Program-made: the position numbers and the translations under genes
Shown here: positions 1 to 64,000 of the stretch, one piece after another
Layout: each line of letters begins with the position of its first letter
Position numbering within the stretch: position 1 is the stretch's first letter
DNA from: a virus
Length of the DNA stretch: 64,000 nt
Virus record (IMG/VR): IMGVR_UViG_3300035694_000001
Coordinates: 1-64,000 of that record
Strand: one strand, 5' to 3'
The notes under the pieces: generated by a model
Seen by the model: only the letters and a program-made list of their open reading frames with translations
Database searches by the model: none
What the model was told of the DNA's origin: nothing

Positions 1-609
1 CAACGGAGCGGCGGTCTTGGTGGCCTCATATGCCGCTTTCCTGGCCGCGCGATCAGCTTCTTCATTCATGATCCGCCGGACAACCTCGGCCTGACGCTCG
101 CTGAGTGGCTTCTGAGACCTGACCACATCGGCCATGCCAGAGATGAAATCGCTGGAATAGTCGCCGAGAAGGTTGTTTAGGTAGTTGGCAATATCCTGGT
201 TGCCCTCTTCGAGCCATGCAGCGAAGATCTTGGCCTTCCGGGATTCCTTCTGAGCTTGACGAGTTTCACGCTGCTTCGCTAGCCGGTCTTGATGAGCACG
301 CAGGGAGGCCACAGCCGACTCAAGCTCAAGCCGGGTTGCTGTGGTGCCCCAGCCGGCTCCGTGGTTCGCTCCGCCACACGCACAAGAACAATTAGGCCCC
401 GTGGCGCCCATGCATCGCGAATCGCAGCTTTCCGTGGTGGTCACAGCAGCTAGGCGGTCAACGATAATCGTGTGGCTGCAGCCACCTGGGCACATCACAC
501 ATTGCTGCTGGCTAGTGGCCTTTTCACCTAGGTCGACCCGGTACGGCCGGTCACAGGTGGCACAGCTTCCGAGGTAGAGGTTGGTGCTGGCGATGTACGT
601 GTCAATCAT
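1..609 (-). CDS. Cysteine-rich N-terminus plus charged helical protein (partial)
   Basis: The reading frame starts at ATG 609 with GGGAG six bases upstream and is still open at the window edge, so the C-terminus is missing. The first 85 residues hold two CxxC-type pairs (SCATC, QCVMC) and a Cys-rich patch (CSCACGG), likely zinc-binding. From about residue 95 it becomes a charged, probably coiled-coil helix rich in Arg, Gln and Glu. I do not recognise the family. Nucleic-acid binding is only an inference from the zinc-like N-terminus. Confidence 0.75.
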   Translation of the reverse strand, partial: MIDTYIASTNLYLGSCATCDRPYRVDLGEKATSQQQCVMCPGGCSHTIIVDRLAAVTTTESCDSRCMGATGPNCSCACGGANHGAGWGTTATRLELESAVASLRAHQDRLAKQRETRQAQKESRKAKIFAAWLEEGNQDIANYLNNLLGDYSSDFISGMADVVRSQKPLSERQAEVVRRIMNEEADRAARKAAYEATKTAAPL

Positions 610-647
610 GATGACTCCCTAGCTCGCTGCTGTGTGCCTGACACTTA

Positions 648-676
648 GTATATAGGATCCTAGTATCCCAGCGTTA
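648..676 (-). promoter_or_regulatory. Conserved promoter-like block, copy A
   Basis: Read leftward it carries GTAACGCTGGGATAC, then TAGGATCC, then TATATAC. It matches the blocks at 5976, 13900, 36336, 36788 and 42983. It lies between the leftward gene ending its 5' side at 609 and the rightward gene at 696. No good -35 is visible leftward, but rightward a CTGACA sits 17 bp before TAGTAT. It may serve either or both directions. Confidence 0.55.
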
Positions 677-695
677 CCCCGGGAGGTTACGCCAT

Positions 696-1067
696 ATGGG
701 TGAACTGCTGCGGTCTGGGTGTAGTCCGATCTTCTGTAGCCCAGACGGGCCAGGCCAGCCGTTCGGTACTTGGTACTTGGCAATTTTCGATGCCATCCGG
801 CTGGTTGTTATTTTCGCAGCACTAGGTGTGGTGACGGCAACAGGCACAGCGTGGGCGCGCTCGGTATCGCACGGTGGCCAGCGAGATCGGTATCTAGCTC
901 TGGCTTTCTTCTCGGCGGTGGTCGCAGGCACTGAAGTTGAGAATATGGGTAACTACGCATCGTACCGTCTTGTATTGTCAACAATAGGGGTTGCTTTAGC
1001 TATCCGGGGTTTATGGAGGTTTCGCCATGAGCAGCCGTCTGAGCCGGAAGGTTTGATTGATGGATGA
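696..1067 (+). CDS. Membrane protein, unknown function
   Basis: A 123-residue protein with about three hydrophobic segments (around residues 28-52, 66-80 and 91-105). ATG 696 follows GGGAGG at nine bases. It overlaps the next gene by a few bases, so the two are co-translated. Its position just before the terminase genes, with two more small genes, does not reveal a role. No family recognised. Confidence 0.7.
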   Translation: MGELLRSGCSPIFCSPDGPGQPFGTWYLAIFDAIRLVVIFAALGVVTATGTAWARSVSHGGQRDRYLALAFFSAVVAGTEVENMGNYASYRLVLSTIGVALAIRGLWRFRHEQPSEPEGLIDG

Positions 1068-1251
1068 CATGCGTTCGCTCGCTGAAGAGTTTATTAACGA
1101 GCTGCGAGAACTAGTGCAGCCGCCCAAACACAAGAAGCTGCGTGTTGGTCGGTTACTTGCTCTCGTTGCTGGTCTAGCCGTGGCGGCAGCAGTCGCTCTT
1201 GTTGCGCGGGAATGCCAGAAAGTGCCCAGCTTTGATCCCTTGGATGATTGA
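1060..1251 (+). CDS. Small single-pass membrane protein
   Basis: A 63-residue protein whose helical N-terminal half is followed by a basic stretch and one hydrophobic segment (GRLLALVAGLAVAAAVALV). ATG 1060 follows GGAAGG and overlaps the stop of the previous gene. The stop shares bases with the next ATG (TGATG). Function unknown; the topology suggests a cytoplasmic N-terminal part anchored in the membrane. Confidence 0.65.
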   Translation: MDDMRSLAEEFINELRELVQPPKHKKLRVGRLLALVAGLAVAAAVALVARECQKVPSFDPLDD

Positions 1252-1550
1252 TGCCGGGCGGCTGGGCGGGCAGCGACCGCTCAGCGCGCCTACCGGCCAA
1301 CTGGCCCCAGCTATGTGCCCAGGTACGCCGGAGGGATGGTGACCTGTGTTGGTGGTGTGGCAAGGGCGGGGCGGTACCAGGCAAGAGCCAGGTAGACCAC
1401 AAACACAGAGGCGATGATCACCGCCTGAGCAACCTCGGCCTTATCCATACCACTCCATGCCATGCCCAGAAGTCCAGCGCAGAGGGCAACCAGGAACGGT
1501 GGCGGCATCGTATGGCACGGCCGGCGGAGAAGCATCCGGGATACCTGTAG
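1251..1550 (+). CDS. HNH endonuclease, terminase-proximal
   Basis: About 99 residues with a compact HNH fold: CWWCGKGG (first zinc pair), VDHKHRGDDHRLSNL (catalytic His region) and a final TTPCHAQK. Stand-alone HNH proteins next to the terminase genes are common in siphoviruses, and in some they are needed with the terminase for cohesive-end DNA packaging (established for HK97-type phages). Its position about 1 kb before the small terminase fits that role. It is unlike the three zinc-finger HNH genes elsewhere in the window, which look like homing enzymes. Confidence 0.85.
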   Translation: MPGGWAGSDRSARLPANWPQLCAQVRRRDGDLCWWCGKGGAVPGKSQVDHKHRGDDHRLSNLGLIHTTPCHAQKSSAEGNQERWRHRMARPAEKHPGYL

Positions 1551-1704
1551 CGCGCACTCGGATGGTGGGGAGTGGCAAGTAGAGCCCGTAGTAAGGCCCC
1601 TTGGTAGGTAGGCCAGCGAGCCGGCGACTTGGCCACCCAACGTGGGGATTCTCCACGGTTTCGTTACTGTGAATCGCAGCCGAAATTCATAGGGAATTGA
1701 TGGC

Positions 1705-1720
1705 CTGTCTAGCTTGACAG
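1705..1720 (+). promoter_or_regulatory. 16-bp palindromic operator-like site
   Basis: The sequence CTGTCTAGCTTGACAG is a near-perfect dyad also found near 43463, 48197 and 53572, with weaker versions at 43016 and 53550. Here it contains a TTGACA -35 hexamer, with TACCCT 17 bp downstream as a plausible -10, so a bound protein would block RNA polymerase. Its reverse complement contains TGTCAAG, the core of the L5-type mycobacteriophage stoperator. Confidence 0.5.
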
Positions 1721-1846
1721 GTGATAGCCGGGGGTGTACCCTGCCGCGCCTTTACCCGGCACCGGGAGGTACTGCGCTTAGCTGCCCACGCGATCCACCG
1801 GGTAAATGATCTTGGGATCTGGTGGTAGGGTTCGCGAACAAGAAAG

Positions 1847-1902
1847 GCCCCAAGCCGGTGGCTGCCAGCCTGGGGCGTGTCAACCTGTAAGGGCAGGTCA
1901 AC
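1847..1902 (+). promoter_or_regulatory. Two-hairpin leader of an HNH gene, copy 1
   Basis: Hairpin one pairs GCCCCA (1847-1852) with TGGGGC (1871-1876). Hairpin two pairs ACCTG (1883-1887) with CAGGT (1894-1898), leaving the Shine-Dalgarno-like TAAGGG in the loop, immediately before ATG 1903. The same arrangement precedes the HNH genes at 10555 and 15460. It probably limits HNH translation; the first hairpin could also act as a terminator for upstream transcription. Confidence 0.6.
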
Positions 1903-2688
1903 ATGTCTGATCGTACATGCTCGGTAGTGGGTTGTTTTAGGCGCCAAGTGGCACACACGCGGTGTGACCCTCACTACCGCGAGGCGTTAGTTGCTGGCGA
2001 TGTAGTGCGCCTAGTTCCGCGATCTTCTTGCGCGGGGTGCCGTACGAAGCTACCCAATGGGGGCAGTCCCCAGCGTAAGTGGTGCTCTGTGGCTTGCTGT
2101 GAGCGTACGAAACGGCACGGCACAGGCATCTTGCCAGAGAAAACCTGTGAGTGGTGTGATAAGACTTTTATACACCGGATATCAACAACTCGGTATTGCA
2201 CTAAACAATGCGGCTGGCTGCATCGGTCAGCAAAAATGCCTAAGCAGCCCACTCCTGAACCTAGGATGTGCCCAGAGTGTGGCACAGTATTCACACCACG
2301 ACCTAATAAGGCAGCTAAGGCTAAATGGTGCTCCCAAGCTTGTGTGCAGCGGGACGTCAAGCGCCGGCATCGTGCGCGGCTAGTAGCGGCGACTGTTGAG
2401 CCCATCAACCCACAGCTCGTGTTTGAGCGCGATAACTGGATTTGCCAGCTTTGCGAGAGGCCGATTGACCAGGTAGCGAAAGCACCACACTCATGGTCAC
2501 GAAGCATAGACCATATCACACCCCTGTCTCAAGGCGGGGCACACACAGACAGCAATTTGCAGGCTGCCCATTTTCGTTGCAACCAGCTTAAAAGTAACTA
2601 CGAGGAGGCGATATGGCGGGACAGGGTAGGGCGCCTAAGCCTGTGCGTGCCCGGCGCAATGATACCGCTCGCCGAGATGCCGAGATGA
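1903..2688 (+). CDS. Zinc-finger HNH endonuclease (homing type), copy 1
   Basis: A 261-residue protein. The N-terminal two thirds has a chain of CxxC-type zinc modules (CAGCRTK, CEWCDKTF, CPECGTVF). The C-terminal third is a classical HNH domain: ICQLCERP, then SIDHITPLSQGG, then HFRCNQLK. The nuclease core ends near residue 232 and the frame then runs 76 bases into the small terminase gene. Paralogues with the same leader and layout lie after the capsid gene (10555) and after the tail-tube gene (15460). It is most likely a selfish homing enzyme. Confidence 0.85.
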   Translation: MSDRTCSVVGCFRRQVAHTRCDPHYREALVAGDVVRLVPRSSCAGCRTKLPNGGSPQRKWCSVACCERTKRHGTGILPEKTCEWCDKTFIHRISTTRYCTKQCGWLHRSAKMPKQPTPEPRMCPECGTVFTPRPNKAAKAKWCSQACVQRDVKRRHRARLVAATVEPINPQLVFERDNWICQLCERPIDQVAKAPHSWSRSIDHITPLSQGGAHTDSNLQAAHFRCNQLKSNYEEAIWRDRVGRLSLCVPGAMIPLAEMPR

Positions 2689-3071
2689 CTGAGGTTGAGT
2701 ATGACGGTGAGTTACATGGGCCTGAATTGCCTGTAGGCGTTTTGCCCGATGGCGCGGATTGGCATCCCCAAACCAAAGCTTTGTGGGACTCGTTAAGAGA
2801 GATGCCGTTGCTTAAGAACGAGCCTTCTCTTGGATGGCAGTTTTTAATGGACACAATGCTTATGCATACCGTCATGTGGTCAAAGGGAAGATGGGAATTT
2901 GCATCAGAAGTAAGATTGCGTTTAGCGAAGTACGGAGCGACACCGGAAGATCGCATGCGGCTGAAGATCAAGGTTGCGACGCCGGCTGATGAAGCTAAGC
3001 GGCCAGCCGCAGCGGGACAGGGCTCAGTCTCGGATATCGCCAGCCGGCGAGCCCGGCTGTCGGGCTCCTAG
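2613..3071 (+). CDS. Terminase small subunit
   Basis: A 152-residue protein with the basic Gly/Lys-rich opening (MAGQGRAPKPVRARR) typical of actinophage small terminases, followed by a helical core. It would recognise the packaging site and recruit the large subunit. ATG 2613 follows a strong GAGGAGG and lies inside the end of the HNH frame. The large subunit is about 800 bp away, separated by three leftward genes, an unusual split. Confidence 0.75.
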   Translation: MAGQGRAPKPVRARRNDTARRDAEMTEVEYDGELHGPELPVGVLPDGADWHPQTKALWDSLREMPLLKNEPSLGWQFLMDTMLMHTVMWSKGRWEFASEVRLRLAKYGATPEDRMRLKIKVATPADEAKRPAAAGQGSVSDIASRRARLSGS

Positions 3072-3290
3072 GACCGTTCCGATGGCCCAGGCGGCGCGCT
3101 CAGAGCTAAAGCGGGATTGCCTGCACTCGGTCCACACGCCGTCCAGCCGCCAGCCCTCGGCAAGCTCAATCTCGCCGCGCTCGACGGCACGGAGGACGTG
3201 AGATCGCAGCATGGCTTCGATCACGGGCGGGTCATCGAGAACGCAGAGCGGCACGAGGCAGGCGAATCGCAGAGGTTCCAAGGTGGTCAT
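3024..3290 (-). CDS. Hypothetical protein, third gene of inserted leftward operon
   Basis: An 88-residue, mixed alpha/beta-looking protein of unknown family. ATG 3290 overlaps the stop of the preceding leftward gene (ATGA). Its 3' end overlaps the 3' end of the small terminase by 48 bases on the opposite strand. The overlap chain with two membrane-protein genes indicates co-expression. Confidence 0.6.
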   Translation of the reverse strand: MTTLEPLRFACLVPLCVLDDPPVIEAMLRSHVLRAVERGEIELAEGWRLDGVWTECRQSRFSSERAAWAIGTVLGARQPGSPAGDIRD

Positions 3291-3385
3291 CCCAGCGCCA
3301 CGGCCAGGTAGATGGCGGCCAGCAGCAAGAAGCTCAGGCCTACGAGCATGGCCCAGGCGTAGGCGAGGGCCCGCAGCCAGGTCAT
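3287..3385 (-). CDS. Tiny single-pass membrane protein
   Basis: A 32-residue, very hydrophobic peptide (AMLVGLSFLLLAAIYLAVAL) starting at ATG 3385, which overlaps the upstream stop by four bases, and ending in a four-base overlap with the next gene. Chained overlaps on both sides are the main support. Function unknown; a membrane partner of the neighbouring anchored protein is possible. Confidence 0.55.
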   Translation of the reverse strand: MTWLRALAYAWAMLVGLSFLLLAAIYLAVALG

Positions 3386-3834
3386 CGACGCTTGCCCAGC
3401 GGCGACGGCACGGCGTTCTCGGCGAAGTCGGGCAGGCTTACCCAGCGGTCGCCGGATGACCCAGCGAGCCACACAGAGCCCGCTGTGCCGTTCTCCGGCC
3501 CTCTGGTCTCCTGCACGGTCACCACTTCACGGCCCCAGGGGTTGCCGAGATCCCACTCCCAGATAGAGCCGACTGCAGGCATGGCGTAGCTCGTGGGTTC
3601 GCTCACGTCCGACACCGTAGGCCATTCCCAGCCGGCGACGTCGCGCAACCAAACGCGGTCTTCCGGGGTCAGTGCCTCTAGTGCGGCAATCTCAGCTTTG
3701 ACCTCGGCCACCTTAGTTTGTATTTCATCGATCTTGGTATTTACTCGGCGAGTATCGCATGCAACGGATACCCGACAGGTAATTACCAATATAATGATCC
3801 AGCCGGCTACAGCTACTACGATGTACCAGGTCAT
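3382..3834 (-). CDS. N-terminally anchored membrane protein with coiled coil
   Basis: A 150-residue protein: one transmembrane segment at residues 2-20, a short predicted coiled coil (about 30-55), then a Trp/Gly-rich soluble domain. It is the first gene of a three-gene leftward operon between the two terminase genes, diverging from the large terminase at 3867. Such isolated reverse units in a virion module are often expressed separately, for example in lysogeny. That role, and any effect on superinfection, is inference. Confidence 0.65.
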   Translation of the reverse strand: MTWYIVVAVAGWIIILVITCRVSVACDTRRVNTKIDEIQTKVAEVKAEIAALEALTPEDRVWLRDVAGWEWPTVSDVSEPTSYAMPAVGSIWEWDLGNPWGREVVTVQETRGPENGTAGSVWLAGSSGDRWVSLPDFAENAVPSPLGKRR

Positions 3835-3866
3835 AAACAGTATTTTACTCCTAGCGAGGTGACGCC

Positions 3867-5528
3867 ATGCCGCGCCGCCTCGTGCAAGCTAAATACCATG
3901 ATCGTAATCGCAGCCTTGGATGGTTACTGCTGGCATGGATGGAGTATTTTACGGTCCACGGCCCAGGGGATGTTCAGGGCGACCCTGTACGGCACGGTGA
4001 CGAAGTATCGAGCTTTATCGTTGATTGCTACGCACTCGATGAAGTCGGTCGTCGACTATATGACTCGGCGTTTTTCTCGAGGCCGAAGGGTTGTGATAAG
4101 TCAGGGCTTGGTGGTCGAGAAGGGCTCACGGAAGCTCTGGCGCCTTGCAGGTTCGATGGCTTTGCCCTCGGCGGTGAGGTTTATCAAGATCCTTGGGGTT
4201 TAGGTTTTGTCTACGAGTATCAACCTGGTGAGCCGATGGGCCGGCCAGTCAAGGTTCCGTACATCCGCTGCATGGCTACTGAAGAAGGCCAGACCGGACT
4301 GGTGTACGACACGATATACTTTAACTTGACAGACGGGCCGTTATCTGAGGTAACGGGCATAGATCCGGGCCTCACTCGGGTACTTTTGCCAGGTGGTGGT
4401 GAGATTACTCCATCTACTGCCTCCTCGGCCGCAAAAGATGGCGGCAAAGAGACTTTCGTTATTTTCGATGAAACGCATCTGTACAACACACCTGACCTTC
4501 GGCGCATGTACTCGACGGTTACCCGGAATCTTCGCAAGCGCAAGCTGATTGCGGGCACCTGGTACCTCGAAACAACTACGATGTTCGCTCCTGGCGAGGA
4601 CTCGGTAGCCGAGGGGACTTATCGGCTGTCTGAGGCTATTGAGGCCGGCAAGACGCGGCGAGAGAGGTTGCTCGTTGATCACCGCTGGGGAGAATGCGAC
4701 AAGACCGAGAATGAAGCTGAGTTGCGAACCGCCATCGCTGAAGCTTATGGCGACGCAATGGCATGGAATGATCTTGACGGACTCGTTGATGAATTCTACG
4801 ATCCCCGAACCCACATCACAGATTCACGCCGCTATTTTCTCAACGCTGAGACTGAGACCTCTGATGCATGGGTAGCGGCTCGTGAGTGGGATCCGTGCGC
4901 TAATCCATTAGCGGTCCTTGCTGACGGCGACATGATTGCCCTCGGTTTCGATGGTTCGGTTAACGATGATGCTACCGCGCTTGTCGCGTGCCGAATTGAT
5001 GACGGTCATCTCACGCTGCTGGCCTGTGAGGAAAAACCACCAGATGCGGGGAAAGAGTGGCAAGTAGATCAGGTAGCTATAGACGCAGCAGTTGCCCAAG
5101 CTTTTGAAAAATATGAAGTAGTAGCCTTTTTCGCAGATCCTCCACATTGGCAGGATTATGTGGATAAATGGACAGCTGAGTTTTCGGGACAGCTTGAAGT
5201 AAGAGCCACACAAACACATCCTATCGAGTGGTGGACGAACCGCCCGGCAATTATGGTCAAGACCTTGGAACGCCTCCGTGAAGCGGTTGCGGCTCGACGG
5301 CTCACCCATGATGGCTCTACTATCTTTCGTCGGCACGTGCTCAACGCTCGGCGTCGGACGTCTCGCTCAGGCATCACGATTAGCAAAGAATACCCCAACT
5401 CGCCGAAAAAAATAGACTCGGCTATGGCCGCCACTCTTGCTTATGAGGCTCGTGCTGACGCAATCGCGGCCGGTGTGTTAACTCGGCGACAGAACAAGTC
5501 TCGATCCAAGAGATTGGTTCGGTTCTAG
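3867..5528 (+). CDS. Terminase large subunit
   Basis: A 553-residue packaging motor. A variant Walker A motif, RPKGCDKSG, lies at residues 72-80. Walker B with catalytic Glu (FVIFDETH) is near 196-204. The RNase H-like nuclease follows, with acidic residues in GFDGSVNDDAT (near 360), FADPPHW (near 422) and KKIDSAMA (near 513). It pumps DNA into the prohead and cuts it. GCDKSG departs from the usual GxGKS, but a lysine and a following small residue are kept. A GAGG site precedes ATG 3867. Confidence 0.92.
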   Translation: MPRRLVQAKYHDRNRSLGWLLLAWMEYFTVHGPGDVQGDPVRHGDEVSSFIVDCYALDEVGRRLYDSAFFSRPKGCDKSGLGGREGLTEALAPCRFDGFALGGEVYQDPWGLGFVYEYQPGEPMGRPVKVPYIRCMATEEGQTGLVYDTIYFNLTDGPLSEVTGIDPGLTRVLLPGGGEITPSTASSAAKDGGKETFVIFDETHLYNTPDLRRMYSTVTRNLRKRKLIAGTWYLETTTMFAPGEDSVAEGTYRLSEAIEAGKTRRERLLVDHRWGECDKTENEAELRTAIAEAYGDAMAWNDLDGLVDEFYDPRTHITDSRRYFLNAETETSDAWVAAREWDPCANPLAVLADGDMIALGFDGSVNDDATALVACRIDDGHLTLLACEEKPPDAGKEWQVDQVAIDAAVAQAFEKYEVVAFFADPPHWQDYVDKWTAEFSGQLEVRATQTHPIEWWTNRPAIMVKTLERLREAVAARRLTHDGSTIFRRHVLNARRRTSRSGITISKEYPNSPKKIDSAMAATLAYEARADAIAAGVLTRRQNKSRSKRLVRF

Positions 5529-5536
5529 GAGGCTTG

Positions 5537-5839
5537 ATGATGCCTCAGCACGCACGCCTCGCATCAACTATTTCAGAACGCCTAGACCAAGTGGAGCTAG
5601 ATATGTCTGCGGTGCATGACGCAATTGCCCGGCTGTCCGACCGGCTGGATTTGGTAGAGCAGGCTGTAAAGGATCGGGAGCAGTCGCATGTTGATGCGAT
5701 CTCGGCTCAGGTCGATCGGGCTGACCAGATGCTTGCGCTTCTTCGTGACGAAAGTGCAGCTCAGTCCGCAGTGACAGAGCACCCGGCTGATGTTGAGTCG
5801 TCTGAGCCGACCTCGCACGATTCTGGGTTGCTGAGTTAA
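5537..5839 (+). CDS. Small coiled-coil protein between terminase and portal
   Basis: About 100 residues, almost entirely a charged heptad-like helix (ISERLDQVELDMSAVHDAI and onward). ATG 5537 follows AGGAGG; a second ATG follows directly. Its stop overlaps the end of the leftward gene at 5836. Role unknown; coiled-coil proteins at this position are often accessory head proteins. Confidence 0.65.
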   Translation: MMPQHARLASTISERLDQVELDMSAVHDAIARLSDRLDLVEQAVKDREQSHVDAISAQVDRADQMLALLRDESAAQSAVTEHPADVESSEPTSHDSGLLS

Positions 5840-5970
5840 AACACACTCACTGCCCACAAGTACAGCTGGTAAGCCAGCCCCACAGGAATAGCAACAAGCA
5901 GTGGCACAACAAATACCAGGGCTACGCCTTTCTTAAACTCGCGCTCAGCGCGGTGCAATGAGTGTTTCAT
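5836..5970 (-). CDS. Reverse-oriented 44-residue membrane protein
   Basis: A short gene with a basic, helical N-terminus and one transmembrane segment (VALVFVVPLLVAIPVGLAY). It starts at ATG 5970, just downstream of a conserved promoter-like block (5976-6006). It sits tail to tail with the preceding gene inside the virion operon. The private promoter and reverse orientation suggest expression separate from the virion genes. Confidence 0.6.
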   Translation of the reverse strand: MKHSLHRAEREFKKGVALVFVVPLLVAIPVGLAYQLYLWAVSVF

Positions 5971-5975
5971 ACTGG

Positions 5976-6006
5976 GTGTATCGCCTGCGAGCATCCCAAC
6001 GTTACA
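5976..6006 (-). promoter_or_regulatory. Conserved promoter-like block, copy I (variant)
   Basis: Read leftward: TGTAACGTTGGGATGCT, a diverged middle, then CGATACAC. It matches the block at 13900-13930, including a shared neighbouring sequence that supplies the rightward ribosome site (AGGGGGTTGGTGTG here, AGGGGGTTGATGTG there). It lies directly upstream of the leftward gene at 5836-5970. The -10 region is degenerate here. Confidence 0.45.
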
Positions 6007-6016
6007 GGGGGTTGGT

Positions 6017-7468
6017 GTGCTCGATTACGCAGCTCAGCCGAATACCCCTGACTGGTGGCTCCTGCGTCTCGGGAAGAAGCTAGAAACCGACCGTCATAGG
6101 CTTGATGCGCTTGACGCTTATTGGCGGGGCAACCACCCGGTGCCGTTCGGTAATCAAAAAATGAGAGAGGCCTACCGCAAATTCCAGAAGCAAAGCAAGA
6201 CCAATTTCTGCAAGCTGGTAGCGGAGTCGGTAGTTGAGCGGCTCAAAGTGACGGGTTTCCGAACTGGCGGAGATGGGTCTGAGACGCTTGATAAGACGGC
6301 CTGGGGTTGGTGGCAAGCTAACCACCTAGACGCGGATAGTGGTTTAGTGCACCGTGCTGCTATTGTCATGAGTCGTGCGTATGTCATCGTTGGCCCGCAC
6401 CCAACACAAGAAGGTTTGCCGCTGGTAACGGGCGAAGATCCCCGGCAAGTTATACACGAGGCGGCCCCGGACAATCGTCGTCGCCGCCTAGCAGCGCTGA
6501 AGACATGGTGGGATGACATCACAGGGCGGCAGCTGGCTGTGCTGTACCTGCCGGATTCGATTTATTATTACCGTAGCGCGGAGAAGACAGCTGAGCCCGT
6601 AGAGGGTATTTTCCGATCAGCCGGTAAATGGGAAGTTGACGATTCCGAGGAAGAGACCGGCTCAGTTGATAACCCGCTTGGTGAAGTTCCGGTAGTTCCG
6701 TTTTTGAATTGCCCGGATCTAGGAGGTAACACCCTCGGCGAGTTCGAGGACGTTCTTCCTATTCAAGATCGCATTAACACAGAGGTGCTTGATCGCATGG
6801 TGATTAGCGCCATGCAGGCTTACCGGCAACGGTGGGCGATTGGTGTTGATCTCACAGATGAGAACGGCAACCCCACTGGCGGTTTTGATCCGGGTGCTGA
6901 TTTGCTGTGGAACGTCTCGGATGAAAATGCTAAATTCGGAGAATTTCAACCCGTTGACCTAGTTGGGGTGCTGAAAGCAGTAGAAGCGGATGTAATGCAC
7001 TTTGGTGCGATCACCCGGACTCCACCCCATTATCTGCTGGGCTCTATGGTGAACATCTCGGGTGATGCGTTGGCAGCGGCTGAGACAGGCTTGACCTCTA
7101 AGGTTATCGAACGATCACAAGAATTTGGCGAATCGTGGGAGTTGGTTTATCAGCTTGCTGGTCGAGTTATGGGAACTGAAGTTCCTGATGACTGTGAGGT
7201 CATTTGGGCTAATCCGCAGTTTAGAACGTTGACTGAGATGGCCGCAGCCAGTGTTCAGCTCATGACAGCCGGCGTGCCGTGGCGTACGCGCATGGCCGAG
7301 CTGGATTACACCCCTTCCCAGATCGAGCGCATGCAGAGCGAGAGGGCCTCAGACGCCCTCTTGTCGGCCGCCCTGGCGCCTCAGGTGCCTACTCCCTCTT
7401 CAGTGCCTGGGGCGCCGGGCGGCGCGGCGGCGCCCGCCTCGGCGGCAGCGCGTGCTTTGGGAGGCTGA
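6017..7468 (+). CDS. Portal protein
   Basis: A 483-residue protein of the SPP1 gp6-like portal family, starting at GTG 6017 five bases after AGGGGG. The helical N-terminus (PDWWLLRLGKKL), the central clip/wing region and the DVMHFGAITRTPPHYLLG segment with following long helices match this family. It forms the dodecameric ring through which DNA enters. The Ala/Pro-rich tail is low complexity. Order terminase, portal, MuF, scaffold, capsid is classical. Confidence 0.9.
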   Translation: MLDYAAQPNTPDWWLLRLGKKLETDRHRLDALDAYWRGNHPVPFGNQKMREAYRKFQKQSKTNFCKLVAESVVERLKVTGFRTGGDGSETLDKTAWGWWQANHLDADSGLVHRAAIVMSRAYVIVGPHPTQEGLPLVTGEDPRQVIHEAAPDNRRRRLAALKTWWDDITGRQLAVLYLPDSIYYYRSAEKTAEPVEGIFRSAGKWEVDDSEEETGSVDNPLGEVPVVPFLNCPDLGGNTLGEFEDVLPIQDRINTEVLDRMVISAMQAYRQRWAIGVDLTDENGNPTGGFDPGADLLWNVSDENAKFGEFQPVDLVGVLKAVEADVMHFGAITRTPPHYLLGSMVNISGDALAAAETGLTSKVIERSQEFGESWELVYQLAGRVMGTEVPDDCEVIWANPQFRTLTEMAAASVQLMTAGVPWRTRMAELDYTPSQIERMQSERASDALLSAALAPQVPTPSSVPGAPGGAAAPASAAARALGG

Positions 7469-7471
7469 GCG

Positions 7472-8302
7472 GTGACGGCCCCTAGCCCACAAGCTCAAGC
7501 CAGCGCAGCCGCGATGTTGGCCGCCTACTTGGCTGCGACCTCGGTGCTGCGGGCCCGGCTGCTGGACTTCGTAGCCGCCAGCTACGCCGGGCAAGGTGAC
7601 TACCGCGACGCAGCCGCTGCCGCGTTCGTCGCACAGACGGTGCCGGCGGTGCAGGCCGCTCAGCAGACCATGGCCAGCCTCACGAGTGCCTACCTGGCGC
7701 ACATGATCGCATCAACGGCTGGTGGCAGCTCAGCGCCGATAGGTGTGTCTGCTGATGTGCTGAGCACTCTGCGTGGTGTCGATCCGGCTGAGGTCTATCG
7801 GCGGCCTTATGTGCAGGTGTGGACGGACCTAGCTCAGGGCAAGGACTTCCCTGCTGCTGTGGCGGCTGGCGGCCGGCGTGCTGCCAGCTTGGCGGCTACC
7901 GACCTGCAGATGGCCAAGACCAAAGCAGCTCAGGTGGTGATGCAACATGACGGACGCGTTACTGGTTATCGTCGCGTACTTGTTGGTGCGCATTCTTGCG
8001 CTCTTTGTGTCCTAGCTTCTACACGCTGGTACAGCCGGGGTGACTTATCTCCAATCCATCCCGCGTGTGATTGCGCGGTAGAACCATTATTCGGCGGCGC
8101 TCAGCCAGATGAAATACCGGCCGCTGAGTTGCACGCGATTGTTTCTCGGGATTTGGGGGCTAATTATGTGTCAGCTTCAGGTGCGCAAGGTCCGGTGAAC
8201 TACCGAGACATTGTGATTACTCATGATCACGGAGAATTAGGTCCGGTGCTAGGTGTGCGTGGCCAGCATTTTACGGGGCCTTCAGATATCCCAGGAGGGT
8301 AA
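7472..8302 (+). CDS. MuF-like minor head protein
   Basis: A 276-residue protein beginning at GTG 7472, four bases after the portal gene. The N-terminal half is Ala-rich and helical. The C-terminal half has the MuF signature: HSCALC (near residue 175), then IHPACDC (near 197) followed by a V-P segment. MuF proteins associate with the portal inside the head and may be injected with the DNA. No toxin domain is fused here. Confidence 0.85.
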   Translation: MTAPSPQAQASAAAMLAAYLAATSVLRARLLDFVAASYAGQGDYRDAAAAAFVAQTVPAVQAAQQTMASLTSAYLAHMIASTAGGSSAPIGVSADVLSTLRGVDPAEVYRRPYVQVWTDLAQGKDFPAAVAAGGRRAASLAATDLQMAKTKAAQVVMQHDGRVTGYRRVLVGAHSCALCVLASTRWYSRGDLSPIHPACDCAVEPLFGGAQPDEIPAAELHAIVSRDLGANYVSASGAQGPVNYRDIVITHDHGELGPVLGVRGQHFTGPSDIPGG

Positions 8303-8305
8303 GTA

Positions 8306-8551
8306 ATGGGTAATTACAACACGGCGCAACGAGTCGCATTGCTTAAACAAGGTAAAGCTTTGCCGCCCGTGGGGGATGGCCCACCACGATTCCCGATCGA
8401 TGACGGGTCAGATGTCGATAGTGCGATACATCTGGCCAAAACCAACGAAGAGCGAGCCCACATTTATAAGCAAGCTAAGCGGCTCGGCCAGCTGGGCAAG
8501 ATTCCGGCTAACTGGAAGCCTGACGGCACAATGCGAGGGGATGGGGCATGA
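8306..8551 (+). CDS. Small head-region hypothetical protein
   Basis: An 81-residue protein with the segment DSAIHLAKTNEERAHIYKQA, which resembles short repeats often fused to phage head-morphogenesis or muramidase-like proteins. ATG 8306 follows AGGAGGG. It overlaps the next gene by four bases. A role in head assembly is likely from position only. Confidence 0.65.
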   Translation: MGNYNTAQRVALLKQGKALPPVGDGPPRFPIDDGSDVDSAIHLAKTNEERAHIYKQAKRLGQLGKIPANWKPDGTMRGDGA

Positions 8552-8787
8552 CGGAGGCTGCCAAGCTGAATCGTTTGCAGATTATATGGCTTGATCGGAA
8601 CTACTACATTCGGAAACGACGCGAGAAGATTGTACGTTGGGTTGCTTGGCACCTTCCACATGAACTAGTGACGTGGTGTTATTTTCGGGTGGCGGCTCAC
8701 GCAACGGGTATGCAATACCCGACATCGAACGCTTGCGATGTTCTCATGATGGACGCTATCAAGCGGTGGGATACTGCGAAAAAGTGA
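8548..8787 (+). CDS. Hypothetical basic helical protein
   Basis: A 79-residue protein rich in Arg, Lys and Trp, with no recognised motif. Its ATG overlaps the previous stop. It stands between the MuF and scaffold genes. Function unknown. Confidence 0.6.
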   Translation: MTEAAKLNRLQIIWLDRNYYIRKRREKIVRWVAWHLPHELVTWCYFRVAAHATGMQYPTSNACDVLMMDAIKRWDTAKK

Positions 8788-8871
8788 CTTCTCTGCAATT
8801 CGGCAGAGCTGCGTGACGGCCACGCTCAAGAGCCGGCATTGTCGACGGACATAAAACGGAGAGGTTGAATC

Positions 8872-9447
8872 ATGGCTGACGAAGACACCAACAATGACGC
8901 CGAGGGCGGGCAAGACCAGCAGGATCCGTTAATTGGTGGGCATGATAAGCAGGGGCCGGCCGACACCAGCCGCCAAGACCATGAGGAAGATGTCAAACAA
9001 GAAGCCGAGGATAAAGGTAAGACACTTTCTCAAGCCGAGGTAGACAAGATTGTCGCTGAGCGCGTCGCGCGAGAGCGTAAGAAGTTCGCAGATTACGAGG
9101 ATCTGAAGAAGAAAGCCTCGGAGTACGACAAGTTCCAAGATAGTCAGAAGACTGAGCTGCAGAAGAAAGAAGATCAGATAGCGGCTCAAGCTATCGAACT
9201 GCAGAAATACAAGGTATCTGAAATCCGGCAAGCTGCGGCGAAGGCTGCTGGGCTTGATTCTGATTTGGCTGAGTTCATTACTGCAGCCGATCCGGGAGAA
9301 GCGGAAGAGCAGGCAAAGAAACTAGCTGAGCGGTTCAAAGCTTCAGCGAAGCAGCCTGACTTCAAACAAGGCGCCCGGCAGACTCCTCCTCCGCAGCGTT
9401 CTCGGGATGAATTGCTGCGCAATTTGGCGGGTTTCAGCAAACAGTAA
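8872..9447 (+). CDS. Capsid scaffolding protein
   Basis: A 191-residue, highly charged, helical protein with an acidic Asp/Gln-rich first third and a Glu/Lys coiled-coil middle (residues about 60-115), ending in a basic tail. Composition and position directly before the capsid gene are typical of siphovirus scaffolds, which shape the prohead and then leave. No protease motif is seen. Confidence 0.85.
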   Translation: MADEDTNNDAEGGQDQQDPLIGGHDKQGPADTSRQDHEEDVKQEAEDKGKTLSQAEVDKIVAERVARERKKFADYEDLKKKASEYDKFQDSQKTELQKKEDQIAAQAIELQKYKVSEIRQAAAKAAGLDSDLAEFITAADPGEAEEQAKKLAERFKASAKQPDFKQGARQTPPPQRSRDELLRNLAGFSKQ

Positions 9448-9450
9448 TCA

Positions 9451-9468
9451 CAGGGCGTGCTAGCCCTG
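9451..9468 (+). terminator. Short hairpin before the capsid gene
   Basis: CAGGGC (9451-9456) pairs with GCCCTG (9463-9468) over a six-base loop. There is no strong T run, so it may be a partial terminator or an RNA-stabilising hairpin that raises capsid expression. The capsid ribosome site AAGGAG lies downstream. Confidence 0.4.
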
Positions 9469-9496
9469 CCTTTCAGTGTAAGGAGATAGGGTCAGC

Positions 9497-10462
9497 ATGA
9501 CCACATACAATACCGGTATTAACCGAGGTAGCCCTCCGTACAGCACAGACCCGCTTGTTCCTGAGCCGTTGGCTGAGGACATCATCCAGATGCTGCCTCA
9601 GCAGTCGTCGGTTATGAGCATGGCACGGAATGTGCCGATGTCCACCCGGACTCAGCGGCTGCCCGTGCTAGATGTTCTTCCCCAGGCGTACTGGGTTTCC
9701 GGCGACAGCGGTTTGAAGCAGACGACATCAATGGTGTGGAAGAACGTCACACTGGTAGTTGAAGAGTTGGCTGCGCTGGTGCCAATCCCTGATGCGTACT
9801 TGGCAGATACCAACATTCCGTTGTGGGATGAAGTACGGCCGAGGTTGGTGGAAGCCCTGGGGCGTGCTGTTGACGGCGCGTGCCTCTTCGGCACTAACAA
9901 GCCGGCTACATGGCCTTCTGCCATCATCCCGGCGGCCATCGCGGCGGGCAACATCATCACGGACACAAGCCCGGACATCCCTGCTGCCGTGGCGTCGCTG
10001 GCTGAGCGCGTCGCACTGGACGGGTATACCAACATCAATGGTTGGATGATCCGGCCTGGATTTAAGTGGCGCCTGCTGCGCGTCCGTTCGAGCGGGTCTG
10101 GTGAGCCGATCTACATGCCGGATTTGCAGAACGGCAAGGGCGGAAGCCTGTATGGCTACCCACTGCAGGAAGTCAGTAATGGCTCCTGGGATCCGACTGT
10201 TGCTGATCTGCTGCTTGGTGACTGGTCAATGGCTATCATAGGCACTAGAAGCGATATCACCTTCAAAATGTTCGACCAGGGTGTAATCGTCGATGACACA
10301 GGCAAAGTTATTTATAACGCCGCTCAGCAAGATGGCCAGATTATGCGTGTCGTAATGCGTCTTGCGTTCGCGACAGCCAATCCGATCACCAACCTCAACA
10401 GCAACGACGCCACCCGCTACCCGTTCGGCGTGCTGTCTACAGGCTCGGCCTCGGCGAGCTGA
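9497..10462 (+). CDS. Major capsid protein (HK97 fold)
   Basis: A 321-residue protein. The opening with IIQMLPQQSSVMSMARNVPM, the ...TQRLPVLD strand and the later LVPIPDAYLADTNIPLWDEV segment (E-loop to spine helix) follow the actinophage HK97-fold capsid pattern. It builds the icosahedral shell. It follows the scaffold at 49 bases. The next functional gene is a glycosyltransferase, which suggests the shell may be sugar-modified. Confidence 0.9.
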   Translation: MTTYNTGINRGSPPYSTDPLVPEPLAEDIIQMLPQQSSVMSMARNVPMSTRTQRLPVLDVLPQAYWVSGDSGLKQTTSMVWKNVTLVVEELAALVPIPDAYLADTNIPLWDEVRPRLVEALGRAVDGACLFGTNKPATWPSAIIPAAIAAGNIITDTSPDIPAAVASLAERVALDGYTNINGWMIRPGFKWRLLRVRSSGSGEPIYMPDLQNGKGGSLYGYPLQEVSNGSWDPTVADLLLGDWSMAIIGTRSDITFKMFDQGVIVDDTGKVIYNAAQQDGQIMRVVMRLAFATANPITNLNSNDATRYPFGVLSTGSASAS

Positions 10463-10492
10463 TCACGGAGTGTGATAGGCTGACAGAGTAAA

Positions 10493-10549
10493 GCCCCGGC
10501 AAGCGATTAGGCCCGCCTGCCGGGGCACGCCAAACCTGAGAGAGCAGGT
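10493..10549 (+). promoter_or_regulatory. Two-hairpin leader of an HNH gene, copy 2
   Basis: Hairpin one pairs GCCCCGGC (10493-10500) with GCCGGGGC (10519-10526). Hairpin two pairs ACCTG (10534-10538) with CAGGT (10545-10549) around AGAGAG. ATG 10555 follows. Hairpin two has the same stem sequence as at 1883-1898. Hairpin one could also terminate capsid transcripts. Confidence 0.6.
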
Positions 10550-10554
10550 CTAGC

Positions 10555-11244
10555 ATGGTTCAGGGTACACGAGTCTGCTATCCGTGCGGTATACCACTCG
10601 ATAACACAGATGTTCGGCGTAAATACTGCTCAGGTAGATGCAAAGAGTGGGCTCGTTTGCACCCTGGAATGAAACGGTACTCGACTGAAGATCGTAAATG
10701 CTTATATATAGGGTGTAGAAAATCACTTAACCATCGCAGAATAGATGTGTCGTTTTGTGATCAGCTATGCTATGCGCGATTTATCTTTGGTCGCCCGGCA
10801 GTTCCTTTGTCATTGGTTTGTGAGTGCAGTACAGTGTTTACGCCCTGTAATTTGCGTCAGCATTTTTGCTCCAAGCCATGCAGTCAGCGTGCGGCGGGCC
10901 GCAAATGGCGAGCCAAAAACCCTGTGTACGTTCGACAGGTGCAGCATTTTCGCCGACTACAGATTACAAGCCATCCAGATAGTGTGAAGGTAACTTATCG
11001 AGACTGGCAAAAGCTTTGCCGCCGGTACCGTGGGTGCTGTGCTTATTGTGGAAAAGCCACGCCATCTCCACACATGGATCATGTAGTGCCTATCAACAAA
11101 GGTGGGCGGCATGGCATAGGTAACATCCTGCCCGCGTGCTTGAAATGCAATATCTCGAAACATGATAAACTATTGGTGGTGTGGCGGCATGCGCATTTTG
11201 TTTATGGTGCATTTGTGGTTACCCCAGCACTGCGCTGGGGCTGA
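10555..11244 (+). CDS. Zinc-finger HNH endonuclease (homing type), copy 2
   Basis: A 229-residue protein. Zinc-like modules appear at CYPCGIPL, YCSGRCKEW, CECSTVF and CSKPCSQR. The HNH domain is CAYCGKAT, then HMDHVVPINKGG, then CLKCNISK. After the HNH core the frame runs 56 bases into the glycosyltransferase gene. It is more A/T-rich by eye than the capsid gene before it, consistent with transfer. Likely a mobile homing gene inserted after the capsid gene. Confidence 0.85.
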   Translation: MVQGTRVCYPCGIPLDNTDVRRKYCSGRCKEWARLHPGMKRYSTEDRKCLYIGCRKSLNHRRIDVSFCDQLCYARFIFGRPAVPLSLVCECSTVFTPCNLRQHFCSKPCSQRAAGRKWRAKNPVYVRQVQHFRRLQITSHPDSVKVTYRDWQKLCRRYRGCCAYCGKATPSPHMDHVVPINKGGRHGIGNILPACLKCNISKHDKLLVVWRHAHFVYGAFVVTPALRWG

Positions 11245-12211
11245 GACAACCGCAGCCGCGTTTGCTAAGAAGCTGATCGATGATGGCCATCATGTCACGA
11301 TTCAACTCTCTATGCCGCATCCGATGTACGTTACAGGTCCTTACATGCATGAAGGTTCGGCAGTTTACCCGTATGTAGATCAGGCTGACCCGCTGCGATG
11401 GTTAGCGGCACCGGAAGGCAAGCCTGATTTGATAGTCACGTACTTGATGAATACACTGCGGGCCTCGATACTCGGTAAGATGCATGGCATCCCGGTAATA
11501 ACGCTTATGCACAATGATCACATGAAGAGCAGGCATGATCTGAAGCATGGCACGGATCTGGTAGTTTACAATACCGAGTGGATGAAAAAAGCTGTCGAGG
11601 ACTGGTATCGGGACTACCTCGGCGAACCGCCGCGCGGTATTGTCATTCGGCCACCCATCTTCCCAGCCCAGTACCGGGTAACCCCGCCTACCACAGCTAA
11701 AGGGCGTGTTACCCTAATTAATTTGTTTGAAGACAAAGGTTCCGAGATTTTTTATGCGCTGGCTGAGCGTTTCCCGCGCTTGAAGTTCCTTGGTGTTTGC
11801 GGGGCCTACGGCAAACAAGATGTACGGAAAATGCCCAACGTCGAGATTATCCCGCATGTAGCCGCTCACCACATGACCACCCAGGTCTACGCCCGGACGC
11901 GTGTGCTGCTCATGCCCTCGGTCTACGAGAGCTACGGCCGTGCCGGCGTCGAGGCAGCGTGTTCCGGCATCCCGACCATCGCTACGCCAACGCCGGGTCT
12001 GCGGGAAGCGCTGGGCGACGGCGGTGTGTTTGCTGAAGCCAATGACTTCAACGCATGGACAGCTGCGCTGGCGGTCCTCACGACGGCGAAGGGCTGGCTT
12101 GCCGCCTCAACGAGAGCGAAGCAGATACCCACTCGTCTCACGACTGAGGCTGACCTAGAGCGGTGGGCTGGGGCAGCACAACGAACGGCCCGCATGCCGG
12201 TCTTGACCTAG
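11189..12211 (+). CDS. Glycosyltransferase, GT-B fold (GT4-like)
   Basis: A 340-residue enzyme starting at ATG 11189 after GGTGTGGCGGC. The opening RILFMVHLWLPQHCAGAE is the Rossmann-type first strand and loop of GT4 enzymes. The C-terminal half has PSVYESYGRAGVEA with the EX7E arrangement that binds the nucleotide sugar. It should transfer a sugar to an acceptor in the host cytoplasm. Its place between capsid and connector genes suggests modification of virion proteins, as shown for some mycobacteriophage capsids and tail tubes. Acceptor and sugar are unknown. Confidence 0.85.
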   Translation: MRILFMVHLWLPQHCAGAETTAAAFAKKLIDDGHHVTIQLSMPHPMYVTGPYMHEGSAVYPYVDQADPLRWLAAPEGKPDLIVTYLMNTLRASILGKMHGIPVITLMHNDHMKSRHDLKHGTDLVVYNTEWMKKAVEDWYRDYLGEPPRGIVIRPPIFPAQYRVTPPTTAKGRVTLINLFEDKGSEIFYALAERFPRLKFLGVCGAYGKQDVRKMPNVEIIPHVAAHHMTTQVYARTRVLLMPSVYESYGRAGVEAACSGIPTIATPTPGLREALGDGGVFAEANDFNAWTAALAVLTTAKGWLAASTRAKQIPTRLTTEADLERWAGAAQRTARMPVLT

Positions 12212-12220
12212 GAGGTTGCA

Positions 12221-12841
12221 ATGTCACTACCTCCGCTGATCGCACCAACAGATGTGGTCGCCCGGCTACCTTCCACCTATGTGATTGAGAATGCACGAGC
12301 TATAGCGCTTATTGCTGATGCCTCAGCGACTGCTCGGCGTATCTCCAAACAAGATTTCACAGTAAATCAGTCTACTGTAGGTATTCGCCCGGTCGGCTAC
12401 AGGCTTATTCTTCCGCAACGGCCAGTTATCTCAGTGGATAGTATTGCTATCAGATTGCCTAACAGTTCTTCATTGGTGACTATTCCCGGCTGGTACTGGG
12501 ATGGGTCGGATGAAGTATGGCTCACTGACGGCGGCTCGATTATCAACTTGGCTGAAGAAGTGCTGTTCGCTTTGCAGTGGCAGAGCCCAATGTGCTTTAC
12601 CACGTACACGCACGGGTATACAAGCATCCCTGATGATATCGTTGGGGTTGTGTGCTCGATGGTAATTCGTATTCTTACCGCCCCTGGCCTTGGCGGTGTG
12701 ATCTCAGAAACTGTGGGTGAGTACTCGTATCGCCTCTCGGATGCAGCGGCTCAGGGTACTATGGGTGTGACTGATGCCGAGAAGAAGATCCTAGAGTCTT
12801 ACCTGCCACGTCGGACATCAACCGCTGAATTGAGAGGGTAG
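12221..12841 (+). CDS. Head-tail adaptor protein
   Basis: A 206-residue protein. The N-terminal helices (TDVVARLPSTYVIENARAIA) and the later DDIVGVVCSMVIRIL segment fit gp6/gp15-like head-completion proteins that bind below the portal. Position first among the connector genes supports this. AGGAGG precedes ATG 12221. Confidence 0.7.
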   Translation: MSLPPLIAPTDVVARLPSTYVIENARAIALIADASATARRISKQDFTVNQSTVGIRPVGYRLILPQRPVISVDSIAIRLPNSSSLVTIPGWYWDGSDEVWLTDGGSIINLAEEVLFALQWQSPMCFTTYTHGYTSIPDDIVGVVCSMVIRILTAPGLGGVISETVGEYSYRLSDAAAQGTMGVTDAEKKILESYLPRRTSTAELRG

Positions 12842-12844
12842 AGA

Positions 12845-13066
12845 ATGAAGAGTGCCGAGATCAAGGGTTATCGGGAGCTGAGCGAAGATGATATTGAGTT
12901 GGTTAACCTGATCAAAGACGCTGAGATTCAAGTAGCTAAGGTATGGCGGGTAATCGAAAACAGAAGCGTTAGCGACCGACGTTGGGTGGCTATCGCTAAG
13001 ACACATTTTCAGGATGGTTTCATGGCATTGGTGCGTTCGGTTACGAAACCTGAGGATGTGTTCTAG
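12845..13066 (+). CDS. Small hypothetical protein in connector region
   Basis: A 73-residue, charged helical protein (ELSEDDIELVNLIKDAE). It lies three bases after the adaptor gene and is followed closely by the stopper-like gene. It is not a standard connector component. The segment DAEIQVAKVWRVIE resembles small phage proteins annotated as hypothetical (Acb2-like in general form), but I cannot assign it. Confidence 0.6.
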   Translation: MKSAEIKGYRELSEDDIELVNLIKDAEIQVAKVWRVIENRSVSDRRWVAIAKTHFQDGFMALVRSVTKPEDVF

Positions 13067-13074
13067 GGGGTCTG

Positions 13075-13413
13075 ATGTTCTTTGCTCACCCTCAAACAGT
13101 GCGGGTAAATCATCGTGAGATTGACCGTAACGGAGATTACGTGGTCACAGATTCGTATGATTTGCCCGGATGCGCGATAAGCTTGGCAAGCAAGACCCGT
13201 GCTTACGAAACAGAGACGCCCGACAGAGACACCGTGCGGGCGCAAACTATATTGTTCGCGCCCAGCGGCTCGGATATTCGTACCAATGACACAGTTACTT
13301 TGTTAACGGACAACACCACCTGGCATGTGTGGGGTTTGCCGACTGGATTTCAGAGCCCGTTTACAGGGTGGGCTCCTGGGATGCAGGTGCCGCTGCGGCT
13401 GTACGAGGGCTAG
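13075..13413 (+). CDS. Head-tail connector (stopper-like)
   Basis: A 112-residue beta-rich protein. The TQTILFAP...GSDIRTNDTVTLL pattern and final barrel strand are typical of short head-closure proteins that plug the connector after packaging. GGGGG precedes ATG 13075. Its last 53 bases overlap the 3' end of a leftward gene. Confidence 0.65.
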   Translation: MFFAHPQTVRVNHREIDRNGDYVVTDSYDLPGCAISLASKTRAYETETPDRDTVRAQTILFAPSGSDIRTNDTVTLLTDNTTWHVWGLPTGFQSPFTGWAPGMQVPLRLYEG

Positions 13414-13861
13414 ACCGCCGCACGAGGGTCCACGTCAGGCCGGCGGCCAGCAAGCCTGCCGTCAGTGCGGCCACGATGTTCACAGATGCCACGCTGATAG
13501 CCACAAGAACCAAGAACACCACCCAGGCCCAGCCCACCACACGAAGTATTCTAGTGGCCCACAAGGGGCCCGGCGTGCGCCTGGTGACGCGTTGCTGGGT
13601 ATTTTCCCTTCTGGTAGCGAGACGTTCTTTCCGTGCTACAGCCCGTTGGTGCCTTGCCTCTGAGGCTGCTACTCGGCGTTCTCGCGCTTCCTGCCGCGCC
13701 GCACGCTCACGTTCGAGCTTGCCAGGGTCAGCAATCTGCTCCAGCAACTTTGTCTGAGCCTGCAGCTCTCGGAGTTGAGATTTGGCGACGCGTTGTTTCT
13801 TCGAGCTGCCGTGCACGAGCCCGCCGGTGCCGAGCATGAGCGTGCCTCTGATGAGTCCCAT
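13361..13861 (-). CDS. Reverse-oriented two-pass membrane protein with coiled coil
   Basis: A 166-residue protein: a Gly-rich N-terminus, a long Arg/Glu/Gln coiled coil (about residues 20-95) and two transmembrane segments near 106-145, ending in an Ala/Pro tail. It has its own conserved promoter-like block at 13900-13930. It sits head to head with the next connector gene. Membrane location and separate control suggest a moron-type gene, for example one acting on superinfecting phages; that role is inference. Confidence 0.7.
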   Translation of the reverse strand: MGLIRGTLMLGTGGLVHGSSKKQRVAKSQLRELQAQTKLLEQIADPGKLERERAARQEARERRVAASEARHQRAVARKERLATRRENTQQRVTRRTPGPLWATRILRVVGWAWVVFLVLVAISVASVNIVAALTAGLLAAGLTWTLVRRSSPRTAAAAPASQEPTL

Positions 13862-13899
13862 CGGTCTGCCTTCCTACTTTGTTGATGTGCTTGTGGCCG

Positions 13900-13930
13900 G
13901 TGTATCGGATCCTAGCTACTGAGTGTTACA
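13900..13930 (-). promoter_or_regulatory. Conserved promoter-like block, copy B
   Basis: Read leftward: TGTAACACTCAGTAGC, TAGGATCC, GATACAC. It lies 39 bases upstream of the leftward gene ending at 13361. The adjacent AGGGGG serves as ribosome site for the rightward gene at 13941, exactly as at 5976-6017. Confidence 0.55.
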
Positions 13931-13940
13931 GGGGGTTGAT

Positions 13941-14279
13941 GTGGGATTCTCGCGTGTCTCGATCAGCTACCCCGGCCTGGGTGACTACATGCGCACCTCG
14001 GAGGCGCTTCGTGTGGCGCTGCGGGCCCATGCCGAGGTAGGAGTGAGGTTCGCTAAGTCCATTGCTCCGGTAGGTCCGTCACGAGACAAGCACCGTACCG
14101 AGTTCCGCGACAGCATCCATTCCGAGGCGGATAAGGGGCTAGACGGCCGGTCTGCTGCGCGCATCGTGGCATCGCCGATCTGGCCGGAAGTCGGCCGTAA
14201 GCACATGCGTCCATACGCGGGCTCACACACTCTACGTCGGACAGCCCAGTATCTCAACGCGCCGAAACGGAGCGCCTAG
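13941..14279 (+). CDS. Head-tail connector / neck protein (HK97 gp10-like)
   Basis: A 112-residue protein starting at GTG 13941, five bases after AGGGGG; an upstream GTG at 13923 is possible but lies in the regulatory block. An internal helix ALRVALRAHAEVGVRFAKSI followed by AP(V)GPSRDKHRTEFRDSI is the classical HK97 gp10-like pattern. It forms part of the neck ring. Its stop is immediately followed by the next ATG. Confidence 0.75.
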   Translation: MGFSRVSISYPGLGDYMRTSEALRVALRAHAEVGVRFAKSIAPVGPSRDKHRTEFRDSIHSEADKGLDGRSAARIVASPIWPEVGRKHMRPYAGSHTLRRTAQYLNAPKRSA

Positions 14280-14687
14280 ATGGGCCTTAATCTACCTCCT
14301 TTCGCCGACGCTGAAGAGGTCGCCTATGTGCTGCTTAGTACCGTAGGTAACGTAGTTAAAGGCACTCCGACTAACATCGTTACACCGGTTATTGTCATTC
14401 GCCGCATCGGCGGCCACAGCGACTATGTAACGGACTTTCCGGAGATCCATGTTTCGGCTATCGGAGATACTCGGATGCAGTCCTCGCGGTTGCAGATACT
14501 GTGCCAGCAACAGATAGAAAACTCTTTCGCTACTGAGGTGACGCTACCTGATAACTCGGTAGTGCTGATCGACGGCACAACAACTCTCACTAGTGGGCAT
14601 ATTGAGGCATACGAAAACGTGGATCTTCGTGAAGTTTCTGCTATATATCAGATACGGATGCGCCGGCCAATCATAGCCGCGCACTAG
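14280..14687 (+). CDS. Tail terminator protein
   Basis: A 135-residue alpha/beta protein. The VVIRRIGG and SSRLQILCQQQ segments, and its place between the neck protein and tail tube, fit the gpU/HK97 gp10-type terminator that ends tail-tube growth. It starts directly after the upstream stop. Assignment rests on position and overall pattern. Confidence 0.65.
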   Translation: MGLNLPPFADAEEVAYVLLSTVGNVVKGTPTNIVTPVIVIRRIGGHSDYVTDFPEIHVSAIGDTRMQSSRLQILCQQQIENSFATEVTLPDNSVVLIDGTTTLTSGHIEAYENVDLREVSAIYQIRMRRPIIAAH

Positions 14688-14700
14688 GAGGAAAGCAGCT

Positions 14701-15384
14701 GTGGCCGACTACACCAGTATTGCTCATCGTCAAGCAACCCTCATTCGGAAAGCGTTGGAAGGCTCGGTATTCATTGCGCCTTACACGGCGGCGGCTATCA
14801 CAAGTATCACGACAGGCGCCTCTCAAGATATTGCACCGTTGCCTGCCGGGTATGTCGACGTTGGAATGATTGATAAGAAGGCTGCGCCTACGTGGGGCAG
14901 CAAGGTGACATCACAGGAAGTGATGGCCTGGGGCGATGTTTATGCCGCACGACGTGATATCACGAAGATTGACGGCAGCCTCAAATTCACCATGCTTGAA
15001 ACGAACCGGACTTCCCTGCAGCTGTACATGGGTCAAGACCTCACCGGTGTAGCACTGGCGCCGACTACTCGTGAATTGGTCATCAACCAGGCCGCCCGGC
15101 CTTCGCCGATCCCTTACCGCGTGTTAGGTATCACTCAGGACGGCACAGGCGCGAACGCCATCTACGTCGGTCGATTCTACCCACGCGCGTTCGTCACAGA
15201 TATTGGTGATCAGAAGTGGGATGATGATGCCGAGGCCCTGGTCTGGGACGTGACCCTCACTCCTCAGAATGACATCACGGTTGGCGGTCCTGGCGGCTCA
15301 CCGGTCGTGCATTACTTCGGCGGGCCAGGATGGCTCGCACTTCTTGCTGCTACAGGCTTCAATGCCAACCCTGGTGGCAGCTGA
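14701..15384 (+). CDS. Major tail tube protein
   Basis: A 227-residue beta-rich protein starting at GTG 14701 after AGGAGG. The YVDVGMIDKKAAPTWG opening and the PYRVLGITQDG segment match actinophage tail-tube subunits. It polymerises into the tail tube. An HNH gene follows at 75 bases, between this gene and the tail chaperones. Confidence 0.85.
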   Translation: MADYTSIAHRQATLIRKALEGSVFIAPYTAAAITSITTGASQDIAPLPAGYVDVGMIDKKAAPTWGSKVTSQEVMAWGDVYAARRDITKIDGSLKFTMLETNRTSLQLYMGQDLTGVALAPTTRELVINQAARPSPIPYRVLGITQDGTGANAIYVGRFYPRAFVTDIGDQKWDDDAEALVWDVTLTPQNDITVGGPGGSPVVHYFGGPGWLALLAATGFNANPGGS

Positions 15385-15404
15385 TGATACACTCTCAGTA
15401 AGGA

Positions 15405-15459
15405 CCCCGGCAGCTGTTGGTAGCAGCTCCGGGGCGTGGTCGACCGGTAAGGGGTCAAC
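15405..15459 (+). promoter_or_regulatory. Two-hairpin leader of an HNH gene, copy 3
   Basis: Hairpin one pairs CCCCGG (15405-15410) with CCGGGG (15429-15434), extended by AGCTG with CAGCT. Hairpin two pairs GACC (15442-15445) with GGTC (15453-15456) around a GGTAAGG ribosome site. It ends in TCAAC before ATG, as in copy 1. Confidence 0.55.
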
Positions 15460-16200
15460 ATGCTTGAGTGTACACGGTTAGTCTGCGAAAATTGCAGTAT
15501 TCAGTTTCTACGGCCGTCTAAAGATGGCCCTGTTCCTCGATGGTGTTTGTCTTGTCGTGCTGAACGTGCACGAATCAGACAACAAAAGTGGCAGCGAGCA
15601 AAAGCAGCTGAGCTAGCGGCACAAGCAATGCCTAAGATCGACATTTGCGCAGAGTGTGGGGTTAGTTTCTTTCGTCCGTGCTCTAATGGGGTTCGGCGAC
15701 GATGCGATTCTTGCCGGGCAGATCATAATAAAACCAGGCACAAGCTATATCAACCGAACCCCGATCGGTCACCTAAGCCGTGCGAGCTTTGTTTTATATC
15801 AATAATTCCTCAACCTGTTGGGCCCGTAGCTAGATGGTGCCGTCCGTGCGCTGTTATTGTGCAACGGCAACAACGAAATGCTTGGTTGAAAGCTCGCCCG
15901 GAACTGCAACGGGTTCAGTGGCAAGCACATAAGCAACGACGTCGAGCTGCGAAGCGGACTACTGAAGTTGAGCGGTTTAGCGTAGCTGAGATTTATGCAC
16001 GTGATAAGTGGCGTTGTGGGATTTGCTGCAAATTCGTAGATCGTGATTTGAAATACCCAGATCCGCAATCGCCATCGTTGGATCATGTCGTCCCATTGGC
16101 ACGCGGTGGGGCGCACACTCGCGCTAATGTCCAGCTTGCTCACTTACGCTGCAATTGTCTAAAACAAGATCGGATAACTGGTGGCCGCCTACAAACTTGA
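15460..16200 (+). CDS. Zinc-finger HNH endonuclease (homing type), copy 3
   Basis: A 246-residue protein with zinc-like modules at CENCSIQF, CLSCRAER, CAECGVSF, CDSCRADH, CELCFIS and CRPCAVIV. The HNH domain is CGICCKF, then SLDHVVPLARGG, then HLRCNCLK. Its last 20 bases overlap the tail chaperone gene. Same leader, order of modules and kind of 3' overlap as the copies at 1903 and 10555, so the three form a family spread through the virion module. Confidence 0.85.
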   Translation: MLECTRLVCENCSIQFLRPSKDGPVPRWCLSCRAERARIRQQKWQRAKAAELAAQAMPKIDICAECGVSFFRPCSNGVRRRCDSCRADHNKTRHKLYQPNPDRSPKPCELCFISIIPQPVGPVARWCRPCAVIVQRQQRNAWLKARPELQRVQWQAHKQRRRAAKRTTEVERFSVAEIYARDKWRCGICCKFVDRDLKYPDPQSPSLDHVVPLARGGAHTRANVQLAHLRCNCLKQDRITGGRLQT

Positions 16201-16495
16201 GCGTTATCGCAAAGAAGCAGAGATCTCGCCTTTTGAGCTGGAAATCGAAGAGGGCCGAGTTATCTCTATCCCGGCGCCCGATGGCGATACGGTTCTAGAT
16301 TTAGCTGAGATTCCGCTCCAAGAGCCCCGGCGCATGCTTCGATTACTCCTCGGTGACCAATACGAGGAAGTGATCGGCATCGTCGGCAAGGACCCGTCAG
16401 GAGTGTTGCCGGCGCTCACGGCTGATATGCTCAAGCACTTCAAAATCGGGCAGTTGATGAATGCACCGGGGGGATCAAGGGCGTTGCCACGCTGA
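16181..16495 (+). CDS. Tail assembly chaperone, short product
   Basis: A 104-residue protein starting at GTG 16181. Gene pairs with a frameshift at this position, between tail tube and tape measure, encode the gpG/gpGT-type chaperones that coat the tape measure during tail assembly. The segment LDLAEIPLQEPRRMLRLLLGDQYEEV fits the family. The short form ends 21 bases after the slippery site. Confidence 0.85.
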   Translation: MAAYKLERYRKEAEISPFELEIEEGRVISIPAPDGDTVLDLAEIPLQEPRRMLRLLLGDQYEEVIGIVGKDPSGVLPALTADMLKHFKIGQLMNAPGGSRALPR

Positions 16496-16929
16496 TAGAA
16501 AAGCATGGCAATGCCATAGAGTATGACCTTCGGCATGAGCTGAGTATTGATCTGCGGGATTATATCCTTGGTGAGCGCCCTTGGGCTCAGCTGCACAGAT
16601 TCTTAGAACGCCTCCCCCGGCATTCTCACTTCCATGCTTCGGTGATGGCGGATGGCGATTCGGTAGCTGAGATGCTGCGCCGGTCCGGCGGAAAGGATAG
16701 TAGGTCGTTTGGTCTTGTCGGCTGGACATATGAGCGTGAATTACTGACGCTTATCGTGGATGTACTAAATCAGCTGCACGCAACGATCGTGCAGGCTAAC
16801 TCAACAGATGGTAAAAGACCGGCAGTCGAGATGCTGAAACGACCGGTTACGGCTCTTAACAAAATTGAAGCTCAGCAAACAGCACGAGATCACCAAGAGC
16901 GTGTTGCAAAGTTCCTGCCTAGGGGGTGA
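16181..16929 (+). CDS. Tail assembly chaperone, -1 frameshift fusion
   Basis: A -1 shift at GGGGGGA (16468-16474) joins the short chaperone to a second frame that has no plausible start of its own near the junction and stays open to 16929. This gives a product of about 249 residues. The extension contains EYDLRHELSIDLRDYI and a charged C-terminus (TARDHQERVAKFL), as in gpGT proteins. Such fusions bind both tape measure and tube protein. Confidence 0.85.
16468..16474 (+). promoter_or_regulatory. -1 ribosomal frameshift slippery site
   Basis: GGGGGGA is in the exact X XXY YYZ phase (zero-frame codons GGG 16469-16471 and GGA 16472-16474). The -1 frame from here is open through 16929. Position in the tail chaperone gene matches the conserved siphovirus frameshift. 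Confidence 0.85.
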
Positions 16930-16932
16930 GCT

Positions 16933-16972
16933 AAAGATATGCCAGACTACAATGTAGGTTCGGCATATCTTT
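16933..16972 (+). repeat. 11-bp perfect inverted repeat before the tape measure gene
   Basis: AAAGATATGCC (16933-16943) pairs with GGCATATCTTT (16962-16972). The loop itself has an inner CTACAATGTAG dyad, so a stacked hairpin is possible. No T-run beyond TTT. It lies 13 bases before the tape measure start and could attenuate transcription or tune translation. Confidence 0.6.
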
Positions 16973-16985
16973 GAAGTAGCTCTCT

Positions 16986-19900
16986 GTGCTTCCCGATATG
17001 TCGACGTTCGGGGCCAAGGTTAGGGAGGAGTTAGCTAAAGATAATTTTGATGTCGCGGTCACGATCAAGCCGGATACATCAGGCACAGGTAGTGCTGCCA
17101 CTGCAGGTGCCGAGTATGGTGACGCATTCGGTCAGGCGGCCCGCAAGGGCATTGAGGCAGCGCTTAAGGATCTTCCTAACCCATCTATCGACGCGGATAG
17201 TTCGCCGGCTGAGCGCAAGATAGCTGAGCTGCGGACTGAGCTGGAAGATCTCAAAGACAAGAAAATTGGCGTTGATATCACCGCCGATGAAGTGCTGGCC
17301 AAAGTTGCCGAGATCAAGGCAGCTCTCGAAGACATGGCCAAGGACAAAAAGGTAGACATCGCAGTCCGAACGGATGCGGCAGCTGCCTTCGCCGACCTGG
17401 CAGCCGTGAGCGCCGAGGCTGACGCGCTTGATGGCAAAGATGTTCGGTTGAAGGTTACCGATGATGGCTCGGCCAGCAGCACAAAGAACGATATCAATGC
17501 TTTGATGACTGCGGGCATTGCCCTTGGTCCTGCCATCATTCCAGTAGCTGCCGCTGTTGCGGCCGCGTTAGCCGGCATCGGTACCGGCGCCGTTCTCGGT
17601 GCTGCGGCTTTTGGTACCGTGCTGCTGGCTACCCACGGAATTAGCACAGCTGTCACTGACCTCACGACTGCTCAGCAGCAGCAGGGACAGAATGCAACAC
17701 AACTCGCCGCTCAGCAACTCTCTGCCGCTAATAGCGTTTCATCCGCTCAGGATGGCGTGCGTAATGCCATTACTGGTGTGGAAGACGCGGAGCGCTCGGC
17801 GGCTATTGCTAATCAGCAAGCGGCTGAGCAAGTAGCAAATGCTGAGCGGTCAAAGCAAGACGCGATTACTTCTGCGGGAATCGCTATTCAAGGCGCTTTA
17901 CAGTCTGAGAGCAGCGCAGAGCAAGCCCTCGGAAACGCAGAGCAACAAGAGCAAGTAGCACAAGAATCTCTCACTCTGGCCCGGCAGTCTGCGCAACGCC
18001 AAATAGAATCGCTCACACTGGCTGTCGAGGATGGTGCGCTAGCTGAGCGCCAGGCTCAGCTGAACATTCAATCAGCCAAGCAAGCTCTTGATACTGCCCT
18101 CGCTAACCCAACCGCCACAATACTGCAGCGGCAGCAGGCACAACTCACCTATGACCAAGCCGTTCAGCAGCTCACGGACGTTCAGGCCCGCAATGCGAAT
18201 AACGCACAGGATAAAGCCGCTGCGGACGCTGCTGGGGTCAATGGCTCCCAGCAGGTACAGGCTGCGCAACGAGGCGTTGTCTCGGCTACTCAGGCGGTAG
18301 GCAACGCGCAAACGGCCTTGGCCACGGCGCAGCAAAATGTTGATCAAGCTCGGGCCAAGGGTGCTGAGCAGATCATGGTGGCACAGCAGGCCTTGACCGA
18401 CGCCGAGGCGAAGCAGGCGGAGACTGCACGGGCTGGGGCTGAGAGCGTTACCAAAGCGCAAGAGGCTGAGGTATCAGCTAACCGGGCACTGGCCGGCGCG
18501 CTGGCGCAGCAGGCGGCTCAGCAGGCCACGGTATCTAGCTCGGCGCAGAAGCTCGCCCAGGACATGGCTAACCTCTCGCCGGCTGGCCAGCAGTTCGTGT
18601 ATTTTGTGCATGACTCCCTTGAGCCGAAGGTCAAGGAGTTGCAGGCGACGGCCCAGCAGGGTTTATTGCCTGGGGTTGAAGCGGGTCTGCAAGCTATGTT
18701 TCCGGTATTCCCTGAGATCAATGGTCTCATCGGCACGGTATCGACCTCCATAGGAGACATGGCGCGCCGAGCGGGACAGGCGCTTAATGATCCGTTCTGG
18801 CATGGGTTCATCGCGTTCATCAATGGCGAAGCAGGGCCGAGTTTTAAGATCTTCGGCTCGGTCCTCGGCAATTTTGCTCAAGGTGGCGCGGCTATCCTTG
18901 AAGCATTTAAGCCGGTGTGGGACCAGATGGGCGCTGGGGTACTGGGCCTATCCCAAAGGTTCGCTGATTTCAGCAAGAACATGGGCCAAAATACACAGTT
19001 CCAAGCTTTCTTGGCCTATGTGAAAGAAGAAGGCCCCAAGGTTGTTGCATTCCTAGGTGATCTCATTACAGCGTTTGTGCACCTAGGACAATCCCTCGGC
19101 CCGGTAGGCGGAATTGTCCTCACAGTAGTGGATTCTTTCGTCAAGTTCATTGCATGGATTCCTACCCCGGTGCTTGGGCCGTTGGTCACTGCTTTGTATC
19201 TCGCGTACTTGGCTTACTCGGCTCTCAAAATTATCGAGAATGTCAATACGTTTATCAAAGATAATACGTTGATCACGAAAGCTAGCGAAGCGGCTCAGCT
19301 AGCATGGAACACAGCCGGCGCAGCTGGCGCGTACGTGATGGGGGCTATTCGAGATAGCACCCTCCTTGCTACCGTGGCGACTTACGCGCAGAGTGCCGCG
19401 TCGGGAATTGCTACGGCCGCTCAGTGGCTGTGGAATGCAGCCATGGATGCTAACCCCATTGGGGTTGTGATCCTTGCGTTGGCGGCCCTCGTTGTTGGAG
19501 TGGTCTACTGCTATACCCACTTCCAAACATTCCGAGATATTGTTGTTGATGTTTGGACAGTGATTAAAGACATCATAGAGGCGGTGTGGAATTATACTAT
19601 TCGCGTTATCTTTGACGAGATAAATGCGGGTTTGCGCATCCTCGATGACGCGTGGAATGTGTTTCTTGGCGTTGTCCGGCTGGTTTGGGACGGCATCAAG
19701 GTTGTGTTCGATGCACTAACTGGTAACTGGCAGGGCGTTGTTAACGCTTTCAATGACGGCATGAACACTCTGCAAACCATCTGGAACCGGCTTGTTGACA
19801 TCGCGAAAACTCCAGTTAATTTCGTTATTGACACCGTCTACAATCACGGCATCGTGCCCGTGTGGAACGGGATTGCCGGGGTCTTCGGGCTAGGCACCCT

Positions 19901-20885
19901 GCCGCCGGCAGCTCTGCTGGCCGAGGGTGGCGTGCTCCCAGGCTATGCCCCTGGTCGCGACACTGTGCCGGCCATCCTCTCAGCTGGAGAGGGTGTGCTT
20001 GTACCTGAGGCAGTGCGCGGGCTAGGCGCTGATTTCGTGCACACGGCAAACTCACACTTCTCAGGAGGACGAGCAAACTCACGAGGAGTCACGCACTTTG
20101 CCGGCGGTGGCATCGTCGGCACTCTTGCCAGCATTGTGGCTGACCCTGTGGGATCGATCAAGAGTTTGTTCAGCAATGTTACGAGTGCGGTTATTCCGGG
20201 CTCTGGTTTGCTGCACCAAGCTTTGGTGGACATCCCAGGCAAGATCATTGATGCGATAACAGCCAAGGCCAAGAATCTCGTTACCTCGATCGGCTCGGCA
20301 TTCAGCGCTGCTTTCACCGGAAGCCCAGACCTGGCAGGATGGATTGCACAAGCGATCAGCCTTACCGGGGTTCCTGGGTCCTGGGCTGGGCCGCTGAGTG
20401 TGCTTATCGGTCGAGAATCTGGCGGTAACCCGAACGCTATCAACCTCTGGGACAGTAACGCAGCGGCAGGGCACCCATCGCAAGGGTTGATGCAGACCAT
20501 TCCGGGCACATTCATGGCCTACCACCAAGCCGGCACGAGCTTTAACATTCTTGATCCTATCGCGAACATTGCGGCAGGTATCAATTACATCAAAGCTCGG
20601 TACGGTGACATTTTCCATGTGCAGCAAGCCAATCCGAACCTACCCCCGCAAGGGTACGACTCGGGAGGCTGGCTGCCGCCTGGTATCACCATGGCATACA
20701 ACGGGACAGGCGCGGCCGAAAGAATTTTGACTGCACCGCAGTATCAAGCACTCTCAACGGCAGCGCAAGGCAGTGGACAGCAACCTATCAATGTCAATGT
20801 GTACCCACGGGCTGAGCACTCCGAGGCGGACATTGCTGACATGGTGGAACGCCGGCTTTCTTTTGCTTTGCGGGCCGTGACGTGA
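16986..20885 (+). CDS. Tape measure protein with transglycosylase domain
   Basis: A 1299-residue protein, the longest in the window. GTG 16986 and ATG 16998 are both possible starts. It has a helical N-terminus, a Gly/Ala hydrophobic region (about residues 175-220), a long Gln/Ala-rich coiled-coil region (about 225-530) and further hydrophobic segments. A lytic transglycosylase-like domain near 1120-1230 carries the SLT-type [13 protein letters not shown] and [10 protein letters not shown] motifs. It sets tail length and probably opens peptidoglycan during DNA entry. Confidence 0.92.
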
Positions 20886-20904
20886 GGGAAGGTGGGATTT
20901 AAGC

Positions 20905-21831
20905 GTGACGTTTCCTATCTTCCCCACAGTCACTCTCGATGGGCAGACGTGGTTGTTTCGAGTGGAGGGTGGCCCCCTGCCTCTCGACGCTAACGGCGTG
21001 GAGTGGATCTTAACCAAGTTCGATGGCTGGGGCGGCCGGCCAGCCCCACGCACCGCGCGCACTGACCGGCAGGGCCACTCGGGGTCTTTCCGCTCAGCGG
21101 CCTACACAAGCCCGCGCATCATGAACCTAGAGGTTGTGGCCACCGCGCCCAGCGTCGCGGCCATGCGAGCGGCTGAGACTGCTATGGCCGCCATCTGCTC
21201 TGACGGAGCGAAGCTCTACGAGATGGCGGTCTCTGAATCCGGCTCTGCCCTCTCGGTCTTCATTGAGCTGGACGACGCAACACTGACCACGCCGCGTCTG
21301 TGGAATCAATCCGTGTTCAGCTTGCGTGTCGCTGCCCCGGATCCCCGCAAACATGATTCATCGTGGCAGAGCCCCATCGGTAACCTGGGAGTCGCGCCGA
21401 CCGGCGGCGCAGCGTTCGCCACTCCTGGTTTGGTTTTCTCGTCGTACGTCGACTACGGCACGCCCGGTGTGCCCTCGGCAGTGACAGTACATAACGCGGG
21501 CACCACGGTTGCGCATCCGTTGTTTGTTGTCGCTGGCCCAGTGGCGACAAACTGGCAGATAGCTGACATCACTAATGGAACCATCATTACGTACACTAAG
21601 GCGCTGGGGCCGACTGACGTCGTAACCATTAACAGTGATGACTTTGTGGCTCAAGGCTTCCCGGGGCATGGAGTGTACCTCAATACCACTAACAACCAGC
21701 GCTCCTCACTGCTAACCCCCGGCGGCTGGCCGTATGTGCTGCCTGGCCAATCAGTTACCTACAATTTGCGATCAACCGCATACTCACCGGCAGCTTCCAT
21801 GACGGTAAATCTTAGATCGGCATGGAACTGA
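20905..21831 (+). CDS. Distal tail protein (Dit-like minor tail protein)
   Basis: A 308-residue beta-rich protein, starting at GTG 20905. The N-terminal region (WLFRVEGGPLPLDANGVEW), followed by PRTARTDRQGHSG, is the usual actinophage pattern for the protein downstream of the tape measure. The C-terminal region looks like a jelly-roll ending in VTYNLRSTAYSPAAS. It forms the hub at the tail tip. Confidence 0.8.
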   Translation: MTFPIFPTVTLDGQTWLFRVEGGPLPLDANGVEWILTKFDGWGGRPAPRTARTDRQGHSGSFRSAAYTSPRIMNLEVVATAPSVAAMRAAETAMAAICSDGAKLYEMAVSESGSALSVFIELDDATLTTPRLWNQSVFSLRVAAPDPRKHDSSWQSPIGNLGVAPTGGAAFATPGLVFSSYVDYGTPGVPSAVTVHNAGTTVAHPLFVVAGPVATNWQIADITNGTIITYTKALGPTDVVTINSDDFVAQGFPGHGVYLNTTNNQRSSLLTPGGWPYVLPGQSVTYNLRSTAYSPAASMTVNLRSAWN

Positions 21832-22226
21832 TGAGGCCCCACAGGCATCCTGCGAATATCGCACTGCATGACCGGAAGAGCCGAGTAGATGCGGCAGTCG
21901 GGCGATTCGTGGTGTACTTCGGTTCATTAAAGTTCATCACACAGCAGACATTGATAATCATTCTATGGATCGCAGCTAATATACTCGGCATCATTCGCCA
22001 CTGGGATCCTTATCCCTTCATCCTTTTGAACCTTGTCTTTTCTACTCAGGCAGCGTACGCAGCCCCGTTAGTGTTGATGGGTCAGAATAGGTCAGCTGAG
22101 CATGACCGGCTCCGTGCGGAAGAATCGTTTGCCACCACGAACAAGACGCTAATGGAGCTAAGTCAACTCCGAGCTGAGCATGCCGAGTTCCGGGCCGAGT
22201 TGACGGCTCTCCTGAAGGGAAACTAG
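21822..22226 (+). CDS. DUF1003-family membrane protein inside the tail operon
   Basis: A 134-residue protein with two transmembrane segments around FITQQTLIIILWIAANILG and the conserved core DPYPFILLNLVFSTQAAYAAP followed by LVLMGQNRSAEHDR. That core defines DUF1003, a bacterial inner-membrane family of unknown function. A helical tail follows. It overlaps the distal tail gene by ten bases, and the next start shares its stop. A host-type membrane protein here is unusual; it may act during infection or assembly at the membrane. Confidence 0.85.
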   Translation: MELMRPHRHPANIALHDRKSRVDAAVGRFVVYFGSLKFITQQTLIIILWIAANILGIIRHWDPYPFILLNLVFSTQAAYAAPLVLMGQNRSAEHDRLRAEESFATTNKTLMELSQLRAEHAEFRAELTALLKGN

Positions 22227-23413
22227 TGGCTAATATCTCACCGCATCAACAGCCGGGGTATGTCGATAAAGACACCACCAATAACAACGGTGATACCGCT
22301 CAGGCGTTCCGCTACGCGGCAGGGGCTCTTGCCCAACCAGCTCCCCTTCAAACTTTCCAGTGGGCATCCGGTATCTTTCCTGGTGACTCGAACGCAGCCG
22401 TCATTACCGACTACCAAACCACCCAAGCGAGCCCCTCGGCTAACATGACAGTGCTCGTGCAACCTGGCCAGCTCATCGTTAACCGCTCTTCCGGTGGCCC
22501 CTATATCGGCACAAGCAACGCGGCCTTTTCTGTCACAATCCCAGCCTCGAATACCAATCCGCGCATTGACTATGTGATTATGCGTGTGCGTGACCTCGGC
22601 ATTGACGGAGTCAGTCTGGCCGTGCGGACCTATGACGCGGTCGTGCTATCTGGGACGCCCGGCGGCAGCCCAGCTGAGCCGGTTGGCCAGCTCACCGACG
22701 GAGATATCGTCCTTGCTGCTATCACGGTGCGCGCGAACACCACAAGCATCCTTAACTCAGACATCTCTGATCGACGTCTCTTCGTGGCGGCTCAGGGCGG
22801 CATTTACCCGATGTCGGCGAACGATACTCGGGTAGGCGCCTACCCTGGGCAAGTCCGATACAACATGAATACTGGTAACTACGAGGGATGGAATGGTTTA
22901 GCTTGGGTGATCATCGCATCCCCAGCTGTGTGGTCCTCGTGGTCGCCGACGCTGCATTATAACGGTGCTGGTGGCATCGGAGCTGGGACGGTCAACCTCG
23001 GTACCGGCGGTACCGTTGTCGGGCGTTACATGCAGCAAGGCAAATTACTCAACATTGCTTACACCTTCACCTGGGGATCTACCGGGTTTAGTGCGGGGGC
23101 CGGCCCAATCAACTGCTTGCTGCCACCCGGATACACTTCGCGAAACCTCGGCGAAACGCATGTGCCGTGTATGTGGTACTCCGGCTCGGTTACCAAGACC
23201 GTGTGGTCTGGCTTGGCTTACATCGGGCCGAACAGTAACGGCCTTAGCCCTCGTTTCCCAATCGGGCCTGGCAATCCAAGCATCTGGGAACTAGCGACTC
23301 AAGGCTATGGCGGAGTGACCGGCGTAGGCACGGGCACGCCGAATATAGCGGGCGCATTCAGTGATGGGCCAGCAGCAGTGCTGTCCATCATGGGAGCAAT
23401 CGAAATCCAGTAG
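22226..23413 (+). CDS. Minor tail protein / tail fibre
   Basis: A 395-residue protein starting at GTG 22226. The N-terminus has the baseplate-fibre style with NPRIDYVIMRVRD, the hallmark of proteins that link fibres to the tail tip. The Gly/Thr/Ser-rich C-terminal part (from about 225) looks like a receptor-binding beta structure. It ends before the endonuclease VII gene. Confidence 0.7.
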   Translation: MANISPHQQPGYVDKDTTNNNGDTAQAFRYAAGALAQPAPLQTFQWASGIFPGDSNAAVITDYQTTQASPSANMTVLVQPGQLIVNRSSGGPYIGTSNAAFSVTIPASNTNPRIDYVIMRVRDLGIDGVSLAVRTYDAVVLSGTPGGSPAEPVGQLTDGDIVLAAITVRANTTSILNSDISDRRLFVAAQGGIYPMSANDTRVGAYPGQVRYNMNTGNYEGWNGLAWVIIASPAVWSSWSPTLHYNGAGGIGAGTVNLGTGGTVVGRYMQQGKLLNIAYTFTWGSTGFSAGAGPINCLLPPGYTSRNLGETHVPCMWYSGSVTKTVWSGLAYIGPNSNGLSPRFPIGPGNPSIWELATQGYGGVTGVGTGTPNIAGAFSDGPAAVLSIMGAIEIQ

Positions 23414-23465
23414 TTTTGACTACCCTGTGTTATACCAGCGAAGGTCGTTGTAGTACACTTAGATC

Positions 23466-24227
23466 ATGACCAGAGCTAATAGCGACTTCTACACCTGCTT
23501 GAGCTGCGGAACCAGTCGAACTGGTGACGAGATGAGATACCCTGGTAAAACAAAGGGCATGCCACGGATGGTATGCCAAGTTTGTTGTCTAGCACGCCCT
23601 GATCAAGCATGGTGTAATGGGCATCGAACATTCCATCTTAAAAATCAGTTTCACACAAATAGAAAACGACCTGAGGGTGTCACCGAATCATGTAAAATTG
23701 TGTTGACGATTCATCAGTACAATTATCGTCATGGATACCAGTCTGATATTAGACTTCGCACTTGTATGATCTGCAAGGAGAACAAACATCCTTGTTCGTT
23801 TCGCGGCGGGATAAACAAGCGGTACATATGCACGATTTGCTCAGAGGGCCATCCTGGAAAATCTTGGTGTGTTGGGTGTGAAGATTGGGGTCCTTTAGAT
23901 TGGTTTGAAATAAGTTCCCGGCGTAATCCTATGTCATGGTGTGCTTTGTGTTGGGCTCTTCGCACACACAACACAGATCTAAAAACTGTACTAGCTCGGC
24001 AAGGATCTGTAAAACCTGACTGCGCCGTTTGTAGCCTAAACGACCGGCGTTGTCTTTGTGTAGATCACGATCATCGTTGTTGTCCCGGAGATCGATCATG
24101 TGGAAAATGTGTGCGAGGTTTATTATGTCGAACTTGCAATCGCATCGAGGGTTTGTTAGGAACCACATCTAAAGCAACTCGTATGCTGGCCTACATGACC
24201 AAGGCGGATGGTGCCTTTGGTGTATAG
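23466..24227 (+). CDS. Endonuclease VII-like homing nuclease
   Basis: A 253-residue Cys-rich protein. Zinc-like pairs (CLSCG, CQVCC, CMICKEN, CTICSEGH, CVGCEDW) precede a C-terminal endonuclease VII fold: CAVCSLNDRRCLCVDHDH, then CVRGLLCRTCNRIEG. Endonuclease VII relatives resolve branched DNA or act as homing enzymes. Visibly more A/T-rich than the fibre genes on both sides, and it separates two tail genes, so recent insertion is likely. Leader differs from the three HNH genes. Confidence 0.85.
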   Translation: MTRANSDFYTCLSCGTSRTGDEMRYPGKTKGMPRMVCQVCCLARPDQAWCNGHRTFHLKNQFHTNRKRPEGVTESCKIVLTIHQYNYRHGYQSDIRLRTCMICKENKHPCSFRGGINKRYICTICSEGHPGKSWCVGCEDWGPLDWFEISSRRNPMSWCALCWALRTHNTDLKTVLARQGSVKPDCAVCSLNDRRCLCVDHDHRCCPGDRSCGKCVRGLLCRTCNRIEGLLGTTSKATRMLAYMTKADGAFGV

Positions 24228-24239
24228 AAACGAGGAATA

Positions 24240-24866
24240 ATGAGCTTCCAGTGGTACCGTCAGGCACCTGTCCACGCTTGGAACCAAGAAATCAAGTTCA
24301 CCGCAGATACGATCAAGGCAACACTACACACAAGCACGTACACCCCATTGCCTGATACCCATGCTTACGTATCCGACCTCAGTAATGAACTGACGACAGC
24401 CAACGGATATACAGTCGGTGGGCTCACGCTGGCCAGCTGCACATGTGCCTACACGGCTGCTAACTCCTGGTCGACTGCTTGGGCTGCGTCGACTGCTTAT
24501 GCGCTGGATTTCGTCATCCGGCCGTCGTCTGGTAATGGGTTTCTGTACCGATGCGCGGTTGCTGGCACGTCGGGCGCCTCGGCCCCTACTTTCCCCACGG
24601 TGGTAGGTACCACGGTCACAGACGGCGGGGTGACCTGGGAATGTGTGGGCTCAGGTGTTGTCGTCTTCAACGCCACATCTCCGAGCTGGGCTACGGCCAC
24701 GTTCGGCCCTTGCAGGTACTTGGTTCTTAGCGATAGGACTCCTGGCACCGCTGCGACGCAGCCGTTGATCGGCTACTTCAACTTCGGTTCAGACAAGACC
24801 GGCCAAGGCGGTGCATTCACTTACAACTTCAATGCACAAGGCATTGCTATGATTTTCGTTCCGTAA
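24240..24866 (+). CDS. Minor tail protein with sugar-binding-like repeat
   Basis: A 208-residue protein. The middle holds the W-x-ASTAYALDFVIRPSSGNGFLYRC pattern with later DGGVTWECVGSG, found repeatedly in phage tail fibres and resembling small carbohydrate-binding modules. The C-terminal Gly-rich part fits a fibre tip. Probably contacts the cell surface. Confidence 0.65.
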   Translation: MSFQWYRQAPVHAWNQEIKFTADTIKATLHTSTYTPLPDTHAYVSDLSNELTTANGYTVGGLTLASCTCAYTAANSWSTAWAASTAYALDFVIRPSSGNGFLYRCAVAGTSGASAPTFPTVVGTTVTDGGVTWECVGSGVVVFNATSPSWATATFGPCRYLVLSDRTPGTAATQPLIGYFNFGSDKTGQGGAFTYNFNAQGIAMIFVP

Positions 24867-24894
24867 GATGTTTCATTGATGGAAGGAGCCGTGC

Positions 24895-27800
24895 GTGGCT
24901 ACACGGCTCTACTTCAATAACACAGCGGCACCCTACACTCCAACCACTATCCGGGGCACGTGGAGCCTCACTACGGGTGCAGTTACTAAGTTGCTGGGTG
25001 CAGCTCACGATAGCGGGGCGCCTGCCACAGTCGCTGTTGCTGAAACTAATAGTTCCACTACATATAACGTGCTGTGGGGGCGATGGATTTCCGCGCCGGC
25101 AGCAGTTAGCGGAAATCTCTCTGGTGTTGTCTCTTGGGCTGTTGGTGTTAAAGAGTCAAGCCTTAGTGCGCTCGATGTCCTCCGCGTGCACATCTATGTT
25201 ACTACGGGAAGTAGTGATACTCCGCGCGGCACACTGCTAGCTAACTACACCGATACTGTCAGATTCACCACCACCGCTGCCGGTATTTCATCGCTTGACG
25301 TAGCGATCAGCACAGTAGCTGTAACGGCCGGAGACCGCGTTGTTGTCGAGATCGGCTACGAAGCACAAAATAGCTCGACATCTTCATTTACCGGAACGAT
25401 GAACTACGGCGGTAACCAGTTCTTCCGGGACTTGGTTGCCGCCCAATCTTCTGGCAGCCATGGTACCGATCCCACCACAGGCTTTGGTTGGGTGCAGTTT
25501 TCTGACCCTAATAGCGTGCTGGTCGCGGCGCCGACGTCGAGCGCCAACAAGTGCCCTAACCCAGCGGCGAAGACCTACCAGGACTTCTGGTCAACCGTAT
25601 CGGGAACCACCGTCACGCAGCCCGCCGAGACTGGATTCAGTCGTACCACGGGACTGCATATTGTCATGGGCACGGTTGCGTCGCCGACCGATCCGAACAT
25701 CCAACCAGGAATAGCGCCTGCCTCTGCCGGGGAAACCTGGTCATCATACGTTGAGATCAAAGGATCACTCACCTCTCCTGACACCACAACGTGCTGGCTT
25801 AACTTCTTAGACGCTAGAGGCAACTTTCTTACGCCTAACCCGTCGCAGACTATTACGCCGACAAATACTGCGCAGACGGTTATTTTCAACGGATATACAG
25901 CTCCGACTAACGCAGCATCAGTCGGAATATCTGTTGAAGGCACCATGTCAACAGGTGACACGATGGACGTCACTTGTGTTCGATACGATATTGCCGCTTC
26001 CCTCTCGGCATACGCAGATGGCGACAGCACGGGATGGTCTTGGGATAATGCTCTAACTGACGGCGATTCACCGTCACGCCAAAACAACACACCTACCAGT
26101 ATTGCAGGAGATACTTCAAGCGGGCAGCGTTTTAGCGGCCCTACTGGTGCTAACGCTATCGGTGTTGTCACTACAGGAGACACGCCAGCTGCGCACCGCG
26201 CGGCGGGGCCGTCCGGGCTCGGCCCTAATGTGGCGCCTGCCGGCGACTCCCCAGCCGCGCAGCGCAGCGCGGGGCCTGACGGTGGTCTAGCTCTAGGGGT
26301 ATCCCTGACGGATAGCCCCTCAGCGGCTCGCCAGGCCGGCCCTGACGGACTCATGGCCATCGGGGTATCCCTGACGGACAGCCCCTCGGCGCAGCGCTTC
26401 TCTGGGCCCGATGGCGCGGCCGGCGTAGGTGTCACGTTCGGACCTGACACCCCAGGTGCCCAGCGCAGCGGCGGCCCCGATGGCACGGCTGCCATCGATC
26501 TCAGCAGCACGGCTCCGCCCTCGGGGCTGCGCAGTGCTGGGCCTAACGGATCCCTGGCCTTGGGCGTCACCACCACGGACACGCCCTCAGCGGGCCGGTA
26601 CGCCGGCCCTGTGGGCTCCGTATTCGCTGATGTGGGCGGAAGCGTCAGCCTCACCGATACCCCCTCGGCGCGGCGTGTTGCAGGACCGGACGGCGCGCTG
26701 GTGCTGAGCATCGTGCTCGTAGGGGATTCACCCAGCGCCGCACGGTTTGCGGGCCCTGACGGCGTGTTGGCCATTGGTTTCGTACTTACTGACACCCCCT
26801 CGGCCGAGCGCGATGGCGGCCCAGACGGCGTGGTTATCGCGATTCTCAGTGACTCGCCGAGCGGGCTGCGCTTCTATGGGCCTGACGGAGCGATGGGGAT
26901 AGATCTCCCCATTACGGCGGATACACCCTCGGCGCCCCGTTGCGCCGGCCCTGTCGGGCTTGTGGGTATCGGCATCGGGGCCGATGTCATTGCGGGCACG
27001 GCCGCCCCTTCAGGATCTCGCTATGGTGGCCCGCTGGGTGAAGTACTGCTGGCGATGTTGCCCAGCCGACCGCCTTATACCCCCTCGGCACCCACAGTGG
27101 CGCCCAGTTACACACTATGGGTGGCCGATACTTGTACTGGCCGGATGCTGTGGGAGCTGCCGGCGGAAACGCTCAGCTGGAATAACAAGCTCAATGATGT
27201 GGGCACGATAACAACATCACTCTCTGTTGAGAGCATCTGGGATGCCCTTTCTGACCAGGACGAGCGAGATCCTCGGATCATGCTTAGAGAGATCCTCAGC
27301 GGTCCTTGGCGATTCTCGTTGGTGCTGAAGTGGGGCAATAACGCAGTTTGGGCAGGGCCTTATCTCACGATGTCTCGGCCGACCCCTCAACATGTTGTCC
27401 TCAACGGTGCCGAGATAGCTAAGATTTTCTCTAAGCGCGCACTTATTAAACCAGGGGCTATCTCAGCAGTAGATCCGACTGCTGATACGTCGTTTGGTCC
27501 GGGCGCAACGAAATCACATGTGGCGGCAGCCTTGGTGAGTCAGGCGCTAACCGGCACAGGTAATAGTCTACCTATCACTGTCACAGATCCGGGCGGCTCA
27601 GGCACCGATGCCCGAGTTTACTACGGATATGACTTGGCATACTACTGGGATCAATTAGTGGCATTAATGGCCGAGGTAGACGGCCCAGAAATCCGGTTTG
27701 ATCCGCAAATTACGCCAGGCTCTGACGGAGATTACGTGTCCTGGGTAATGCAGGTCGGCACCCCTTATCTTGGACGCGATGCAACAACGTGGGTGTTTGA

Positions 27801-28272
27801 TTCGGATGTTACGTCAATTGTGGGCATGGATGCGGATAGTTCTTCCATGGCTATGGGAGTGTGGTCTTCAGGCACAGGCCAGTCTCGGGATAAACTCATC
27901 GCTCATTCAACAGACACAAGTCTGTTGAATCTTGGGTGGCCGATGCTGGAATCTGTAGATAACACGCATACATCAGAAATATGGTACCCGATCCTAGCGG
28001 CGCACAATGCCGGGGCACTTGATGCTTACAAGCAGCCTGTGGTGTCTTTTAACGTAATGGTGGCTGCTGATTCCGACCCCATGGCCGGCACGTACCGGGT
28101 AGGACAGGATTTCTCAGTAGACGTGCACGGTGACCCCATTATCCCAGATGGGTTCTATACCCGCCGTATCGCGGCTATCAACGGCACAGAGAAACCCTGG
28201 GTGACTATCACAGATGTTGGCCCTGTCCCGTTGGCGGCTATCGGTCCACTCACAACTTTAGGCGGTCCGTAG
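24895..28272 (+). CDS. Large minor tail protein with 14-unit GPxG repeat region
   Basis: A 1125-residue protein starting at GTG 24895. Residues 1-220 form a beta domain, and 225-380 a second, CBM-like module. About 390-725 is a run of 14 short repeats, each built around (D)(T/S)PSAxR, a short spacer and GPDG. The C-terminal 400 residues (from APSYTLWVADT) match the conserved actinophage minor tail domain (tail-tip hub related). It is a structural tail component; the repeat region is probably an extended stalk. Confidence 0.85.
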   Translation: MATRLYFNNTAAPYTPTTIRGTWSLTTGAVTKLLGAAHDSGAPATVAVAETNSSTTYNVLWGRWISAPAAVSGNLSGVVSWAVGVKESSLSALDVLRVHIYVTTGSSDTPRGTLLANYTDTVRFTTTAAGISSLDVAISTVAVTAGDRVVVEIGYEAQNSSTSSFTGTMNYGGNQFFRDLVAAQSSGSHGTDPTTGFGWVQFSDPNSVLVAAPTSSANKCPNPAAKTYQDFWSTVSGTTVTQPAETGFSRTTGLHIVMGTVASPTDPNIQPGIAPASAGETWSSYVEIKGSLTSPDTTTCWLNFLDARGNFLTPNPSQTITPTNTAQTVIFNGYTAPTNAASVGISVEGTMSTGDTMDVTCVRYDIAASLSAYADGDSTGWSWDNALTDGDSPSRQNNTPTSIAGDTSSGQRFSGPTGANAIGVVTTGDTPAAHRAAGPSGLGPNVAPAGDSPAAQRSAGPDGGLALGVSLTDSPSAARQAGPDGLMAIGVSLTDSPSAQRFSGPDGAAGVGVTFGPDTPGAQRSGGPDGTAAIDLSSTAPPSGLRSAGPNGSLALGVTTTDTPSAGRYAGPVGSVFADVGGSVSLTDTPSARRVAGPDGALVLSIVLVGDSPSAARFAGPDGVLAIGFVLTDTPSAERDGGPDGVVIAILSDSPSGLRFYGPDGAMGIDLPITADTPSAPRCAGPVGLVGIGIGADVIAGTAAPSGSRYGGPLGEVLLAMLPSRPPYTPSAPTVAPSYTLWVADTCTGRMLWELPAETLSWNNKLNDVGTITTSLSVESIWDALSDQDERDPRIMLREILSGPWRFSLVLKWGNNAVWAGPYLTMSRPTPQHVVLNGAEIAKIFSKRALIKPGAISAVDPTADTSFGPGATKSHVAAALVSQALTGTGNSLPITVTDPGGSGTDARVYYGYDLAYYWDQLVALMAEVDGPEIRFDPQITPGSDGDYVSWVMQVGTPYLGRDATTWVFDSDVTSIVGMDADSSSMAMGVWSSGTGQSRDKLIAHSTDTSLLNLGWPMLESVDNTHTSEIWYPILAAHNAGALDAYKQPVVSFNVMVAADSDPMAGTYRVGQDFSVDVHGDPIIPDGFYTRRIAAINGTEKPWVTITDVGPVPLAAIGPLTTLGGP
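26100..27040 (+). repeat. Tandem coding repeats in the minor tail gene
   Basis: Fourteen units of roughly 20-28 codons, each with a GPxG core (GPTG, GPSG, GPDG, GPNG, GPVG or GPLG) and a DSPSA/DTPSA box. Two consecutive units share the near-identical GVSLTDSPSA segment, a sign of recent duplication. The region is visibly more GC-rich than its flanks. Confidence 0.85.
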
Positions 28273-28273
28273 A

Positions 28274-29074
28274 ATGCCAGTCACTCCTACGCCTACAGGT
28301 CTTTTGCAGACAATAGCCGCTATGCAGCGTCAACTCGCTGAAATAACCCGCAACGCTGGCCGACCTACCGACCAGATGCGAGACAATAATGATAATGTTG
28401 TGCACATGGTGCCGGGCACCTCTTATCCGGTTTTAGGTGCCCGGAATCAGGATGTGTCGGTTGTCCTCGCTAATGGTGCAGCAGCCATCGGTGACGGTCA
28501 GGGACGAGACCCTCGCCCTATCACAGCATCAACATTCTACGGACCGGTTCAGGGCGATACAACGGGAGTGCATCACGGGGATGTAGGTACGTCTACCGAG
28601 GCTCATCATCATTATGGCGACGTCACAGGTAATACTTTCGGATTTCACTATGGACCGGTAGGCGATGGCGTCACGCAATACCAAATTAACGCACTAAATG
28701 TGTTCTCAACAGGATTTTTCGGCAACGTCGGCACACCAGGCCAAAACTGGCAGCTGTGCGGCACGGTTATTGCTCCCTCGGAACGTCGGCTTAAAGAGGA
28801 TTTTCGAGAATTCTCTGCTGGTGAGCTGGTAGACGCGGTGCCTTCTTACCGCTGGCGGTGGCGTCGTCGGCTCAAAGATGACGAACATGAGCATGCCGGC
28901 CCGATGATCGATGACTTGGCCAAGCACGCTCCTTGGTTAGTGCGGGGCTCCGACACGCGCGGGTATGCCGTACAAGATCTCCTCGGTGTCTTGTGGGCGG
29001 CTCTCCGAGAGGAAAGAGGCAAGACGGCCGAGTTAGAGCGTCGAGTTTCTCAGCTGGAGAAAATTGCCAATTAG
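28274..29074 (+). CDS. Tail spike/fibre with S74 intramolecular chaperone
   Basis: A 266-residue protein. The C-terminal third has the peptidase S74 signature: SERRLKEDFREF (catalytic Ser and Lys), then GPMIDDLAKHAPWLV, GYAVQDLLGVLWAALRE and a terminal coiled coil (ELERRVSQLEK). These chaperones trimerise fibres and then cut themselves off just before the Ser. The upstream part has His-rich beta repeats (GVHHGDVGTSTEAHHH). A receptor-binding role is likely. Confidence 0.88.
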   Translation: MPVTPTPTGLLQTIAAMQRQLAEITRNAGRPTDQMRDNNDNVVHMVPGTSYPVLGARNQDVSVVLANGAAAIGDGQGRDPRPITASTFYGPVQGDTTGVHHGDVGTSTEAHHHYGDVTGNTFGFHYGPVGDGVTQYQINALNVFSTGFFGNVGTPGQNWQLCGTVIAPSERRLKEDFREFSAGELVDAVPSYRWRWRRRLKDDEHEHAGPMIDDLAKHAPWLVRGSDTRGYAVQDLLGVLWAALREERGKTAELERRVSQLEKIAN

Positions 29075-29085
29075 GGGGCCGCCCC

Positions 29086-29340
29086 GTGGGGTTAAGCACT
29101 CTCCTTAATTTTTTCAGTAAGTACGGGCTAGCTGGGGTATTCATCGCGATACTGCTCTTTGCGGTGGGTGTGATGTACCTGCAGCTTATGCAGAATCTTA
29201 AAGATGCTAATGCCCGCGCGGATAGATTCGAGGCTGAGGTCAAGTCACTCAACGATGAGATACAAAAATACCTTGCACTTGGCATCGCTGCACGAACGGT
29301 CATGGGTGAGGCAGCTAACGAGATGAGAAAACTTCAATGA
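29086..29340 (+). CDS. Small membrane protein with coiled coil
   Basis: An 84-residue protein starting at GTG 29086: one transmembrane segment (AGVFIAILLFAVGVMYLQL) then a charged helix. It is the first of four tightly overlapping small genes before the endolysin, so it may be a holin or holin-like lysis protein. The r1t-type holin lies elsewhere (36838). Confidence 0.65.
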   Translation: MGLSTLLNFFSKYGLAGVFIAILLFAVGVMYLQLMQNLKDANARADRFEAEVKSLNDEIQKYLALGIAARTVMGEAANEMRKLQ

Positions 29341-29513
29341 CTATGCCGCCACAAGGAGAGTACAACGCAGGAATCCATGCTCAAGAGCAGACTATTGAGA
29401 TATCGCTGCAGACTCGGCGGAAACTAGCTGAGTTGATGGATCAAATAGACGAAACTGTCGCAGCTCTGCGCCTTGAGGTGGAGCAGGCGAAAATCCGTAG
29501 GGGTGAGATATGA
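29337..29513 (+). CDS. Small helical protein in the lysis cassette
   Basis: A 58-residue soluble, highly charged helix (QTRRKLAELMDQIDETVAAL). Start and stop both overlap neighbours by four bases (ATGA). Tight coupling to two membrane proteins suggests a complex. Function unknown. Confidence 0.6.
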   Translation: MTMPPQGEYNAGIHAQEQTIEISLQTRRKLAELMDQIDETVAALRLEVEQAKIRRGEI

Positions 29514-29986
29514 CAGTGCCACAAGATCCGCATATTGCCCAGACTCCTGCCGCGATGAGTGATGTAGACAATGCTCTTGCTGCACGTATGGAGAGTCTGC
29601 GGAAAACGCTTGCCGAGTTGACACCTGAGGTCACTAAGCTGCAAAACGAGCAGAAGTCAACCTGGGCTTGGCTCAAAAGCGGGGCGGGGTTCATTGCCTT
29701 CGATATCATCATCACAGTAGCCGGAATCATTTACGGGTACAACTTGCACACAATCGAGCACCAGAATGATGCGCTTCTTAGCCAGTTGCAGGCTCAGCAG
29801 GCCCGGCTAGGAACGAGCATTCATGAGACGTGCAACCTCTACGGCACGTTCATCAATTTCTACAGTCCTGCCGCCGCTGCCAGATTCGCCAGTGGCCCAG
29901 CTCGGTACGACCAGCTCTATATCGTGCTGCAGCACAGCGCGGACAACTTGCAGTGCGGTATCAAGCACGTAGTTCCTGGGACGTGA
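29510..29986 (+). CDS. Membrane protein with cytoplasmic coiled coil
   Basis: A 158-residue protein: helical N-terminus (about 20-48), one transmembrane segment (GAGFIAFDIIITVAGIIYGY), then a helix-rich part with two cysteines outside or inside. ATGA overlap upstream. Candidate holin partner or antiholin by position, unproven. Confidence 0.65.
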   Translation: MTVPQDPHIAQTPAAMSDVDNALAARMESLRKTLAELTPEVTKLQNEQKSTWAWLKSGAGFIAFDIIITVAGIIYGYNLHTIEHQNDALLSQLQAQQARLGTSIHETCNLYGTFINFYSPAAAARFASGPARYDQLYIVLQHSADNLQCGIKHVVPGT

Positions 29987-29993
29987 GGCGGTC

Positions 29994-30071
29994 ATGATTA
30001 AGAAGCTCATCAAATGGGTTGCCGAGTGGAAAATCATCAAGAAGCTGTTTGGGGGCTCTAAGGAGCAGTAA
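29994..30071 (+). CDS. 25-residue cationic amphipathic peptide
   Basis: The sequence opens MIKKLIKWVAEWKIIKKLF and ends in a short polar tail; it carries seven Lys and two Trp in a helical spacing. ATG 29994 lies after GAGGCGG, and its TAA shares an A with the endolysin ATG (TAATG). Length and composition resemble membrane-disrupting peptides. Its position directly before the endolysin makes a lysis function plausible; none is known. Confidence 0.55.
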   Translation: MIKKLIKWVAEWKIIKKLFGGSKEQ

Positions 30072-31120
30072 TGATTATTTTCGGGGCTGATGTGCACCCG
30101 GTTTTTCAGGCAGGTTTGCCTATCGAGGCCCTCCCCTCGGTGGGCATAGAATTTTTAAGTGTCAAAGTATCTCAGGGCACTAGCTCGGTGTACCTAGATC
30201 AGGGTGCTCTGGGGTTTCTCCAACGAGGAGTGGCGGCCGGCATGCTGTGCGTCGGCTACCACTGGTTAGAGCCTGGCAACGAGGGTGCTCAGGCCTCCGT
30301 ATTCGCTGCTGCACTTCAGCGAGCGGGTAACCTGCCCGGTGTGAGTGATGTAGAGGACATCACTCCGGCTCGTGTTCCTACTTTGAATATCAGCGGTATT
30401 CGGGCTTTCCACAATGCTTGTACGCAGCGAGGCGCGCGAGTGCCGTTCATGTACCTGCCTCATTGGTACTGGCAAGCCATTGGATCTCCTGATTTAACCG
30501 GGCTGCCCCAGCTTTGGGCATCGAGCTATCCGACCAACCGGACTGGTACCCCTCAGCAGCTCTACCCGCTGGTGGATGACGCGCGCTGGGCATCCTATGG
30601 CGGGCAGTCTGTTGGCCCCCTGCAGTTCGCCAGCAGTGGCATTCTGGCTGGCTATCAGCCTGTGGATGTCAACGCCTACCAAGGCAGTCGAGCACAGCTC
30701 GCTAAGGCCCTCGGCCTCCACACACGATATAAGGAGCGGCCTGAGATGATCAAGTTACCGAGCACGTCAACTCCTGCTGACCCGAAAACATCGCCACTAG
30801 CCTGGCCACAACGGAACTTCGATGTTCCATGGAATGTGGTAGGCGGCTGGGAAGGCGACGCGGCCTTCAGCTTCGGTGTTCAGGACTGGAATAGTGGCCG
30901 CTCAGATGCAGTACGTGGGCTCCTACTGCTGGCCAGCTGGATGATGCCGGGCGGCAAACTTATTCCAGTAGATCCTATTTTCACTGTTTCCGGCGGAGGC
31001 CAGGCACTCACCGCGCACACCCTCACCAAGGAGTACCCGGCGCCGGCTGGCTGCGTCGGAGTCACGCTGAATTACGCGGCTCCGAATGAGGCCTATGTCG
31101 CTATCGGGCGTTCAGGCTAG
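30071..31120 (+). CDS. Endolysin, GH25 lysozyme-like
   Basis: A 349-residue protein. Residues 1-215 follow the GH25 muramidase barrel: GADVHP (first catalytic-side Asp), FLSVKVSQGTS, VGYHWLEPG, SDVEDI near residue 94-97 (acid/base region), the LWASSYP strand and a final VDVNAY. It would cut the glycan backbone of peptidoglycan. The rest (about 235-349) is a beta-rich domain likely to bind the wall. No signal peptide, so it needs a holin. Confidence 0.85.
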   Translation: MIIFGADVHPVFQAGLPIEALPSVGIEFLSVKVSQGTSSVYLDQGALGFLQRGVAAGMLCVGYHWLEPGNEGAQASVFAAALQRAGNLPGVSDVEDITPARVPTLNISGIRAFHNACTQRGARVPFMYLPHWYWQAIGSPDLTGLPQLWASSYPTNRTGTPQQLYPLVDDARWASYGGQSVGPLQFASSGILAGYQPVDVNAYQGSRAQLAKALGLHTRYKERPEMIKLPSTSTPADPKTSPLAWPQRNFDVPWNVVGGWEGDAAFSFGVQDWNSGRSDAVRGLLLLASWMMPGGKLIPVDPIFTVSGGGQALTAHTLTKEYPAPAGCVGVTLNYAAPNEAYVAIGRSG

Positions 31121-31126
31121 GCCGGC

Positions 31127-31525
31127 GTGCGGCTCCCTCGGCTGCTGCACAACGTGCTGCTCACGGGGCACATCATCGCAGCGGCCGGCTGGTTTGCGTT
31201 GGTAGCGGTGCAGCTCGTGGCGCCGAGGGACGATGTCAGGATCTACCTGGTCCCCTCGGCCGCTACAGCGTTGGCTACTGGGCTTGTGCTCGCTCTGGCC
31301 AGTCAGATAGGTCTAGGCCGGCACTGGTGGGTGCTGGCCAAGCTCCTGGGCTCTGCGCTCGTGGGCGGTCTTGGCGTGGCCTCGCTGGCGGGATACCAGA
31401 TCCCAGATGCCGCCTATGGCGGGCTGCTGGGCCTCTGGGCCCTCGTGTGGCTCTCCGTCGCGCGGCCCTGGGGCAAGACCCCTTATGGACGGGAGATGGC
31501 GCGTCGTGGCCGGCATGGAAGGTAG
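31127..31525 (+). CDS. Four-pass membrane protein after the endolysin
   Basis: A 132-residue, strongly hydrophobic protein starting at GTG 31127. Four transmembrane segments (LLTGHIIAAAGWFALVAVQL first). The layout resembles DUF2269-like bacterial membrane proteins. It could be a lysis accessory or a lysogenic-conversion gene. It ends the rightward virion/lysis block; 31526-31700 downstream holds nothing I can support. Confidence 0.65.
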   Translation: MRLPRLLHNVLLTGHIIAAAGWFALVAVQLVAPRDDVRIYLVPSAATALATGLVLALASQIGLGRHWWVLAKLLGSALVGGLGVASLAGYQIPDAAYGGLLGLWALVWLSVARPWGKTPYGREMARRGRHGR

Positions 31526-31700
31526 GGGTCCGGGGCGAGGATGATCAAAGAAGCAGCCAACCAGCCACGAGAAGTCTCACCTTCTCTGCTGCCCTCACCC
31601 CGGCTCTTAGGGACTACCCCTCCCGTATCTCTGGCTGTTGAGCCCTACCTGCTGTGTATTCTAGCCGATCTCTACTCCGCCTTCTGGGTTCTGCACACAC

Positions 31701-31865
31701 TTACCTCCTTCTCTCGTCGGAAGTTTTAATGCAGGCAAGGCGCTCTTGCGGATCTGAGTGCGAACGCCATGTACCGCCGCACTCAGACTGATCATGATCA
31801 CTTGGTGCGTCTGCATATGCATCAAGATCTTCTTGATCAGTTTTCCCAAATAACCCTCCGAACAT
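31701..31865 (-). CDS. Small acidic hypothetical protein
   Basis: A 54-residue protein (opening MFGGLFGKTDQEDLDAYAD) with two cysteines. ATG 31865 follows a strong AAAGGAGG. It is the last clear gene of the leftward WhiB/PadR operon. Function unknown. Confidence 0.55.
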   Translation of the reverse strand: MFGGLFGKTDQEDLDAYADAPSDHDQSECGGTWRSHSDPQERLACIKTSDERRR

Positions 31866-31882
31866 TTTATACCGCCTCCTTT

Positions 31883-32074
31883 CTAGGAAATATTTTTGTT
31901 TACTGCCATTTCTCGTTTTTCGATTCGGTCGCACGTAGCGCACATTCGCACTTTATCCGCGCCGAGGTTGCATGGCCACCAATCTCCCATATTGTCATGA
32001 AGGCACCAGTGTCCGTGCGTCATCAGATAACGCAGGGCCCGCATCATATTCTCAATTGCTAATCTGACTGTCAT
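31883..32074 (-). CDS. Small protein with four cysteines and three histidines
   Basis: A 63-residue protein with the arrangement H-WC-LH, then WWPC, then MCATCDR, which could bind zinc. ATG 32074 overlaps the stop of the PadR gene (ATGA), indicating coupled translation. Function unknown. Confidence 0.6.
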   Translation of the reverse strand: MTVRLAIENMMRALRYLMTHGHWCLHDNMGDWWPCNLGADKVRMCATCDRIEKREMAVNKNIS

Positions 32075-32391
32075 TTAGGGTTCTTCTCTCCTGGTGGTCG
32101 TAATTGGTTACTTACCTCGGATAAAATGTGCCGCGCGGTCTGCCGTCCCTCGGCAGTGAGTTGGTAGTACGAGCGAACGGGGCGCCCGGCTGTGGCCGGA
32201 TCGATAGCTTCTCGCTCACAAACTACCCAACCGTTTTCTTCGAGCCTTCGCAACAAGGGGTAGAGAACCCCAGTGTGTTGACCGACAGTTCGCATTAACT
32301 CAAATCCGTACCGTGGCGCACAGTCGTTGTCCAGCAGAGCCCGCAGCACTTTGAGGGTCTGCAGGCTCAGCCGGGCATCTTTGTCGATCAT
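32071..32391 (-). CDS. PadR-family transcription regulator 1
   Basis: A 106-residue protein: LSLQTLKVLRALLDN, then YGFELMRTVGQHTGVLYPLLRRLEENGWV is the winged-helix DNA-binding domain of PadR. The RPVRSYYQLTAEGRQTA wing and last helix follow. It lacks the long C-terminal dimer domain of larger PadR proteins. Likely a repressor. It overlaps the WhiB stop upstream. A second, diverged PadR lies at 37149. Confidence 0.85.
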   Translation of the reverse strand: MIDKDARLSLQTLKVLRALLDNDCAPRYGFELMRTVGQHTGVLYPLLRRLEENGWVVCEREAIDPATAGRPVRSYYQLTAEGRQTARHILSEVSNQLRPPGEKNPK

Positions 32392-32633
32392 GAGGCTAGC
32401 TGCTTCAACGCACGGCGCTCAGCCTCGGTCGTGCCTCCGGCGATCCCGGATGTGAGACCCGTGCTGCAGGCCCAGCTCAGGCACTCGGCCTTCACAGGGC
32501 ACCGCCGGCAGATAGCTTTAGCCCGCTGCAGCTGTCCTGCCTCGGCCGCAGTGAACACGTCGCCTAGCGGGAAGAAGATCTCAGGGTCTGCGTCACGGCA
32601 CGCGGCGCGGTGCCGCCAATCCTTCGTTACCAT
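32388..32633 (-). CDS. WhiB-like regulator from an internal start
   Basis: ATG 32633, preceded by AGAAGGTG, would yield an 81-residue protein of the usual WhiB length, with Cys at positions 12, 42, 45 and 51. This is the same frame as the GIY-YIG::WhiB fusion, so one gene may make two proteins. Phage WhiB proteins (such as TM4 WhiB) can repress host whiB genes and block superinfection; that is known for the family, not shown here. Confidence 0.6.
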   Translation of the reverse strand: MVTKDWRHRAACRDADPEIFFPLGDVFTAAEAGQLQRAKAICRRCPVKAECLSWACSTGLTSGIAGGTTEAERRALKQLAS

Positions 32634-32909
32634 CGTGTTCACCTTCTTTCGGGCTCGACATATTGGACAGTTCTTGGCTTTCCCTCGCTGCTTGAAGGCC
32701 CGTTCCCGATAGCGGTCACCCTCCCAGGTTCGAGCGAGCTTCCACGTGATGCCCTCGGCCGCCACCACTTCCAGCAGCCTGGCCCCTCGACCCTTCGCGT
32801 GTGCGGCTAGCCGGGCTTCGAGATTTGTAGTAAATCCGAGATAATGCTTGGCATGCTTGTAAGGTTTACTAAAATGCAATAAATAAATGATGCCGGTTAA
32901 ATTACGCAT
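32388..32909 (-). CDS. GIY-YIG nuclease fused in frame to WhiB
   Basis: A 173-residue frame from ATG 32909. Residues 1-80 match a small GIY-YIG (URI) domain: GIIYLLHF, HYLGFTTNLEARLAAHAKG and ITWKLARTWEGDRYRERAFK. Residues 93-173 match WhiB: cysteines spaced C-X29-C-X2-C-X5-C and the GIAGGTTEAER turn. WhiB proteins carry a 4Fe-4S cluster and bind the principal sigma factor. There is no stop between the domains, but an internal ATG (32633) with AGAAGG could give WhiB alone. Confidence 0.8.
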   Translation of the reverse strand: MRNLTGIIYLLHFSKPYKHAKHYLGFTTNLEARLAAHAKGRGARLLEVVAAEGITWKLARTWEGDRYRERAFKQRGKAKNCPICRARKKVNTMVTKDWRHRAACRDADPEIFFPLGDVFTAAEAGQLQRAKAICRRCPVKAECLSWACSTGLTSGIAGGTTEAERRALKQLAS

Positions 32910-32911
32910 TT

Positions 32912-33376
32912 CTAAACCCCATTTATCCGCGCGAATGGCCCCCATGTAGCTAAAACAAACACATCATAGGCTCTCGCCGCTATTACAGGATCTTTGAACA
33001 CCCCAATGTGAACATTTTTACCGTTCACTTTAGCTTGAGACTTCCAACCCATGCGGAACGGATATACACCACGATATGTGTTTGTATGGTTACGGTTGAC
33101 ACTATTTTGACTTCGCGAAGCACATCTAAGATTATGCCGCTGGTTATTTAAGCCGTCGCCATCTTCATGGTCTACTTCTTCTGGTGGTTCGCCCATTAAC
33201 TGTCGGTGCATGTAGAGTGTTTTACGACGCCCGTCTTCTTGAGTTATCCATCGTGCGGCATACGCGCCGTGTCCGCAGCTGCGTGGTACGTACGTCCAAC
33301 GGTGCCGGGATAGTTCAGGTAAATCTTCTTCGTCTACCTGCACCACATGACCTGCTGATATGGCTAATTCAGTCAT
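32912..33376 (-). CDS. HNH endonuclease with AP2-type DNA-binding domain
   Basis: A 154-residue protein starting at ATG 33376 after GAGGACGAG; upstream in-frame codons extend into the promoter region and are unlikely. The order is an N-terminal beta region (HVVQVDEEDLPELSRHRW), the HNH core MHRQLMGEPPEEVDHEDGDGLNNQRHNLR, then AP2-like YRGVYPFRMGWKSQAKVNGK and IGVFKDPVIAARAYD. This is the standard phage AP2/HNH homing nuclease. It heads the WhiB/PadR operon. Confidence 0.85.
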   Translation of the reverse strand: MTELAISAGHVVQVDEEDLPELSRHRWTYVPRSCGHGAYAARWITQEDGRRKTLYMHRQLMGEPPEEVDHEDGDGLNNQRHNLRCASRSQNSVNRNHTNTYRGVYPFRMGWKSQAKVNGKNVHIGVFKDPVIAARAYDVFVLATWGPFARINGV

Positions 33377-33404
33377 AATCACTCGTCCTCGATTCCATGC
33401 CACT

Positions 33405-33433
33405 AGACTATCTAGGTTCCTAGCATCCGTCAA
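33405..33433 (-). promoter_or_regulatory. Leftward promoter of the AP2/WhiB/PadR operon, copy G
   Basis: Read leftward: TTGACG (33433-33428), 17-bp spacer, TAGTCT (33410-33405). The spacer carries GGATGCTAGGAACCTA, matching the conserved block. The divergent rightward gene begins at 33452, so control of both may be linked. Confidence 0.55.
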
Positions 33434-33451
33434 CCCTTTTAAGGAGGCCCA

Positions 33452-34465
33452 GTGCCTGCGACCCCCCGCCGTCACGTGGAAAATCTGATTGTGCCGGGTA
33501 TGCGCCTCGGCCGCCGGCCGCATGACCCTGACCGGCCAACCTTGAAGTTATCTCGGCTCTTGACCGGTGTGACGCCGGCACACCCAGCCACGGTGGATCA
33601 CTTCAGCCTCGTACCAGTGCAGAGCTGGGGTGTGTTGGGTAATGATCAGTACGGAGATTGCGGGCCCGCTGATGTCGTGCACGATCGGATGCTAGTTTCC
33701 AAGTACTTGGGGAACGTCAGTTCTACCCTTGGCACGGCTGACGCCCTCGACCTCTACAAGCGGTCCGGCAACCCGAATTTTCCCGTCGATGATAACGGCG
33801 TGGTCATGGCCGACATGCTCAGCGAGGTCCACACAACCGGCGTCGGACCCCCTGATGCGAACAAGAACCGCACGCGGTGCGTCGCCTACGCCTCGGTCAA
33901 CGTGGCTGACCTCGATGAGGTCAGAGCCGCTATCGCTATCTTCGGCTCAGTCTCCACGGGCGCCGACCTCTCCCAGGCTCAGCAGGCTCAGACCACGGCC
34001 GGCGGCCCCTGGGACTATGACGGCAGCTCCCCTGATTGGGGCGGCCATGCCTTCCTCTCGGGCTTCTACACGGGCGACACGACGGCTGGCCGCCCGGACG
34101 TCGGAGGTTTGACGTGGGGATTCCCCATCGGCATCACTGACAAATTCTGGGCACAGCAGGCTCAGGAAGCTTGGGTAGTGATCTGGCCAGAGCATCTGGC
34201 AAATAAGTCTTTCCTCACCGGAGTTGACCAGACTTTCCTGGCCGCCGACTACAAAGACCTCACCGGCCGAGAGCTGCCCGTGAGCCCGATCCCTCTGCCT
34301 ACTCCTGGCCCGGCGCCTGCTGCCGCCGTGGTCACCTCGGCTGAGCTAGCAGCCAACCAGCAGCTCGCCACCATGGCACATGCCTTCATCCGGTACGCAC
34401 ACAGCGGCCTCGCCGGGCAGATGGCTGATGAGCTGGCTCGGTGGCTTGGCGCCTGGGGGCTGTGA
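33452..34465 (+). CDS. Papain-like cysteine-peptidase-type protein
   Basis: A 337-residue protein starting at GTG 33452 after AAGGAGG. The core has GNDQYGDCGPAD with Cys near residue 70 and GGHAFLSGFY with His 199, the two residues and context expected of a papain-type (C39-like) active site. A Pro-rich linker (about 275-295) leads to a C-terminal helix. Similar proteins occur in actinophage lysis or tail regions. Possibly a peptidoglycan peptidase or a host-directed protease. Confidence 0.7.
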   Translation: MPATPRRHVENLIVPGMRLGRRPHDPDRPTLKLSRLLTGVTPAHPATVDHFSLVPVQSWGVLGNDQYGDCGPADVVHDRMLVSKYLGNVSSTLGTADALDLYKRSGNPNFPVDDNGVVMADMLSEVHTTGVGPPDANKNRTRCVAYASVNVADLDEVRAAIAIFGSVSTGADLSQAQQAQTTAGGPWDYDGSSPDWGGHAFLSGFYTGDTTAGRPDVGGLTWGFPIGITDKFWAQQAQEAWVVIWPEHLANKSFLTGVDQTFLAADYKDLTGRELPVSPIPLPTPGPAPAAAVVTSAELAANQQLATMAHAFIRYAHSGLAGQMADELARWLGAWGL

Positions 34466-34821
34466 TGACCGAGCCCAGGGCGATTTCCCTCGGATCACTG
34501 CTCAGTGACTTGGCAAACGTTCCCGCAAATGTCTCGGAAGTACTCCGAGATGTCAGAAAAATCCTACGAAATCAGGAGATACAAATGGCTCTTGCTGATG
34601 ACCAGCGTGCGGCCCTTGACGACCTCAAGGCCGAGGATGGCGTGATCGTGACGGCTCTGGATGACTTGGCCACCAAGGCATCGCAGACCGGCTCCGTCTC
34701 GGATGCTGACGTTCAGGCCGCGATTGATGGTATCCGGGGCGAGATCAACCGCGTGCACGCAGCCGTAGTCAAGGATGATCCGGGCGCTGTCCCCGCGCCG
34801 CCAGCTCCGGCAGGGCCGTAG
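34465..34821 (+). CDS. Coiled-coil protein with Pro/Ala tail
   Basis: A 118-residue protein from ATG 34465, which overlaps the upstream stop. A second start at ATG 34585 has a stronger ribosome site (AGGAGATACAA) and would give 78 residues beginning MALADDQRAAL. The C-terminus ends PAPPAPAGP. The DNA coding this tail, and the terminator after it, is duplicated at 36443-36509. Function unknown. Confidence 0.65.
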   Translation: MTEPRAISLGSLLSDLANVPANVSEVLRDVRKILRNQEIQMALADDQRAALDDLKAEDGVIVTALDDLATKASQTGSVSDADVQAAIDGIRGEINRVHAAVVKDDPGAVPAPPAPAGP

Positions 34822-34827
34822 GCAAAA

Positions 34828-34865
34828 TCCGGGGGCTGAGCCAACGCGAAAGCCCAGCCCCCGGA
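34828..34865 (+). terminator. Terminator hairpin, loop in orientation 1
   Basis: TCCGGGGGCTG (34828-34838) pairs with CAGCCCCCGGA (34855-34865), with extra pairing inward. Tail to tail between the gene ending at 34821 and the leftward gene ending at 34870, so it likely works in both directions. The related hairpin at 36474 carries the inverted loop. Confidence 0.65.
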
Positions 34866-34869
34866 CTCC

Positions 34870-35040
34870 TTACCGCTCAGGGTCTCCTTCCTGCCACGAT
34901 GACAGCACTGTGATCTGCCTACCATGGCCTTTCAGGCTATGTGATCGCAAAGGTCGGCCATCGAACGCTGATCGGCCGTGTGGTGCGTCGTCCTCTCCGT
35001 TGTCATCTTTCTTGTCGGGAAGCAGCCCAAAGCACGCCAT
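34870..35040 (-). CDS. Small hypothetical protein
   Basis: A 56-residue protein (opening MACFGLLPDKKDDNGEDD), acidic at first then basic and His-rich. ATG 35040 follows a clear CTAGGAGG. It is the last gene of a leftward run that also holds the damaged tRNA. Function unknown. Confidence 0.55.
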   Translation of the reverse strand: MACFGLLPDKKDDNGEDDAPHGRSAFDGRPLRSHSLKGHGRQITVLSSWQEGDPER

Positions 35041-35067
35041 ACAACCTCCTAGTTGTCGAATAAAACG

Positions 35068-35128
35068 TAGGCCGCCTGGGACTCGAACCCAGAAAAGGCG
35101 GATGCTCTACCAATTGAGCTAACGGCCC
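35068..35128 (-). pseudogene. Truncated tRNA-Lys (UUU), anticodon arm broken
   Basis: Read leftward from 35128 the acceptor 5' strand GGGCCGT, a normal D arm (GCTCAATTGGTAGAGC) and a full T arm (CTGGG, TTCGAGT, CCCAG) are present, and GCGGCCT closes the acceptor with two G-U pairs. Between D and T arms only ATCCGCCTTTT remains, where about 23 bases are expected. The 5' half of the anticodon stem and UUU are kept, while the 3' half and variable loop are gone. No CCA is encoded. It should not fold as a working tRNA. Confidence 0.8.
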
Positions 35129-35133
35129 TACTC

Positions 35134-35328
35134 TCAGCAGTGAACTTGCCAGTCGGATAGTTCTGCCCCTTCCGGCGAGATATCACCTCCTCCATCCGGG
35201 TCTTGCGCGATGAGTTCCATGAGCTTGGCTAGCTCAGCCACATCGCGAGTGTCTGCGTCTACAGGCACCTCAAAATCGTGATACGAGATCCACGTAGCGG
35301 TGACTCTGATCTTCTTGGTTTCTGGCAC
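35134..35328 (-). CDS. Small acidic hypothetical protein
   Basis: A 64-residue protein starting at GTG 35328, directly after the stop of the preceding gene. The segment IRVTATWISYHDFEVPVDADTR looks like a beta-alpha fold seen in other small phage proteins. Function unknown. Confidence 0.6.
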   Translation of the reverse strand: MPETKKIRVTATWISYHDFEVPVDADTRDVAELAKLMELIAQDPDGGGDISPEGAELSDWQVHC

Positions 35329-35484
35329 TTAGCCTCCCTGCATGATGTTAACCACAATGGTCAAGCCGAGGGTGATAACGATAGCAGCTCCTAGCGTGAT
35401 GAACGCGGTCACGGCACCTGTAGTAATCACACCTCCTACTGTGACCGCAACGATTGCGGCCAGTAGAGTGAAGATGACAGGCAT
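35329..35484 (-). CDS. Small two-pass membrane protein
   Basis: A 51-residue, almost entirely hydrophobic protein with two transmembrane segments. ATG 35484 follows TAGGAGC. Translationally linked to the next gene (TAAGTG). Function unknown. Confidence 0.6.
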   Translation of the reverse strand: MPVIFTLLAAIVAVTVGGVITTGAVTAFITLGAAIVITLGLTIVVNIMQGG

Positions 35485-35493
35485 TGAAAGCTC

Positions 35494-35949
35494 CTAATTA
35501 TCGCTGTACGTACCGACTGGAAGGTGGGTACCTGTGGCGCGTTCGACCAAGTCGGCGAACGCAGATTCTCGTGAGCTAAACTCATAGTGCCCACTCATTA
35601 AATCCCAGTTAAGTACGCCAATCGGTGAATCGTCGCAACAGATTACGCAATGTGTGGAAAACCTGTCGGTGTTCATGTCTGCGCTGTGCTGTGTGATAGC
35701 GAACGCGCATGCGTATACACCTGAGCCGCCCGGCCTAAAGCTGATGACTTCAAGCACCTGAAAGTTATTGATCAGCGCGGGCACGCTAGTTCGGAACTGC
35801 GTCTCACTGCGTCGGTTGAAGCGCACCACGTCTGACATCGGAGCCTCCTCGATTTTTGGTAGCCGGGGGCTGTGGTATCTAATACACCAGTCCTCAGCTT
35901 CTACATCTCCGCCTGGGTGTGGCCGCTCGCAGTACATTTGCTGACCCAT
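35494..35949 (-). CDS. Hypothetical protein with two possible starts
   Basis: From ATG 35949 the product is 151 residues. A second in-frame ATG at 35838 has the better ribosome site (GAGGAGG) and would give 114 residues beginning MSDVVRFNRRS. The extra N-terminus is Cys/His-rich (MYCERPHPGGDVEAEDWC). The core has paired cysteines (CVICC). No family recognised. Confidence 0.6.
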   Translation of the reverse strand: MGQQMYCERPHPGGDVEAEDWCIRYHSPRLPKIEEAPMSDVVRFNRRSETQFRTSVPALINNFQVLEVISFRPGGSGVYACAFAITQHSADMNTDRFSTHCVICCDDSPIGVLNWDLMSGHYEFSSRESAFADLVERATGTHLPVGTYSDN

Positions 35950-36002
35950 GATGGCTTCTTTCAAAGAATAGGTTGGGGAGGTTGAGTGCCTCCCCAGACG
36001 AC

Positions 36003-36290
36003 TTATTTGGGGCAAGGCAAATCAGGGTCGGGCACCTGATTGCCGGGCACTACCGAACGGCCGCAGCGGAAACAAGTTGCCTCCGGCTCAGCGTTGATAG
36101 CCTCTAGCGCACTTTCCAGAGTGGAGAACGGTGATCCGGGCACAGCCCCAGTGGGCATGCCGTCAGTGACCCGCTCGACCACGTACAAACCCCAAACCTC
36201 AACGAGTTTGCAGCTACGGATGAAGGCGAACCGTGAACTACCGCCAACGCTCTTGTTCCACTTGATGGCGTTGCGAGTCTTGGCAGACAT
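36003..36290 (-). CDS. Hypothetical protein with C-terminal zinc-like motif
   Basis: A 95-residue protein. The middle (VERVTDGMPTGAVPGSPFSTLESALEAI) looks like a small alpha/beta domain, followed by CFRCGRSV and a final Cys. First gene after the conserved promoter block at 36336-36376, so it heads the leftward unit running to 34870. Confidence 0.65.
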   Translation of the reverse strand: MSAKTRNAIKWNKSVGGSSRFAFIRSCKLVEVWGLYVVERVTDGMPTGAVPGSPFSTLESALEAINAEPEATCFRCGRSVVPGNQVPDPDLPCPK

Positions 36291-36335
36291 GGTGACCTCC
36301 CGGTCTGGGGAAGCCCCGGCGGGGCCTCTGTAACT

Positions 36336-36376
36336 GGTATATCGGATCCTAGCATCCTAGTGTTACACCTGACAAG
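36336..36376 (-). promoter_or_regulatory. Conserved promoter, copy C
   Basis: Read leftward: TTGTCA (36375-36370), 18-bp spacer TGTAACACTAGGATGC plus two bases, then TAGGAT (36351-36346). It drives the leftward gene at 36290. With the small frame at 36389 it repeats the arrangement found again at 36788-36838. Confidence 0.7.
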
Positions 36377-36388
36377 CAGGAGGCCTAG

Positions 36389-36466
36389 ATGTCTGAGCAC
36401 GGCCAGCACGAGAAGCTAGAAGCAGTCGTGTCCGCACCAGCACCGCCAGCTCCGGCAGGGCCGTAG
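36389..36466 (+). pseudogene. 25-codon chimeric remnant of two neighbouring genes
   Basis: The frame opens MSEHGQHEKLE, matching the holin N-terminus (MTDHGQHEKVE at 36838), and closes PAPPAPAGP, identical to the end of the gene at 34465-34821. A good ribosome site (AGGAGG) is kept. It looks like the scar of a duplication followed by deletion that joined the two genes. It may still be translated. Confidence 0.65.
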
Positions 36467-36473
36467 GCAAAAT

Positions 36474-36509
36474 CCGGGGGCTGGGCTTTCGCGTTGGCCC
36501 AGCCCCCGG
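36474..36509 (+). terminator. Terminator hairpin, loop in orientation 2
   Basis: CCGGGGGCTGGGC (36474-36486) pairs perfectly with GCCCAGCCCCCGG (36497-36509) and is followed by CTTTCTT. The 41 bases up to and into the stem (36443-36483) are identical to 34798-34838. The loop is the reverse complement of the loop at 34839-34854 except for one base. Confidence 0.7.
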
Positions 36510-36519
36510 GCTTTCTTAC

Positions 36520-36744
36520 CTAGTTCCCAGAATCTGTTACTGCTCCACGGGTGCCGTGAATTACTAGCGGGTCGCGTGCATCAATCTCGCTACCTGAGAT
36601 AACTCGCCAGTCGAGCCAAGGCTGTGCGTTAGCTAGCTCTCGGACAGCCTCAAACGCGCTATCTCGATTAACAGTACCTCGAATGCGTCGCTCCCAGGGC
36701 GTACATACATTCGGGTTACGTGACTGCACGTAGTACCTGGCCAT
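36520..36744 (-). CDS. Small hypothetical protein
   Basis: A 74-residue protein (opening MARYYVQSRNPNVCTPWERR) with alternating beta and helix, typical of small actinophage accessory proteins. Single-gene leftward unit with its own promoter (36788-36827) and the terminator at 36474. Function unknown. Confidence 0.65.
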   Translation of the reverse strand: MARYYVQSRNPNVCTPWERRIRGTVNRDSAFEAVRELANAQPWLDWRVISGSEIDARDPLVIHGTRGAVTDSGN

Positions 36745-36787
36745 AACGCTCTCCTAGATTCTGATGGTCTGTGCTGCTCTCGTACCC

Positions 36788-36827
36788 GGTATATCGGATC
36801 CTAGCATCCAAACGTTACACACGTCAA
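36788..36827 (-). promoter_or_regulatory. Conserved promoter, copy D
   Basis: Read leftward: TTGACG (36827-36822), 18-bp spacer with TGTAACGTTTGGATGC, TAGGAT (36803-36798), then CCGATATACC. Drives the gene at 36744. The holin starts 11 bases to the right, so a protein bound here might also affect the holin. Confidence 0.7.
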
Positions 36828-36837
36828 GGAGACCTCG

Positions 36838-37125
36838 GTGACCGATCATGGCCAGCATGAGAAGGTAGAGGTTTCTGGGTCGCCGGCAGCTGGAGGTAAC
36901 CCATACACCAAGGCTTGGGCCATCGGCACCGCTGACCGCGCGTTGAAGAGCTTTGCCGCCACGCTGATAGTCCTGCTCGGAGGGGGTACAACGGCCCTCA
37001 ACATCGACTGGCAGGCTGCCCTGGGCTCGGCGGCAGGGGCTACGCTGCTTTCCCTCCTCTTTTCGGCTGCTTCGGCGCCGCTCGGCGAGTCAGGCACCAC
37101 GTCTTTGCTGCCTGGTGGCCGGTAA
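36838..37125 (+). CDS. Holin, r1t-type
   Basis: A 95-residue protein starting at GTG 36838 after AAGGAG. After a hydrophilic N-terminus come ALKSFAATLIVLLGGG (first segment) and DWQAALGSAAGATLLSLLFSAASAP (second), ending near SLLP. This is the standard pattern of actinophage r1t-family holins, which open the membrane for the endolysin. Its distance from the endolysin (30071) is unusual. Confidence 0.85.
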   Translation: MTDHGQHEKVEVSGSPAAGGNPYTKAWAIGTADRALKSFAATLIVLLGGGTTALNIDWQAALGSAAGATLLSLLFSAASAPLGESGTTSLLPGGR

Positions 37126-37148
37126 GCGCCACATGCTAGAATCCGAGC

Positions 37149-37451
37149 ATGACGAAACCCTTACTTACGCACACGAGCGCCGAGGTGGCGCGGGTGTTTA
37201 TCCAAGCACCTGATAAAGAATACTATGGCGTGGAGATTTGCCACTGCTCTGGCATCGCCCCCGGCACGGTGTACCCCATGCTTGACGAGTGGGGTTCGCG
37301 CGGTTGGCTGACCAACCGGCAGGAATCCCAGGCCGACGCGCGCCAACGCAAGGCCCAGGGACCGCTGCGCCGATACTGGAAACTCACCCCAGAAGGGCGT
37401 ACCGAGTTAACCAACTACGTGCATCGTTGGGATTCCCGTGCAGCTCGGTAA
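37149..37451 (+). CDS. PadR-family transcription regulator 2
   Basis: A 100-residue winged-helix protein: YYGVEICHCSGIAPGTVYPMLDEWGSRGWL is the recognition region, RRYWKLTPEGRTEL the wing. It overlaps the lipoprotein gene by 14 bases. A TAGAAT near 37136 could be a -10. Shares fold and length with the PadR at 32071 but is clearly diverged, so the two probably bind different sites. Confidence 0.85.
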   Translation: MTKPLLTHTSAEVARVFIQAPDKEYYGVEICHCSGIAPGTVYPMLDEWGSRGWLTNRQESQADARQRKAQGPLRRYWKLTPEGRTELTNYVHRWDSRAAR

Positions 37452-38007
37452 AGCTCTGGGGTTTGCTCTCGTTGTCACGCTCACTGCGTGCGGCTCAGCC
37501 CATCCCCACTCCCCGATAACTTTGCCCCTGGCCTCGACATCGGTTTCTGATAAACCATGTCACGCCCGGCATGTCAACGAAGCCGATCCGCAAGCCTGGC
37601 TGCCTGATGCCTCGTGCACACCGGGGGCCACCAATCCGGCCGTCACCCTCGGCCAGCTGTGCCCTGTGGCGCACACGAAGCAGTGGCGACCGCCGGCCCG
37701 CTACACAAGCAAGCTCAAAGCCGCCCAGCTGGCTACCAAGTATGACTACGTGGACAGCACGGGAACACACCCCATGACCGCAGTTGGCACTGAAGAAGAC
37801 CATCTCATTTCGCTAGAATTGGGCGGCTCCCCGACTTCAGTTTTGAATCTATGGCCAGAACCGCACGCATCTCTGAATGAGAAAGACAAGGTGGAGAGCG
37901 CCGCGCACGCGGCCATCTGCACAGGCCGGCTCACCCTCCCCCAGGCTCAGCAGGGCATAGCCGCTAACTGGATCGAGTTAGGCAAACGCCTCAACGTGAA
38001 ATACTGA
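37438..38007 (+). CDS. Secreted lipoprotein with HNH-like nuclease domain
   Basis: A 189-residue protein from GTG 37438. A signal peptide ends in a lipobox (TLTAC, Cys 18), so it should be tethered outside the membrane. The C-terminal part has EEDHLISLELGGSPTSVLNL and WPEPHASLNEKDKVE, the DH...LGG...N...P pattern of an HNH-type domain found in secreted actinobacterial proteins. Possible roles: cleaving incoming phage DNA at the cell surface, or nutrient scavenging. Cysteine pairs may form disulfides. Confidence 0.75.
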   Translation: MQLGKALGFALVVTLTACGSAHPHSPITLPLASTSVSDKPCHARHVNEADPQAWLPDASCTPGATNPAVTLGQLCPVAHTKQWRPPARYTSKLKAAQLATKYDYVDSTGTHPMTAVGTEEDHLISLELGGSPTSVLNLWPEPHASLNEKDKVESAAHAAICTGRLTLPQAQQGIAANWIELGKRLNVKY

Positions 38008-38056
38008 GCACTCAGTGTAACTAGCTCTGTGACAACGGGTGAGTAGATCTTCCCTT

Positions 38057-38131
38057 ATGGATGACAGCTCTAAAAACCCGTGGCACACTAAATCCATGAT
38101 GCACGTGCATATGGGCGTTGAGATCGGATGA
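38057..38131 (+). CDS. 24-residue peptide, possible leader
   Basis: A short frame (opening MDDSSKNPWHTKSMMHV) that overlaps the next ATG by four bases. Its His/Met content is unusual. Without a strong ribosome site it may be a leader peptide rather than a functional protein. Confidence 0.35.
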   Translation: MDDSSKNPWHTKSMMHVHMGVEIG

Positions 38132-38316
38132 TGGCACTCGTGCTGCAGCTCACCGACACGCAGGGCTGGGAGCATGTAGTGACTGACGAAACGATGCAGC
38201 TCGGCCGGCACACCGGCCACTACGTCACCCTCTGCGGAGCCACCGTGGAAGCGGCGAGCATGGCGGCCCCGCCAGGGCGACCATGCTCCGCGTGCCGGGC
38301 GTCTCCGCTGCGGTAA
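38128..38316 (+). CDS. Small actinobacterial zinc-ribbon-like protein
   Basis: A 62-residue protein. TGHYVTLCG, then EAASMAAPPGRPCSAC matches a small family common in Streptomyces and their phages, with C, then CxxC as the likely metal site. Function unknown. ATG 38128 is followed at once by a second ATG. Confidence 0.65.
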   Translation: MMALVLQLTDTQGWEHVVTDETMQLGRHTGHYVTLCGATVEAASMAAPPGRPCSACRASPLR

Positions 38317-38325
38317 CATGAAGAA

Positions 38326-38347
38326 GTGCTGCGCGGCTACGCAGCAC
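38326..38347 (+). repeat. 8-bp hairpin upstream of a terminator
   Basis: GTGCTGCG pairs with CGCAGCAC over a six-base loop. It stands 22 bases before the terminator at 38369 and may assist it. Confidence 0.5.
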
Positions 38348-38368
38348 AGTTCCTCTCTCGGCCAGCTA

Positions 38369-38405
38369 AGCCGGCTCAGCACCTTCGGGTGTTGGGCCGG
38401 CTTTT
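38369..38405 (+). terminator. Rho-independent terminator
   Basis: AGCCGGC pairs with GCCGGCT through an interrupted inner stem closed by CACCTTCGGGTG, followed by TTTT. Ends the holin/PadR/lipoprotein transcript. A rightward gene follows at 38432, so read-through or a separate promoter is needed for it. Confidence 0.75.
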
Positions 38406-38431
38406 CGTGCGTCTGGGATACTCTCTGGCCG

Positions 38432-38737
38432 ATGAAGCACCGTACCTACCGGCGCCGAGGGTGGCTGGTCTGCCCCTCCCTCGGCATGCCCACCACAGGC
38501 CTCAGCAACGTACGTGAGTGCGAGAACTGCGGGGCGCAGGTCTTGACCGCTGTAGGCAGCTGCACGGCCCTGGTGGATGCCGGCACGCTCGATCCGCAGT
38601 GCCTCGACTGCTGGCTTGACGCTGGAGGCAAACCACTGGGCATGCACCCGAATGTAGAGGCCGAGCTTGATGCCCTCGGCCTCTTAGCCCAAGGCAGGCA
38701 GCGCCTTAGTGAGATCAACACGAAACTAGAAGAGTAG
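38432..38737 (+). CDS. Small zinc-binding hypothetical protein
   Basis: A 101-residue protein from ATG 38432. CENCGAQV and CLDCWLDAG give two CxxC pairs around a short spacer. The C-terminus is a charged helix. An upstream extension would cross the terminator and is rejected. Function unknown. Confidence 0.6.
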   Translation: MKHRTYRRRGWLVCPSLGMPTTGLSNVRECENCGAQVLTAVGSCTALVDAGTLDPQCLDCWLDAGGKPLGMHPNVEAELDALGLLAQGRQRLSEINTKLEE

Positions 38738-39031
38738 CTAGGGCAGCACTCGGGTATCAGTGCGATCAATACCATACTCCCACGCATCCGACCAGTCATC
38801 AGGGCAGTGCCTGCAGGCGGGGTTGCTGCATACCCAGCCGTCCGCAGTGCGTTCCCAAGTTGCAGAAGCGCCGTGGAAGTACTTAGTGCCGATTGGCGGC
38901 TCAGGCGGAAGAGTAGTGTAATCACGATGCCAAGCTTTATTGGCAATTTCTAAAAGAAGGTTTTTCAGCCGCTGGGCCTCTTTAGCCCAGTACTCGGCTT
39001 CTTCTCGGTAAAAATCTTCGTTGCTTGTCAT
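38738..39031 (-). CDS. Hypothetical protein, helix plus zinc-like end
   Basis: A 97-residue protein from ATG 39031, overlapping the upstream stop. It has an acidic coiled-coil N-terminus (FYREEAEYWAKEAQRLKNLL), then ATWERTADGWVCSNPACRHC with three cysteines. Similar small proteins recur in actinophages. It closes a long leftward operon. Confidence 0.6.
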   Translation of the reverse strand: MTSNEDFYREEAEYWAKEAQRLKNLLLEIANKAWHRDYTTLPPEPPIGTKYFHGASATWERTADGWVCSNPACRHCPDDWSDAWEYGIDRTDTRVLP

Positions 39032-39486
39032 AGCACCACCATCACGATAGTAGTTACGAAAATCCAAAACCAGTGCCACGATTGATCGAGCGCGTAGGCG
39101 CCCGTGCCAAGGGTAGAGTTATCGTCTTTGTTAAGGCGAGGTTGACCGAGGTGGTAGAACTTGTCTTTACCTAGGCGCTCACAAAATCTCGCCAATGTGA
39201 AACGTCTGTCAGCCCAGTAATGACTAGCGGCGGATACCAGCAGGCCGAGGGCGATACCCTCAGGGTTGAGCGGTAGCCGGAAGATGAACATCAAAGCGAG
39301 AACAAATACAAGCAACGTAGCTGTGTAGCTCGCTACGTGAGCCGCACATGCTCGCCGGCCTGGCCAGCCCGGTAGGCCCTTGTTGCGTGCCTGAGCGTCT
39401 GTCTGCACCCAGTGGTCAGCAACGGTGTGCGCAACCAGCAGACCAAATCCTAGAAGCCCGGCAGCTTCGATAACGTCGGTTGCCAT
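39028..39486 (-). CDS. DUF3307-like membrane protein
   Basis: A 152-residue protein with about four transmembrane segments. Conserved features are LLVAHTVADHWVQTDAQARNK near the N-terminus, SHYWADRRF in the middle and ALDQSWHWFWIF near the end, matching the His/Asp pattern of DUF3307-type membrane proteins common in actinophages. The clustered His/Asp residues could bind metal. Function unknown. GAGGAG precedes ATG 39486. Confidence 0.75.
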   Translation of the reverse strand: MATDVIEAAGLLGFGLLVAHTVADHWVQTDAQARNKGLPGWPGRRACAAHVASYTATLLVFVLALMFIFRLPLNPEGIALGLLVSAASHYWADRRFTLARFCERLGKDKFYHLGQPRLNKDDNSTLGTGAYALDQSWHWFWIFVTTIVMVVL

Positions 39487-39632
39487 GGTGCTCCTCTCAC
39501 CTCCTTAATCCAGCCAAGTAAAACCCGGCTCAGCTCGGTTTGCCAAACTTCTGGGAGATCTTCGATTGAAGTGTCGCCGGCAAGTATGTCCAAGTACTGG
39601 TCATCTGCGTTGATGTTGGATAAGTTCGTCAT
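39450..39632 (-). CDS. Small acidic hypothetical protein
   Basis: A 60-residue protein overlapping the start of the DUF3307-like gene by 37 bases in another frame. Charged helix in the middle (DLPEVWQTELSRVLLGWIKE). Its start overlaps the preceding stop (ATGA). Function unknown. Confidence 0.55.
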   Translation of the reverse strand: MTNLSNINADDQYLDILAGDTSIEDLPEVWQTELSRVLLGWIKEVRGAPWQPTLSKLPGF

Positions 39633-40123
39633 ACTCTCGTATCGTCTACAGGCTCCCCAGCGTTACGCATAATCTCTTCCAACCCCCGGATAGCTCGACT
39701 ACAAGCAGCTGCCTGAGCTTCCGCCACGCCCTTGCTTATTGAGCCGCTTGCTGCCCGATGAAAACAATCACGATTGCTTCGTAGTGTCGTCAAAATTCCA
39801 CGCCACACACCAAGGTCTGCTGTAGTAGCTAGACGTTGTTTGTAGGGCTCTTCCGATGTTTCGCCACGGTAGACAGTAGCCGCGTCAAGCACCACTTCAG
39901 CAATCTCTGCGTACTCGGTGCCTTGCCGCGCGAATCGTGGTCTATCTGAGCCATCTCCGTCATTCCAGCTTTGGAGTCGTGCGGCAGCTACCTTAACCAC
40001 TTCTGGCGTGCCAGCCATCACCTCGGCCAGCAAATCAACGAAACGATCGGCGTTGAAAAACTCGTTTTCAACGAGATAAGTAAGAAGTTTCTTCGCTTCG
40101 ATTCGGCGTACCGGGTTTAGCAT
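39629..40123 (-). CDS. Helical hypothetical protein
   Basis: A 164-residue, mostly helical protein (RRIEAKKLLTYLVENEFFNA opening). Part of the overlapping leftward chain. No recognised domain. Confidence 0.6.
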   Translation of the reverse strand: MLNPVRRIEAKKLLTYLVENEFFNADRFVDLLAEVMAGTPEVVKVAAARLQSWNDGDGSDRPRFARQGTEYAEIAEVVLDAATVYRGETSEEPYKQRLATTADLGVWRGILTTLRSNRDCFHRAASGSISKGVAEAQAAACSRAIRGLEEIMRNAGEPVDDTRV

Positions 40124-40489
40124 CTAGTCTTCTCCGTCTCCTTTGTGTCCCTTGCACATGTCTTTGCACTCCCCGCACTCGGGGCATGGGCCTGGGCACT
40201 CCTTGACGCACCGGCCGCACTGGTTGCAGGTGCGGTGTCCTTGATCCCAGCAGATGCCGCAGATCCGACACCACCCAGGGCAGCACGGTGCGCCGTCTTG
40301 GTGGCTGGCCGGCACGCGGTCTTGACCCTCGGCCGTGGCGCGCCTGCAGCGGCCGTGCAGGGCCCCAGGAGGTACCCGGTGCCAGCAGCCCCGGCACTTC
40401 GGCCACTCGTTGATCCGGCCGCTCTTGCCGCCGAGCTGTCCGGTCGGCGCGCCGCCAATTGGCGGGGGCTTACGACGGAAGGGCCACAT
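40124..40489 (-). CDS. Cysteine-rich, multi zinc-ribbon protein
   Basis: A 121-residue protein with a basic N-terminus and a C-terminal half dense in CxxC pairs (CRGCWH, CRICGICW, CNQCGRC, CPECGEC). This spacing resembles zinc knuckles or ferredoxin-like clusters. The stop touches the next start. Possibly an RNA/DNA-binding or electron-transfer protein; unknown. Confidence 0.65.
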   Translation of the reverse strand: MWPFRRKPPPIGGAPTGQLGGKSGRINEWPKCRGCWHRVPPGALHGRCRRATAEGQDRVPASHQDGAPCCPGWCRICGICWDQGHRTCNQCGRCVKECPGPCPECGECKDMCKGHKGDGED

Positions 40490-40491
40490 GA

Positions 40492-40641
40492 CTAACCTTC
40501 GTCAAATTCGACAATAACAGCCCTATTGTCATCATCAAACTTGACATAATCCAGTTCTTCGTCATCGATGCTCTTTACCGGGTGGTCACCGTACTTCGTT
40601 ACAAGCTCAGACAGTTGGTTGATTACCTCGGAAGCGTACAT
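40492..40641 (-). CDS. Very acidic small protein
   Basis: A 49-residue protein from ATG 40641, two bases after the previous stop. The last half is almost all acidic (DDEELDYVKFDDDNRAV). DNA mimicry is conceivable for such composition but nothing else supports it. Confidence 0.55.
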   Translation of the reverse strand: MYASEVINQLSELVTKYGDHPVKSIDDEELDYVKFDDDNRAVIVEFDEG

Positions 40642-40643
40642 GA

Positions 40644-40853
40644 TCAGACCCCGGCATTCCTCGGCTGCGACTGTGGCGACAATGAGCTCACAGTCTCCCA
40701 AACCTCTTTGACCCGCACCGGGTGTCCGGTGTCGCGCACATGCTCATCACATTCACTGAAATCTTTAGGTGCCCAATCGCACCCCTCGGTGAGACATTTA
40801 GCGGTAGTGAGCGTACGGTTCTTTGTTTTATTGACGATGATGTGCTTTTCCAT
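40644..40853 (-). CDS. C2H2-like zinc-finger protein
   Basis: A 69-residue protein with CLTEGCDWAPKDFSECDEH, then HVRDTGH: two cysteines and two histidines in a finger-like arrangement. Probably binds nucleic acid or protein. Part of the leftward small-gene chain. Confidence 0.65.
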   Translation of the reverse strand: MEKHIIVNKTKNRTLTTAKCLTEGCDWAPKDFSECDEHVRDTGHPVRVKEVWETVSSLSPQSQPRNAGV

Positions 40854-40910
40854 GTTTTAGTCCTCATATCTTTTGTTAGTGATGTGTACCCCGTGTCTAC
40901 TTCATCCACA

Positions 40911-41012
40911 CTATTTCCCCCACTTGTTGATAATTACTGCTGCGATGATTGCGGCGAGACCAGCCCAGCCTACTGCAATGAACATAAACTCAATGAAGCG
41001 AGCATTGATCAC
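40911..41012 (-). CDS. 33-residue membrane peptide
   Basis: Starts at GTG 41012, overlapping the upstream stop (GTGA). One transmembrane segment (FIAVGWAGLAAIIAAVII) with a basic end. Supported by coupling and composition only. Confidence 0.45.
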   Translation of the reverse strand: MINARFIEFMFIAVGWAGLAAIIAAVIINKWGK

Positions 41013-41185
41013 TCAGCCCACAACCATTCGGACACCACAGCAACGATTCGCTCAACCTCCTCTGGCAGTGGCTTGGCCCATCCACCAGGGGTCGAGATCA
41101 CATCAGCATCTAGCAGTTTGCCGCGCAGAATCAAACGAGCTTTGGCTCGTGCTTCCTCAACGGAACCAGCTGTCTCGCTGCTCAT
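41009..41185 (-). CDS. Small hypothetical protein
   Basis: A 58-residue charged helical protein from ATG 41185 (opening MSSETAGSVEEARAKARL). The start overlaps the stop of the preceding frame. A longer frame upstream is low-complexity shadow. Function unknown. Confidence 0.55.
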   Translation of the reverse strand: MSSETAGSVEEARAKARLILRGKLLDADVISTPGGWAKPLPEEVERIVAVVSEWLWAE

Positions 41186-41343
41186 AGCCTGTGGCTCATA
41201 CGGAATCCAAAGGGTCCGGGCAGACTGAGATAGCAACGGTGCAGGAACGAGCGGTGCCGGGTAGACCGGCGATAGCGGTGCCCTGAGAAGAGCAGGTGCA
41301 CCAAGAAATAGATGATACCGAGGATGATCAGCATGTGGAGCAT
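41182..41343 (-). CDS. Small N-anchored basic membrane protein
   Basis: A 53-residue protein: one transmembrane segment (MLIILGIIYFLVHLLF) then a strongly basic tail (HRYRRSTRHRSFLHR). AGAAAGG precedes ATG 41343. Overlaps neighbours at both ends, so it belongs to the chain. Confidence 0.5.
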   Translation of the reverse strand: MLHMLIILGIIYFLVHLLFSGHRYRRSTRHRSFLHRCYLSLPGPFGFRMSHRL

Positions 41344-41510
41344 GGCAGCTTAGACCTTTCTCTCTCAAAATCGGATGCGTGAGCACTGCATAAAGGAACA
41401 TCGTAGATGATTTCGCCTGCCTCGATTGGCCGGGTAGTAACAGCCAGATCGAGGCATCGGCCCATACCGCGCCAGCGATGGGCGCATTGCCCGTTAACCA
41501 GAGACTGCAT
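41328..41510 (-). CDS. Small Cys/His hypothetical protein
   Basis: A 60-residue protein from ATG 41510 (TGATG overlap). It has CAHRWRGMGRC, then CSAHASDFE, then CSTC: a likely zinc-binding pattern resembling small actinophage proteins. Function unknown. Confidence 0.6.
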   Translation of the reverse strand: MQSLVNGQCAHRWRGMGRCLDLAVTTRPIEAGEIIYDVPLCSAHASDFERERSKLPCSTC

Positions 41511-41668
41511 CAATTCCTGCTTCCTGGCCTCCACCAACAGCCCGGCACCGCGTCTACCTGCGTGTCATTCCGGTCAAGATGATCCTGTGACACTGGCGCC
41601 TCAGTCACCCCCCGATCGTTAAACTCATCTTTCTTTTCCCAATCACGGGTCTCTCCGAATCCAAACAT
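41510..41668 (-). CDS. Small acidic hypothetical protein
   Basis: A 52-residue protein from ATG 41668 after AAAGGA; its stop overlaps the next start. No recognised motif. Confidence 0.5.
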   Translation of the reverse strand: MFGFGETRDWEKKDEFNDRGVTEAPVSQDHLDRNDTQVDAVPGCWWRPGSRN

Positions 41669-41692
41669 TATTGCAGTCCTTTCTAGGCTCTA

Positions 41693-41956
41693 TCAGAGCC
41701 AACCAAACCTATCGGTTTTAGGGTCATAGTGCTCTGTGTCTGGCTCATCTACAGGCCAGCTGGACTTACCTTCTATGCCAGTAACGCTGCAGTGCTCTTC
41801 TCCATCTGGGATGTTTGTGGCGCTCACTTCGGCGTAGTGCTGAGTGCAGAGGTAGATGGGTCGGCTGTTGGAATGCGGGTTGTAAAGTTTGGTGCCCGGC
41901 TGGTCACAGGGTAAAGCGCACGGGCCGAAGATCGTAAACAGCAACCAAGCCCACAT
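41693..41956 (-). CDS. Small protein with hydrophobic N-terminus and Cys/His pattern
   Basis: An 87-residue protein. The N-terminus (MWAWLLFTIFGPCALPC) may be a signal anchor. Then CTQHYAEVSA and a Cys further on. Similar to other small zinc-like proteins in this block. Function unknown. Confidence 0.6.
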   Translation of the reverse strand: MWAWLLFTIFGPCALPCDQPGTKLYNPHSNSRPIYLCTQHYAEVSATNIPDGEEHCSVTGIEGKSSWPVDEPDTEHYDPKTDRFGWL

Positions 41957-41967
41957 GATAGCTCCCT

Positions 41968-42156
41968 TCAGGAGTTGCGGATGGCGTCGGCGAGGTCAAG
42001 CATGGCATGTGCCTTAGCCGCTTCAACACGCAAATGGTAAGATGTGCCATGGCTGAATAAACCCATACTGGCGAGTAGCTCTTGAGCTTTCAGCCCATCG
42101 GCCGAGGGCGGCGCCAGCTCGTTGGCCGAGGAATCTACGATTGGCATGTCAGGCAT
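41968..42156 (-). CDS. Small hypothetical protein
   Basis: A 62-residue protein from ATG 42156 after AAGGAG; its 5' end overlaps the 3' end of the next upstream gene. Mainly helical. Function unknown. Confidence 0.55.
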   Translation of the reverse strand: MPDMPIVDSSANELAPPSADGLKAQELLASMGLFSHGTSYHLRVEAAKAHAMLDLADAIRNS

Positions 42157-42167
42157 TGCATGTCTCC

Positions 42168-42479
42168 TTAATCCCAGCCCGGCATGCCGGGCTCTGCGTA
42201 GTGATGCGGGCCTGAGCACAGCAACCCAGACATCCCGTGCTCACAAGTTGGGTACAACAGATCAAAAGTAACCGGGTGGCGCTCAGGGTCAACGGTGGGC
42301 TGCTTTTCGCTCCAATCCCACATAGCGCAGTAAGTCTTGCGCTCCCAGAAAGCAGCGGCGTTCGCATCGATCTCAGCATCGGTGCCTGTGAAGACTGCTT
42401 TGTAGGACCGACGTTGATCGCAAATATGAACTTCGAGCACTACCCGCTGCGCCTTCACGGCTACTCCTTGTCTAGTCAT
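42168..42479 (-). CDS. Hypothetical protein
   Basis: A 103-residue protein with a beta-rich N-terminus (RVVLEVHICDQRRSYKAVF) and later CEHGMSGLLCSGPHHY, a likely metal site. Stands just after the tandem repeat region. Function unknown. Confidence 0.6.
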   Translation of the reverse strand: MTRQGVAVKAQRVVLEVHICDQRRSYKAVFTGTDAEIDANAAAFWERKTYCAMWDWSEKQPTVDPERHPVTFDLLYPTCEHGMSGLLCSGPHHYAEPGMPGWD

Positions 42480-42668
42480 AATTGGGGCCGCGTCGGTGGC
42501 ACTGCTTACCAGTCCTGCCAGTTCCTTTTAATTCCGATATTTATTTCGCGCGGCCCACTGTTTAGTTTTGGTTTGGGGTGTCGCGTCGGTGGCCTGCTAT
42601 GCCAGCCTGTGTTCCGGGTTATCCGATATTCCCGGCTGAGTGTCGGTTATTCGCGCGACTCAACTATT
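42480..42668 (-). repeat. Two diverged tandem copies of a roughly 95-bp non-coding unit
   Basis: Read leftward each copy begins with AACCAAAACTAAA(T/C)AGT, soon reaches CGCGCGAA, later has an ATATCGGA box and ends with CCACCGACGCG and CCCC. Copy one is about 42668-42570, copy two about 42569-42480. No frame is conserved between copies. They lie between two leftward genes and may be repeated RNA leaders or protein-binding arrays. Confidence 0.7.
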
Positions 42669-42678
42669 TAGTTTTGGT

Positions 42679-42942
42679 TTACACAGGGGTGTAGGCCCTG
42701 TCGTTAACTATGGTGACGCCGTGCTCATCGCACTTTGTGCAGATGTCTGGATCACTATAGGCTAGCGTCGTATCACAGCCGAGGCAGGCCTTGCGAGCTA
42801 CACGCCCAGTATGGGAGTCGTAAGGTGTTCCACAATTCCGACAAAACCACGGGCCGTAGAGAGCCGAGTCAGGAGGGCGGTGCAATCCCGCCGCGCAGCA
42901 CGGTGACTCTTGATCGGAGTATTCTGGCATTTCGATCAACAT
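42679..42942 (-). CDS. Double zinc-ribbon hypothetical protein
   Basis: An 87-residue protein from ATG 42942, after GAGGGAG. Pairs CRNCG, CLGCD and CTKCDEH suggest two treble-clef fingers. First gene after the conserved promoter at 42983-43031. Function unknown. Confidence 0.65.
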   Translation of the reverse strand: MLIEMPEYSDQESPCCAAGLHRPPDSALYGPWFCRNCGTPYDSHTGRVARKACLGCDTTLAYSDPDICTKCDEHGVTIVNDRAYTPV

Positions 42943-42982
42943 CTTTGACGCTCCCTCGGTAGCTCTTGTGCTGCTGTCGACC

Positions 42983-43031
42983 TGTATATAGGAATCTAGC
43001 ATCCTAGCGTTACAGCTGTCAAGCCCGGCAG
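42983..43031 (-). promoter_or_regulatory. Conserved promoter E with overlapping palindromic site
   Basis: Read leftward: TTGACA (43022-43017), 18-bp spacer with TGTAACGCTAGGATGC, TAGATT (42998-42993), CCTATATAC. A degenerate palindrome (CTGTCAAGCCCGGCAG, 43016-43031) covers the -35. This is the best example of both motif classes at one promoter. Confidence 0.75.
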
Positions 43032-43041
43032 GCTAGATTTT

Positions 43042-43257
43042 TTACAGCCTTACGAGCGGAGTGTGCAGCGAACGGTTGCGGCACCGCCCGCATTTCAGGA
43101 CGAGCCCGGCGTCCGTCGAGGACTGCACGTGCTGGCCGGTCCGATCATTGCAACGCCGGCAGGTGGCGGCTACATACTGCCCGATTTTGTAAGTACCTGA
43201 GTCAAAAAATCTAGGGGTGCCGGGCACAGTATTTTCAGTGATAATGATTTCTGGCAT
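43042..43257 (-). CDS. Small zinc-ribbon protein
   Basis: A 71-residue protein with CRRCNDRTG and CGRCRNR pairs, spaced as in a zinc ribbon. Four bases after the previous stop, so co-translated with it. Function unknown. Confidence 0.65.
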   Translation of the reverse strand: MPEIIITENTVPGTPRFFDSGTYKIGQYVAATCRRCNDRTGQHVQSSTDAGLVLKCGRCRNRSLHTPLVRL

Positions 43258-43260
43258 TTC

Positions 43261-43401
43261 TCAGCCCTCCTTGGCGAGGATCTCGGCGCACTCCGGTTGT
43301 TCGATCAGCTTGCGGGCCCATGTGGCAGCTTCTTTGTCCTTGCCGCAATTTTTGAAGGCGATTGCCTTGGCGAGCGAGCGGTTGATCTCCTGCCGGTCCA
43401 T
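43261..43401 (-). CDS. Small helical protein
   Basis: A 46-residue basic, helical protein (opening MDRQEINRSLAKAIAFKNCG) with a strong AGGAGG before ATG 43401. It heads a two-gene unit under promoter F. Function unknown. Confidence 0.6.
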   Translation of the reverse strand: MDRQEINRSLAKAIAFKNCGKDKEAATWARKLIEQPECAEILAKEG

Positions 43402-43430
43402 GTGGGGCCTCCTGGCCTCGGCGACTGCTT

Positions 43431-43478
43431 GCTATATAGGAACCTAGCAACCTTCGGCCAACCTGTCAAGCTCGACAG
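43431..43478 (-). promoter_or_regulatory. Conserved promoter F with palindromic operator
   Basis: Read leftward: the palindrome CTGTCGAGCTTGACAG (43478-43463) supplies TTGACA (43469-43464). A 17-bp spacer and TAGGTT (43446-43441) follow, then CCTATATAG. A protein bound to the dyad would occlude the -35. Confidence 0.75.
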
Positions 43479-43492
43479 TCTCAGAACATGGA

Positions 43493-43527
43493 AGAGGGCG
43501 GCACCCCCGCGTCTGGGCACCGCCCTC
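43493..43527 (-). terminator. Hairpin downstream of Lsr2 gene
   Basis: AGAGGGCGG pairs with CCGCCCTCT across a GC-rich loop. No T-run. Lies between the Lsr2 stop and promoter F and probably ends the Lsr2 message. Confidence 0.6.
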
Positions 43528-43543
43528 TAGGCCTCCGAGCTAC

Positions 43544-43945
43544 TTACGCGGCGAGGTGGGCCAGCAGCTCAGGATTCTGCATCCGCCACGCCGAGATGGC
43601 TACCTCAGGTAGCCGACCGCGCTTGGCCAGCGCGTGGCCGTTCGCCTCGGCGTAGGCCCGGACTTCCTGTCGCTGCTCCTTCGTCAGACCTGAGCCGCCA
43701 GCCTCAACGGCAGCCGGGGCACTGGCGGGCTTGTTAGCCGAGCCCTTCGGCCGGCCGCGCTTGACCGCCCCAGCCGCCTTCCGGCCCTTCTCGAAGTAGA
43801 CGCCGAGAGCGTCTCGCAGCTCACCATGCTCAGCCTCGGTGAGGTCGATCTCGATAGCCGAGCCATCGAAGCTCAGCGTCACGCCGTGTGCGTCGGGGGC
43901 ATCGCTTAGGTCACTCAGGATGTCTACGGTTACCTTCTGCGCCAT
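43544..43945 (-). CDS. lsr2: Lsr2-like nucleoid-associated protein
   Basis: A 133-residue protein from ATG 43945 after AAAGGAG. The N-terminal dimer domain MAQKVTVDILSDLSD...GVTLSFDGSAIEIDL and the C-terminal VRAYAEANGHALAKRGRLPEVAISAW, with an RGR-type AT-hook-like loop, are diagnostic for Lsr2, the actinobacterial H-NS analogue that binds and bridges AT-rich DNA. A basic GRPKGSANKP linker joins the domains. A phage copy could silence phage or host genes, or counter host Lsr2. Confidence 0.9.
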   Translation of the reverse strand: MAQKVTVDILSDLSDAPDAHGVTLSFDGSAIEIDLTEAEHGELRDALGVYFEKGRKAAGAVKRGRPKGSANKPASAPAAVEAGGSGLTKEQRQEVRAYAEANGHALAKRGRLPEVAISAWRMQNPELLAHLAA

Positions 43946-43989
43946 GGGTGTTTGTCTCCTTTGTGAGTCGGATTTTTCTGATAAAGCCG

Positions 43990-44019
43990 TTGATACACCT
44001 AATAATATATTCTTGTCAA
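43990..44019 (-). promoter_or_regulatory. AT-rich promoter of the Lsr2 gene
   Basis: Read leftward: TTGACA (44019-44014), an 18-bp spacer containing AATATATTATTA, then TATCAA (43995-43990). The run of A/T stands out from its surroundings and would suit Lsr2 binding, so self-regulation is plausible. Confidence 0.5.
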
Positions 44020-44039
44020 CTCGCAAGGCGGCCCGCGCG

Positions 44040-44186
44040 GTGTCTAGTTTCTTGCTCGGCCTCTGGGTTTCCTTAGCCGCTATCGCGTTTCTGCTGGCAG
44101 GGACCTTGACGCTAGGCTTCTTGGGCCTAGCGCTAGCCCTTGGCCTCGCTGCCGCCGGTCGGGTGATCTGGCGGCGAAGCTGGTAG
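44040..44186 (+). CDS. Small two-pass membrane protein
   Basis: A 48-residue hydrophobic protein from GTG 44040 (LLGLWVSLAAIAFLLAGTL, then LGLALALGLAAAG). An AAGGCGG lies upstream. It diverges from Lsr2 and ends before a strong terminator. Start uncertain. Confidence 0.45.
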   Translation: MSSFLLGLWVSLAAIAFLLAGTLTLGFLGLALALGLAAAGRVIWRRSW

Positions 44187-44240
44187 CCTAGCTGTACCGA
44201 TCCCTACGAGGCCGGTGCGGTGCCTGACAACACCAGACAG

Positions 44241-44278
44241 AGCAGGGCCCCTAGGTACTCCGACCTGGGGGCCCTGCT
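44241..44278. terminator. Bidirectional terminator
   Basis: AGCAGGGCCCC pairs with GGGGCCCTGCT across a 16-base loop, with CTTTG after it. It sits between convergent genes ending at 44186 and 44289. Confidence 0.75.
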
Positions 44279-44288
44279 CTTTGCTGTC

Positions 44289-44594
44289 TTACTCTCTCTC
44301 AGGCAGAGCTACCGGTCCTTCCTCAGGCAGGTGCGCCTTGCGCCATGCCTGATTTTTCGTCTTGCCGACCGCTGCGCCGACGCGCGCCCAGACATCTGAA
44401 TTTTGTGGTCGGTACTCCTGGTAGAGCCCGTGGTAAAGAGCCCTCAGCAGATACGGTGCTCGGGCTACAAGCTCTTCCAGGTTCGTCACAGCTTTGATCA
44501 AATCAGTTTCTCGATCATCACCTAACTCCCCTAGCACCTCACGCAGTGCATCGCTCTCCACGACGCCGTACGACACCACGTCTGGTCTGTCCAC
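44289..44594 (-). CDS. Hypothetical helical protein
   Basis: A 101-residue protein; WARVGAAVGKTKNQAWRKA near the end looks like a helix-turn-helix. It is a single-gene leftward unit diverging from the transfer-like operon. Possible DNA binding, hence possible regulator of that operon; inference only. Confidence 0.6.
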   Translation of the reverse strand: MDRPDVVSYGVVESDALREVLGELGDDRETDLIKAVTNLEELVARAPYLLRALYHGLYQEYRPQNSDVWARVGAAVGKTKNQAWRKAHLPEEGPVALPERE

Positions 44595-44655
44595 TCGGTG
44601 CTTCTCCTATCTCCTGCAGGTTTGCATGGTCAGGGGCCCCAGTATGGCCTATCTA

Positions 44656-44671
44656 GTTGCAATTTCGCAAC
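44656..44671. promoter_or_regulatory. Inverted repeat GTTGC...GCAAC
   Basis: GTTGCAATTTCGCAAC is an interrupted dyad. A close relative (GTTGCGGTTTCGCAATC) lies at 59107-59123, also upstream of a gene with helix-turn-helix character. It sits between divergent genes and may be an operator. Confidence 0.4.
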
Positions 44672-44739
44672 CGAAACTCTAGGCTGTCGAGCACGGCGCC
44701 CTAGGGGGTGCCCGGCCAGTCGTCGGCCACGACAGGCCA

Positions 44740-44780
44740 GCCGCCTGGGATGTGCTCAGTCCCCGACCATCCCAGGCGGC
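44740..44780. repeat. Perfect 13-bp inverted repeat before the transfer-like operon
   Basis: GCCGCCTGGGATG (44740-44752) pairs with CATCCCAGGCGGC (44768-44780), with a 15-base loop. No T-run follows on either strand, so it is not an ordinary terminator. It ends 36 bases before the DUF2637-like gene. Could be a protein-binding or origin-type hairpin. Confidence 0.7.
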
Positions 44781-44816
44781 GCCACCACAGGGGACAGGTA
44801 GGCAGGGCTGGTCTGG

Positions 44817-45707
44817 ATGACCACCGATCTCACGGCGTTGCAGCTCACCCGGCAAAAGGTCAATACCGGCATCTGGATTTGTGCTGCCCTAACCATGACT
44901 GCTTCGGCGATTTCGGGCGTTACGGCTTTTGTCTACCTGCAAAAAGACGGCTGGGGCATTGCTTCTGGGGCCATGACTGCCCTTGCGGTTGATGTCGCGC
45001 TGTGGGTGGCCTTGACCGGTGACCGGTTGATGGAAGCTATCGGCATCCCTTCTGGCCCCTGGGCTCGGGTAGTGCGCTGGGGCACGGCCGCGATGTCGGT
45101 CACCCTCAACATCACAGCGGCGGCCGTGGCCAACATCCCGGTTACGCTCAAAGTCCCACTGATCATCCTGCACGCCTTCGTACCGCTGATCATGGTGTCG
45201 CTGGCCGAGCTGCGCGGCGAGTATGCACAGCAGCTGGCGCCCGTCGAACGCGCGGCTCTCGCAGAGATAGAGGCCCAGGAGCGAGCTGCTGATACCCCGA
45301 TCGTTGCGCCATCCGAGCGAATCTCGGCTACTAGCGACCAGCTCGAAGCTCTGGGGCCGGCACTCGAAAGATCACAACGTCCGTTGGATCTAGGGCCCGC
45401 AGTTCCAACGGTAACGCCGTTTGCTTATAGGTCTGAGCACGTCGACAACCAATTTGCTCGCCCACGCTCTGACCAGCGGAAACACACTCGATCTTCTCGA
45501 GGACAACGCCCTGACCTGCGGGTTTCCACGCCGACTGGCCAGCCGGCTGTGCGCCGCTCGAACGTGCGAGATGCCGCGTTCGCCTGGCTCGACGCTCACC
45601 ACAGCCCCGACACCACCGCACGGAAGCTCGCCGAGGCCCTCAACGGATCCGAACACACCTGCAAAAAGTTGCTCGGCGAATGGCGCCGGCAGAAGGCGGC
45701 ATCATGA
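44817..45707 (+). CDS. DUF2637-like membrane protein (plasmid-transfer type)
   Basis: A 296-residue protein: four transmembrane segments in the first 135 residues (including GIWICAALTMTASAISGVTA), a charged middle, and a C-terminal helix-turn-helix-like region (TTARKLAEALNGSEHTCKKLL). DUF2637 proteins occur on Streptomyces plasmids and integrative elements next to tra genes. It overlaps the FtsK/TraB-type gene by four bases, so the two are made together. Confidence 0.75.
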   Translation: MTTDLTALQLTRQKVNTGIWICAALTMTASAISGVTAFVYLQKDGWGIASGAMTALAVDVALWVALTGDRLMEAIGIPSGPWARVVRWGTAAMSVTLNITAAAVANIPVTLKVPLIILHAFVPLIMVSLAELRGEYAQQLAPVERAALAEIEAQERAADTPIVAPSERISATSDQLEALGPALERSQRPLDLGPAVPTVTPFAYRSEHVDNQFARPRSDQRKHTRSSRGQRPDLRVSTPTGQPAVRRSNVRDAAFAWLDAHHSPDTTARKLAEALNGSEHTCKKLLGEWRRQKAAS

Positions 45708-47800
45708 CAATCACAGATATTCGACAGTTTCCTGAGGATCGTGCCCCCTGGTGGCGACGGTGGTTTGACCGCCAGCAGCCAGAAGCTCAGTACGGCGACG
45801 TAGTGAGCACTGAGGTAATCAAATGGGAAGGCTCGCCGGAGGAAGAGCCGAAGGGTTGGGCCTGGGTAGAAAAGCACGCGGTAAGCCTGCCGGACAAGCG
45901 GGCGGTCAAAGCCAAGCTCAAGCACGCGGCATCCAAAATGCCTGGCATCCTCGCCAAGCACATACTCGTTACGATTCCTAGAGGTATGTGGGCTGAGGTG
46001 GTTCAACCCACCTGGCGCGGCGCCGGCAAGTGCATGACGGCATATCACCACTGGGTTACCGCGATCCATCTCGATGAAGCGCAGAAAGTAGCTGAAGGAC
46101 CCCTCAAAGCTCGCACGTTGAAAGATCGACACAGCAGCCATGGGTACCGCATCTGGGCCTCGATCATCGCTGTGCTGTCGGCTGCCGGCGGCATGACGTA
46201 CCTCTACTACACCCAGCTCAACTACTTCTTTGCTGTCCTTATTGCCCTGGTTTGCATCCTCGATCTGATCGGCCGAGCCGGGCAGGAGAAGAAAGAAGAG
46301 TTTGTGCCGATCTACCGGGAGCCTCTCCGAGAGGGGATGCCCTACAAGCAGCTCACCGCGTCGATACAAAGCGCCTTCAACGAAATCATCGGGGTAGACG
46401 GCAACGGACACCCGTTGGTGCGAGTGGATGGCATCTGCTCATATGACTTCGATCGTGAAGAGTGGCGGCAGAATCTCTCCACTTTCCAAGAGATCAAAGA
46501 AGAGCATGTGCGGACACTGGAGCGGTCTATTGGCGCGGCACTTCGCTCGGTTCGCATCCTTGAAGTACCAGCCGTTGCCACTCGGCGGATTTTGAGCATC
46601 AAAAATGGGGATCCGTTCGTTGATGTTCCTGTGGCGCCTTGGCTACCAACCAAGTCGCAGAATATCGCAGATGGGCTTCTCCTTGGTAAGTCCCAGACTC
46701 CGATGCCGTACCGGGTGCATTTCGCCGGTGTGCATGTTGGTGTAGTCGGTGGCTCTGGTAGCGGTAAGAGCGAGGGCACTATTAGTGCGATTATCGAAGG
46801 AATACTCTCTTGCTATAATGCTGTGCCGGTTGGTATTGACCTTACTGAGGGGCCAATTTTCCCGATTTATGGTGACTGCATTCAGCGAGTCGCTTACACC
46901 CCGGAAGATGCGGACACACTTCTTGACTGGCTGCTTGCCGAGATCAAAGAACGTGCCAAGATTCTGGGCGATATCGCGCGCAGCAGTGACCCTAACGATA
47001 AGGGCCGCGAATGGAATGTTCACCTTGCTGCGAAGTACAACAAGCCCAGTGTCCATCTCATTGTGGACGAATCCCCACAGGCGATGAAATTTAATGGGCA
47101 GCCGAAGGGTACCATCAACCTTGCCGCTAAGCTGGAAGTAATCGCACGTACGGGCAGCAAGCATTGGGTGACCTTGGTTCTCGCCTCCCAGAAGACCGGC
47201 AAGTCCGATGCCGGCAGCACTGGTATTTCTTCACAGATCATGACTTGGCTCGTCGGCCCTTGCACCCAAGATGATGCTAATGAGATCTTCTCACCAGAGT
47301 TGCGGCGGGCCGGTTGGGCGCCGAACCTGCTTAAACCCGCCGTTCGGAACATCTCGAAGAATGATGCCGGGCGTGTTTATGTGAGCGCCGCTGGCTTTGG
47401 CCCTGACATTTGCATTAGCTGGACGCCTATGCCAGAACCAGAAATCAAACGTCGGCGAGACCAGCGGCTGATTGATGGGTTGCCTCGCATTACCAGCGGG
47501 GTTGGTTTCCCTGGGGACAGCAATACCGTAGAAGGCAAAGTAGTGCCGAATACCCTTTCAGCCTTGGCCGCCGCGCTCGATGATATTGAGCCCCCGGACG
47601 GCAAGCTGCCCAGCGCCATGGCTGCTGAATGGATCACTGAGCACAGCAATCAGGAAGTCGACGCCACGGAGCTGGCCAAGCAGCTGCGCGCCGAGCTGGG
47701 TGACCTCGCGCCGAGGGCCAAGAGCATGCGCAACAAGCTGCGAGGCAACTGCTCTTGCTACCTCGCAACCGACATCAACGACGCCATGGAGGCGCTATGA
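45704..47800 (+). CDS. FtsK/TraB-type DNA translocase
   Basis: A 698-residue protein from ATG 45704. Two transmembrane segments (near residues 150-190, RIWASIIAVLSAAGG and FFAVLIALVCILDLIG) anchor it. A long linker leads to the motor: Walker A GGSGSGKS (near 350), Walker B HLIVDES (near 450) and VLASQKTGKS as the sensor-like strand. The C-terminal part (about 630-698) may be a winged helix that reads DNA. Relatives pump double-stranded DNA between mycelial cells in Streptomyces conjugation. It is unlike the terminase. Confidence 0.85.
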   Translation: MTITDIRQFPEDRAPWWRRWFDRQQPEAQYGDVVSTEVIKWEGSPEEEPKGWAWVEKHAVSLPDKRAVKAKLKHAASKMPGILAKHILVTIPRGMWAEVVQPTWRGAGKCMTAYHHWVTAIHLDEAQKVAEGPLKARTLKDRHSSHGYRIWASIIAVLSAAGGMTYLYYTQLNYFFAVLIALVCILDLIGRAGQEKKEEFVPIYREPLREGMPYKQLTASIQSAFNEIIGVDGNGHPLVRVDGICSYDFDREEWRQNLSTFQEIKEEHVRTLERSIGAALRSVRILEVPAVATRRILSIKNGDPFVDVPVAPWLPTKSQNIADGLLLGKSQTPMPYRVHFAGVHVGVVGGSGSGKSEGTISAIIEGILSCYNAVPVGIDLTEGPIFPIYGDCIQRVAYTPEDADTLLDWLLAEIKERAKILGDIARSSDPNDKGREWNVHLAAKYNKPSVHLIVDESPQAMKFNGQPKGTINLAAKLEVIARTGSKHWVTLVLASQKTGKSDAGSTGISSQIMTWLVGPCTQDDANEIFSPELRRAGWAPNLLKPAVRNISKNDAGRVYVSAAGFGPDICISWTPMPEPEIKRRRDQRLIDGLPRITSGVGFPGDSNTVEGKVVPNTLSALAAALDDIEPPDGKLPSAMAAEWITEHSNQEVDATELAKQLRAELGDLAPRAKSMRNKLRGNCSCYLATDINDAMEAL

Positions 47801-47997
47801 GAACCACAACGTCCGGCTCAACGGACGAACCCCTAGGGCTCAACCTTCAACGCTTGTTGAACCCCCCTGTTGAAGGCCTGGCGGGCTCTAAGACTCCTGG
47901 GGTTGTCCGGGTATCCGTGCAGGGGTCGAGGGGCCCCAGGGGTCATCAGCAGGGGTACTCAGCAGGAGGGGTCAAGGGGTCATGCACGTCTGGGTAG
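47797..47997 (+). CDS. Small Gly/Pro/Ser-rich protein over the repeat tract
   Basis: A 66-residue frame overlapping the translocase stop (ATGA). Composition follows the GGGGTC repeats, so it may be translated or may simply be the repeat DNA read in frame. Low complexity; no family. Confidence 0.35.
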   Translation: MRTTTSGSTDEPLGLNLQRLLNPPVEGLAGSKTPGVVRVSVQGSRGPRGHQQGYSAGGVKGSCTSG

Positions 47998-48027
47998 GGG
48001 TCTTGCTGTTCTTGGGGGCATGGGGTC
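47922..48027 (+). repeat. Cluster of GGGGTC repeats (clt-like candidate)
   Basis: GGGGTC occurs at 47922, 47939, 47968, 47976, 47997 and 48022, with GGGGTA at 47952. On the other strand these read GACCCC. Streptomyces TraB binds short direct repeats near its own gene; the pSVH1 repeat, as I recall it, is GACCCGGA, sharing GACCC. An inverted repeat CCTTCAAC/GTTGAAGG lies just upstream (47844-47876). Confidence 0.5.
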
Positions 48028-48188
48028 TTCACATCTGGAACAAACCCTATGTGACCTGCTCACACTGTGGAGGGTCAAAGCGTGAGTACGCCGCAGACGG
48101 GGTGCACTTCAGCGAGGAGGAGTGCTTCTGGTGCTACGAGAACGGCTACCGCTACCGCTGGGAGTTGAGGTGGTTGACCCTCTTCTAA
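47982..48188 (+). CDS. Small anchored zinc-ribbon protein
   Basis: A 68-residue protein: a hydrophobic N-terminus (WVGVLLFLGAWGLHIW), then CSHCGGSK and CFWCYENG pairs. Such small proteins accompany actinobacterial transfer and phage regions. It starts within the end of the repeat tract. Confidence 0.6.
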   Translation: MHVWVGVLLFLGAWGLHIWNKPYVTCSHCGGSKREYAADGVHFSEEECFWCYENGYRYRWELRWLTLF

Positions 48189-48196
48189 ATGACCCC

Positions 48197-48212
48197 CTGT
48201 CGAGCTTGACAG
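48197..48212 (+). promoter_or_regulatory. Palindromic operator-like site with promoter element H
   Basis: CTGTCGAGCTTGACAG contains TTGACA (48206-48211). A TACGTT lies 18 bp downstream, and the conserved block piece TACTAGGTTCCTAGTATG follows at about 48237-48255. Either could serve as -10 for the rightward gene at 48274. Confidence 0.55.
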
Positions 48213-48273
48213 GTGCCTAGGTGTCCGGCTACGTTGTTACTAGGTTCCTAGTATGTTGAAGATCGGAGAAGCC

Positions 48274-48564
48274 ATGAAGCTCAGAATGCCCGTTATCGCC
48301 TATGCGGTAGCTCGTACCGGGGCGCGTCGAGTGATCACTGCCTTGGGGGCCTTGGGCCTCAACGTCCGGGATAGCTTCGTGGGCCTCGGCAGCAACGTCC
48401 GGCCCTGGAAGCGCGCGGCCATGTGGATCTGCCTTGCCCTGAACTTGGTGCTTGCTTTTGCGCTCGCAACGCGCGGCAACGTCGTGAGCTTCATGGCCTT
48501 GCTCGGCTGCTGCACCGCTCTTAACTACCTCGACAGCACGATGCCCAGAAAGGTTAGGCCATGA
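48274..48564 (+). CDS. Membrane protein
   Basis: A 96-residue protein with a basic N-terminus and two hydrophobic stretches near the C-terminal half. ATG 48274 has GGAG six bases upstream and is preferred to ATG 48253. First gene of a rightward unit under the palindromic promoter. Function unknown. Confidence 0.6.
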   Translation: MKLRMPVIAYAVARTGARRVITALGALGLNVRDSFVGLGSNVRPWKRAAMWICLALNLVLAFALATRGNVVSFMALLGCCTALNYLDSTMPRKVRP

Positions 48565-48866
48565 CAACCATCGTCGATGCCCGCTACCACGAGGTGCACT
48601 GGTCGGGCGCCCTGGGTGATGCTCCTATCACCACTAAGCTCTATGGCAGCGCCCAGTTCCGCCCTTTCAAAATCAATGTCCGATACCGTGCGACTGCGGG
48701 TAAATGGGAGGCTGAGTGCGCCGAGGTGGCGGGGCCTCAGGTGAAGAAAGATGGAACCCAAGGCAAGAATTGGATCACCTCTGAGTACTGGTTTGACCTT
48801 TCTGAGGATGTCCCTCAGTGGATAACTGATATCGCAGCTACTTACCTTCCTAGGATTAAACCATGA
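48561..48866 (+). CDS. Hypothetical protein
   Basis: A 101-residue beta-rich protein (ITTKLYGSAQFRPFKINVRY) with ATGA overlap. No recognised family. Confidence 0.6.
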   Translation: MTTIVDARYHEVHWSGALGDAPITTKLYGSAQFRPFKINVRYRATAGKWEAECAEVAGPQVKKDGTQGKNWITSEYWFDLSEDVPQWITDIAATYLPRIKP

Positions 48867-49096
48867 GCAGAATCGTCCGAGTGATCGTGCACCATGTACT
48901 AGAGGTCGATGTTGACCGCCTGATTGATGATTGCGAGATAGGCGAGAATCTCGACGTCGACACTGACACACTAAGCGACGGCCTAGCAGCGGATCACGTT
49001 GCCGGATTCTTCGACCCAGACTGCTGCATTCCCCGATGGGCGCGTGATGGTGTGCGTGTGATGACCAGCGATGCCCAGGAGGTAGAAGATGTCTGA
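48863..49096 (+). CDS. Hypothetical acidic protein
   Basis: A 77-residue protein (opening MSRIVRVIVHHVLEVDVD) with FFDPDCC near the middle. Overlaps both neighbours. Function unknown. Confidence 0.55.
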   Translation: MSRIVRVIVHHVLEVDVDRLIDDCEIGENLDVDTDTLSDGLAADHVAGFFDPDCCIPRWARDGVRVMTSDAQEVEDV

Positions 49097-49319
49097 CAAG
49101 GTTCGCAGCATCATGCAGGTAGTCAATTCCCGCGACCAGCAAGCTGTGATTGTTGTGGAGCGTGATCTCGCTTCAGGAATTATTACGCTAACTTCTACCG
49201 AAGTGTCAGATATGCGGGTGTACACGGAAATATCCACGCTGTCTGAGACGAATTACGAAGAGACGCGTAGCCCATGGGTAACTGACTTCAACGAGGCGAA
49301 GGTGCCAAGTGATGTCTGA
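49089..49319 (+). CDS. Hypothetical protein
   Basis: A 76-residue beta-rich protein (VIVVERDLASGIITLTSTEV). Overlaps both neighbours. Function unknown. Confidence 0.55.
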   Translation: MSDKVRSIMQVVNSRDQQAVIVVERDLASGIITLTSTEVSDMRVYTEISTLSETNYEETRSPWVTDFNEAKVPSDV

Positions 49320-49599
49320 CGCCATCACGTACCCAGCCCCTGAAAAGGACGAGACCGGCGCCGAGTACTGGGAGCGGGTACGGCAGCTTGGCCTTCCTTT
49401 CCCTTGGGAAGCCGATCGATCACTGCCGCCGGGCGAAGTTAAGGTAATTGAGGAGTGGGCTAACAAAGATTCTTCTACCGGCAACTATTGGCCCTGCGAC
49501 GAAGCAGCAGTAAAGCGCACTGCCGCCAAGGTGGCGAGCTGCACAGTCATGCGGCGGATTCGTTGGGAATCGGCTGGTCCTTGGGAAGAGGTGAGCTGA
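49312..49599 (+). CDS. Hypothetical protein
   Basis: A 95-residue protein from ATG 49312; GTG 49309 is also possible. Trp-rich (EYWERVRQLGLPFPWEAD). Overlaps the upstream stop. Function unknown. Confidence 0.55.
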   Translation: MSDAITYPAPEKDETGAEYWERVRQLGLPFPWEADRSLPPGEVKVIEEWANKDSSTGNYWPCDEAAVKRTAAKVASCTVMRRIRWESAGPWEEVS

Positions 49600-49602
49600 G
49601 CC

Positions 49603-49809
49603 ATGGGATTTTGGACTGGCGATTATGGACGAGCAGATCAGTACGTTAATGGAGCCGCTGCACAGAATGGGCACTATAGCGTAGATACGCACGTTGCTCG
49701 GCAATGCCAAGACAGTGATAATAAGAATCAACGAAAGGATCGTGTCACATCAGCAGTGCACGACGCGGTACAGAAAACTTCAGGGCTTTTAGACTGGTTG
49801 AGTAAATAA
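49603..49809 (+). CDS. Small hypothetical protein
   Basis: A 68-residue protein with His and Gln-rich middle. Starts three bases after the previous stop and shares its own stop with the next ATG (TAATG). Function unknown. Confidence 0.55.
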   Translation: MGFWTGDYGRADQYVNGAAAQNGHYSVDTHVARQCQDSDNKNQRKDRVTSAVHDAVQKTSGLLDWLSK

Positions 49810-50789
49810 TGATGGGTCACGGGCACGGCTCCTTCGGCCTCTTCGCTGGCCTCGCTGTCGGAGATGCTCTGTCCTTGCCGCCGGCTGCCGTGATAACCCT
49901 TGGCCTTGCTAGCGCAGGAGCCGGGTTGCTGCCCGATATCGACTGCAAGGGGTCCACGGCCGCTACCGCTTTCGGCCCGTTCTCTCAGTTTGCGCACTAC
50001 GGTGCCATCGAGCTGCACAATGTCGTCTCAGCCTCGATCAGCACTGACCGGCATGAGCACGGCGCGCACCGGGGCTTAACCCACTGGTGGCCTTTCTGGG
50101 TGGTGTGCGGTGGCGCTGTGTGGGCTCTGTGCACGATCAACCAGTGGGTTGTGATGGCGGTGCTGGCCCTGCTGTTCGCGCTCGCAGCGCGGGGCCTCAC
50201 TATCCCCGATCTGCCAGCCGAGACGCAGGGTCGTTTCAACAACTCTCCCCGCCACCACATGATGATGAAACTCGCCTACGGCCTGCTCAATCTCAACCCC
50301 TTTACCTTCATCATGCGGCGCGGCCGGAAACACGTAGCCAAGACGCGGCGCCTCGGCTGGGCACGGTTGGGTTTCCGGTTTGGCGTCGGCAAGGTCTTGA
50401 CCGCAGCGGCGGCCAGCGCACTGGCTTACGGACTCGTAGCGGCCGGCGTCGCAGCCACCATCGGTCCGTGGCTCGGGCTCATTGTTGGCCTGGGGATGGC
50501 GTTGCATTGGTTCGGTGATTGCCCGACGCATATGGGTGTTCCTGGTATTAAACTTCATCAAGTGTGGAAGCTTCCGTTTTGGGCTTCATTCTATGCCGGC
50601 GGTCCGTTCGAGATCATGGCCATCTGGTTCAGCCTCGGGTGGCTCAATATCGTGTTGATTCCCGGACTACTCAGCCACGCACATGAGATGACCGTGTTGA
50701 TTTGGGCAACTTCTGCACTCGCAGTACTGATAGTCCTTGCTATCATTGTTGAAGCAACTAGTGTCGTTAAACGAAAGAGGTACGTATAA
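49809..50789 (+). CDS. YdjM/DUF457-type membrane-bound hydrolase-like protein
   Basis: A 326-residue protein with about six to eight transmembrane segments. Conserved polar motifs GHGSFGLFAG, LLPDID, HRGLTHWW and HWFGDCPTHMG match the metal-dependent membrane hydrolase family of YdjM (DUF457). Substrate unknown; YdjM is LexA-controlled in E. coli. A full-length host-type membrane enzyme is unusual in a phage and probably changes the host envelope. Confidence 0.8.
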   Translation: MMGHGHGSFGLFAGLAVGDALSLPPAAVITLGLASAGAGLLPDIDCKGSTAATAFGPFSQFAHYGAIELHNVVSASISTDRHEHGAHRGLTHWWPFWVVCGGAVWALCTINQWVVMAVLALLFALAARGLTIPDLPAETQGRFNNSPRHHMMMKLAYGLLNLNPFTFIMRRGRKHVAKTRRLGWARLGFRFGVGKVLTAAAASALAYGLVAAGVAATIGPWLGLIVGLGMALHWFGDCPTHMGVPGIKLHQVWKLPFWASFYAGGPFEIMAIWFSLGWLNIVLIPGLLSHAHEMTVLIWATSALAVLIVLAIIVEATSVVKRKRYV

Positions 50790-50790
50790 A

Positions 50791-50976
50791 ATGTCACACT
50801 ACACAAGTAATGCTCAAGGGTTCTTCGTAGGCCTGGGTATGAGAAACACAGCCACCACATTGTGTGGCCTTGTTCTTGACGAAGTAAAAGATTACGGTTC
50901 GCCGTCCGGCGGCCAGCACGCAACATGCCCGGAATGTCGACGTCGCAATGGCGAAGACCGCACCCGGTTATTCTAG
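50791..50976 (+). CDS. Small zinc-binding protein
   Basis: A 61-residue protein from ATG 50791. TTLCGLVLDE, then HATCPECRRR is the C-CxxC (or HC-CxxC) pattern of small actinobacterial proteins also seen at 38128. Function unknown. Confidence 0.6.
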   Translation: MSHYTSNAQGFFVGLGMRNTATTLCGLVLDEVKDYGSPSGGQHATCPECRRRNGEDRTRLF

Positions 50977-50991
50977 AAGAGGAGAAAGTAA

Positions 50992-51468
50992 TTGAACCTA
51001 GATCGGTTTAGACCGCCGCAAGACGCGGTGTCGGCTGTGCCGCTCACCATGGTGGTAAACGGTGAGCAATACGTGCTGGCCTCGGCGGGGCAGCAACGAA
51101 GCGGCGAGCTGTCCCCTCAGGACAATACGCTGCAACACCATGGGGTTATCGCCTATAACGGTGAGCCGCACATCATGACGCCGAACGGGATTGCACCCTA
51201 CCGGCCAGTCTCTCCCTACTCGCCCGACCCTGGGCAAGTGCCGAGGTGGATCAAACACCCGTATGGCAAGGGGCTGGGCATCTTCGCCGGCGCGGCCATC
51301 CTTGGTGTGTTTCTGCTCTGTCTCGGTATTGCCTTGTACGCGTTGGTGAACGTTGTCATCGCGCACGCTTTCGCCATCGGTCTCACCATCGTGGCGGTCT
51401 TCCTCGGCGGCCTGATGTTGCTGGGCGCACTTACGAAATCACGGCACGGCTATGCTTCGAGGAGATGA
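50992..51468 (+). CDS. SpdB-like two-pass membrane protein
   Basis: A 158-residue protein from TTG 50992 after GAGGAG. The first 95 residues are soluble, then two long transmembrane segments (GIFAGAAILGVFLLCLGIAL and AIGLTIVAVFLGGLMLLGAL). Layout resembles Streptomyces spread proteins (SpdB type) that help DNA move between compartments. Sequence-level match is weak; the call rests on the TraB-type neighbour. Confidence 0.5.
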   Translation: MNLDRFRPPQDAVSAVPLTMVVNGEQYVLASAGQQRSGELSPQDNTLQHHGVIAYNGEPHIMTPNGIAPYRPVSPYSPDPGQVPRWIKHPYGKGLGIFAGAAILGVFLLCLGIALYALVNVVIAHAFAIGLTIVAVFLGGLMLLGALTKSRHGYASRR

Positions 51469-51474
51469 TAAATA

Positions 51475-51627
51475 ATGTGGCCATTCAGTCCAGTACGCGA
51501 AGAGCGATGCCCAGGTACCTGGGGTCATCGTACTTTATTTGGCACATGGCGTTGCGATACATGCGGCGGAATAGTAGAACCAGAGAAATCAGAATCTGAT
51601 AGCTATCCCGCTTGGAGGCTTTTTTAA
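51475..51627 (+). CDS. Small zinc-finger-like protein
   Basis: A 50-residue protein (opening MWPFSPVREERCPGTW) with CDTCGG. The N-terminus resembles the gene at 53154 (MWPFTPLGG), so the two may be related. GGAG precedes ATG 51475. Function unknown. Confidence 0.5.
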   Translation: MWPFSPVREERCPGTWGHRTLFGTWRCDTCGGIVEPEKSESDSYPAWRLF

Positions 51628-51628
51628 C

Positions 51629-52720
51629 ATGGAACGCTTGCCTGATACCCGAGTATTTGAGAACGTCACTATCACACCAAACGGGAAAACAGCGGCTGTG
51701 CTCGAAGGCCGTTGGGATGACATCTATATCACGTTGATCAATATCCGCGATGATGGTGTTCTCGTGCCTCATGCGCAGCGTCCGGTCGACCTCAAAGACG
51801 GTCGGATTCGAGTGCATATAGATCTCGTGCCGGCAGTGGCTACACCATCCTCGCGCGTGATTCCGGTCAAGCCACAACGCAAAACTAAGATCCCTCTGCC
51901 TTCTCGCGCGGCCCTGCAAGCTACCGGCCTAGGCCTCGTTGCGGCTACAGGCGCAGCAGCTGTGACCGGACTCGTCTGGGTAGCCATCACAGTCGTACCC
52001 GCTGTGATCTCGTTCATCGCCACGTGGGCCTTGCCCGCCTTGGTGCTAAGCGTCATCGCCCTTGGCCTCGGCGCGGCCATGGAGACCAGTCATCGCCGAG
52101 CGGCTGTGCACGAAGAAGAGCCGAGTATCTACCCGCCTGGGTATTCGCCGGCTGAACCTACTACTCCGAGTCGCTGGCGGTGGGGCACGAAAACGGAATC
52201 AGTCAAACACCACTGGCTCACTGGAAAACCGGTTGAAACGGAAGAAGCAGCTGCAGAAGCTAAAGCTGAGGCGAAGGACGTAGAACGGGAGCAGCGACGA
52301 ATTAAGGCCGAGACAGCACCCCGGCACCATTGGTTCAGCGGTAAACCAATCGAAGATGAAGAAGCTAAGGCCGAAGCGAAGGATGTAGAACGTGAATTGC
52401 GGCATTGGTGGGGCGGATTAACCAAAGAAGGAAAGATCGCCCAGCAGCAAGAGCAGTTTGCTCGGTTAGACCCCAGGGCTCAGCAGTGGGTGCAAGATTT
52501 GCGTGATCCGGCAAGTAAGCAGGCCAAAGGCACTTATGATGATAGCGCGGGTCGTTACTGTGCGGTAGGTCTAGAGACGCATCTGCATCGCCGAATGACT
52601 CATCAGCAGATGCGTCGAGCGTTCGGACCCAACTTTGTCTATGATGTCGAGAAATACAATGATTCCACTAACGCGACATTTGAAGATGTCGCCGATTTCA
52701 TCGTCCGGGAACTAAGCTAA
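51629..52720 (+). CDS. Membrane protein with internal repeat and YCxVGL-type C-terminus
   Basis: A 363-residue protein. It has a beta N-terminal domain, two transmembrane segments (about 98-155), and a helical region with a duplicated 27-residue unit (KHHWLTGKPVETEE and RHHWFSGKPIEDEE, each followed by an AEAKDVERE helix). The C-terminal domain has WVQDLRDPASKQAKGTY and GRYCAVGLE, sharing the pattern seen at 55495. Spd-like position. Function unknown. Confidence 0.65.
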   Translation: MERLPDTRVFENVTITPNGKTAAVLEGRWDDIYITLINIRDDGVLVPHAQRPVDLKDGRIRVHIDLVPAVATPSSRVIPVKPQRKTKIPLPSRAALQATGLGLVAATGAAAVTGLVWVAITVVPAVISFIATWALPALVLSVIALGLGAAMETSHRRAAVHEEEPSIYPPGYSPAEPTTPSRWRWGTKTESVKHHWLTGKPVETEEAAAEAKAEAKDVEREQRRIKAETAPRHHWFSGKPIEDEEAKAEAKDVERELRHWWGGLTKEGKIAQQQEQFARLDPRAQQWVQDLRDPASKQAKGTYDDSAGRYCAVGLETHLHRRMTHQQMRRAFGPNFVYDVEKYNDSTNATFEDVADFIVRELS

Positions 52721-52729
52721 GGAGAAACG

Positions 52730-53152
52730 ATGAAAGACATAGGACGTGCCATCTTTCTTATCATAGTGCTCTGGTTAGGGTGCCAGGCAATTGGATACAT
52801 GGGCAGTCACGGCATGATCGGCCCGGCTCCAGTCCCAGCATCCGACAGCACGAGCGAGCCAAATTGTTTTGCTGTCCCAGCTGACGGCCAGTCACACCCC
52901 TGCAATATCCCAGACGCGCCGGTCACAAAATGGACCGTCACGGATCACGGTGCCTACCACGCGGACGGTAATTGCTGGTCTCTGGGCATGACGCTGCCGC
53001 CGGCTCCCGGCATGGATGGTGGTGCGTTCACGCGCATGTGCGTGCCGAGGTCGGATTATGACGCACACCCCGTTGGGTCTACCTACATCATTGGTGGCCC
53101 AGGTACGGGTCTCTCCGGCGGCACAGCCAGCCGGATAACGGACGGTGGCTGA
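52730..53152 (+). CDS. Secreted or anchored protein
   Basis: A 140-residue protein with an N-terminal signal/anchor (AIFLIIVLWLGCQAIGYMG). The exported part has four cysteines and a Gly/Pro-rich end. It may be a surface protein of infected cells. No family recognised. Confidence 0.6.
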   Translation: MKDIGRAIFLIIVLWLGCQAIGYMGSHGMIGPAPVPASDSTSEPNCFAVPADGQSHPCNIPDAPVTKWTVTDHGAYHADGNCWSLGMTLPPAPGMDGGAFTRMCVPRSDYDAHPVGSTYIIGGPGTGLSGGTASRITDGG

Positions 53153-53153
53153 A

Positions 53154-53324
53154 ATGTGGCCCTTTACACCACTCGGCGGAGATGACTCAACATCTAGGTA
53201 CTATCATCGGGCCCCCGGAAACAGCGCAACAACTTATTGCGGCATCCGCATAACTGGTGCGGTGCCGTGCGGACCGCCACCCTGGGGCACAGATGCCTGC
53301 CCTGTCTGTGAGGCGAACCGATGA
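53154..53324 (+). CDS. Small Cys-containing protein
   Basis: A 56-residue protein: YCGIRIT, VPCGPPPW, CPVCEANR. A C...C...CxxC zinc-like pattern as in 50791. Overlaps the next ATG. Function unknown. Confidence 0.55.
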   Translation: MWPFTPLGGDDSTSRYYHRAPGNSATTYCGIRITGAVPCGPPPWGTDACPVCEANR

Positions 53325-53527
53325 GCCTCTTCGAGCCTCAGCCTGCAACTCTGAGCCCTGACCCGCGAAAAGTGGCTATCGCTGAGCTGCGAGCTTTAGC
53401 CACATACCTACGGCAGCGTGCAGCGCAGGCAGTCAGTGTGCCTACCTCTGTGGCCTTCCAAATCAGTGCTGACCGCGCTGAAGAGCGCGCCGAGGCACTA
53501 GAGCAAGGTGCCCAACTCCACATCTAG
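53321..53527 (+). CDS. Small helical protein
   Basis: A 68-residue, Ala/Arg-rich helical protein (VAIAELRALATYLRQRAAQA). Last gene of the rightward unit before the double operator at 53550. Function unknown. Confidence 0.55.
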   Translation: MSLFEPQPATLSPDPRKVAIAELRALATYLRQRAAQAVSVPTSVAFQISADRAEERAEALEQGAQLHI

Positions 53528-53549
53528 CCCTCACCCGTTCGGAGTATTG

Positions 53550-53587
53550 CTGTCTAGCTAGGCAGGCACTACTGTCGAGCTAGACAG
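53550..53587. promoter_or_regulatory. Pair of palindromic operator-like sites
   Basis: CTGTCTAGCTAGGCAG (53550-53565) and CTGTCGAGCTAGACAG (53572-53587) are 22 bp apart centre to centre, about two helical turns, which would suit cooperative binding. TTGACA is changed to TAGACA here. They precede the rightward unit at 53618. Confidence 0.55.
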
Positions 53588-53617
53588 GTTGAAAGAAACA
53601 AAATCCGAGGAGTCGGA

Positions 53618-53749
53618 ATGAACGCGCAGGACTACGACAGGCAAATGATTGAGAGGCTTCGAGAAGAGGCCGACGACAGCGGCCATTGTCAGGAATTCCG
53701 TAACCAGTGCCGGACTGAGGCTGACAAGCTCGAAGGAGAACTGCAATGA
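53618..53749 (+). CDS. Small charged helical protein
   Basis: A 43-residue protein (opening MNAQDYDRQMIERLREEADD) after GAGGAG. First gene after the double operator. Overlaps the next ATG. Function unknown. Confidence 0.55.
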   Translation: MNAQDYDRQMIERLREEADDSGHCQEFRNQCRTEADKLEGELQ

Positions 53750-54012
53750 CCACCACAGAGCCCCGTCGCCGGTCCCACAAGATCTGGCACTTGATCCGCA
53801 AAGATGACTACGGTTATGGCACCCACACTGAGTTTGTGATCGTTGCCGAGACTGAGCAGGCCGCGCGCTTCGCTGCGAGCGACACCGCACGGCAGTCAGA
53901 CCGGCATGTGTGGCTTGACCCGCGTATCTCGCACGTCGAGCTGCTGGGCAAAACCGATGCCGGTGCCTACGATAAGCCGACCGTGATTGTAGCGGTTTAT
54001 CGTGGCGAGTGA
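53746..54012 (+). CDS. Hypothetical protein
   Basis: An 88-residue alpha/beta protein (FVIVAETEQAARFAASDTAR). Overlaps both neighbours. Similar small proteins appear in actinophages; function unknown. Confidence 0.6.
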   Translation: MTTTEPRRRSHKIWHLIRKDDYGYGTHTEFVIVAETEQAARFAASDTARQSDRHVWLDPRISHVELLGKTDAGAYDKPTVIVAVYRGE

Positions 54013-54181
54013 TGTGCACAGTCTTGAGCCCGGCCATTACCGAGTTCTGCATAATGGCCGGCTCATAGGCATTATCAATGTGCAAGGGATTTGGTCGGAT
54101 GGCTGCGATCTCCGAGATTTGCTTAAAAAGCGTGAAATTAAAAAGGGCGACATACTCGAATACAAGGCGGTGAAGCTGTGA
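54002..54181 (+). CDS. Small hypothetical protein
   Basis: A 59-residue protein from GTG 54002, overlapping the upstream gene by 11 bases and the next start by four. Beta-rich with a basic helix. Function unknown. Confidence 0.5.
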   Translation: MASDVHSLEPGHYRVLHNGRLIGIINVQGIWSDGCDLRDLLKKREIKKGDILEYKAVKL

Positions 54182-54342
54182 CTGACGCCGAGCGGCTGCG
54201 AGAAATCAATACCACAATAAGTGAAGGCCTAGCTGTCTTGTTGTCGGAGACAGAAATTATCTGGCTTATTCAGAGAGTCGAGCAGCTCGAAAAAGAAAAT
54301 CAGAGCTTGCGAGACGCGCTAGATGTGTGGAGTAAAAAATGA
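54178..54342 (+). CDS. Small coiled-coil protein
   Basis: A 54-residue protein from GTG 54178; a leucine-zipper-like helix (WLIQRVEQLEKENQSLRDAL). Overlaps both neighbours. Dimerisation likely; function unknown. Confidence 0.55.
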   Translation: MTDAERLREINTTISEGLAVLLSETEIIWLIQRVEQLEKENQSLRDALDVWSKK

Positions 54343-54917
54343 CGGATGCTGGCAGCTTAGCACTGAGAGGGTGCACGGGGTGCTGCCGAAACCTTCCACT
54401 AACCGCGTTTAGTAAGCACGCTAATAAGCGAGATGGTTTGCAGCCTCGGTGCAAATCTTGTGTGAAAGAATACTATGACACTTTCGTGCCCGCAGATGTG
54501 CTAACTAGTACTAAGAAATGCACCACATGCAAACAATATCGACCTAAAAAAGATTTTAGTCCACATAAAGGCAGGCGCGACGGGCTGCAGTCTATATGTT
54601 GCGTCTGTAGACGAGATCAAGAAAACTTGCGGCGCCGAAACGGCAAGGCTCACATAACTTGGATCAAAACTAAATATGGACTCAGTCTGCAAGCGTATGA
54701 ACTATTAGTTCAGCAGCAACAAGGAGTGTGCGCTATATGCGGGCAGCTTTGTGTTTTAGGTCGATTATGTGTTGATCATAACCACACCACGCACAAAGTT
54801 AGGGGACTTCTCTGTAATTCGTGCAACACAGGATTAGGTTATTTCAAAGATAATCCCCAACTGCTAGAAGCTGCTGCACAGTATTTACACAACTCCGCTT
54901 TGCCAGTTGGCTTTTAG
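54339..54917 (+). CDS. Endonuclease VII-like nuclease
   Basis: A 192-residue protein. Two zinc-like modules (CTGCCRN...CKSCVKEY and CTTCKQY...CCVCRRD) precede the endonuclease VII core: YGLSLQAYELLVQQQQGVCAICGQ (split here as two parts), LCVDHNHTT and VRGLLCNSCNTGLG. T4 endonuclease VII resolves branched DNA before packaging; many relatives are homing enzymes. More A/T-rich than neighbours. Confidence 0.85.
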   Translation: MTDAGSLALRGCTGCCRNLPLTAFSKHANKRDGLQPRCKSCVKEYYDTFVPADVLTSTKKCTTCKQYRPKKDFSPHKGRRDGLQSICCVCRRDQENLRRRNGKAHITWIKTKYGLSLQAYELLVQQQQGVCAICGQLCVLGRLCVDHNHTTHKVRGLLCNSCNTGLGYFKDNPQLLEAAAQYLHNSALPVGF

Positions 54918-54931
54918 GAAAGGAGATAGTG

Positions 54932-55063
54932 ATGTGCGATCACGCGGCGCGTGGCACGGAGTTGATAGTCGCCATGGAACAAGTGACCAAGGAGTTTGAA
55001 AATGACCCGCTGGATGCCGACTACCAGTATGATTTGGAACGTGAGCGCCATGCGAATGGTTAA
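54932..55063 (+). CDS. Small acidic protein
   Basis: A 43-residue acidic, helical protein after AAAGGAG. Overlaps the next start by eight bases. Function unknown. Confidence 0.5.
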   Translation: MCDHAARGTELIVAMEQVTKEFENDPLDADYQYDLERERHANG

Positions 55064-55232
55064 ACGCGGACGGCCCGATTACGCAGCCGAGCGGGATACA
55101 CATGCGAGCACAGCGGTCCTGAATTTGCAAGCCGGTGATAGCTCAGCCGCTACTGCGGCGGCCTTGCTGGCTCTCGAAGCCCAGTTCGGTCGAATCGCTG
55201 ATGCGCAGCTAGCGAAAGAAGATCACATCTGA
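55056..55232 (+). CDS. Small helical protein
   Basis: A 58-residue protein from ATG 55056 (opening MVKRGRPDYAAERDTHAS), Ala-rich. Overlaps both neighbours. Function unknown. Confidence 0.5.
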   Translation: MVKRGRPDYAAERDTHASTAVLNLQAGDSSAATAAALLALEAQFGRIADAQLAKEDHI

Positions 55233-55498
55233 TGCCCGAACGTCCAGCCGCTGAGTTGGCGCACCTGGCGGATATGGCTAGGAGGCTCAGCACATCGCTC
55301 GTGTACTACCAACATGCGCTGATTGCGGCCAGGCAAGCTGGGGCTACCTGGCCTCAGATGGCCGAGGTGCTTGGAACGTCCGAGGGTGGCGTGCGGTGGC
55401 GCCATAAGGCAGCTAGGGACGGTGGAGAGGTGCATCTGCGTCTCTGGCCGGCCAACGAACCTCAGATACCGGCTCCACGAAGTGAGGAGATGTCATGA
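55232..55498 (+). CDS. Helix-turn-helix protein (sigma region 4-like)
   Basis: An 88-residue protein: LIAARQAGATWPQMAEVLGTSEGGVRWRHKAA is a helix-turn-helix like sigma-70 region 4 or small actinobacterial regulators. Candidate transcription regulator for this block. Confidence 0.7.
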   Translation: MPERPAAELAHLADMARRLSTSLVYYQHALIAARQAGATWPQMAEVLGTSEGGVRWRHKAARDGGEVHLRLWPANEPQIPAPRSEEMS

Positions 55499-55860
55499 AC
55501 GAGACCATCAAAGAAGAGTGGAAGAAGAATCTCAAATCTGGAAAGTTTGCCCAAGGCAGCGGGCAGCTTCGCGCATGGAGCGAAGAGGATAACTGTTGGA
55601 AGTATTGCTGCCTCGGCGTGCTGTGTGAGATGTCCGGGCTTGGTGAGTGGGTAGAAGTAGTAGTGGACGACGAAGAGCGTTACTCTACTTATTACCTTAA
55701 CAACAAATATTACTTGCCCTGTGAGGTGGCCGAGTGGGCTGGTATCGATCCCAGTAACGATGAAGACACAGACGTACAACAGCGTTTAGGAACTGCGAAT
55801 GACGAAGGCAATACTTTTACCGTGATAGCCGATCAAATCGGCACGACTTGGGATTTGTGA
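55495..55860 (+). CDS. YCCLGVLCE-type phage protein
   Basis: A 121-residue protein. KEEWKKNLKSGKFAQGSGQLR followed by CWKYCCLGVLCEMSGLGEW is a signature of a conserved family in phages and plasmids with unknown function. The C-terminus has a typical NDEGNTFTVIADQI segment. The gene at 51629 ends in a related domain. Confidence 0.75.
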   Translation: MNETIKEEWKKNLKSGKFAQGSGQLRAWSEEDNCWKYCCLGVLCEMSGLGEWVEVVVDDEERYSTYYLNNKYYLPCEVAEWAGIDPSNDEDTDVQQRLGTANDEGNTFTVIADQIGTTWDL

Positions 55861-55864
55861 TAAT

Positions 55865-56137
55865 ATGCCTGAGTCACTGAGTGCTTGCAGCATCAAACTG
55901 TGCTTGTCGTGCGAGCTGGTGTTCAATGAAATTACGGCTGGTATCACACTTGTTTTAGCTCCACTTCCTAATGTAGTGATGCAAGGTGCCCACAAACACC
56001 TTAAAGTGCATAAAGGAGATAATACTAATACCCCTTTCCCTCGGTGCAAACGTAATGGTCGAGGGTGGAATGGCCCAAATTTTGTGCCCACGAAGCAACT
56101 TGTAAATTGCCGCCGTTGTTTGGTTTGTGATGACTAG
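55865..56137 (+). CDS. Small Cys-rich hypothetical protein
   Basis: A 90-residue protein with CLSCELVF near the start and CRRCLVC at the end, possibly joined through one metal site. No strong ribosome site before ATG 55865, so the start is uncertain. Confidence 0.5.
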   Translation: MPESLSACSIKLCLSCELVFNEITAGITLVLAPLPNVVMQGAHKHLKVHKGDNTNTPFPRCKRNGRGWNGPNFVPTKQLVNCRRCLVCDD

Positions 56138-56153
56138 CCGGCTGCTAATCACT

Positions 56154-56171
56154 GGCTCACGATGGTGAGCC
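56154..56171 (+). repeat. 7-bp hairpin with tetraloop
   Basis: GGCTCAC pairs with GTGAGCC around GATG. It lies in the short gap before 56224 with no T-run; a processing or attenuation element is possible. Confidence 0.4.
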
Positions 56172-56223
56172 TCAGAAGCAAGGCATCCCAGTATCACCTT
56201 TTGAGAAACGGAGTTGAAGAGCA

Positions 56224-56340
56224 ATGACGTTAGCTGAGCTAGGTTACCGGCTGGAAGCAAGGATGCCGGGATGGATGACTTCGGTGCGGTGTCTCACTTT
56301 TATTGTTGCGGCTATGATTCTTCTGGTGCAGGGGCTTTGA
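56224..56340 (+). CDS. 38-residue membrane peptide
   Basis: A short protein with one hydrophobic segment (CLTFIVAAMILLVQGL). Four bases before the next ATG. GTTGAAGAGC is a weak ribosome site. Confidence 0.45.
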   Translation: MTLAELGYRLEARMPGWMTSVRCLTFIVAAMILLVQGL

Positions 56341-56343
56341 GGC

Positions 56344-56532
56344 ATGGCAACTATGCGTGTACCCCTACACATCCTTGGCGCTGTGCACCCGAGGCCTGGC
56401 ATTGGGTGGGAGTGGACCTGCAACTACAAAGAGTGCAACGGTCATGGATTTAGGATAGACCGAGAGAAAAGCTACGCTGCTATCAGCACGCACTGGCGAG
56501 AGCGGCACAGAGCTTTGGACGATAGGCGATGA
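56344..56532 (+). CDS. Zinc-finger-like small protein
   Basis: A 62-residue protein with CNYKECNGHGF and HWRERH: a C2H2-like finger similar to the protein at 40644. Overlaps the next ATG. Function unknown. Confidence 0.6.
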   Translation: MATMRVPLHILGAVHPRPGIGWEWTCNYKECNGHGFRIDREKSYAAISTHWRERHRALDDRR

Positions 56533-56999
56533 TTTATGTGGATGATGTCGGCATACCGGCGAAGGTGTGGAATAAGCGTACGGGCCGTTATGTCGAATCG
56601 CGTTGGTTCCACTTGATCTCAGACCAGATCGACACAGCCGAGCTACATGCATTCGCCGCGCGCCTCGGCTTGCACCGCTCCTACTTCCAAGAAGGATCCG
56701 ATCTCAGCGGTCAGGTTCTAGAACCTTGGCATGATCATTATGACGTGACGGTTGGTAAGCGCAAGCAAGCTCTTGGTCTTGGTGCCCAATCGGTCTCCTG
56801 GCACGAACTGGCCGAGATCACAACCGCTAAGGGAGAGGAATGTCACGCGCGCCATAGCGTCGATCTGAGCGGCTATCTGTGCCCCGCGTGTGTGCACCTT
56901 CTTGGAGAGCACGAGCACAGTTTTGAGCCCGCCCCTCAACCGAGTTATGAAGTTTGGGCTTGTCAACACCCGACATGCGACTGTGTGATGGAGCGATGA
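56529..56999 (+). CDS. DUF4031-like protein
   Basis: A 156-residue protein. MIYVDDVGIPAKVW, WFHLISDQIDTAELHAFAARLG and HYDVTVGKRKQALGLGA match DUF4031, a small family common in actinobacteria and phages. A C-terminal Cys/His segment (CPACVHLLGEHEH) is added. Function unknown. Confidence 0.8.
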   Translation: MIYVDDVGIPAKVWNKRTGRYVESRWFHLISDQIDTAELHAFAARLGLHRSYFQEGSDLSGQVLEPWHDHYDVTVGKRKQALGLGAQSVSWHELAEITTAKGEECHARHSVDLSGYLCPACVHLLGEHEHSFEPAPQPSYEVWACQHPTCDCVMER

Positions 57000-57256
57000 T
57001 GATGAAACAACCTATTACCGTGGGCGGTATTTACTTACACTATAAGGGTGATCGTTACATTGTCTTGTACGCCGCGCAAGACTCGGAAAACTCGGATAAC
57101 CGTGGATACCTAGTGATTTACATGTCGCTTGATGGCCCGCAAACGGGGCAAATCAATGTGAGGAGTTTATCTGAGTTTAGAGAAGACGTCGAGATGCCCG
57201 GAGGCGGTAAAACACCTAGATTTAAATACCTACGGACAGCACCAAGGGACCGCTGA
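56996..57256 (+). CDS. DUF1653-like protein
   Basis: An 86-residue protein from one of three consecutive ATGs at 56996-57004. GGIYLHYKGDRYIVLYAAQDSE is the DUF1653 opening, followed by the SLSEFREDV end. The family is widespread and of unknown function. Overlaps both neighbours. Confidence 0.7.
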   Translation: MMMKQPITVGGIYLHYKGDRYIVLYAAQDSENSDNRGYLVIYMSLDGPQTGQINVRSLSEFREDVEMPGGGKTPRFKYLRTAPRDR

Positions 57257-57729
57257 TGACTACGCTACAAGAAGCTCAAACTTGGCTCGGTGAGCAGTTG
57301 CGAGATAAGGGCACCACATGCCCATGTTGCGGCCAGATGGCCAAGGTTTACAAGCGCAAACTCAACGCCAACATGGCGCGCTCGTTGCTAGTCGGCTACC
57401 GGGAGGCTGGGCTAGATTGGTTCCACGCCCCCTCGGTTGTTAAAGATCGAGGCGAGATGGCCAAGCTGCGGTACTGGAAGCTGGTAGAGGAAGAGCAGGC
57501 ACTGCGGCCGGATGGTGGCCGAGCGGGCTGCTGGCGGGTCACCTCGGCTGGGCAGATGTTTGCCCTCGGTCAGACAGTGGTCCCTGCACACGCGCTGGTC
57601 TATGACAGCCGGCTAGTTCGGCTGGACGAGTCGAGCGGCAAGATCAGTATCTATGATGCCTTGGGTGCTAAATTCAACTACCAGGAGCTGATGCGTGCCA
57701 AATTGCCGGCGTTTACTGTGGGTACGTAG
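57256..57729 (+). CDS. Hypothetical protein with zinc-like N-terminus
   Basis: A 157-residue protein. TTCPCCGQMAKVYKRKLNA followed by MARSLLVGYREAG is a conserved actinophage pattern. The rest looks like a winged-helix region with WRVTSAGQMFAL. DNA binding is possible. Confidence 0.65.
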   Translation: MTTLQEAQTWLGEQLRDKGTTCPCCGQMAKVYKRKLNANMARSLLVGYREAGLDWFHAPSVVKDRGEMAKLRYWKLVEEEQALRPDGGRAGCWRVTSAGQMFALGQTVVPAHALVYDSRLVRLDESSGKISIYDALGAKFNYQELMRAKLPAFTVGT

Positions 57730-57813
57730 CTCCCAGGAAACTCCCAGCTAACGAACACAACCCCCCTCAGCGATACAGCGTCTACAGGATGCACATCAAC
57801 ATGAGGAGGAGTT

Positions 57814-58065
57814 TTGATCAGAACACTTGCCGCGACGCTAGCGGTTGGCGCCTTGACGCTGGCTGGCGCGGCACCGGCCTTGGCTGACACGGCCGCGACG
57901 CAGGCTAGCGCTGCGCAGCCTTACCGTGGGGATTTCTGCGACAACGAGCGCAACCAGTGGGCCCCACAGTGCCGTAGCCACGACAGCTGGCGCTGGAACA
58001 GGCAACACAACCGCTGGGACCACTGGCGCTTCAACGACCGTGACCGTCGTTGGCACCAGAGGTAA
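57814..58065 (+). CDS. Small secreted Trp/Arg-rich protein
   Basis: An 83-residue protein from TTG 57814 after GAGGAGG. Signal peptide (LAVGALTLAGAAPALA, cleavage before DT). The mature part is very rich in Trp, Arg, Asn and His (SWRWNRQHNRWDHWRF) with two cysteines. It may act on the envelope. It converges with another small secreted protein at 58127. Confidence 0.65.
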   Translation: MIRTLAATLAVGALTLAGAAPALADTAATQASAAQPYRGDFCDNERNQWAPQCRSHDSWRWNRQHNRWDHWRFNDRDRRWHQR

Positions 58066-58081
58066 GATCTTCAGCATAGAA

Positions 58082-58119
58082 AAGCGGGGCCTCTGAACTA
58101 CCTACCAGGGGCCCCGCTT
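58082..58119. terminator. Bidirectional terminator
   Basis: AAGCGGGGCC pairs with GGCCCCGCTT, followed by CTTGTGT. Lies between convergent secreted-protein genes. Confidence 0.75.
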
Positions 58120-58126
58120 CTTGTGT

Positions 58127-58270
58127 CTAGCTGCAGGCGAGGACGTCGCCGGTCTCCCGGCAGCTCGGCGGGTTGGGGCAAAAACCTGGGGTGCTGCCGC
58201 ACGCGAGAGCTGGCACCTCGGCACTGAAAAGCAGCACGAGCACAAAGACGCCGGACGCAGCGGTGATCAT
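58127..58270 (-). CDS. Small secreted cysteine-rich protein
   Basis: A 47-residue protein: signal peptide (SGVFVLVLLFSAEVPALA) then a short Cys/Pro-rich part with four cysteines (ACGSTPGFCPNPPSC, later C). Disulfide-bonded mini-protein is likely. Twelve bases after the larger leftward gene. Confidence 0.55.
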   Translation of the reverse strand: MITAASGVFVLVLLFSAEVPALACGSTPGFCPNPPSCRETGDVLACS

Positions 58271-58281
58271 GGTACGTGATC

Positions 58282-58953
58282 CTACGGGGTAGAGGTCGGC
58301 GGTGGCGCGGTTTTCTTGGTCTTCCTGGGGCCTGTGGCCTTCGCCTTGGGCGCGGCGGCGCTGCCCTGAGGTTTGGCCCCTGGGTGCCGCCAGCATTTCT
58401 CTCCGGCCGTGCCTACCGGGTTGTTGCACGGGGTGCCATCATCCGTGGGAGCCCCGCACTTGTGGCCTCCGCTGCCCTTGGGAGGGTTGCCGGCGGCGCG
58501 CGGCTTCCGGGGCGTCTTCGGAGGCTTAGCTGGCGGGTTGGGGTCACCGAAGAACCACGCTGTGCCGGCGGAGATCCCCTCGGCGACGAAGAACATCTCA
58601 GCAGCCGCACTCCAGCTCGCAAACTCCACAGCAGCGGCCGTGAGCACCGTAGCCGCCACAACGACCGTGAAGAAGCCGAAGAGCATGCCTCGGCGCGGCG
58701 GCCGGCGCCGTACCCGGCGAGCTTGGGGCCTAGCCCCAACGTTGAAGACGCCAGCGCGCCGGCCTATTCGAGAAGACGGGCGGCGCGGCGGCGCTGTGTG
58801 CACAGCTACGAGCGGTCGCTTCGGCCGTGCCTGCCGGGCTGCCCGACGTGCCCGGATGTTGTCGCTGATGTGCTGGCCCAGCTTCGGCCTCGGTACTTCG
58901 CCCGTAAATCCTACGGGCGGGGGCGGTGCAGCTTGTTTCGACGCCTTAGCCAT
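58282..58953 (-). CDS. Basic membrane protein with C-terminal Cys/His finger
   Basis: A 223-residue protein from ATG 58953. It has a Pro/Arg-rich basic N-terminus (1-85), one or two hydrophobic segments (MLFGFFTVVVAATVLTAAAV), then a basic Pro linker and HKCGAPTDDGTPCNNP followed by CWRHPG, a C-C-C-H finger. Layout resembles Streptomyces Spd proteins. Possible part of the transfer-like system despite the distance. Confidence 0.6.
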   Translation of the reverse strand: MAKASKQAAPPPPVGFTGEVPRPKLGQHISDNIRARRAARQARPKRPLVAVHTAPPRRPSSRIGRRAGVFNVGARPQARRVRRRPPRRGMLFGFFTVVVAATVLTAAAVEFASWSAAAEMFFVAEGISAGTAWFFGDPNPPAKPPKTPRKPRAAGNPPKGSGGHKCGAPTDDGTPCNNPVGTAGEKCWRHPGAKPQGSAAAPKAKATGPRKTKKTAPPPTSTP

Positions 58954-59106
58954 GGTTTCCGTCCTGACACTGCGGGTTGGTGTCCGGTTACTATGGATCA
59001 CCTGTGTTTGATGTGTTACACGTCTGTGAGCTGCGTAAAGGCCAGCAATAGCCGGGCCATGCTAGCCTCCCTCCACCCGGACACTGTGTAAGGTGTCAGG
59101 GTACCA

Positions 59107-59123
59107 GTTGCGGTTTCGCAATC
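59107..59123. promoter_or_regulatory. Inverted repeat related to 44656
   Basis: GTTGCGGTTTCGCAATC matches the dyad at 44656-44671 in 12 of the first 16 bases or better. Located 22 bases before GTG 59145. Possible operator for a shared regulator. Confidence 0.4.
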
Positions 59124-59144
59124 ACAACGGAGCAAGGGAGGATC

Positions 59145-59657
59145 GTGTCCGTAGACCCGCGTCAGCTTGTTGAGCTGCTGTGTGTCGACATGAGCGAGAC
59201 CGAGCGAGCCAAACAGCTGGGAGTAGCTCGGTCCTCGTACTACGGCGCGCTAGAGCGACTCATCCGAGATGGGATCTTGAAAAGCCGCACGATGTTGGCC
59301 GGGGGGATGACCTGCACAGGCGCGCATCCGCGATCTAAAAATTCACCCACCAGGCACGCTCCGGTGCTGCATGTGTCGTGGCTGGCAGGACTCGGCCGCT
59401 GGTCAGTGCAAGGTGCGTTGCTCGACGCATGGGACAAGGAATCCAAAAGTGAAGCTGTGGTTATTATTCGGTGGGCAGGTAAAACATTGGACATTTATTC
59501 ATTTGTTGTGGTGCCCCCGACGCGATGGTCTACGAAAGATACTAATCGATACATTGGCAGCCGCTGGTTACTGACCAGAACAGCTCTCGAAGAATTAACG
59601 ATCGCTATTGCTAGGGTGCTCGACGCTGAGGCTGTGCTTATACCGGAGGGCTGGTGA
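59145..59657 (+). CDS. Putative DNA-binding protein
   Basis: A 170-residue protein from GTG 59145 after GGGAGG. ETERAKQLGVARSSYYGALERLIRDGIL looks like a helix-turn-helix with winged helix. The rest is beta-rich. Likely regulator. Confidence 0.6.
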   Translation: MSVDPRQLVELLCVDMSETERAKQLGVARSSYYGALERLIRDGILKSRTMLAGGMTCTGAHPRSKNSPTRHAPVLHVSWLAGLGRWSVQGALLDAWDKESKSEAVVIIRWAGKTLDIYSFVVVPPTRWSTKDTNRYIGSRWLLTRTALEELTIAIARVLDAEAVLIPEGW

Positions 59658-59743
59658 TGTACCGGGTTTTTAAGTATTGCGTGGGGCTATCTATTGTCGC
59701 TGTTTTACTAATTGTTTTTCTCATCATTGCGGTAGGAATCTAG
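59657..59743 (+). CDS. 28-residue membrane peptide
   Basis: One long hydrophobic segment after a short basic start (MYRVFKYCVG). ATG 59657 overlaps the upstream stop; GGAGGG lies upstream. Small size limits certainty. Confidence 0.5.
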   Translation: MYRVFKYCVGLSIVAVLLIVFLIIAVGI

Positions 59744-59758
59744 ACTAGGAGGATTAGT

Positions 59759-60097
59759 ATGTCCGATTCATCGAATCTACTAGACTTCATCTCTGACGAA
59801 CCGCCGGCTCAGATCGACATCATCGAGCTGGCCGTGCAAGCACTGGCCGAGGCGATGGCGTGGCGGGTAGACCCACTGAACATCCCCGCGCCGACTGCTG
59901 ACATGACCCAGCGTGCGACGGATATTGTCTCGGCGGTGACCGACCTGGGCGGCCGGAAGTTCGTTGTGCTTGTGTGCGGCTCTGAGGCAGACGCCAAGCG
60001 CCTCGCCGTGGCATGCGGTAAGAACGGTGACCACATCGGCGAGGCGCTGCGCGTGCTTGATCTGCTGGCCGAGACGGAAGAGGCCCTGCCTAACTAG
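59759..60097 (+). CDS. Hypothetical protein
   Basis: A 112-residue helical, acidic protein after AGGAGG. KFVVLVCGSEADAKRLAVA is a possible alpha/beta element. Last rightward gene in the window. Function unknown. Confidence 0.6.
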   Translation: MSDSSNLLDFISDEPPAQIDIIELAVQALAEAMAWRVDPLNIPAPTADMTQRATDIVSAVTDLGGRKFVVLVCGSEADAKRLAVACGKNGDHIGEALRVLDLLAETEEALPN

Positions 60098-60111
60098 CAG
60101 ACAGGGCCTCT
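60079..60111. terminator. Terminator overlapping a gene end
   Basis: AGAGGCCCTG pairs with CAGGGCCTCT; the stop codon of the rightward gene lies in the loop. It separates convergent transcripts. Confidence 0.7.
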
Positions 60112-60125
60112 ATGCAAAATAGGGG

Positions 60126-60266
60126 TTACTGACCGCCGGCAAGAAAATAGCCCGAATTCATGGCAAGAAAACCAAGGGAGCCAGCAAGGAAAGTGACCAG
60201 GATAATTCTGGTGAGCAGGGGTATCGAACGCAGTCCATCTTCAAGCCACTGCAAAAAATCTTCCAT
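60126..60266 (-). CDS. Small membrane protein
   Basis: A 46-residue protein: amphipathic N-terminus (MEDFLQWLEDGLRS) and one transmembrane segment (LLTRIILVTFLAGSLGFLAM). ATG 60266 overlaps the stop of the MazG-like gene. Function unknown. Confidence 0.55.
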   Translation of the reverse strand: MEDFLQWLEDGLRSIPLLTRIILVTFLAGSLGFLAMNSGYFLAGGQ

Positions 60267-60763
60267 TACTTTACCGCCTTGGTCATGTCGGCTTCCTGGT
60301 AAGTAAGTGGCTTAAGAATTTTACCATCGGCTCGTGCGATGCATGAGCCATCTAGCAAAATTTTCGTCATATTCGACCGATGCACCTCTCTAAAAGCAGT
60401 ATCTGTGTTTATTTCTGGTCGCGCGGCAGCTCCCACAATCACGTACATCAAATCGGCTGATTCTTTGGCCATAGGCTTGGCATCGCCTGTGTCTACGAAA
60501 TGCTGCAAGGCTTCGCACCACTCGGTATATTCTTCTTCAGCGAGCTTCCAGCGAAGCTCAGCCCACTCTTCAAGAGGTAAATGATCCCCGCCGGTTGCTT
60601 CACTCCACTCTTGTAACATCCCCGTATAGCTGGGCCGCAGAGCCTCGTAGGCGGTGAGGATCTCGGCTAGTGCAAAAGCTGCAGCCCCTGGGTGGTCGTA
60701 TAATTTGCCTGCATGGCGGTCGAGGATCTCTAGTAGCTCAGCTGGTACGTCTTCAATCTTCAT
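60266..60763 (-). CDS. MazG/PRA-PH-like nucleotide pyrophosphohydrolase
   Basis: A 165-residue protein from ATG 60763. WKLAEEEYTEWCEAL followed by KESADLMYVIVGAAA is the EExxE/ExxD metal-binding pattern of all-alpha pyrophosphohydrolases. The later AFREVHRSNMTKIL and ARADGKILKPLTYQEADM are typical of phage PRA-PH-like members. It would hydrolyse NTPs or related nucleotides, shaping nucleotide pools or alarmone levels. Confidence 0.8.
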   Translation of the reverse strand: MKIEDVPAELLEILDRHAGKLYDHPGAAAFALAEILTAYEALRPSYTGMLQEWSEATGGDHLPLEEWAELRWKLAEEEYTEWCEALQHFVDTGDAKPMAKESADLMYVIVGAAARPEINTDTAFREVHRSNMTKILLDGSCIARADGKILKPLTYQEADMTKAVK

Positions 60764-60945
60764 GTCGCGATGGTCCTTTCCGGGCACATATGCCCCTCGG
60801 TTGCTTCGATGTGATGGCAAGTTGCGCATCGGATCCACAGACCGCATTCAACACATTGCCGAAAATAGCTGGCGCCGACCATGTGGATCCACGTCATGTT
60901 TTCCGCTCGGCAATTGTAACAGTACCGTTTCTCGGAGGCTAGCAT
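60760..60945 (-). CDS. Double zinc-ribbon protein
   Basis: A 61-residue protein with YCYNCRAEN, CVECGLWIRCATCHH and a final Cys/His. ATGA overlap with the MazG-like gene and adjacency to the sigma factor gene. Could be a nucleic-acid-binding partner; unknown. Confidence 0.65.
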   Translation of the reverse strand: MLASEKRYCYNCRAENMTWIHMVGASYFRQCVECGLWIRCATCHHIEATEGHMCPERTIAT

Positions 60946-61527
60946 TTATTCAGCTCCTAGGTGCGCGAGAGATCGAGCGAGATTTTTACGTGCCTGCTGG
61001 CCGATGGTCTTCGGAGGGTAACCGAAGTGAGCAGTCAAGGCAGCTGTGCCGAGCCCTCGGCAATACCGCAAATAAATATACTCCCGTTGCCTGTCAGTTA
61101 GCTCGGCCATTGCATGCGCTATCTCTCCGTAGTGATAAGCGGTTTCGATCCCTTCAAGATTTGTCAGCATCTCTACCCAGATAATATCCGAGGCTTTGCC
61201 GGTAAACTCGCTTGTGTGGTCATCCGAGTAGGCTTCGATCTTTTCCCACGGGTCGCCGGATAGCTCAGTTTTCCTTGCATCTCGACACTGTGCCGTCCAG
61301 TGTCGAATCATCACACGCATACGATCTGACGCGTTGCGCAAAAGCCAATAATCTAGTGTGACACCCCTTCGGTCATCGTAGGTCTTGGTAGCCTGCCATA
61401 GCGCAATCCACGCTTCTTGTGCAAGATCATCTGATCTGTCTGGGAACTGCAGAGTCATACGAGAGGCCATCCGGCGCAATTTGGGTCGGTACTGTAATAG
61501 TAACTCCCGTTCTTCCGTTATGTTCAT
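60946..61527 (-). CDS. RNA polymerase sigma factor (sigma-70 family, ECF-like)
   Basis: A 193-residue protein. Region 2: DDLAQEAWIALWQATKTYD, then the LDYWLLRNASDRMRVMIRHW helix (core-binding and -10 recognition). Region 4: ELTDRQREYIYLRYCRGLGT followed by a helix-turn-helix (PKTIGQQARKNLARSL). There is no clear region 3 or 1.1. It probably directs host polymerase to phage promoters; the conserved block described here is a candidate target. Confidence 0.85.
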   Translation of the reverse strand: MNITEERELLLQYRPKLRRMASRMTLQFPDRSDDLAQEAWIALWQATKTYDDRRGVTLDYWLLRNASDRMRVMIRHWTAQCRDARKTELSGDPWEKIEAYSDDHTSEFTGKASDIIWVEMLTNLEGIETAYHYGEIAHAMAELTDRQREYIYLRYCRGLGTAALTAHFGYPPKTIGQQARKNLARSLAHLGAE

Positions 61528-61945
61528 AACTTCTTCCTAATTGTTCGCATAGTTGTCGAGCAGGCGGGTTAATGAGATACCAAAAAATACGCAAGCCTAC
61601 ATCCGGGTTGTCTCGAACGCGTCTACCAAGGAACTGGTTACACTCCCCACATAGCAGTCCCCGAAGTAAGTCCGTTTTATGATCATGATCATTAGCGAGT
61701 CGTTTAGTTGCGCCGGTGGCCAGCCGACAGATCCAACACAGGCCATTTTGGAATGCGTACAATAAGTCGTAAAAATCTGTGTCCGTGTCGTACACTTTGG
61801 CGGTCATCGCCCGGTGCGCTGCTTCTTTGCGTCGCTTGACCTCAGGCCGCCAGCAGGTAGCGCAGCGCGGCCCAGGGTGTGGAGCCGGGCGTTTTTGATG
61901 TTTGATGTCTTCCCCCGCATTTTTGCAGGGCTTGAGTTTCTTCAC
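61427..61945 (-). CDS. Endonuclease VII-like nuclease
   Basis: A 172-residue protein. CATCWRPEVKRR, then FQNGLCWICRLATG, RLANDHDHKTDLLRGLLCGECNQFLG give the full endonuclease VII core. The frame extends 101 bases into the sigma factor gene. As with the HNH genes, the nuclease C-terminus reads through the start of the next gene. Confidence 0.85.
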   Translation of the reverse strand: MKKLKPCKNAGEDIKHQKRPAPHPGPRCATCWRPEVKRRKEAAHRAMTAKVYDTDTDFYDLLYAFQNGLCWICRLATGATKRLANDHDHKTDLLRGLLCGECNQFLGRRVRDNPDVGLRIFWYLINPPARQLCEQLGRSYEHNGRTGVTITVPTQIAPDGLSYDSAVPRQIR

Positions 61946-62017
61946 GGGCTAAGTCCGATCTACTCCAGTAGCGCCGAGGTCCCAGCGAGGCGACCTCGGC
62001 GCTACGCATCGGGCTAT

Positions 62018-63145
62018 CTACTGCTGCGGCTGCCAGCCTTGGGGCGGAGCACCCTGCTGGTTACCCCAGGGGTTCGCCGGATCGGGCGCAGACGGCTGGT
62101 ACCCCTGCTGGGCTTGGCCGTTGGCAGCAGTCGGCGGCCCTTGTGGGGGGCCCTGCTGAGGCTGAGTCCATGGGGCTTGGCTGGTAGGCGGTGGGCCAGC
62201 CTGCTGCGGAGGCCCTTGCTGCCAGCCCTGGGCGGCCGGTGGCGCCTGCTGAGCCCACGGGGCTTGGCCGTTAGGCAGTCCCTGGGCAGGAGGAGGCCCT
62301 TGCTGCCAGCCCTGACCCTGAGCGGCCGGCGCTTGCGCCGTCTGATACGGGTTGCCCTGCTGCGGCGGAGGGCCTTGCTGCCATGGGGTCTGGCTTTGCT
62401 GAGGCGGTGCCGTCTGTGCTGGAGGGCCCTGCTGCGGCGCTCCGTTGGTTTGCTGAGGCGGCCCTGCAAAGAAAGAATCATTGCGGCTGCCTGCAGGCGG
62501 CGGGACGTACCGGGCGGTATAGGTGAACGCCGGCATTCCTTTCTGACCATTCTGCTGAGTAGTCTGCCGAGAACCTGTGCGGGTCACCCACAGCTGGCCG
62601 CCGATCCTCAGCCGGATCTCACCTGTGTTCGCCGCACGCATAGCCTCGGTGACAGCCTTGGTGACATCCTTAGATTGAGGCAGCCAAATTGACCGCATAC
62701 CGGTGTCCTCAGGGTCATTCGGCATTCGTTCATTAGTTTGCAGCGTCACGACCTTAATCATGATCGGTCGGTCACTATTCGGCCAAAACATCGGCTGCTT
62801 GGTCTTCTGATCGGTTTGCTGCCGTTCGCCGAGGCCAACGATTTCGCCGCCTCGCTCGTAGCCAATGCAAGAATCGTCACCAAACGACATGTATTTACCG
62901 CCAGTGCTGCTGGTGAAAAACTCATCATCGCCGTCTTCGTTAGCCGAGCTTGGCTGCGGCGCAGGCGGAGCTTGAGGCGTTTGCTGCCACGGCTGGCCCT
63001 GCCCCTGAGCGGGCGGCCCCGCCTGGGGCGGAGGGCCTTGCTGGGGAGGCGCTGGCTGCCAGCCCTGGTTTGGCGGTGGCCCCTGAGGCGGTCCTTGCTG
63101 CCATCCCTGAGGCGGGGCCCCTTGCTGCCACGGTGCTTGAGTCAT
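62018..63145 (-). CDS. Pro/Gln/Gly-rich protein with central globular domain
   Basis: A 375-residue protein. Both ends (1-65 and about 225-375) are low-complexity PQG-rich, with a unit like QQGPPPQ. The centre (68-215) is folded: FFTSSTGGKYMSFG, GEIVGLGERQQTD, RPIMIKVVTLQTNERMPNDP and IRLRIGGQLWVTRTG. The centre recalls single-stranded-DNA-binding or OB-like proteins of actinophages, but this is uncertain. Disordered flanks could drive phase separation or protein contacts. Confidence 0.65.
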   Translation of the reverse strand: MTQAPWQQGAPPQGWQQGPPQGPPPNQGWQPAPPQQGPPPQAGPPAQGQGQPWQQTPQAPPAPQPSSANEDGDDEFFTSSTGGKYMSFGDDSCIGYERGGEIVGLGERQQTDQKTKQPMFWPNSDRPIMIKVVTLQTNERMPNDPEDTGMRSIWLPQSKDVTKAVTEAMRAANTGEIRLRIGGQLWVTRTGSRQTTQQNGQKGMPAFTYTARYVPPPAGSRNDSFFAGPPQQTNGAPQQGPPAQTAPPQQSQTPWQQGPPPQQGNPYQTAQAPAAQGQGWQQGPPPAQGLPNGQAPWAQQAPPAAQGWQQGPPQQAGPPPTSQAPWTQPQQGPPQGPPTAANGQAQQGYQPSAPDPANPWGNQQGAPPQGWQPQQ

Positions 63146-63170
63146 TGTATTAGTTTCCCTTCTCTGTTAT

Positions 63171-64000
63171 TTAGTGAGTCGGAGTGAGTTGCTGGAAAGT
63201 GGCGAGCTTGGCATTCGCCGCATCAAGGATATGGCCGACCCAACTCTCTGGGCCGTACGTGTTCGTCCACTGCTGATAGATCGCCCAGAGGCGGTCTTGT
63301 CCCGGAGCCTCACTGATCGCTTTCATGACCCCGTCATATGTCATATCTACGATGCCAGGCTGCTGGCCCCAAGGAGCCGGAGCGTTATTTTGCTGCGGTT
63401 GTGGGTCTTGCATTGCAGGCTGGGGCTGTGCTCCATCGCGATTACGCATCGCGTGCTGCGCCTTCACACATTCTACGATCATTGATGCGAGAGGCTCCCG
63501 GTGCTTGCGCAGCGAGGCTTCATCAATCCCAGGGCTGATCAGCCTCAGCATTGGCTGTAGCTGCTCTTTCTTTGAGAGAGTGGCCAACTCTTCCACCATC
63601 TCTGTGTAGAACACCTCAGGATCGATACCGGCCCCGGTCCGAGCGATAAGATCTTGGATGTACTCGGCCGGCGGGGTGTTCTTGCTGGACCCCTTCGGTG
63701 CGGGGGGTTGCGGGCCTGGCGGCACGCCCTGAGGCGGGGCCTCAGCTGCCGGATACTGCGGCGGCTGAGATGCCGGGCCGTGAGCCACCGTGCCTGGCGG
63801 GACGCCTGGAGGCAGCTGCTGGCCGACCACCGCAGCGGCTTGGGTGTTCATCTGAGCTACCTGCTCAGGGCCGATCGGTTGGCCAGACTGAATCTGCTGG
63901 TTGATGACTTCCTTGATCTGAGCTGCGTTGCCGTTTTGAGGCAATACAGCTTGCGCGGCAACCCACTCAAGCGGGGGGCAGCCCTGCTCGGCGGTGTGCA
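63171..64000 (-). CDS. Pro/Gln-rich protein, partial at right edge
   Basis: The frame is open through the right edge of the window, so the true start lies beyond 64000; an apparent TTG start at 63944 is internal. Readable part: a Pro-rich linker followed by AEYIQDLIARTGAGIDPEVF, helical KKEQLQPMLRLI, and C-terminal GHILDAANAKLATFQQL. The edge residues (EWVAAQAVLP) continue a helix. Function unknown; probably replication or recombination related by position. Confidence 0.7.
   Translation of the reverse strand, partial: HTAEQGCPPLEWVAAQAVLPQNGNAAQIKEVINQQIQSGQPIGPEQVAQMNTQAAAVVGQQLPPGVPPGTVAHGPASQPPQYPAAEAPPQGVPPGPQPPAPKGSSKNTPPAEYIQDLIARTGAGIDPEVFYTEMVEELATLSKKEQLQPMLRLISPGIDEASLRKHREPLASMIVECVKAQHAMRNRDGAQPQPAMQDPQPQQNNAPAPWGQQPGIVDMTYDGVMKAISEAPGQDRLWAIYQQWTNTYGPESWVGHILDAANAKLATFQQLTPTH

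What the first reader, a model, noticed from the sequence alone, without database searches (positions are those of the whole stretch)
29994..30071. Cationic amphipathic mini-protein coupled to the endolysin
A 25-residue Lys/Trp-rich helix precedes the endolysin with a TAATG junction. Its composition resembles membrane-active peptides. It could permeabilise the membrane, assist endolysin release, or simply couple translation.
Basis: inference. Interest (0 to 1): 0.6.

Follow-up and report, generated by a model that had tools for sequence, protein, structure and literature searches.

The report
Conserved lysine-tryptophan phage lysis-cassette micropeptide
A tiny 25-residue, positively charged helical protein sits just before the cell-wall-dissolving enzyme gene of an actinobacterial phage; it is a real gene kept by selection in four related phages even when the enzyme behind it has been swapped for a different one, so it probably works at the membrane with the neighbouring holin-like proteins rather than with the enzyme.

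Summary
The ORF is real and correctly placed (29994-30071; MIKKLIKWVAEWKIIKKLFGGSKEQ; stop overlaps the endolysin ATG). Three diverged relatives in viral metagenome contigs carry a homologue in the same slot, right after a one-TM protein and before the endolysin (L007, L025, L028). Core K-x2-KW-x3-WK-x-IK is invariant; pN/pS 0.17-0.30, like the neighbouring genes; no frameshift. It is therefore a purifying-selected gene, not a chance ORF. Retention does not follow the endolysin: the peptide is kept with GH25, Rv2525c-like and amidase-type lysins, and is absent from a relative whose lysin is 58% identical to one peptide-bearing phage's lysin. In two of four phages it is not adjacent to the endolysin start, so coupling alone cannot explain the protein sequence. 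'Amphipathic helix' needs correction: the 18-residue hydrophobic moment is no better than shuffles, but residues 1-12 are strongly amphipathic and the hydrophobic face turns by about 130 degrees near W12, in all four. No family, PDB sequence or named phage matches. Most likely: a membrane-surface accessory of a multi-protein actinophage lysis cassette, acting with the holin-like membrane proteins (inferred; 0.5). Translation, membrane activity and any lysis role are untested. New variant of a known kind; moderate interest.

The parts
29994..30071 (+). 25-aa Lys/Trp-rich peptide gene (MIKKLIKWVAEWKIIKKLFGGSKEQ), the finding itself
   Evidence: homologues L007:1728-1808, L025:9792-9896 (or from 9795), L028:2426-2527; pN/pS 0.17-0.30
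29981..29993 (+). Junction: stop of the upstream one-TM protein (TGA 29984-29986), 7 nt, then ATG; weak Shine-Dalgarno GAGG 5 nt before the ATG
   Evidence: L007 has the same 7-nt spacing without a Shine-Dalgarno; L025/L028 have AAGGGGA/AGGGGA before the start
30060..30073 (+). AAGGAG Shine-Dalgarno (30060-30065) and TAATG overlap: endolysin initiation signals lie inside the peptide ORF
   Evidence: sequence
30071..31120 (+). Endolysin: GH25-type catalytic domain plus a C-terminal domain shared with lysins of other catalytic types
   Evidence: PF01183 E=1e-10; phrog_3084 endolysin 2e-37; C-terminal domain shared with L004, L007, L021
29510..29986 (+). 158-aa protein with one predicted TM helix (residues 58-76), charge bias suggesting N-in/C-out, two invariant Cys in the C-terminal part; holin-like candidate and closest conserved neighbour
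   Evidence: no family hit
29337..29513 (+). 58-aa soluble protein with conserved SLQTR[RK]KLAELMDQIDETV motif
29086..29340 (+). 84-aa protein with one N-terminal TM helix and charged coiled-coil-like C-terminus; holin-like candidate
   Evidence: only weak coiled-coil-type hits to Rz-like families (E about 0.002)
31127..31525 (+). 132-aa multi-TM protein directly after the endolysin (3 helices over threshold), conserved in all four phages

Best explanation
The 25-codon ORF is a genuine gene of the lysis cassette. It makes a short cationic helix whose N-terminal half is amphipathic, with Lys and two Trp suited to lying on the inner face of the cytoplasmic membrane. Inferred mechanism: made together with the preceding one-TM protein, it sits on the membrane surface and works with the conserved holin-like membrane proteins (84-aa, 158-aa, 132-aa) to promote or time permeabilisation, so that whichever endolysin the phage carries can reach the wall. 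In this phage its ORF also carries the endolysin's start signals and so probably couples the two translations; that is a secondary role. Shown: conservation, place, selection, independence from lysin type, helix prediction. Inferred: translation, membrane binding, partnership with the holin-like proteins.
For: Same slot in four diverged phages; K4, K7, W8, W12, K13, I15, K16 invariant; pN/pS 0.17-0.30 with near-saturated pS, like the neighbouring genes (0.10-0.50); random placement of the same substitutions retains fewer residues in 5 of 6 pairs (P 0.002-0.014; sixth pair P = 0.13). The peptide stays with GH25 (window), Rv2525c-like (L007) and amidase-type (L025, L028) lysins, while L021, whose lysin is 58% identical to L007's, lacks it throughout its 115-kb record. 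In the sample the peptide occurs only together with the closely related 84/58/158-aa block. Residues 1-12 amphipathic in all four (P 0.003-0.006) and net charge +5 to +6. Helix 3-25 predicted for the L025 homologue.
Against: No expression or activity data. The longer helix is not uniformly amphipathic, unlike textbook lytic peptides. One relative (L020/L021) with a related one-TM protein and lysin lacks it, so it is not needed in general. The neighbours are holin-like by position and hydropathy only; no family model names them, and the AlphaFold2 model of the 158-aa protein is poor (mean pLDDT 49.7). Only four diverged sequences are known.
Confidence: 0.5

Rival explanations
1. Pure translational-coupling cistron: the act of translating the short ORF opens or positions ribosomes for the endolysin start; the peptide product is irrelevant.
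For: TAATG overlap and AAGGAG inside the ORF in the window; short gap to the lysin ATG in L007.
Against: Amino-acid sequence is conserved while synonymous sites are near-saturated; in L025 and L028 the ORF ends far from the lysin ATG but the core is still conserved.
Confidence: 0.12
2. Ms6 Gp1-like endolysin chaperone or export factor: the peptide binds the endolysin and assists its delivery.
For: [quoted passage not shown]
Against: Gp1 binds the first 60 residues of LysA; here the lysin N-terminus differs completely among peptide carriers, and a lysin 58% identical to L007's goes without the peptide.
Confidence: 0.12
3. Self-sufficient membrane-lytic peptide (disruptin- or antimicrobial-peptide-like) that permeabilises the host envelope by itself.
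For: Short, cationic, Lys/Trp-rich helix in a lysis cassette; disruptins are phage-encoded cationic antimicrobial peptides (Holt et al. 2022, as cited in PMC12819732).
Against: Whole-helix amphipathicity is not above shuffles. Disruptins act on Gram-negative outer membranes; terminase and capsid kin point to an actinobacterial host, and no cutinase-family (Pfam PF01083) match hints at a mycolate outer membrane.
Confidence: 0.15
4. A small gene unrelated to lysis (for example a host-takeover peptide) that happens to lie in the cassette.
For: Phage small genes of any function can sit between late genes; no function is demonstrated.
Against: Same position in all four carriers, between the one-TM protein and the endolysin, with conserved order.
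Confidence: 0.1

Closest known systems
Disruptin of phage phiKT (Holt et al. 2022, J Bacteriol; read here only through PMC12819732)
   Same: Short phage-encoded cationic helical peptide proposed to act in lysis
   Different: Disruptins breach the Gram-negative outer membrane and, from memory, are about twice as long; this host is predicted actinobacterial, and the helix is not amphipathic along its whole length
Ms6 Gp1 chaperone-like lysis protein (PMC6116114)
   Same: Small lysis-cassette protein encoded close to the endolysin in an actinophage
   Different: Gp1 is specific to the LysA N-terminus; this peptide is kept with unrelated lysins. No sequence comparison with Gp1 was made
N-terminal amphipathic helix of T4 holin T (PMC12162936)
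   Same: A short amphipathic helix on the cytoplasmic side needed for pore opening; here a helix is encoded next to a one-TM protein with charge bias suggesting N-in/C-out and two invariant Cys
   Different: In T4 the helix is part of the holin; here it is a separate gene. No sequence or fold kinship shown; the neighbour's model is low-confidence
Multi-TM lysis cassettes of Gordonia and F1 mycobacteriophages (PMC9671378, PMC13056207)
   Same: Several small holin-like TM proteins around lysA; some cassettes also hold small non-TM proteins of unknown function (KappaFarmDelta gp21, gp25)
   Different: The two one-TM proteins tested here match no named phage; no Lys/Trp micropeptide turned up in the passages of these papers read here

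Membership tests
Disruptin | Phage-encoded cationic peptide of the lysis region | tested here: met
   Net charge +5 to +6, lysis-cassette position
Disruptin | Amphipathic antimicrobial-type helix | tested here: inconclusive
   Helix predicted; only the N-terminal half is amphipathic, the 18-residue moment is not above shuffles
Disruptin | Disrupts the outer membrane of a Gram-negative host; required for lysis | not testable with these tools
   Host inferred to be actinobacterial from terminase and capsid kin; no experiment
Holin | At least one transmembrane helix | tested here: not met
   Maximum 19-residue hydropathy 0.24-0.40 in the four peptides, far below a TM helix
Ms6 Gp1-type endolysin chaperone | Dedicated to the N-terminus of its endolysin | tested here: not met
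   Peptide retained with three unrelated lysin N-terminal domains; binding itself not tested
Translational-coupling leader cistron | ORF end close to or overlapping the downstream start in all members | tested here: not met
   True in window and L007, not in L025 and L028
Any described protein family | Match to Pfam, PHROGs or a PDB sequence | tested here: not met
   No hit; very short queries limit sensitivity

The most novel reading that the evidence does not exclude
A holin system split in two: a one-TM holin-like protein and a separately encoded cationic helix that supplies the pore-opening amphipathic segment which in T4 holin T is fused, giving actinophages a micropeptide trigger for membrane opening that works with any endolysin.
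Probability: 0.12. Interest if true: 0.8.

Novelty: new variant of a known kind. Interest (0 to 1): 0.45.

Why it matters
Genes of about 25 codons are easily missed in phage annotation. This one is under clear purifying selection and tracks the holin-like block rather than the endolysin, which marks it as a testable part of the little-understood actinophage lysis machinery and suggests that other lysis cassettes may hide similar peptides.

Tried and rejected
Chance ORF: rejected. Single uniform amphipathic helix: rejected as stated. Fusion to the upstream protein by read-through: the two frames differ (TGA 29984-29986, ATG 29994, offset 10). Pattern hit L024: the frame is interrupted by a stop close upstream, lies in AT-rich sequence and was taken as chance; its neighbourhood was not examined. 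Named phages: no match for the region by distant blastn, for the one-TM proteins or for the peptide (short-query sensitivity is low). Bacterial/archaeal genomes: no peptide pattern match and no relative of the cassette. Saccharomonospora phage PIS 136 (similar endolysin): no peptide homologue. T4-like fold of the 158-aa protein: model too poor to search. The key disruptin paper is not held.

Full report
Observation. Lys plus Trp make 36% of the residues and the net charge is +5; of 239 ATG-started ORFs of 20-40 codons in the six frames of the window it is the only one so rich in K+W.

It is a conserved gene. Viral metagenome contigs give three diverged relatives with the same gene order (84-aa one-TM protein, 58-aa protein, 158-aa one-TM protein, peptide, endolysin, 132-aa multi-TM protein): L007 MISKITKWFAEWKLIKKLLGKDKNKG, L025 (M)MKKLIKWVAEWKLIKTALRKLRGDGNENTRSNS and L028 with a GTG start, MKKLIKWFTKWKLIKTLLGKLHRSSDGNTSSDS. 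Two further contigs are identical or near-identical to the window over this stretch; the 42 differences of one of them all lie at 32706-32890. Seven positions of the core are invariant: K4, K7, W8, W12, K13, I15, K16. For residues 2-19, pN/pS is 0.17-0.30 in all six pairs, with pS 0.68-1.10, the same range as the neighbouring genes (0.10-0.50). When the same substitutions are placed at random, 61-84% of trials acquire a stop and fewer residues stay identical in five of six pairs (P 0.002-0.014; L007/L028 P = 0.13). The pairs share sequences, so these P values are not independent. No frameshift was seen.

Not tied to the endolysin. The endolysins behind the peptide belong to three catalytic types: GH25 in the window (PF01183), Rv2525c-like in L007 (PF08924) and an amidase type in L025/L028 (no Pfam hit; endolysin PHROGs, where L004's amidase-type lysin hits the same families; 'amidase' itself is my reading of the sequence plus a weak amidase PHROG). 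Conversely L021's endolysin is 58% identical to L007's over nearly its full length, but L021 has no peptide: its one-TM protein (25% identical to the window's) is followed directly by the lysin, and its 115-kb record has no homologue. So the peptide goes with the closely related 84/58/158-aa block, not with the enzyme. This is a correlation across four carriers and one non-carrier lineage.

Coupling. In the window the endolysin's AAGGAG and start lie inside or overlap the peptide ORF, and in L007 the gap is 4 nt; coupling is plausible there. In L025 and L028 the peptide ends about 125 and 92 nt before the lysin ATG, and yet the protein is conserved. Coupling can be an added role, not the reason for the sequence.

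Shape. The claim of an amphipathic helix holds only in part. Over 18 residues the moment equals that of shuffles (0.28, P = 0.65). Residues 1-12 are strongly amphipathic in all four (0.61-0.70, P 0.003-0.006), with a hydrophobic face at about 70 degrees; from residue 12 on the face points to about 285-305 degrees, a conserved turn of roughly 130 degrees; the second half reaches significance only in L025. The segments were chosen after looking at the sequence, so these P values are descriptive. AlphaFold2 on the four sequences (first sequence L025) predicts one helix, residues 3-25, with block-mean pLDDT 81 and 88 for residues 1-10 and 11-20. Hydropathy excludes a TM helix. This suits a membrane-surface or partner-binding helix better than a classical lytic peptide; that step is inference.

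Context. The terminase (63% identical to Streptomyces phage Samy) and capsid (about 52% to Rhodococcus and Mycobacterium phages) place the phage among actinobacterial phages. No cutinase-type or tyrosine-integrase match was found in the 95.8-kb record, which may be incomplete. The cassette resembles the multi-TM lysis cassettes of Gordonia phages (PMC9671378) and F1 mycobacteriophages (PMC13056207). T4 holin T needs a short cytoplasmic amphipathic helix for pore opening (PMC12162936), which is the lead for the novel case; the 158-aa neighbour has one TM helix, a charge bias suggesting N-in/C-out and two invariant Cys, but its AlphaFold2 model is poor and kinship with holin T is not shown.

Verdict. 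Real, selected, overlooked micro-gene of an actinophage lysis cassette; function inferred as a membrane-side accessory of the holin-like proteins, with coupling as a secondary role in this phage. No known family was matched.

Noticed in passing
window 30071-31120; L004, L007, L021, L025, L028: Endolysin module swapping: GH25, Rv2525c-like and amidase-type catalytic domains are joined to a shared C-terminal domain (window, L004, L007, L021); the L025 and L028 lysins do not align with that domain of the window.
   Followed up: partly
L025:9859-10062 and L028:2478-2666: A further small overlapping ORF (shared ATPDPE and TSNSL..GSM motifs) lies between the peptide and the amidase-type lysin in both phages; coding status untested.
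   Followed up: no
window 32706-32890: All 42 differences from the otherwise identical contig L010 (7533 bases compared) fall in this 185-base patch inside a minus-strand ORF (32388-32945); recombination or assembly artefact.
   Followed up: no
window 24895-28272: 1125-aa protein with many DTPSA.R..GPDG-type repeats; also present in L025 (5775-7862).
   Followed up: no
window 33452-34465; L004:2312-3310; L021:5480-6472: A 337-aa protein with similar proteins downstream of the endolysin in L004 and L021 (phrog_19005, unknown function, E 3e-24 for the window copy).
   Followed up: no
window 45680-47800: 706-aa ORF with a P-loop-like motif (GGSGSGKSEG) that reads like an FtsK/TraB-type ATPase; not searched.
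   Followed up: no
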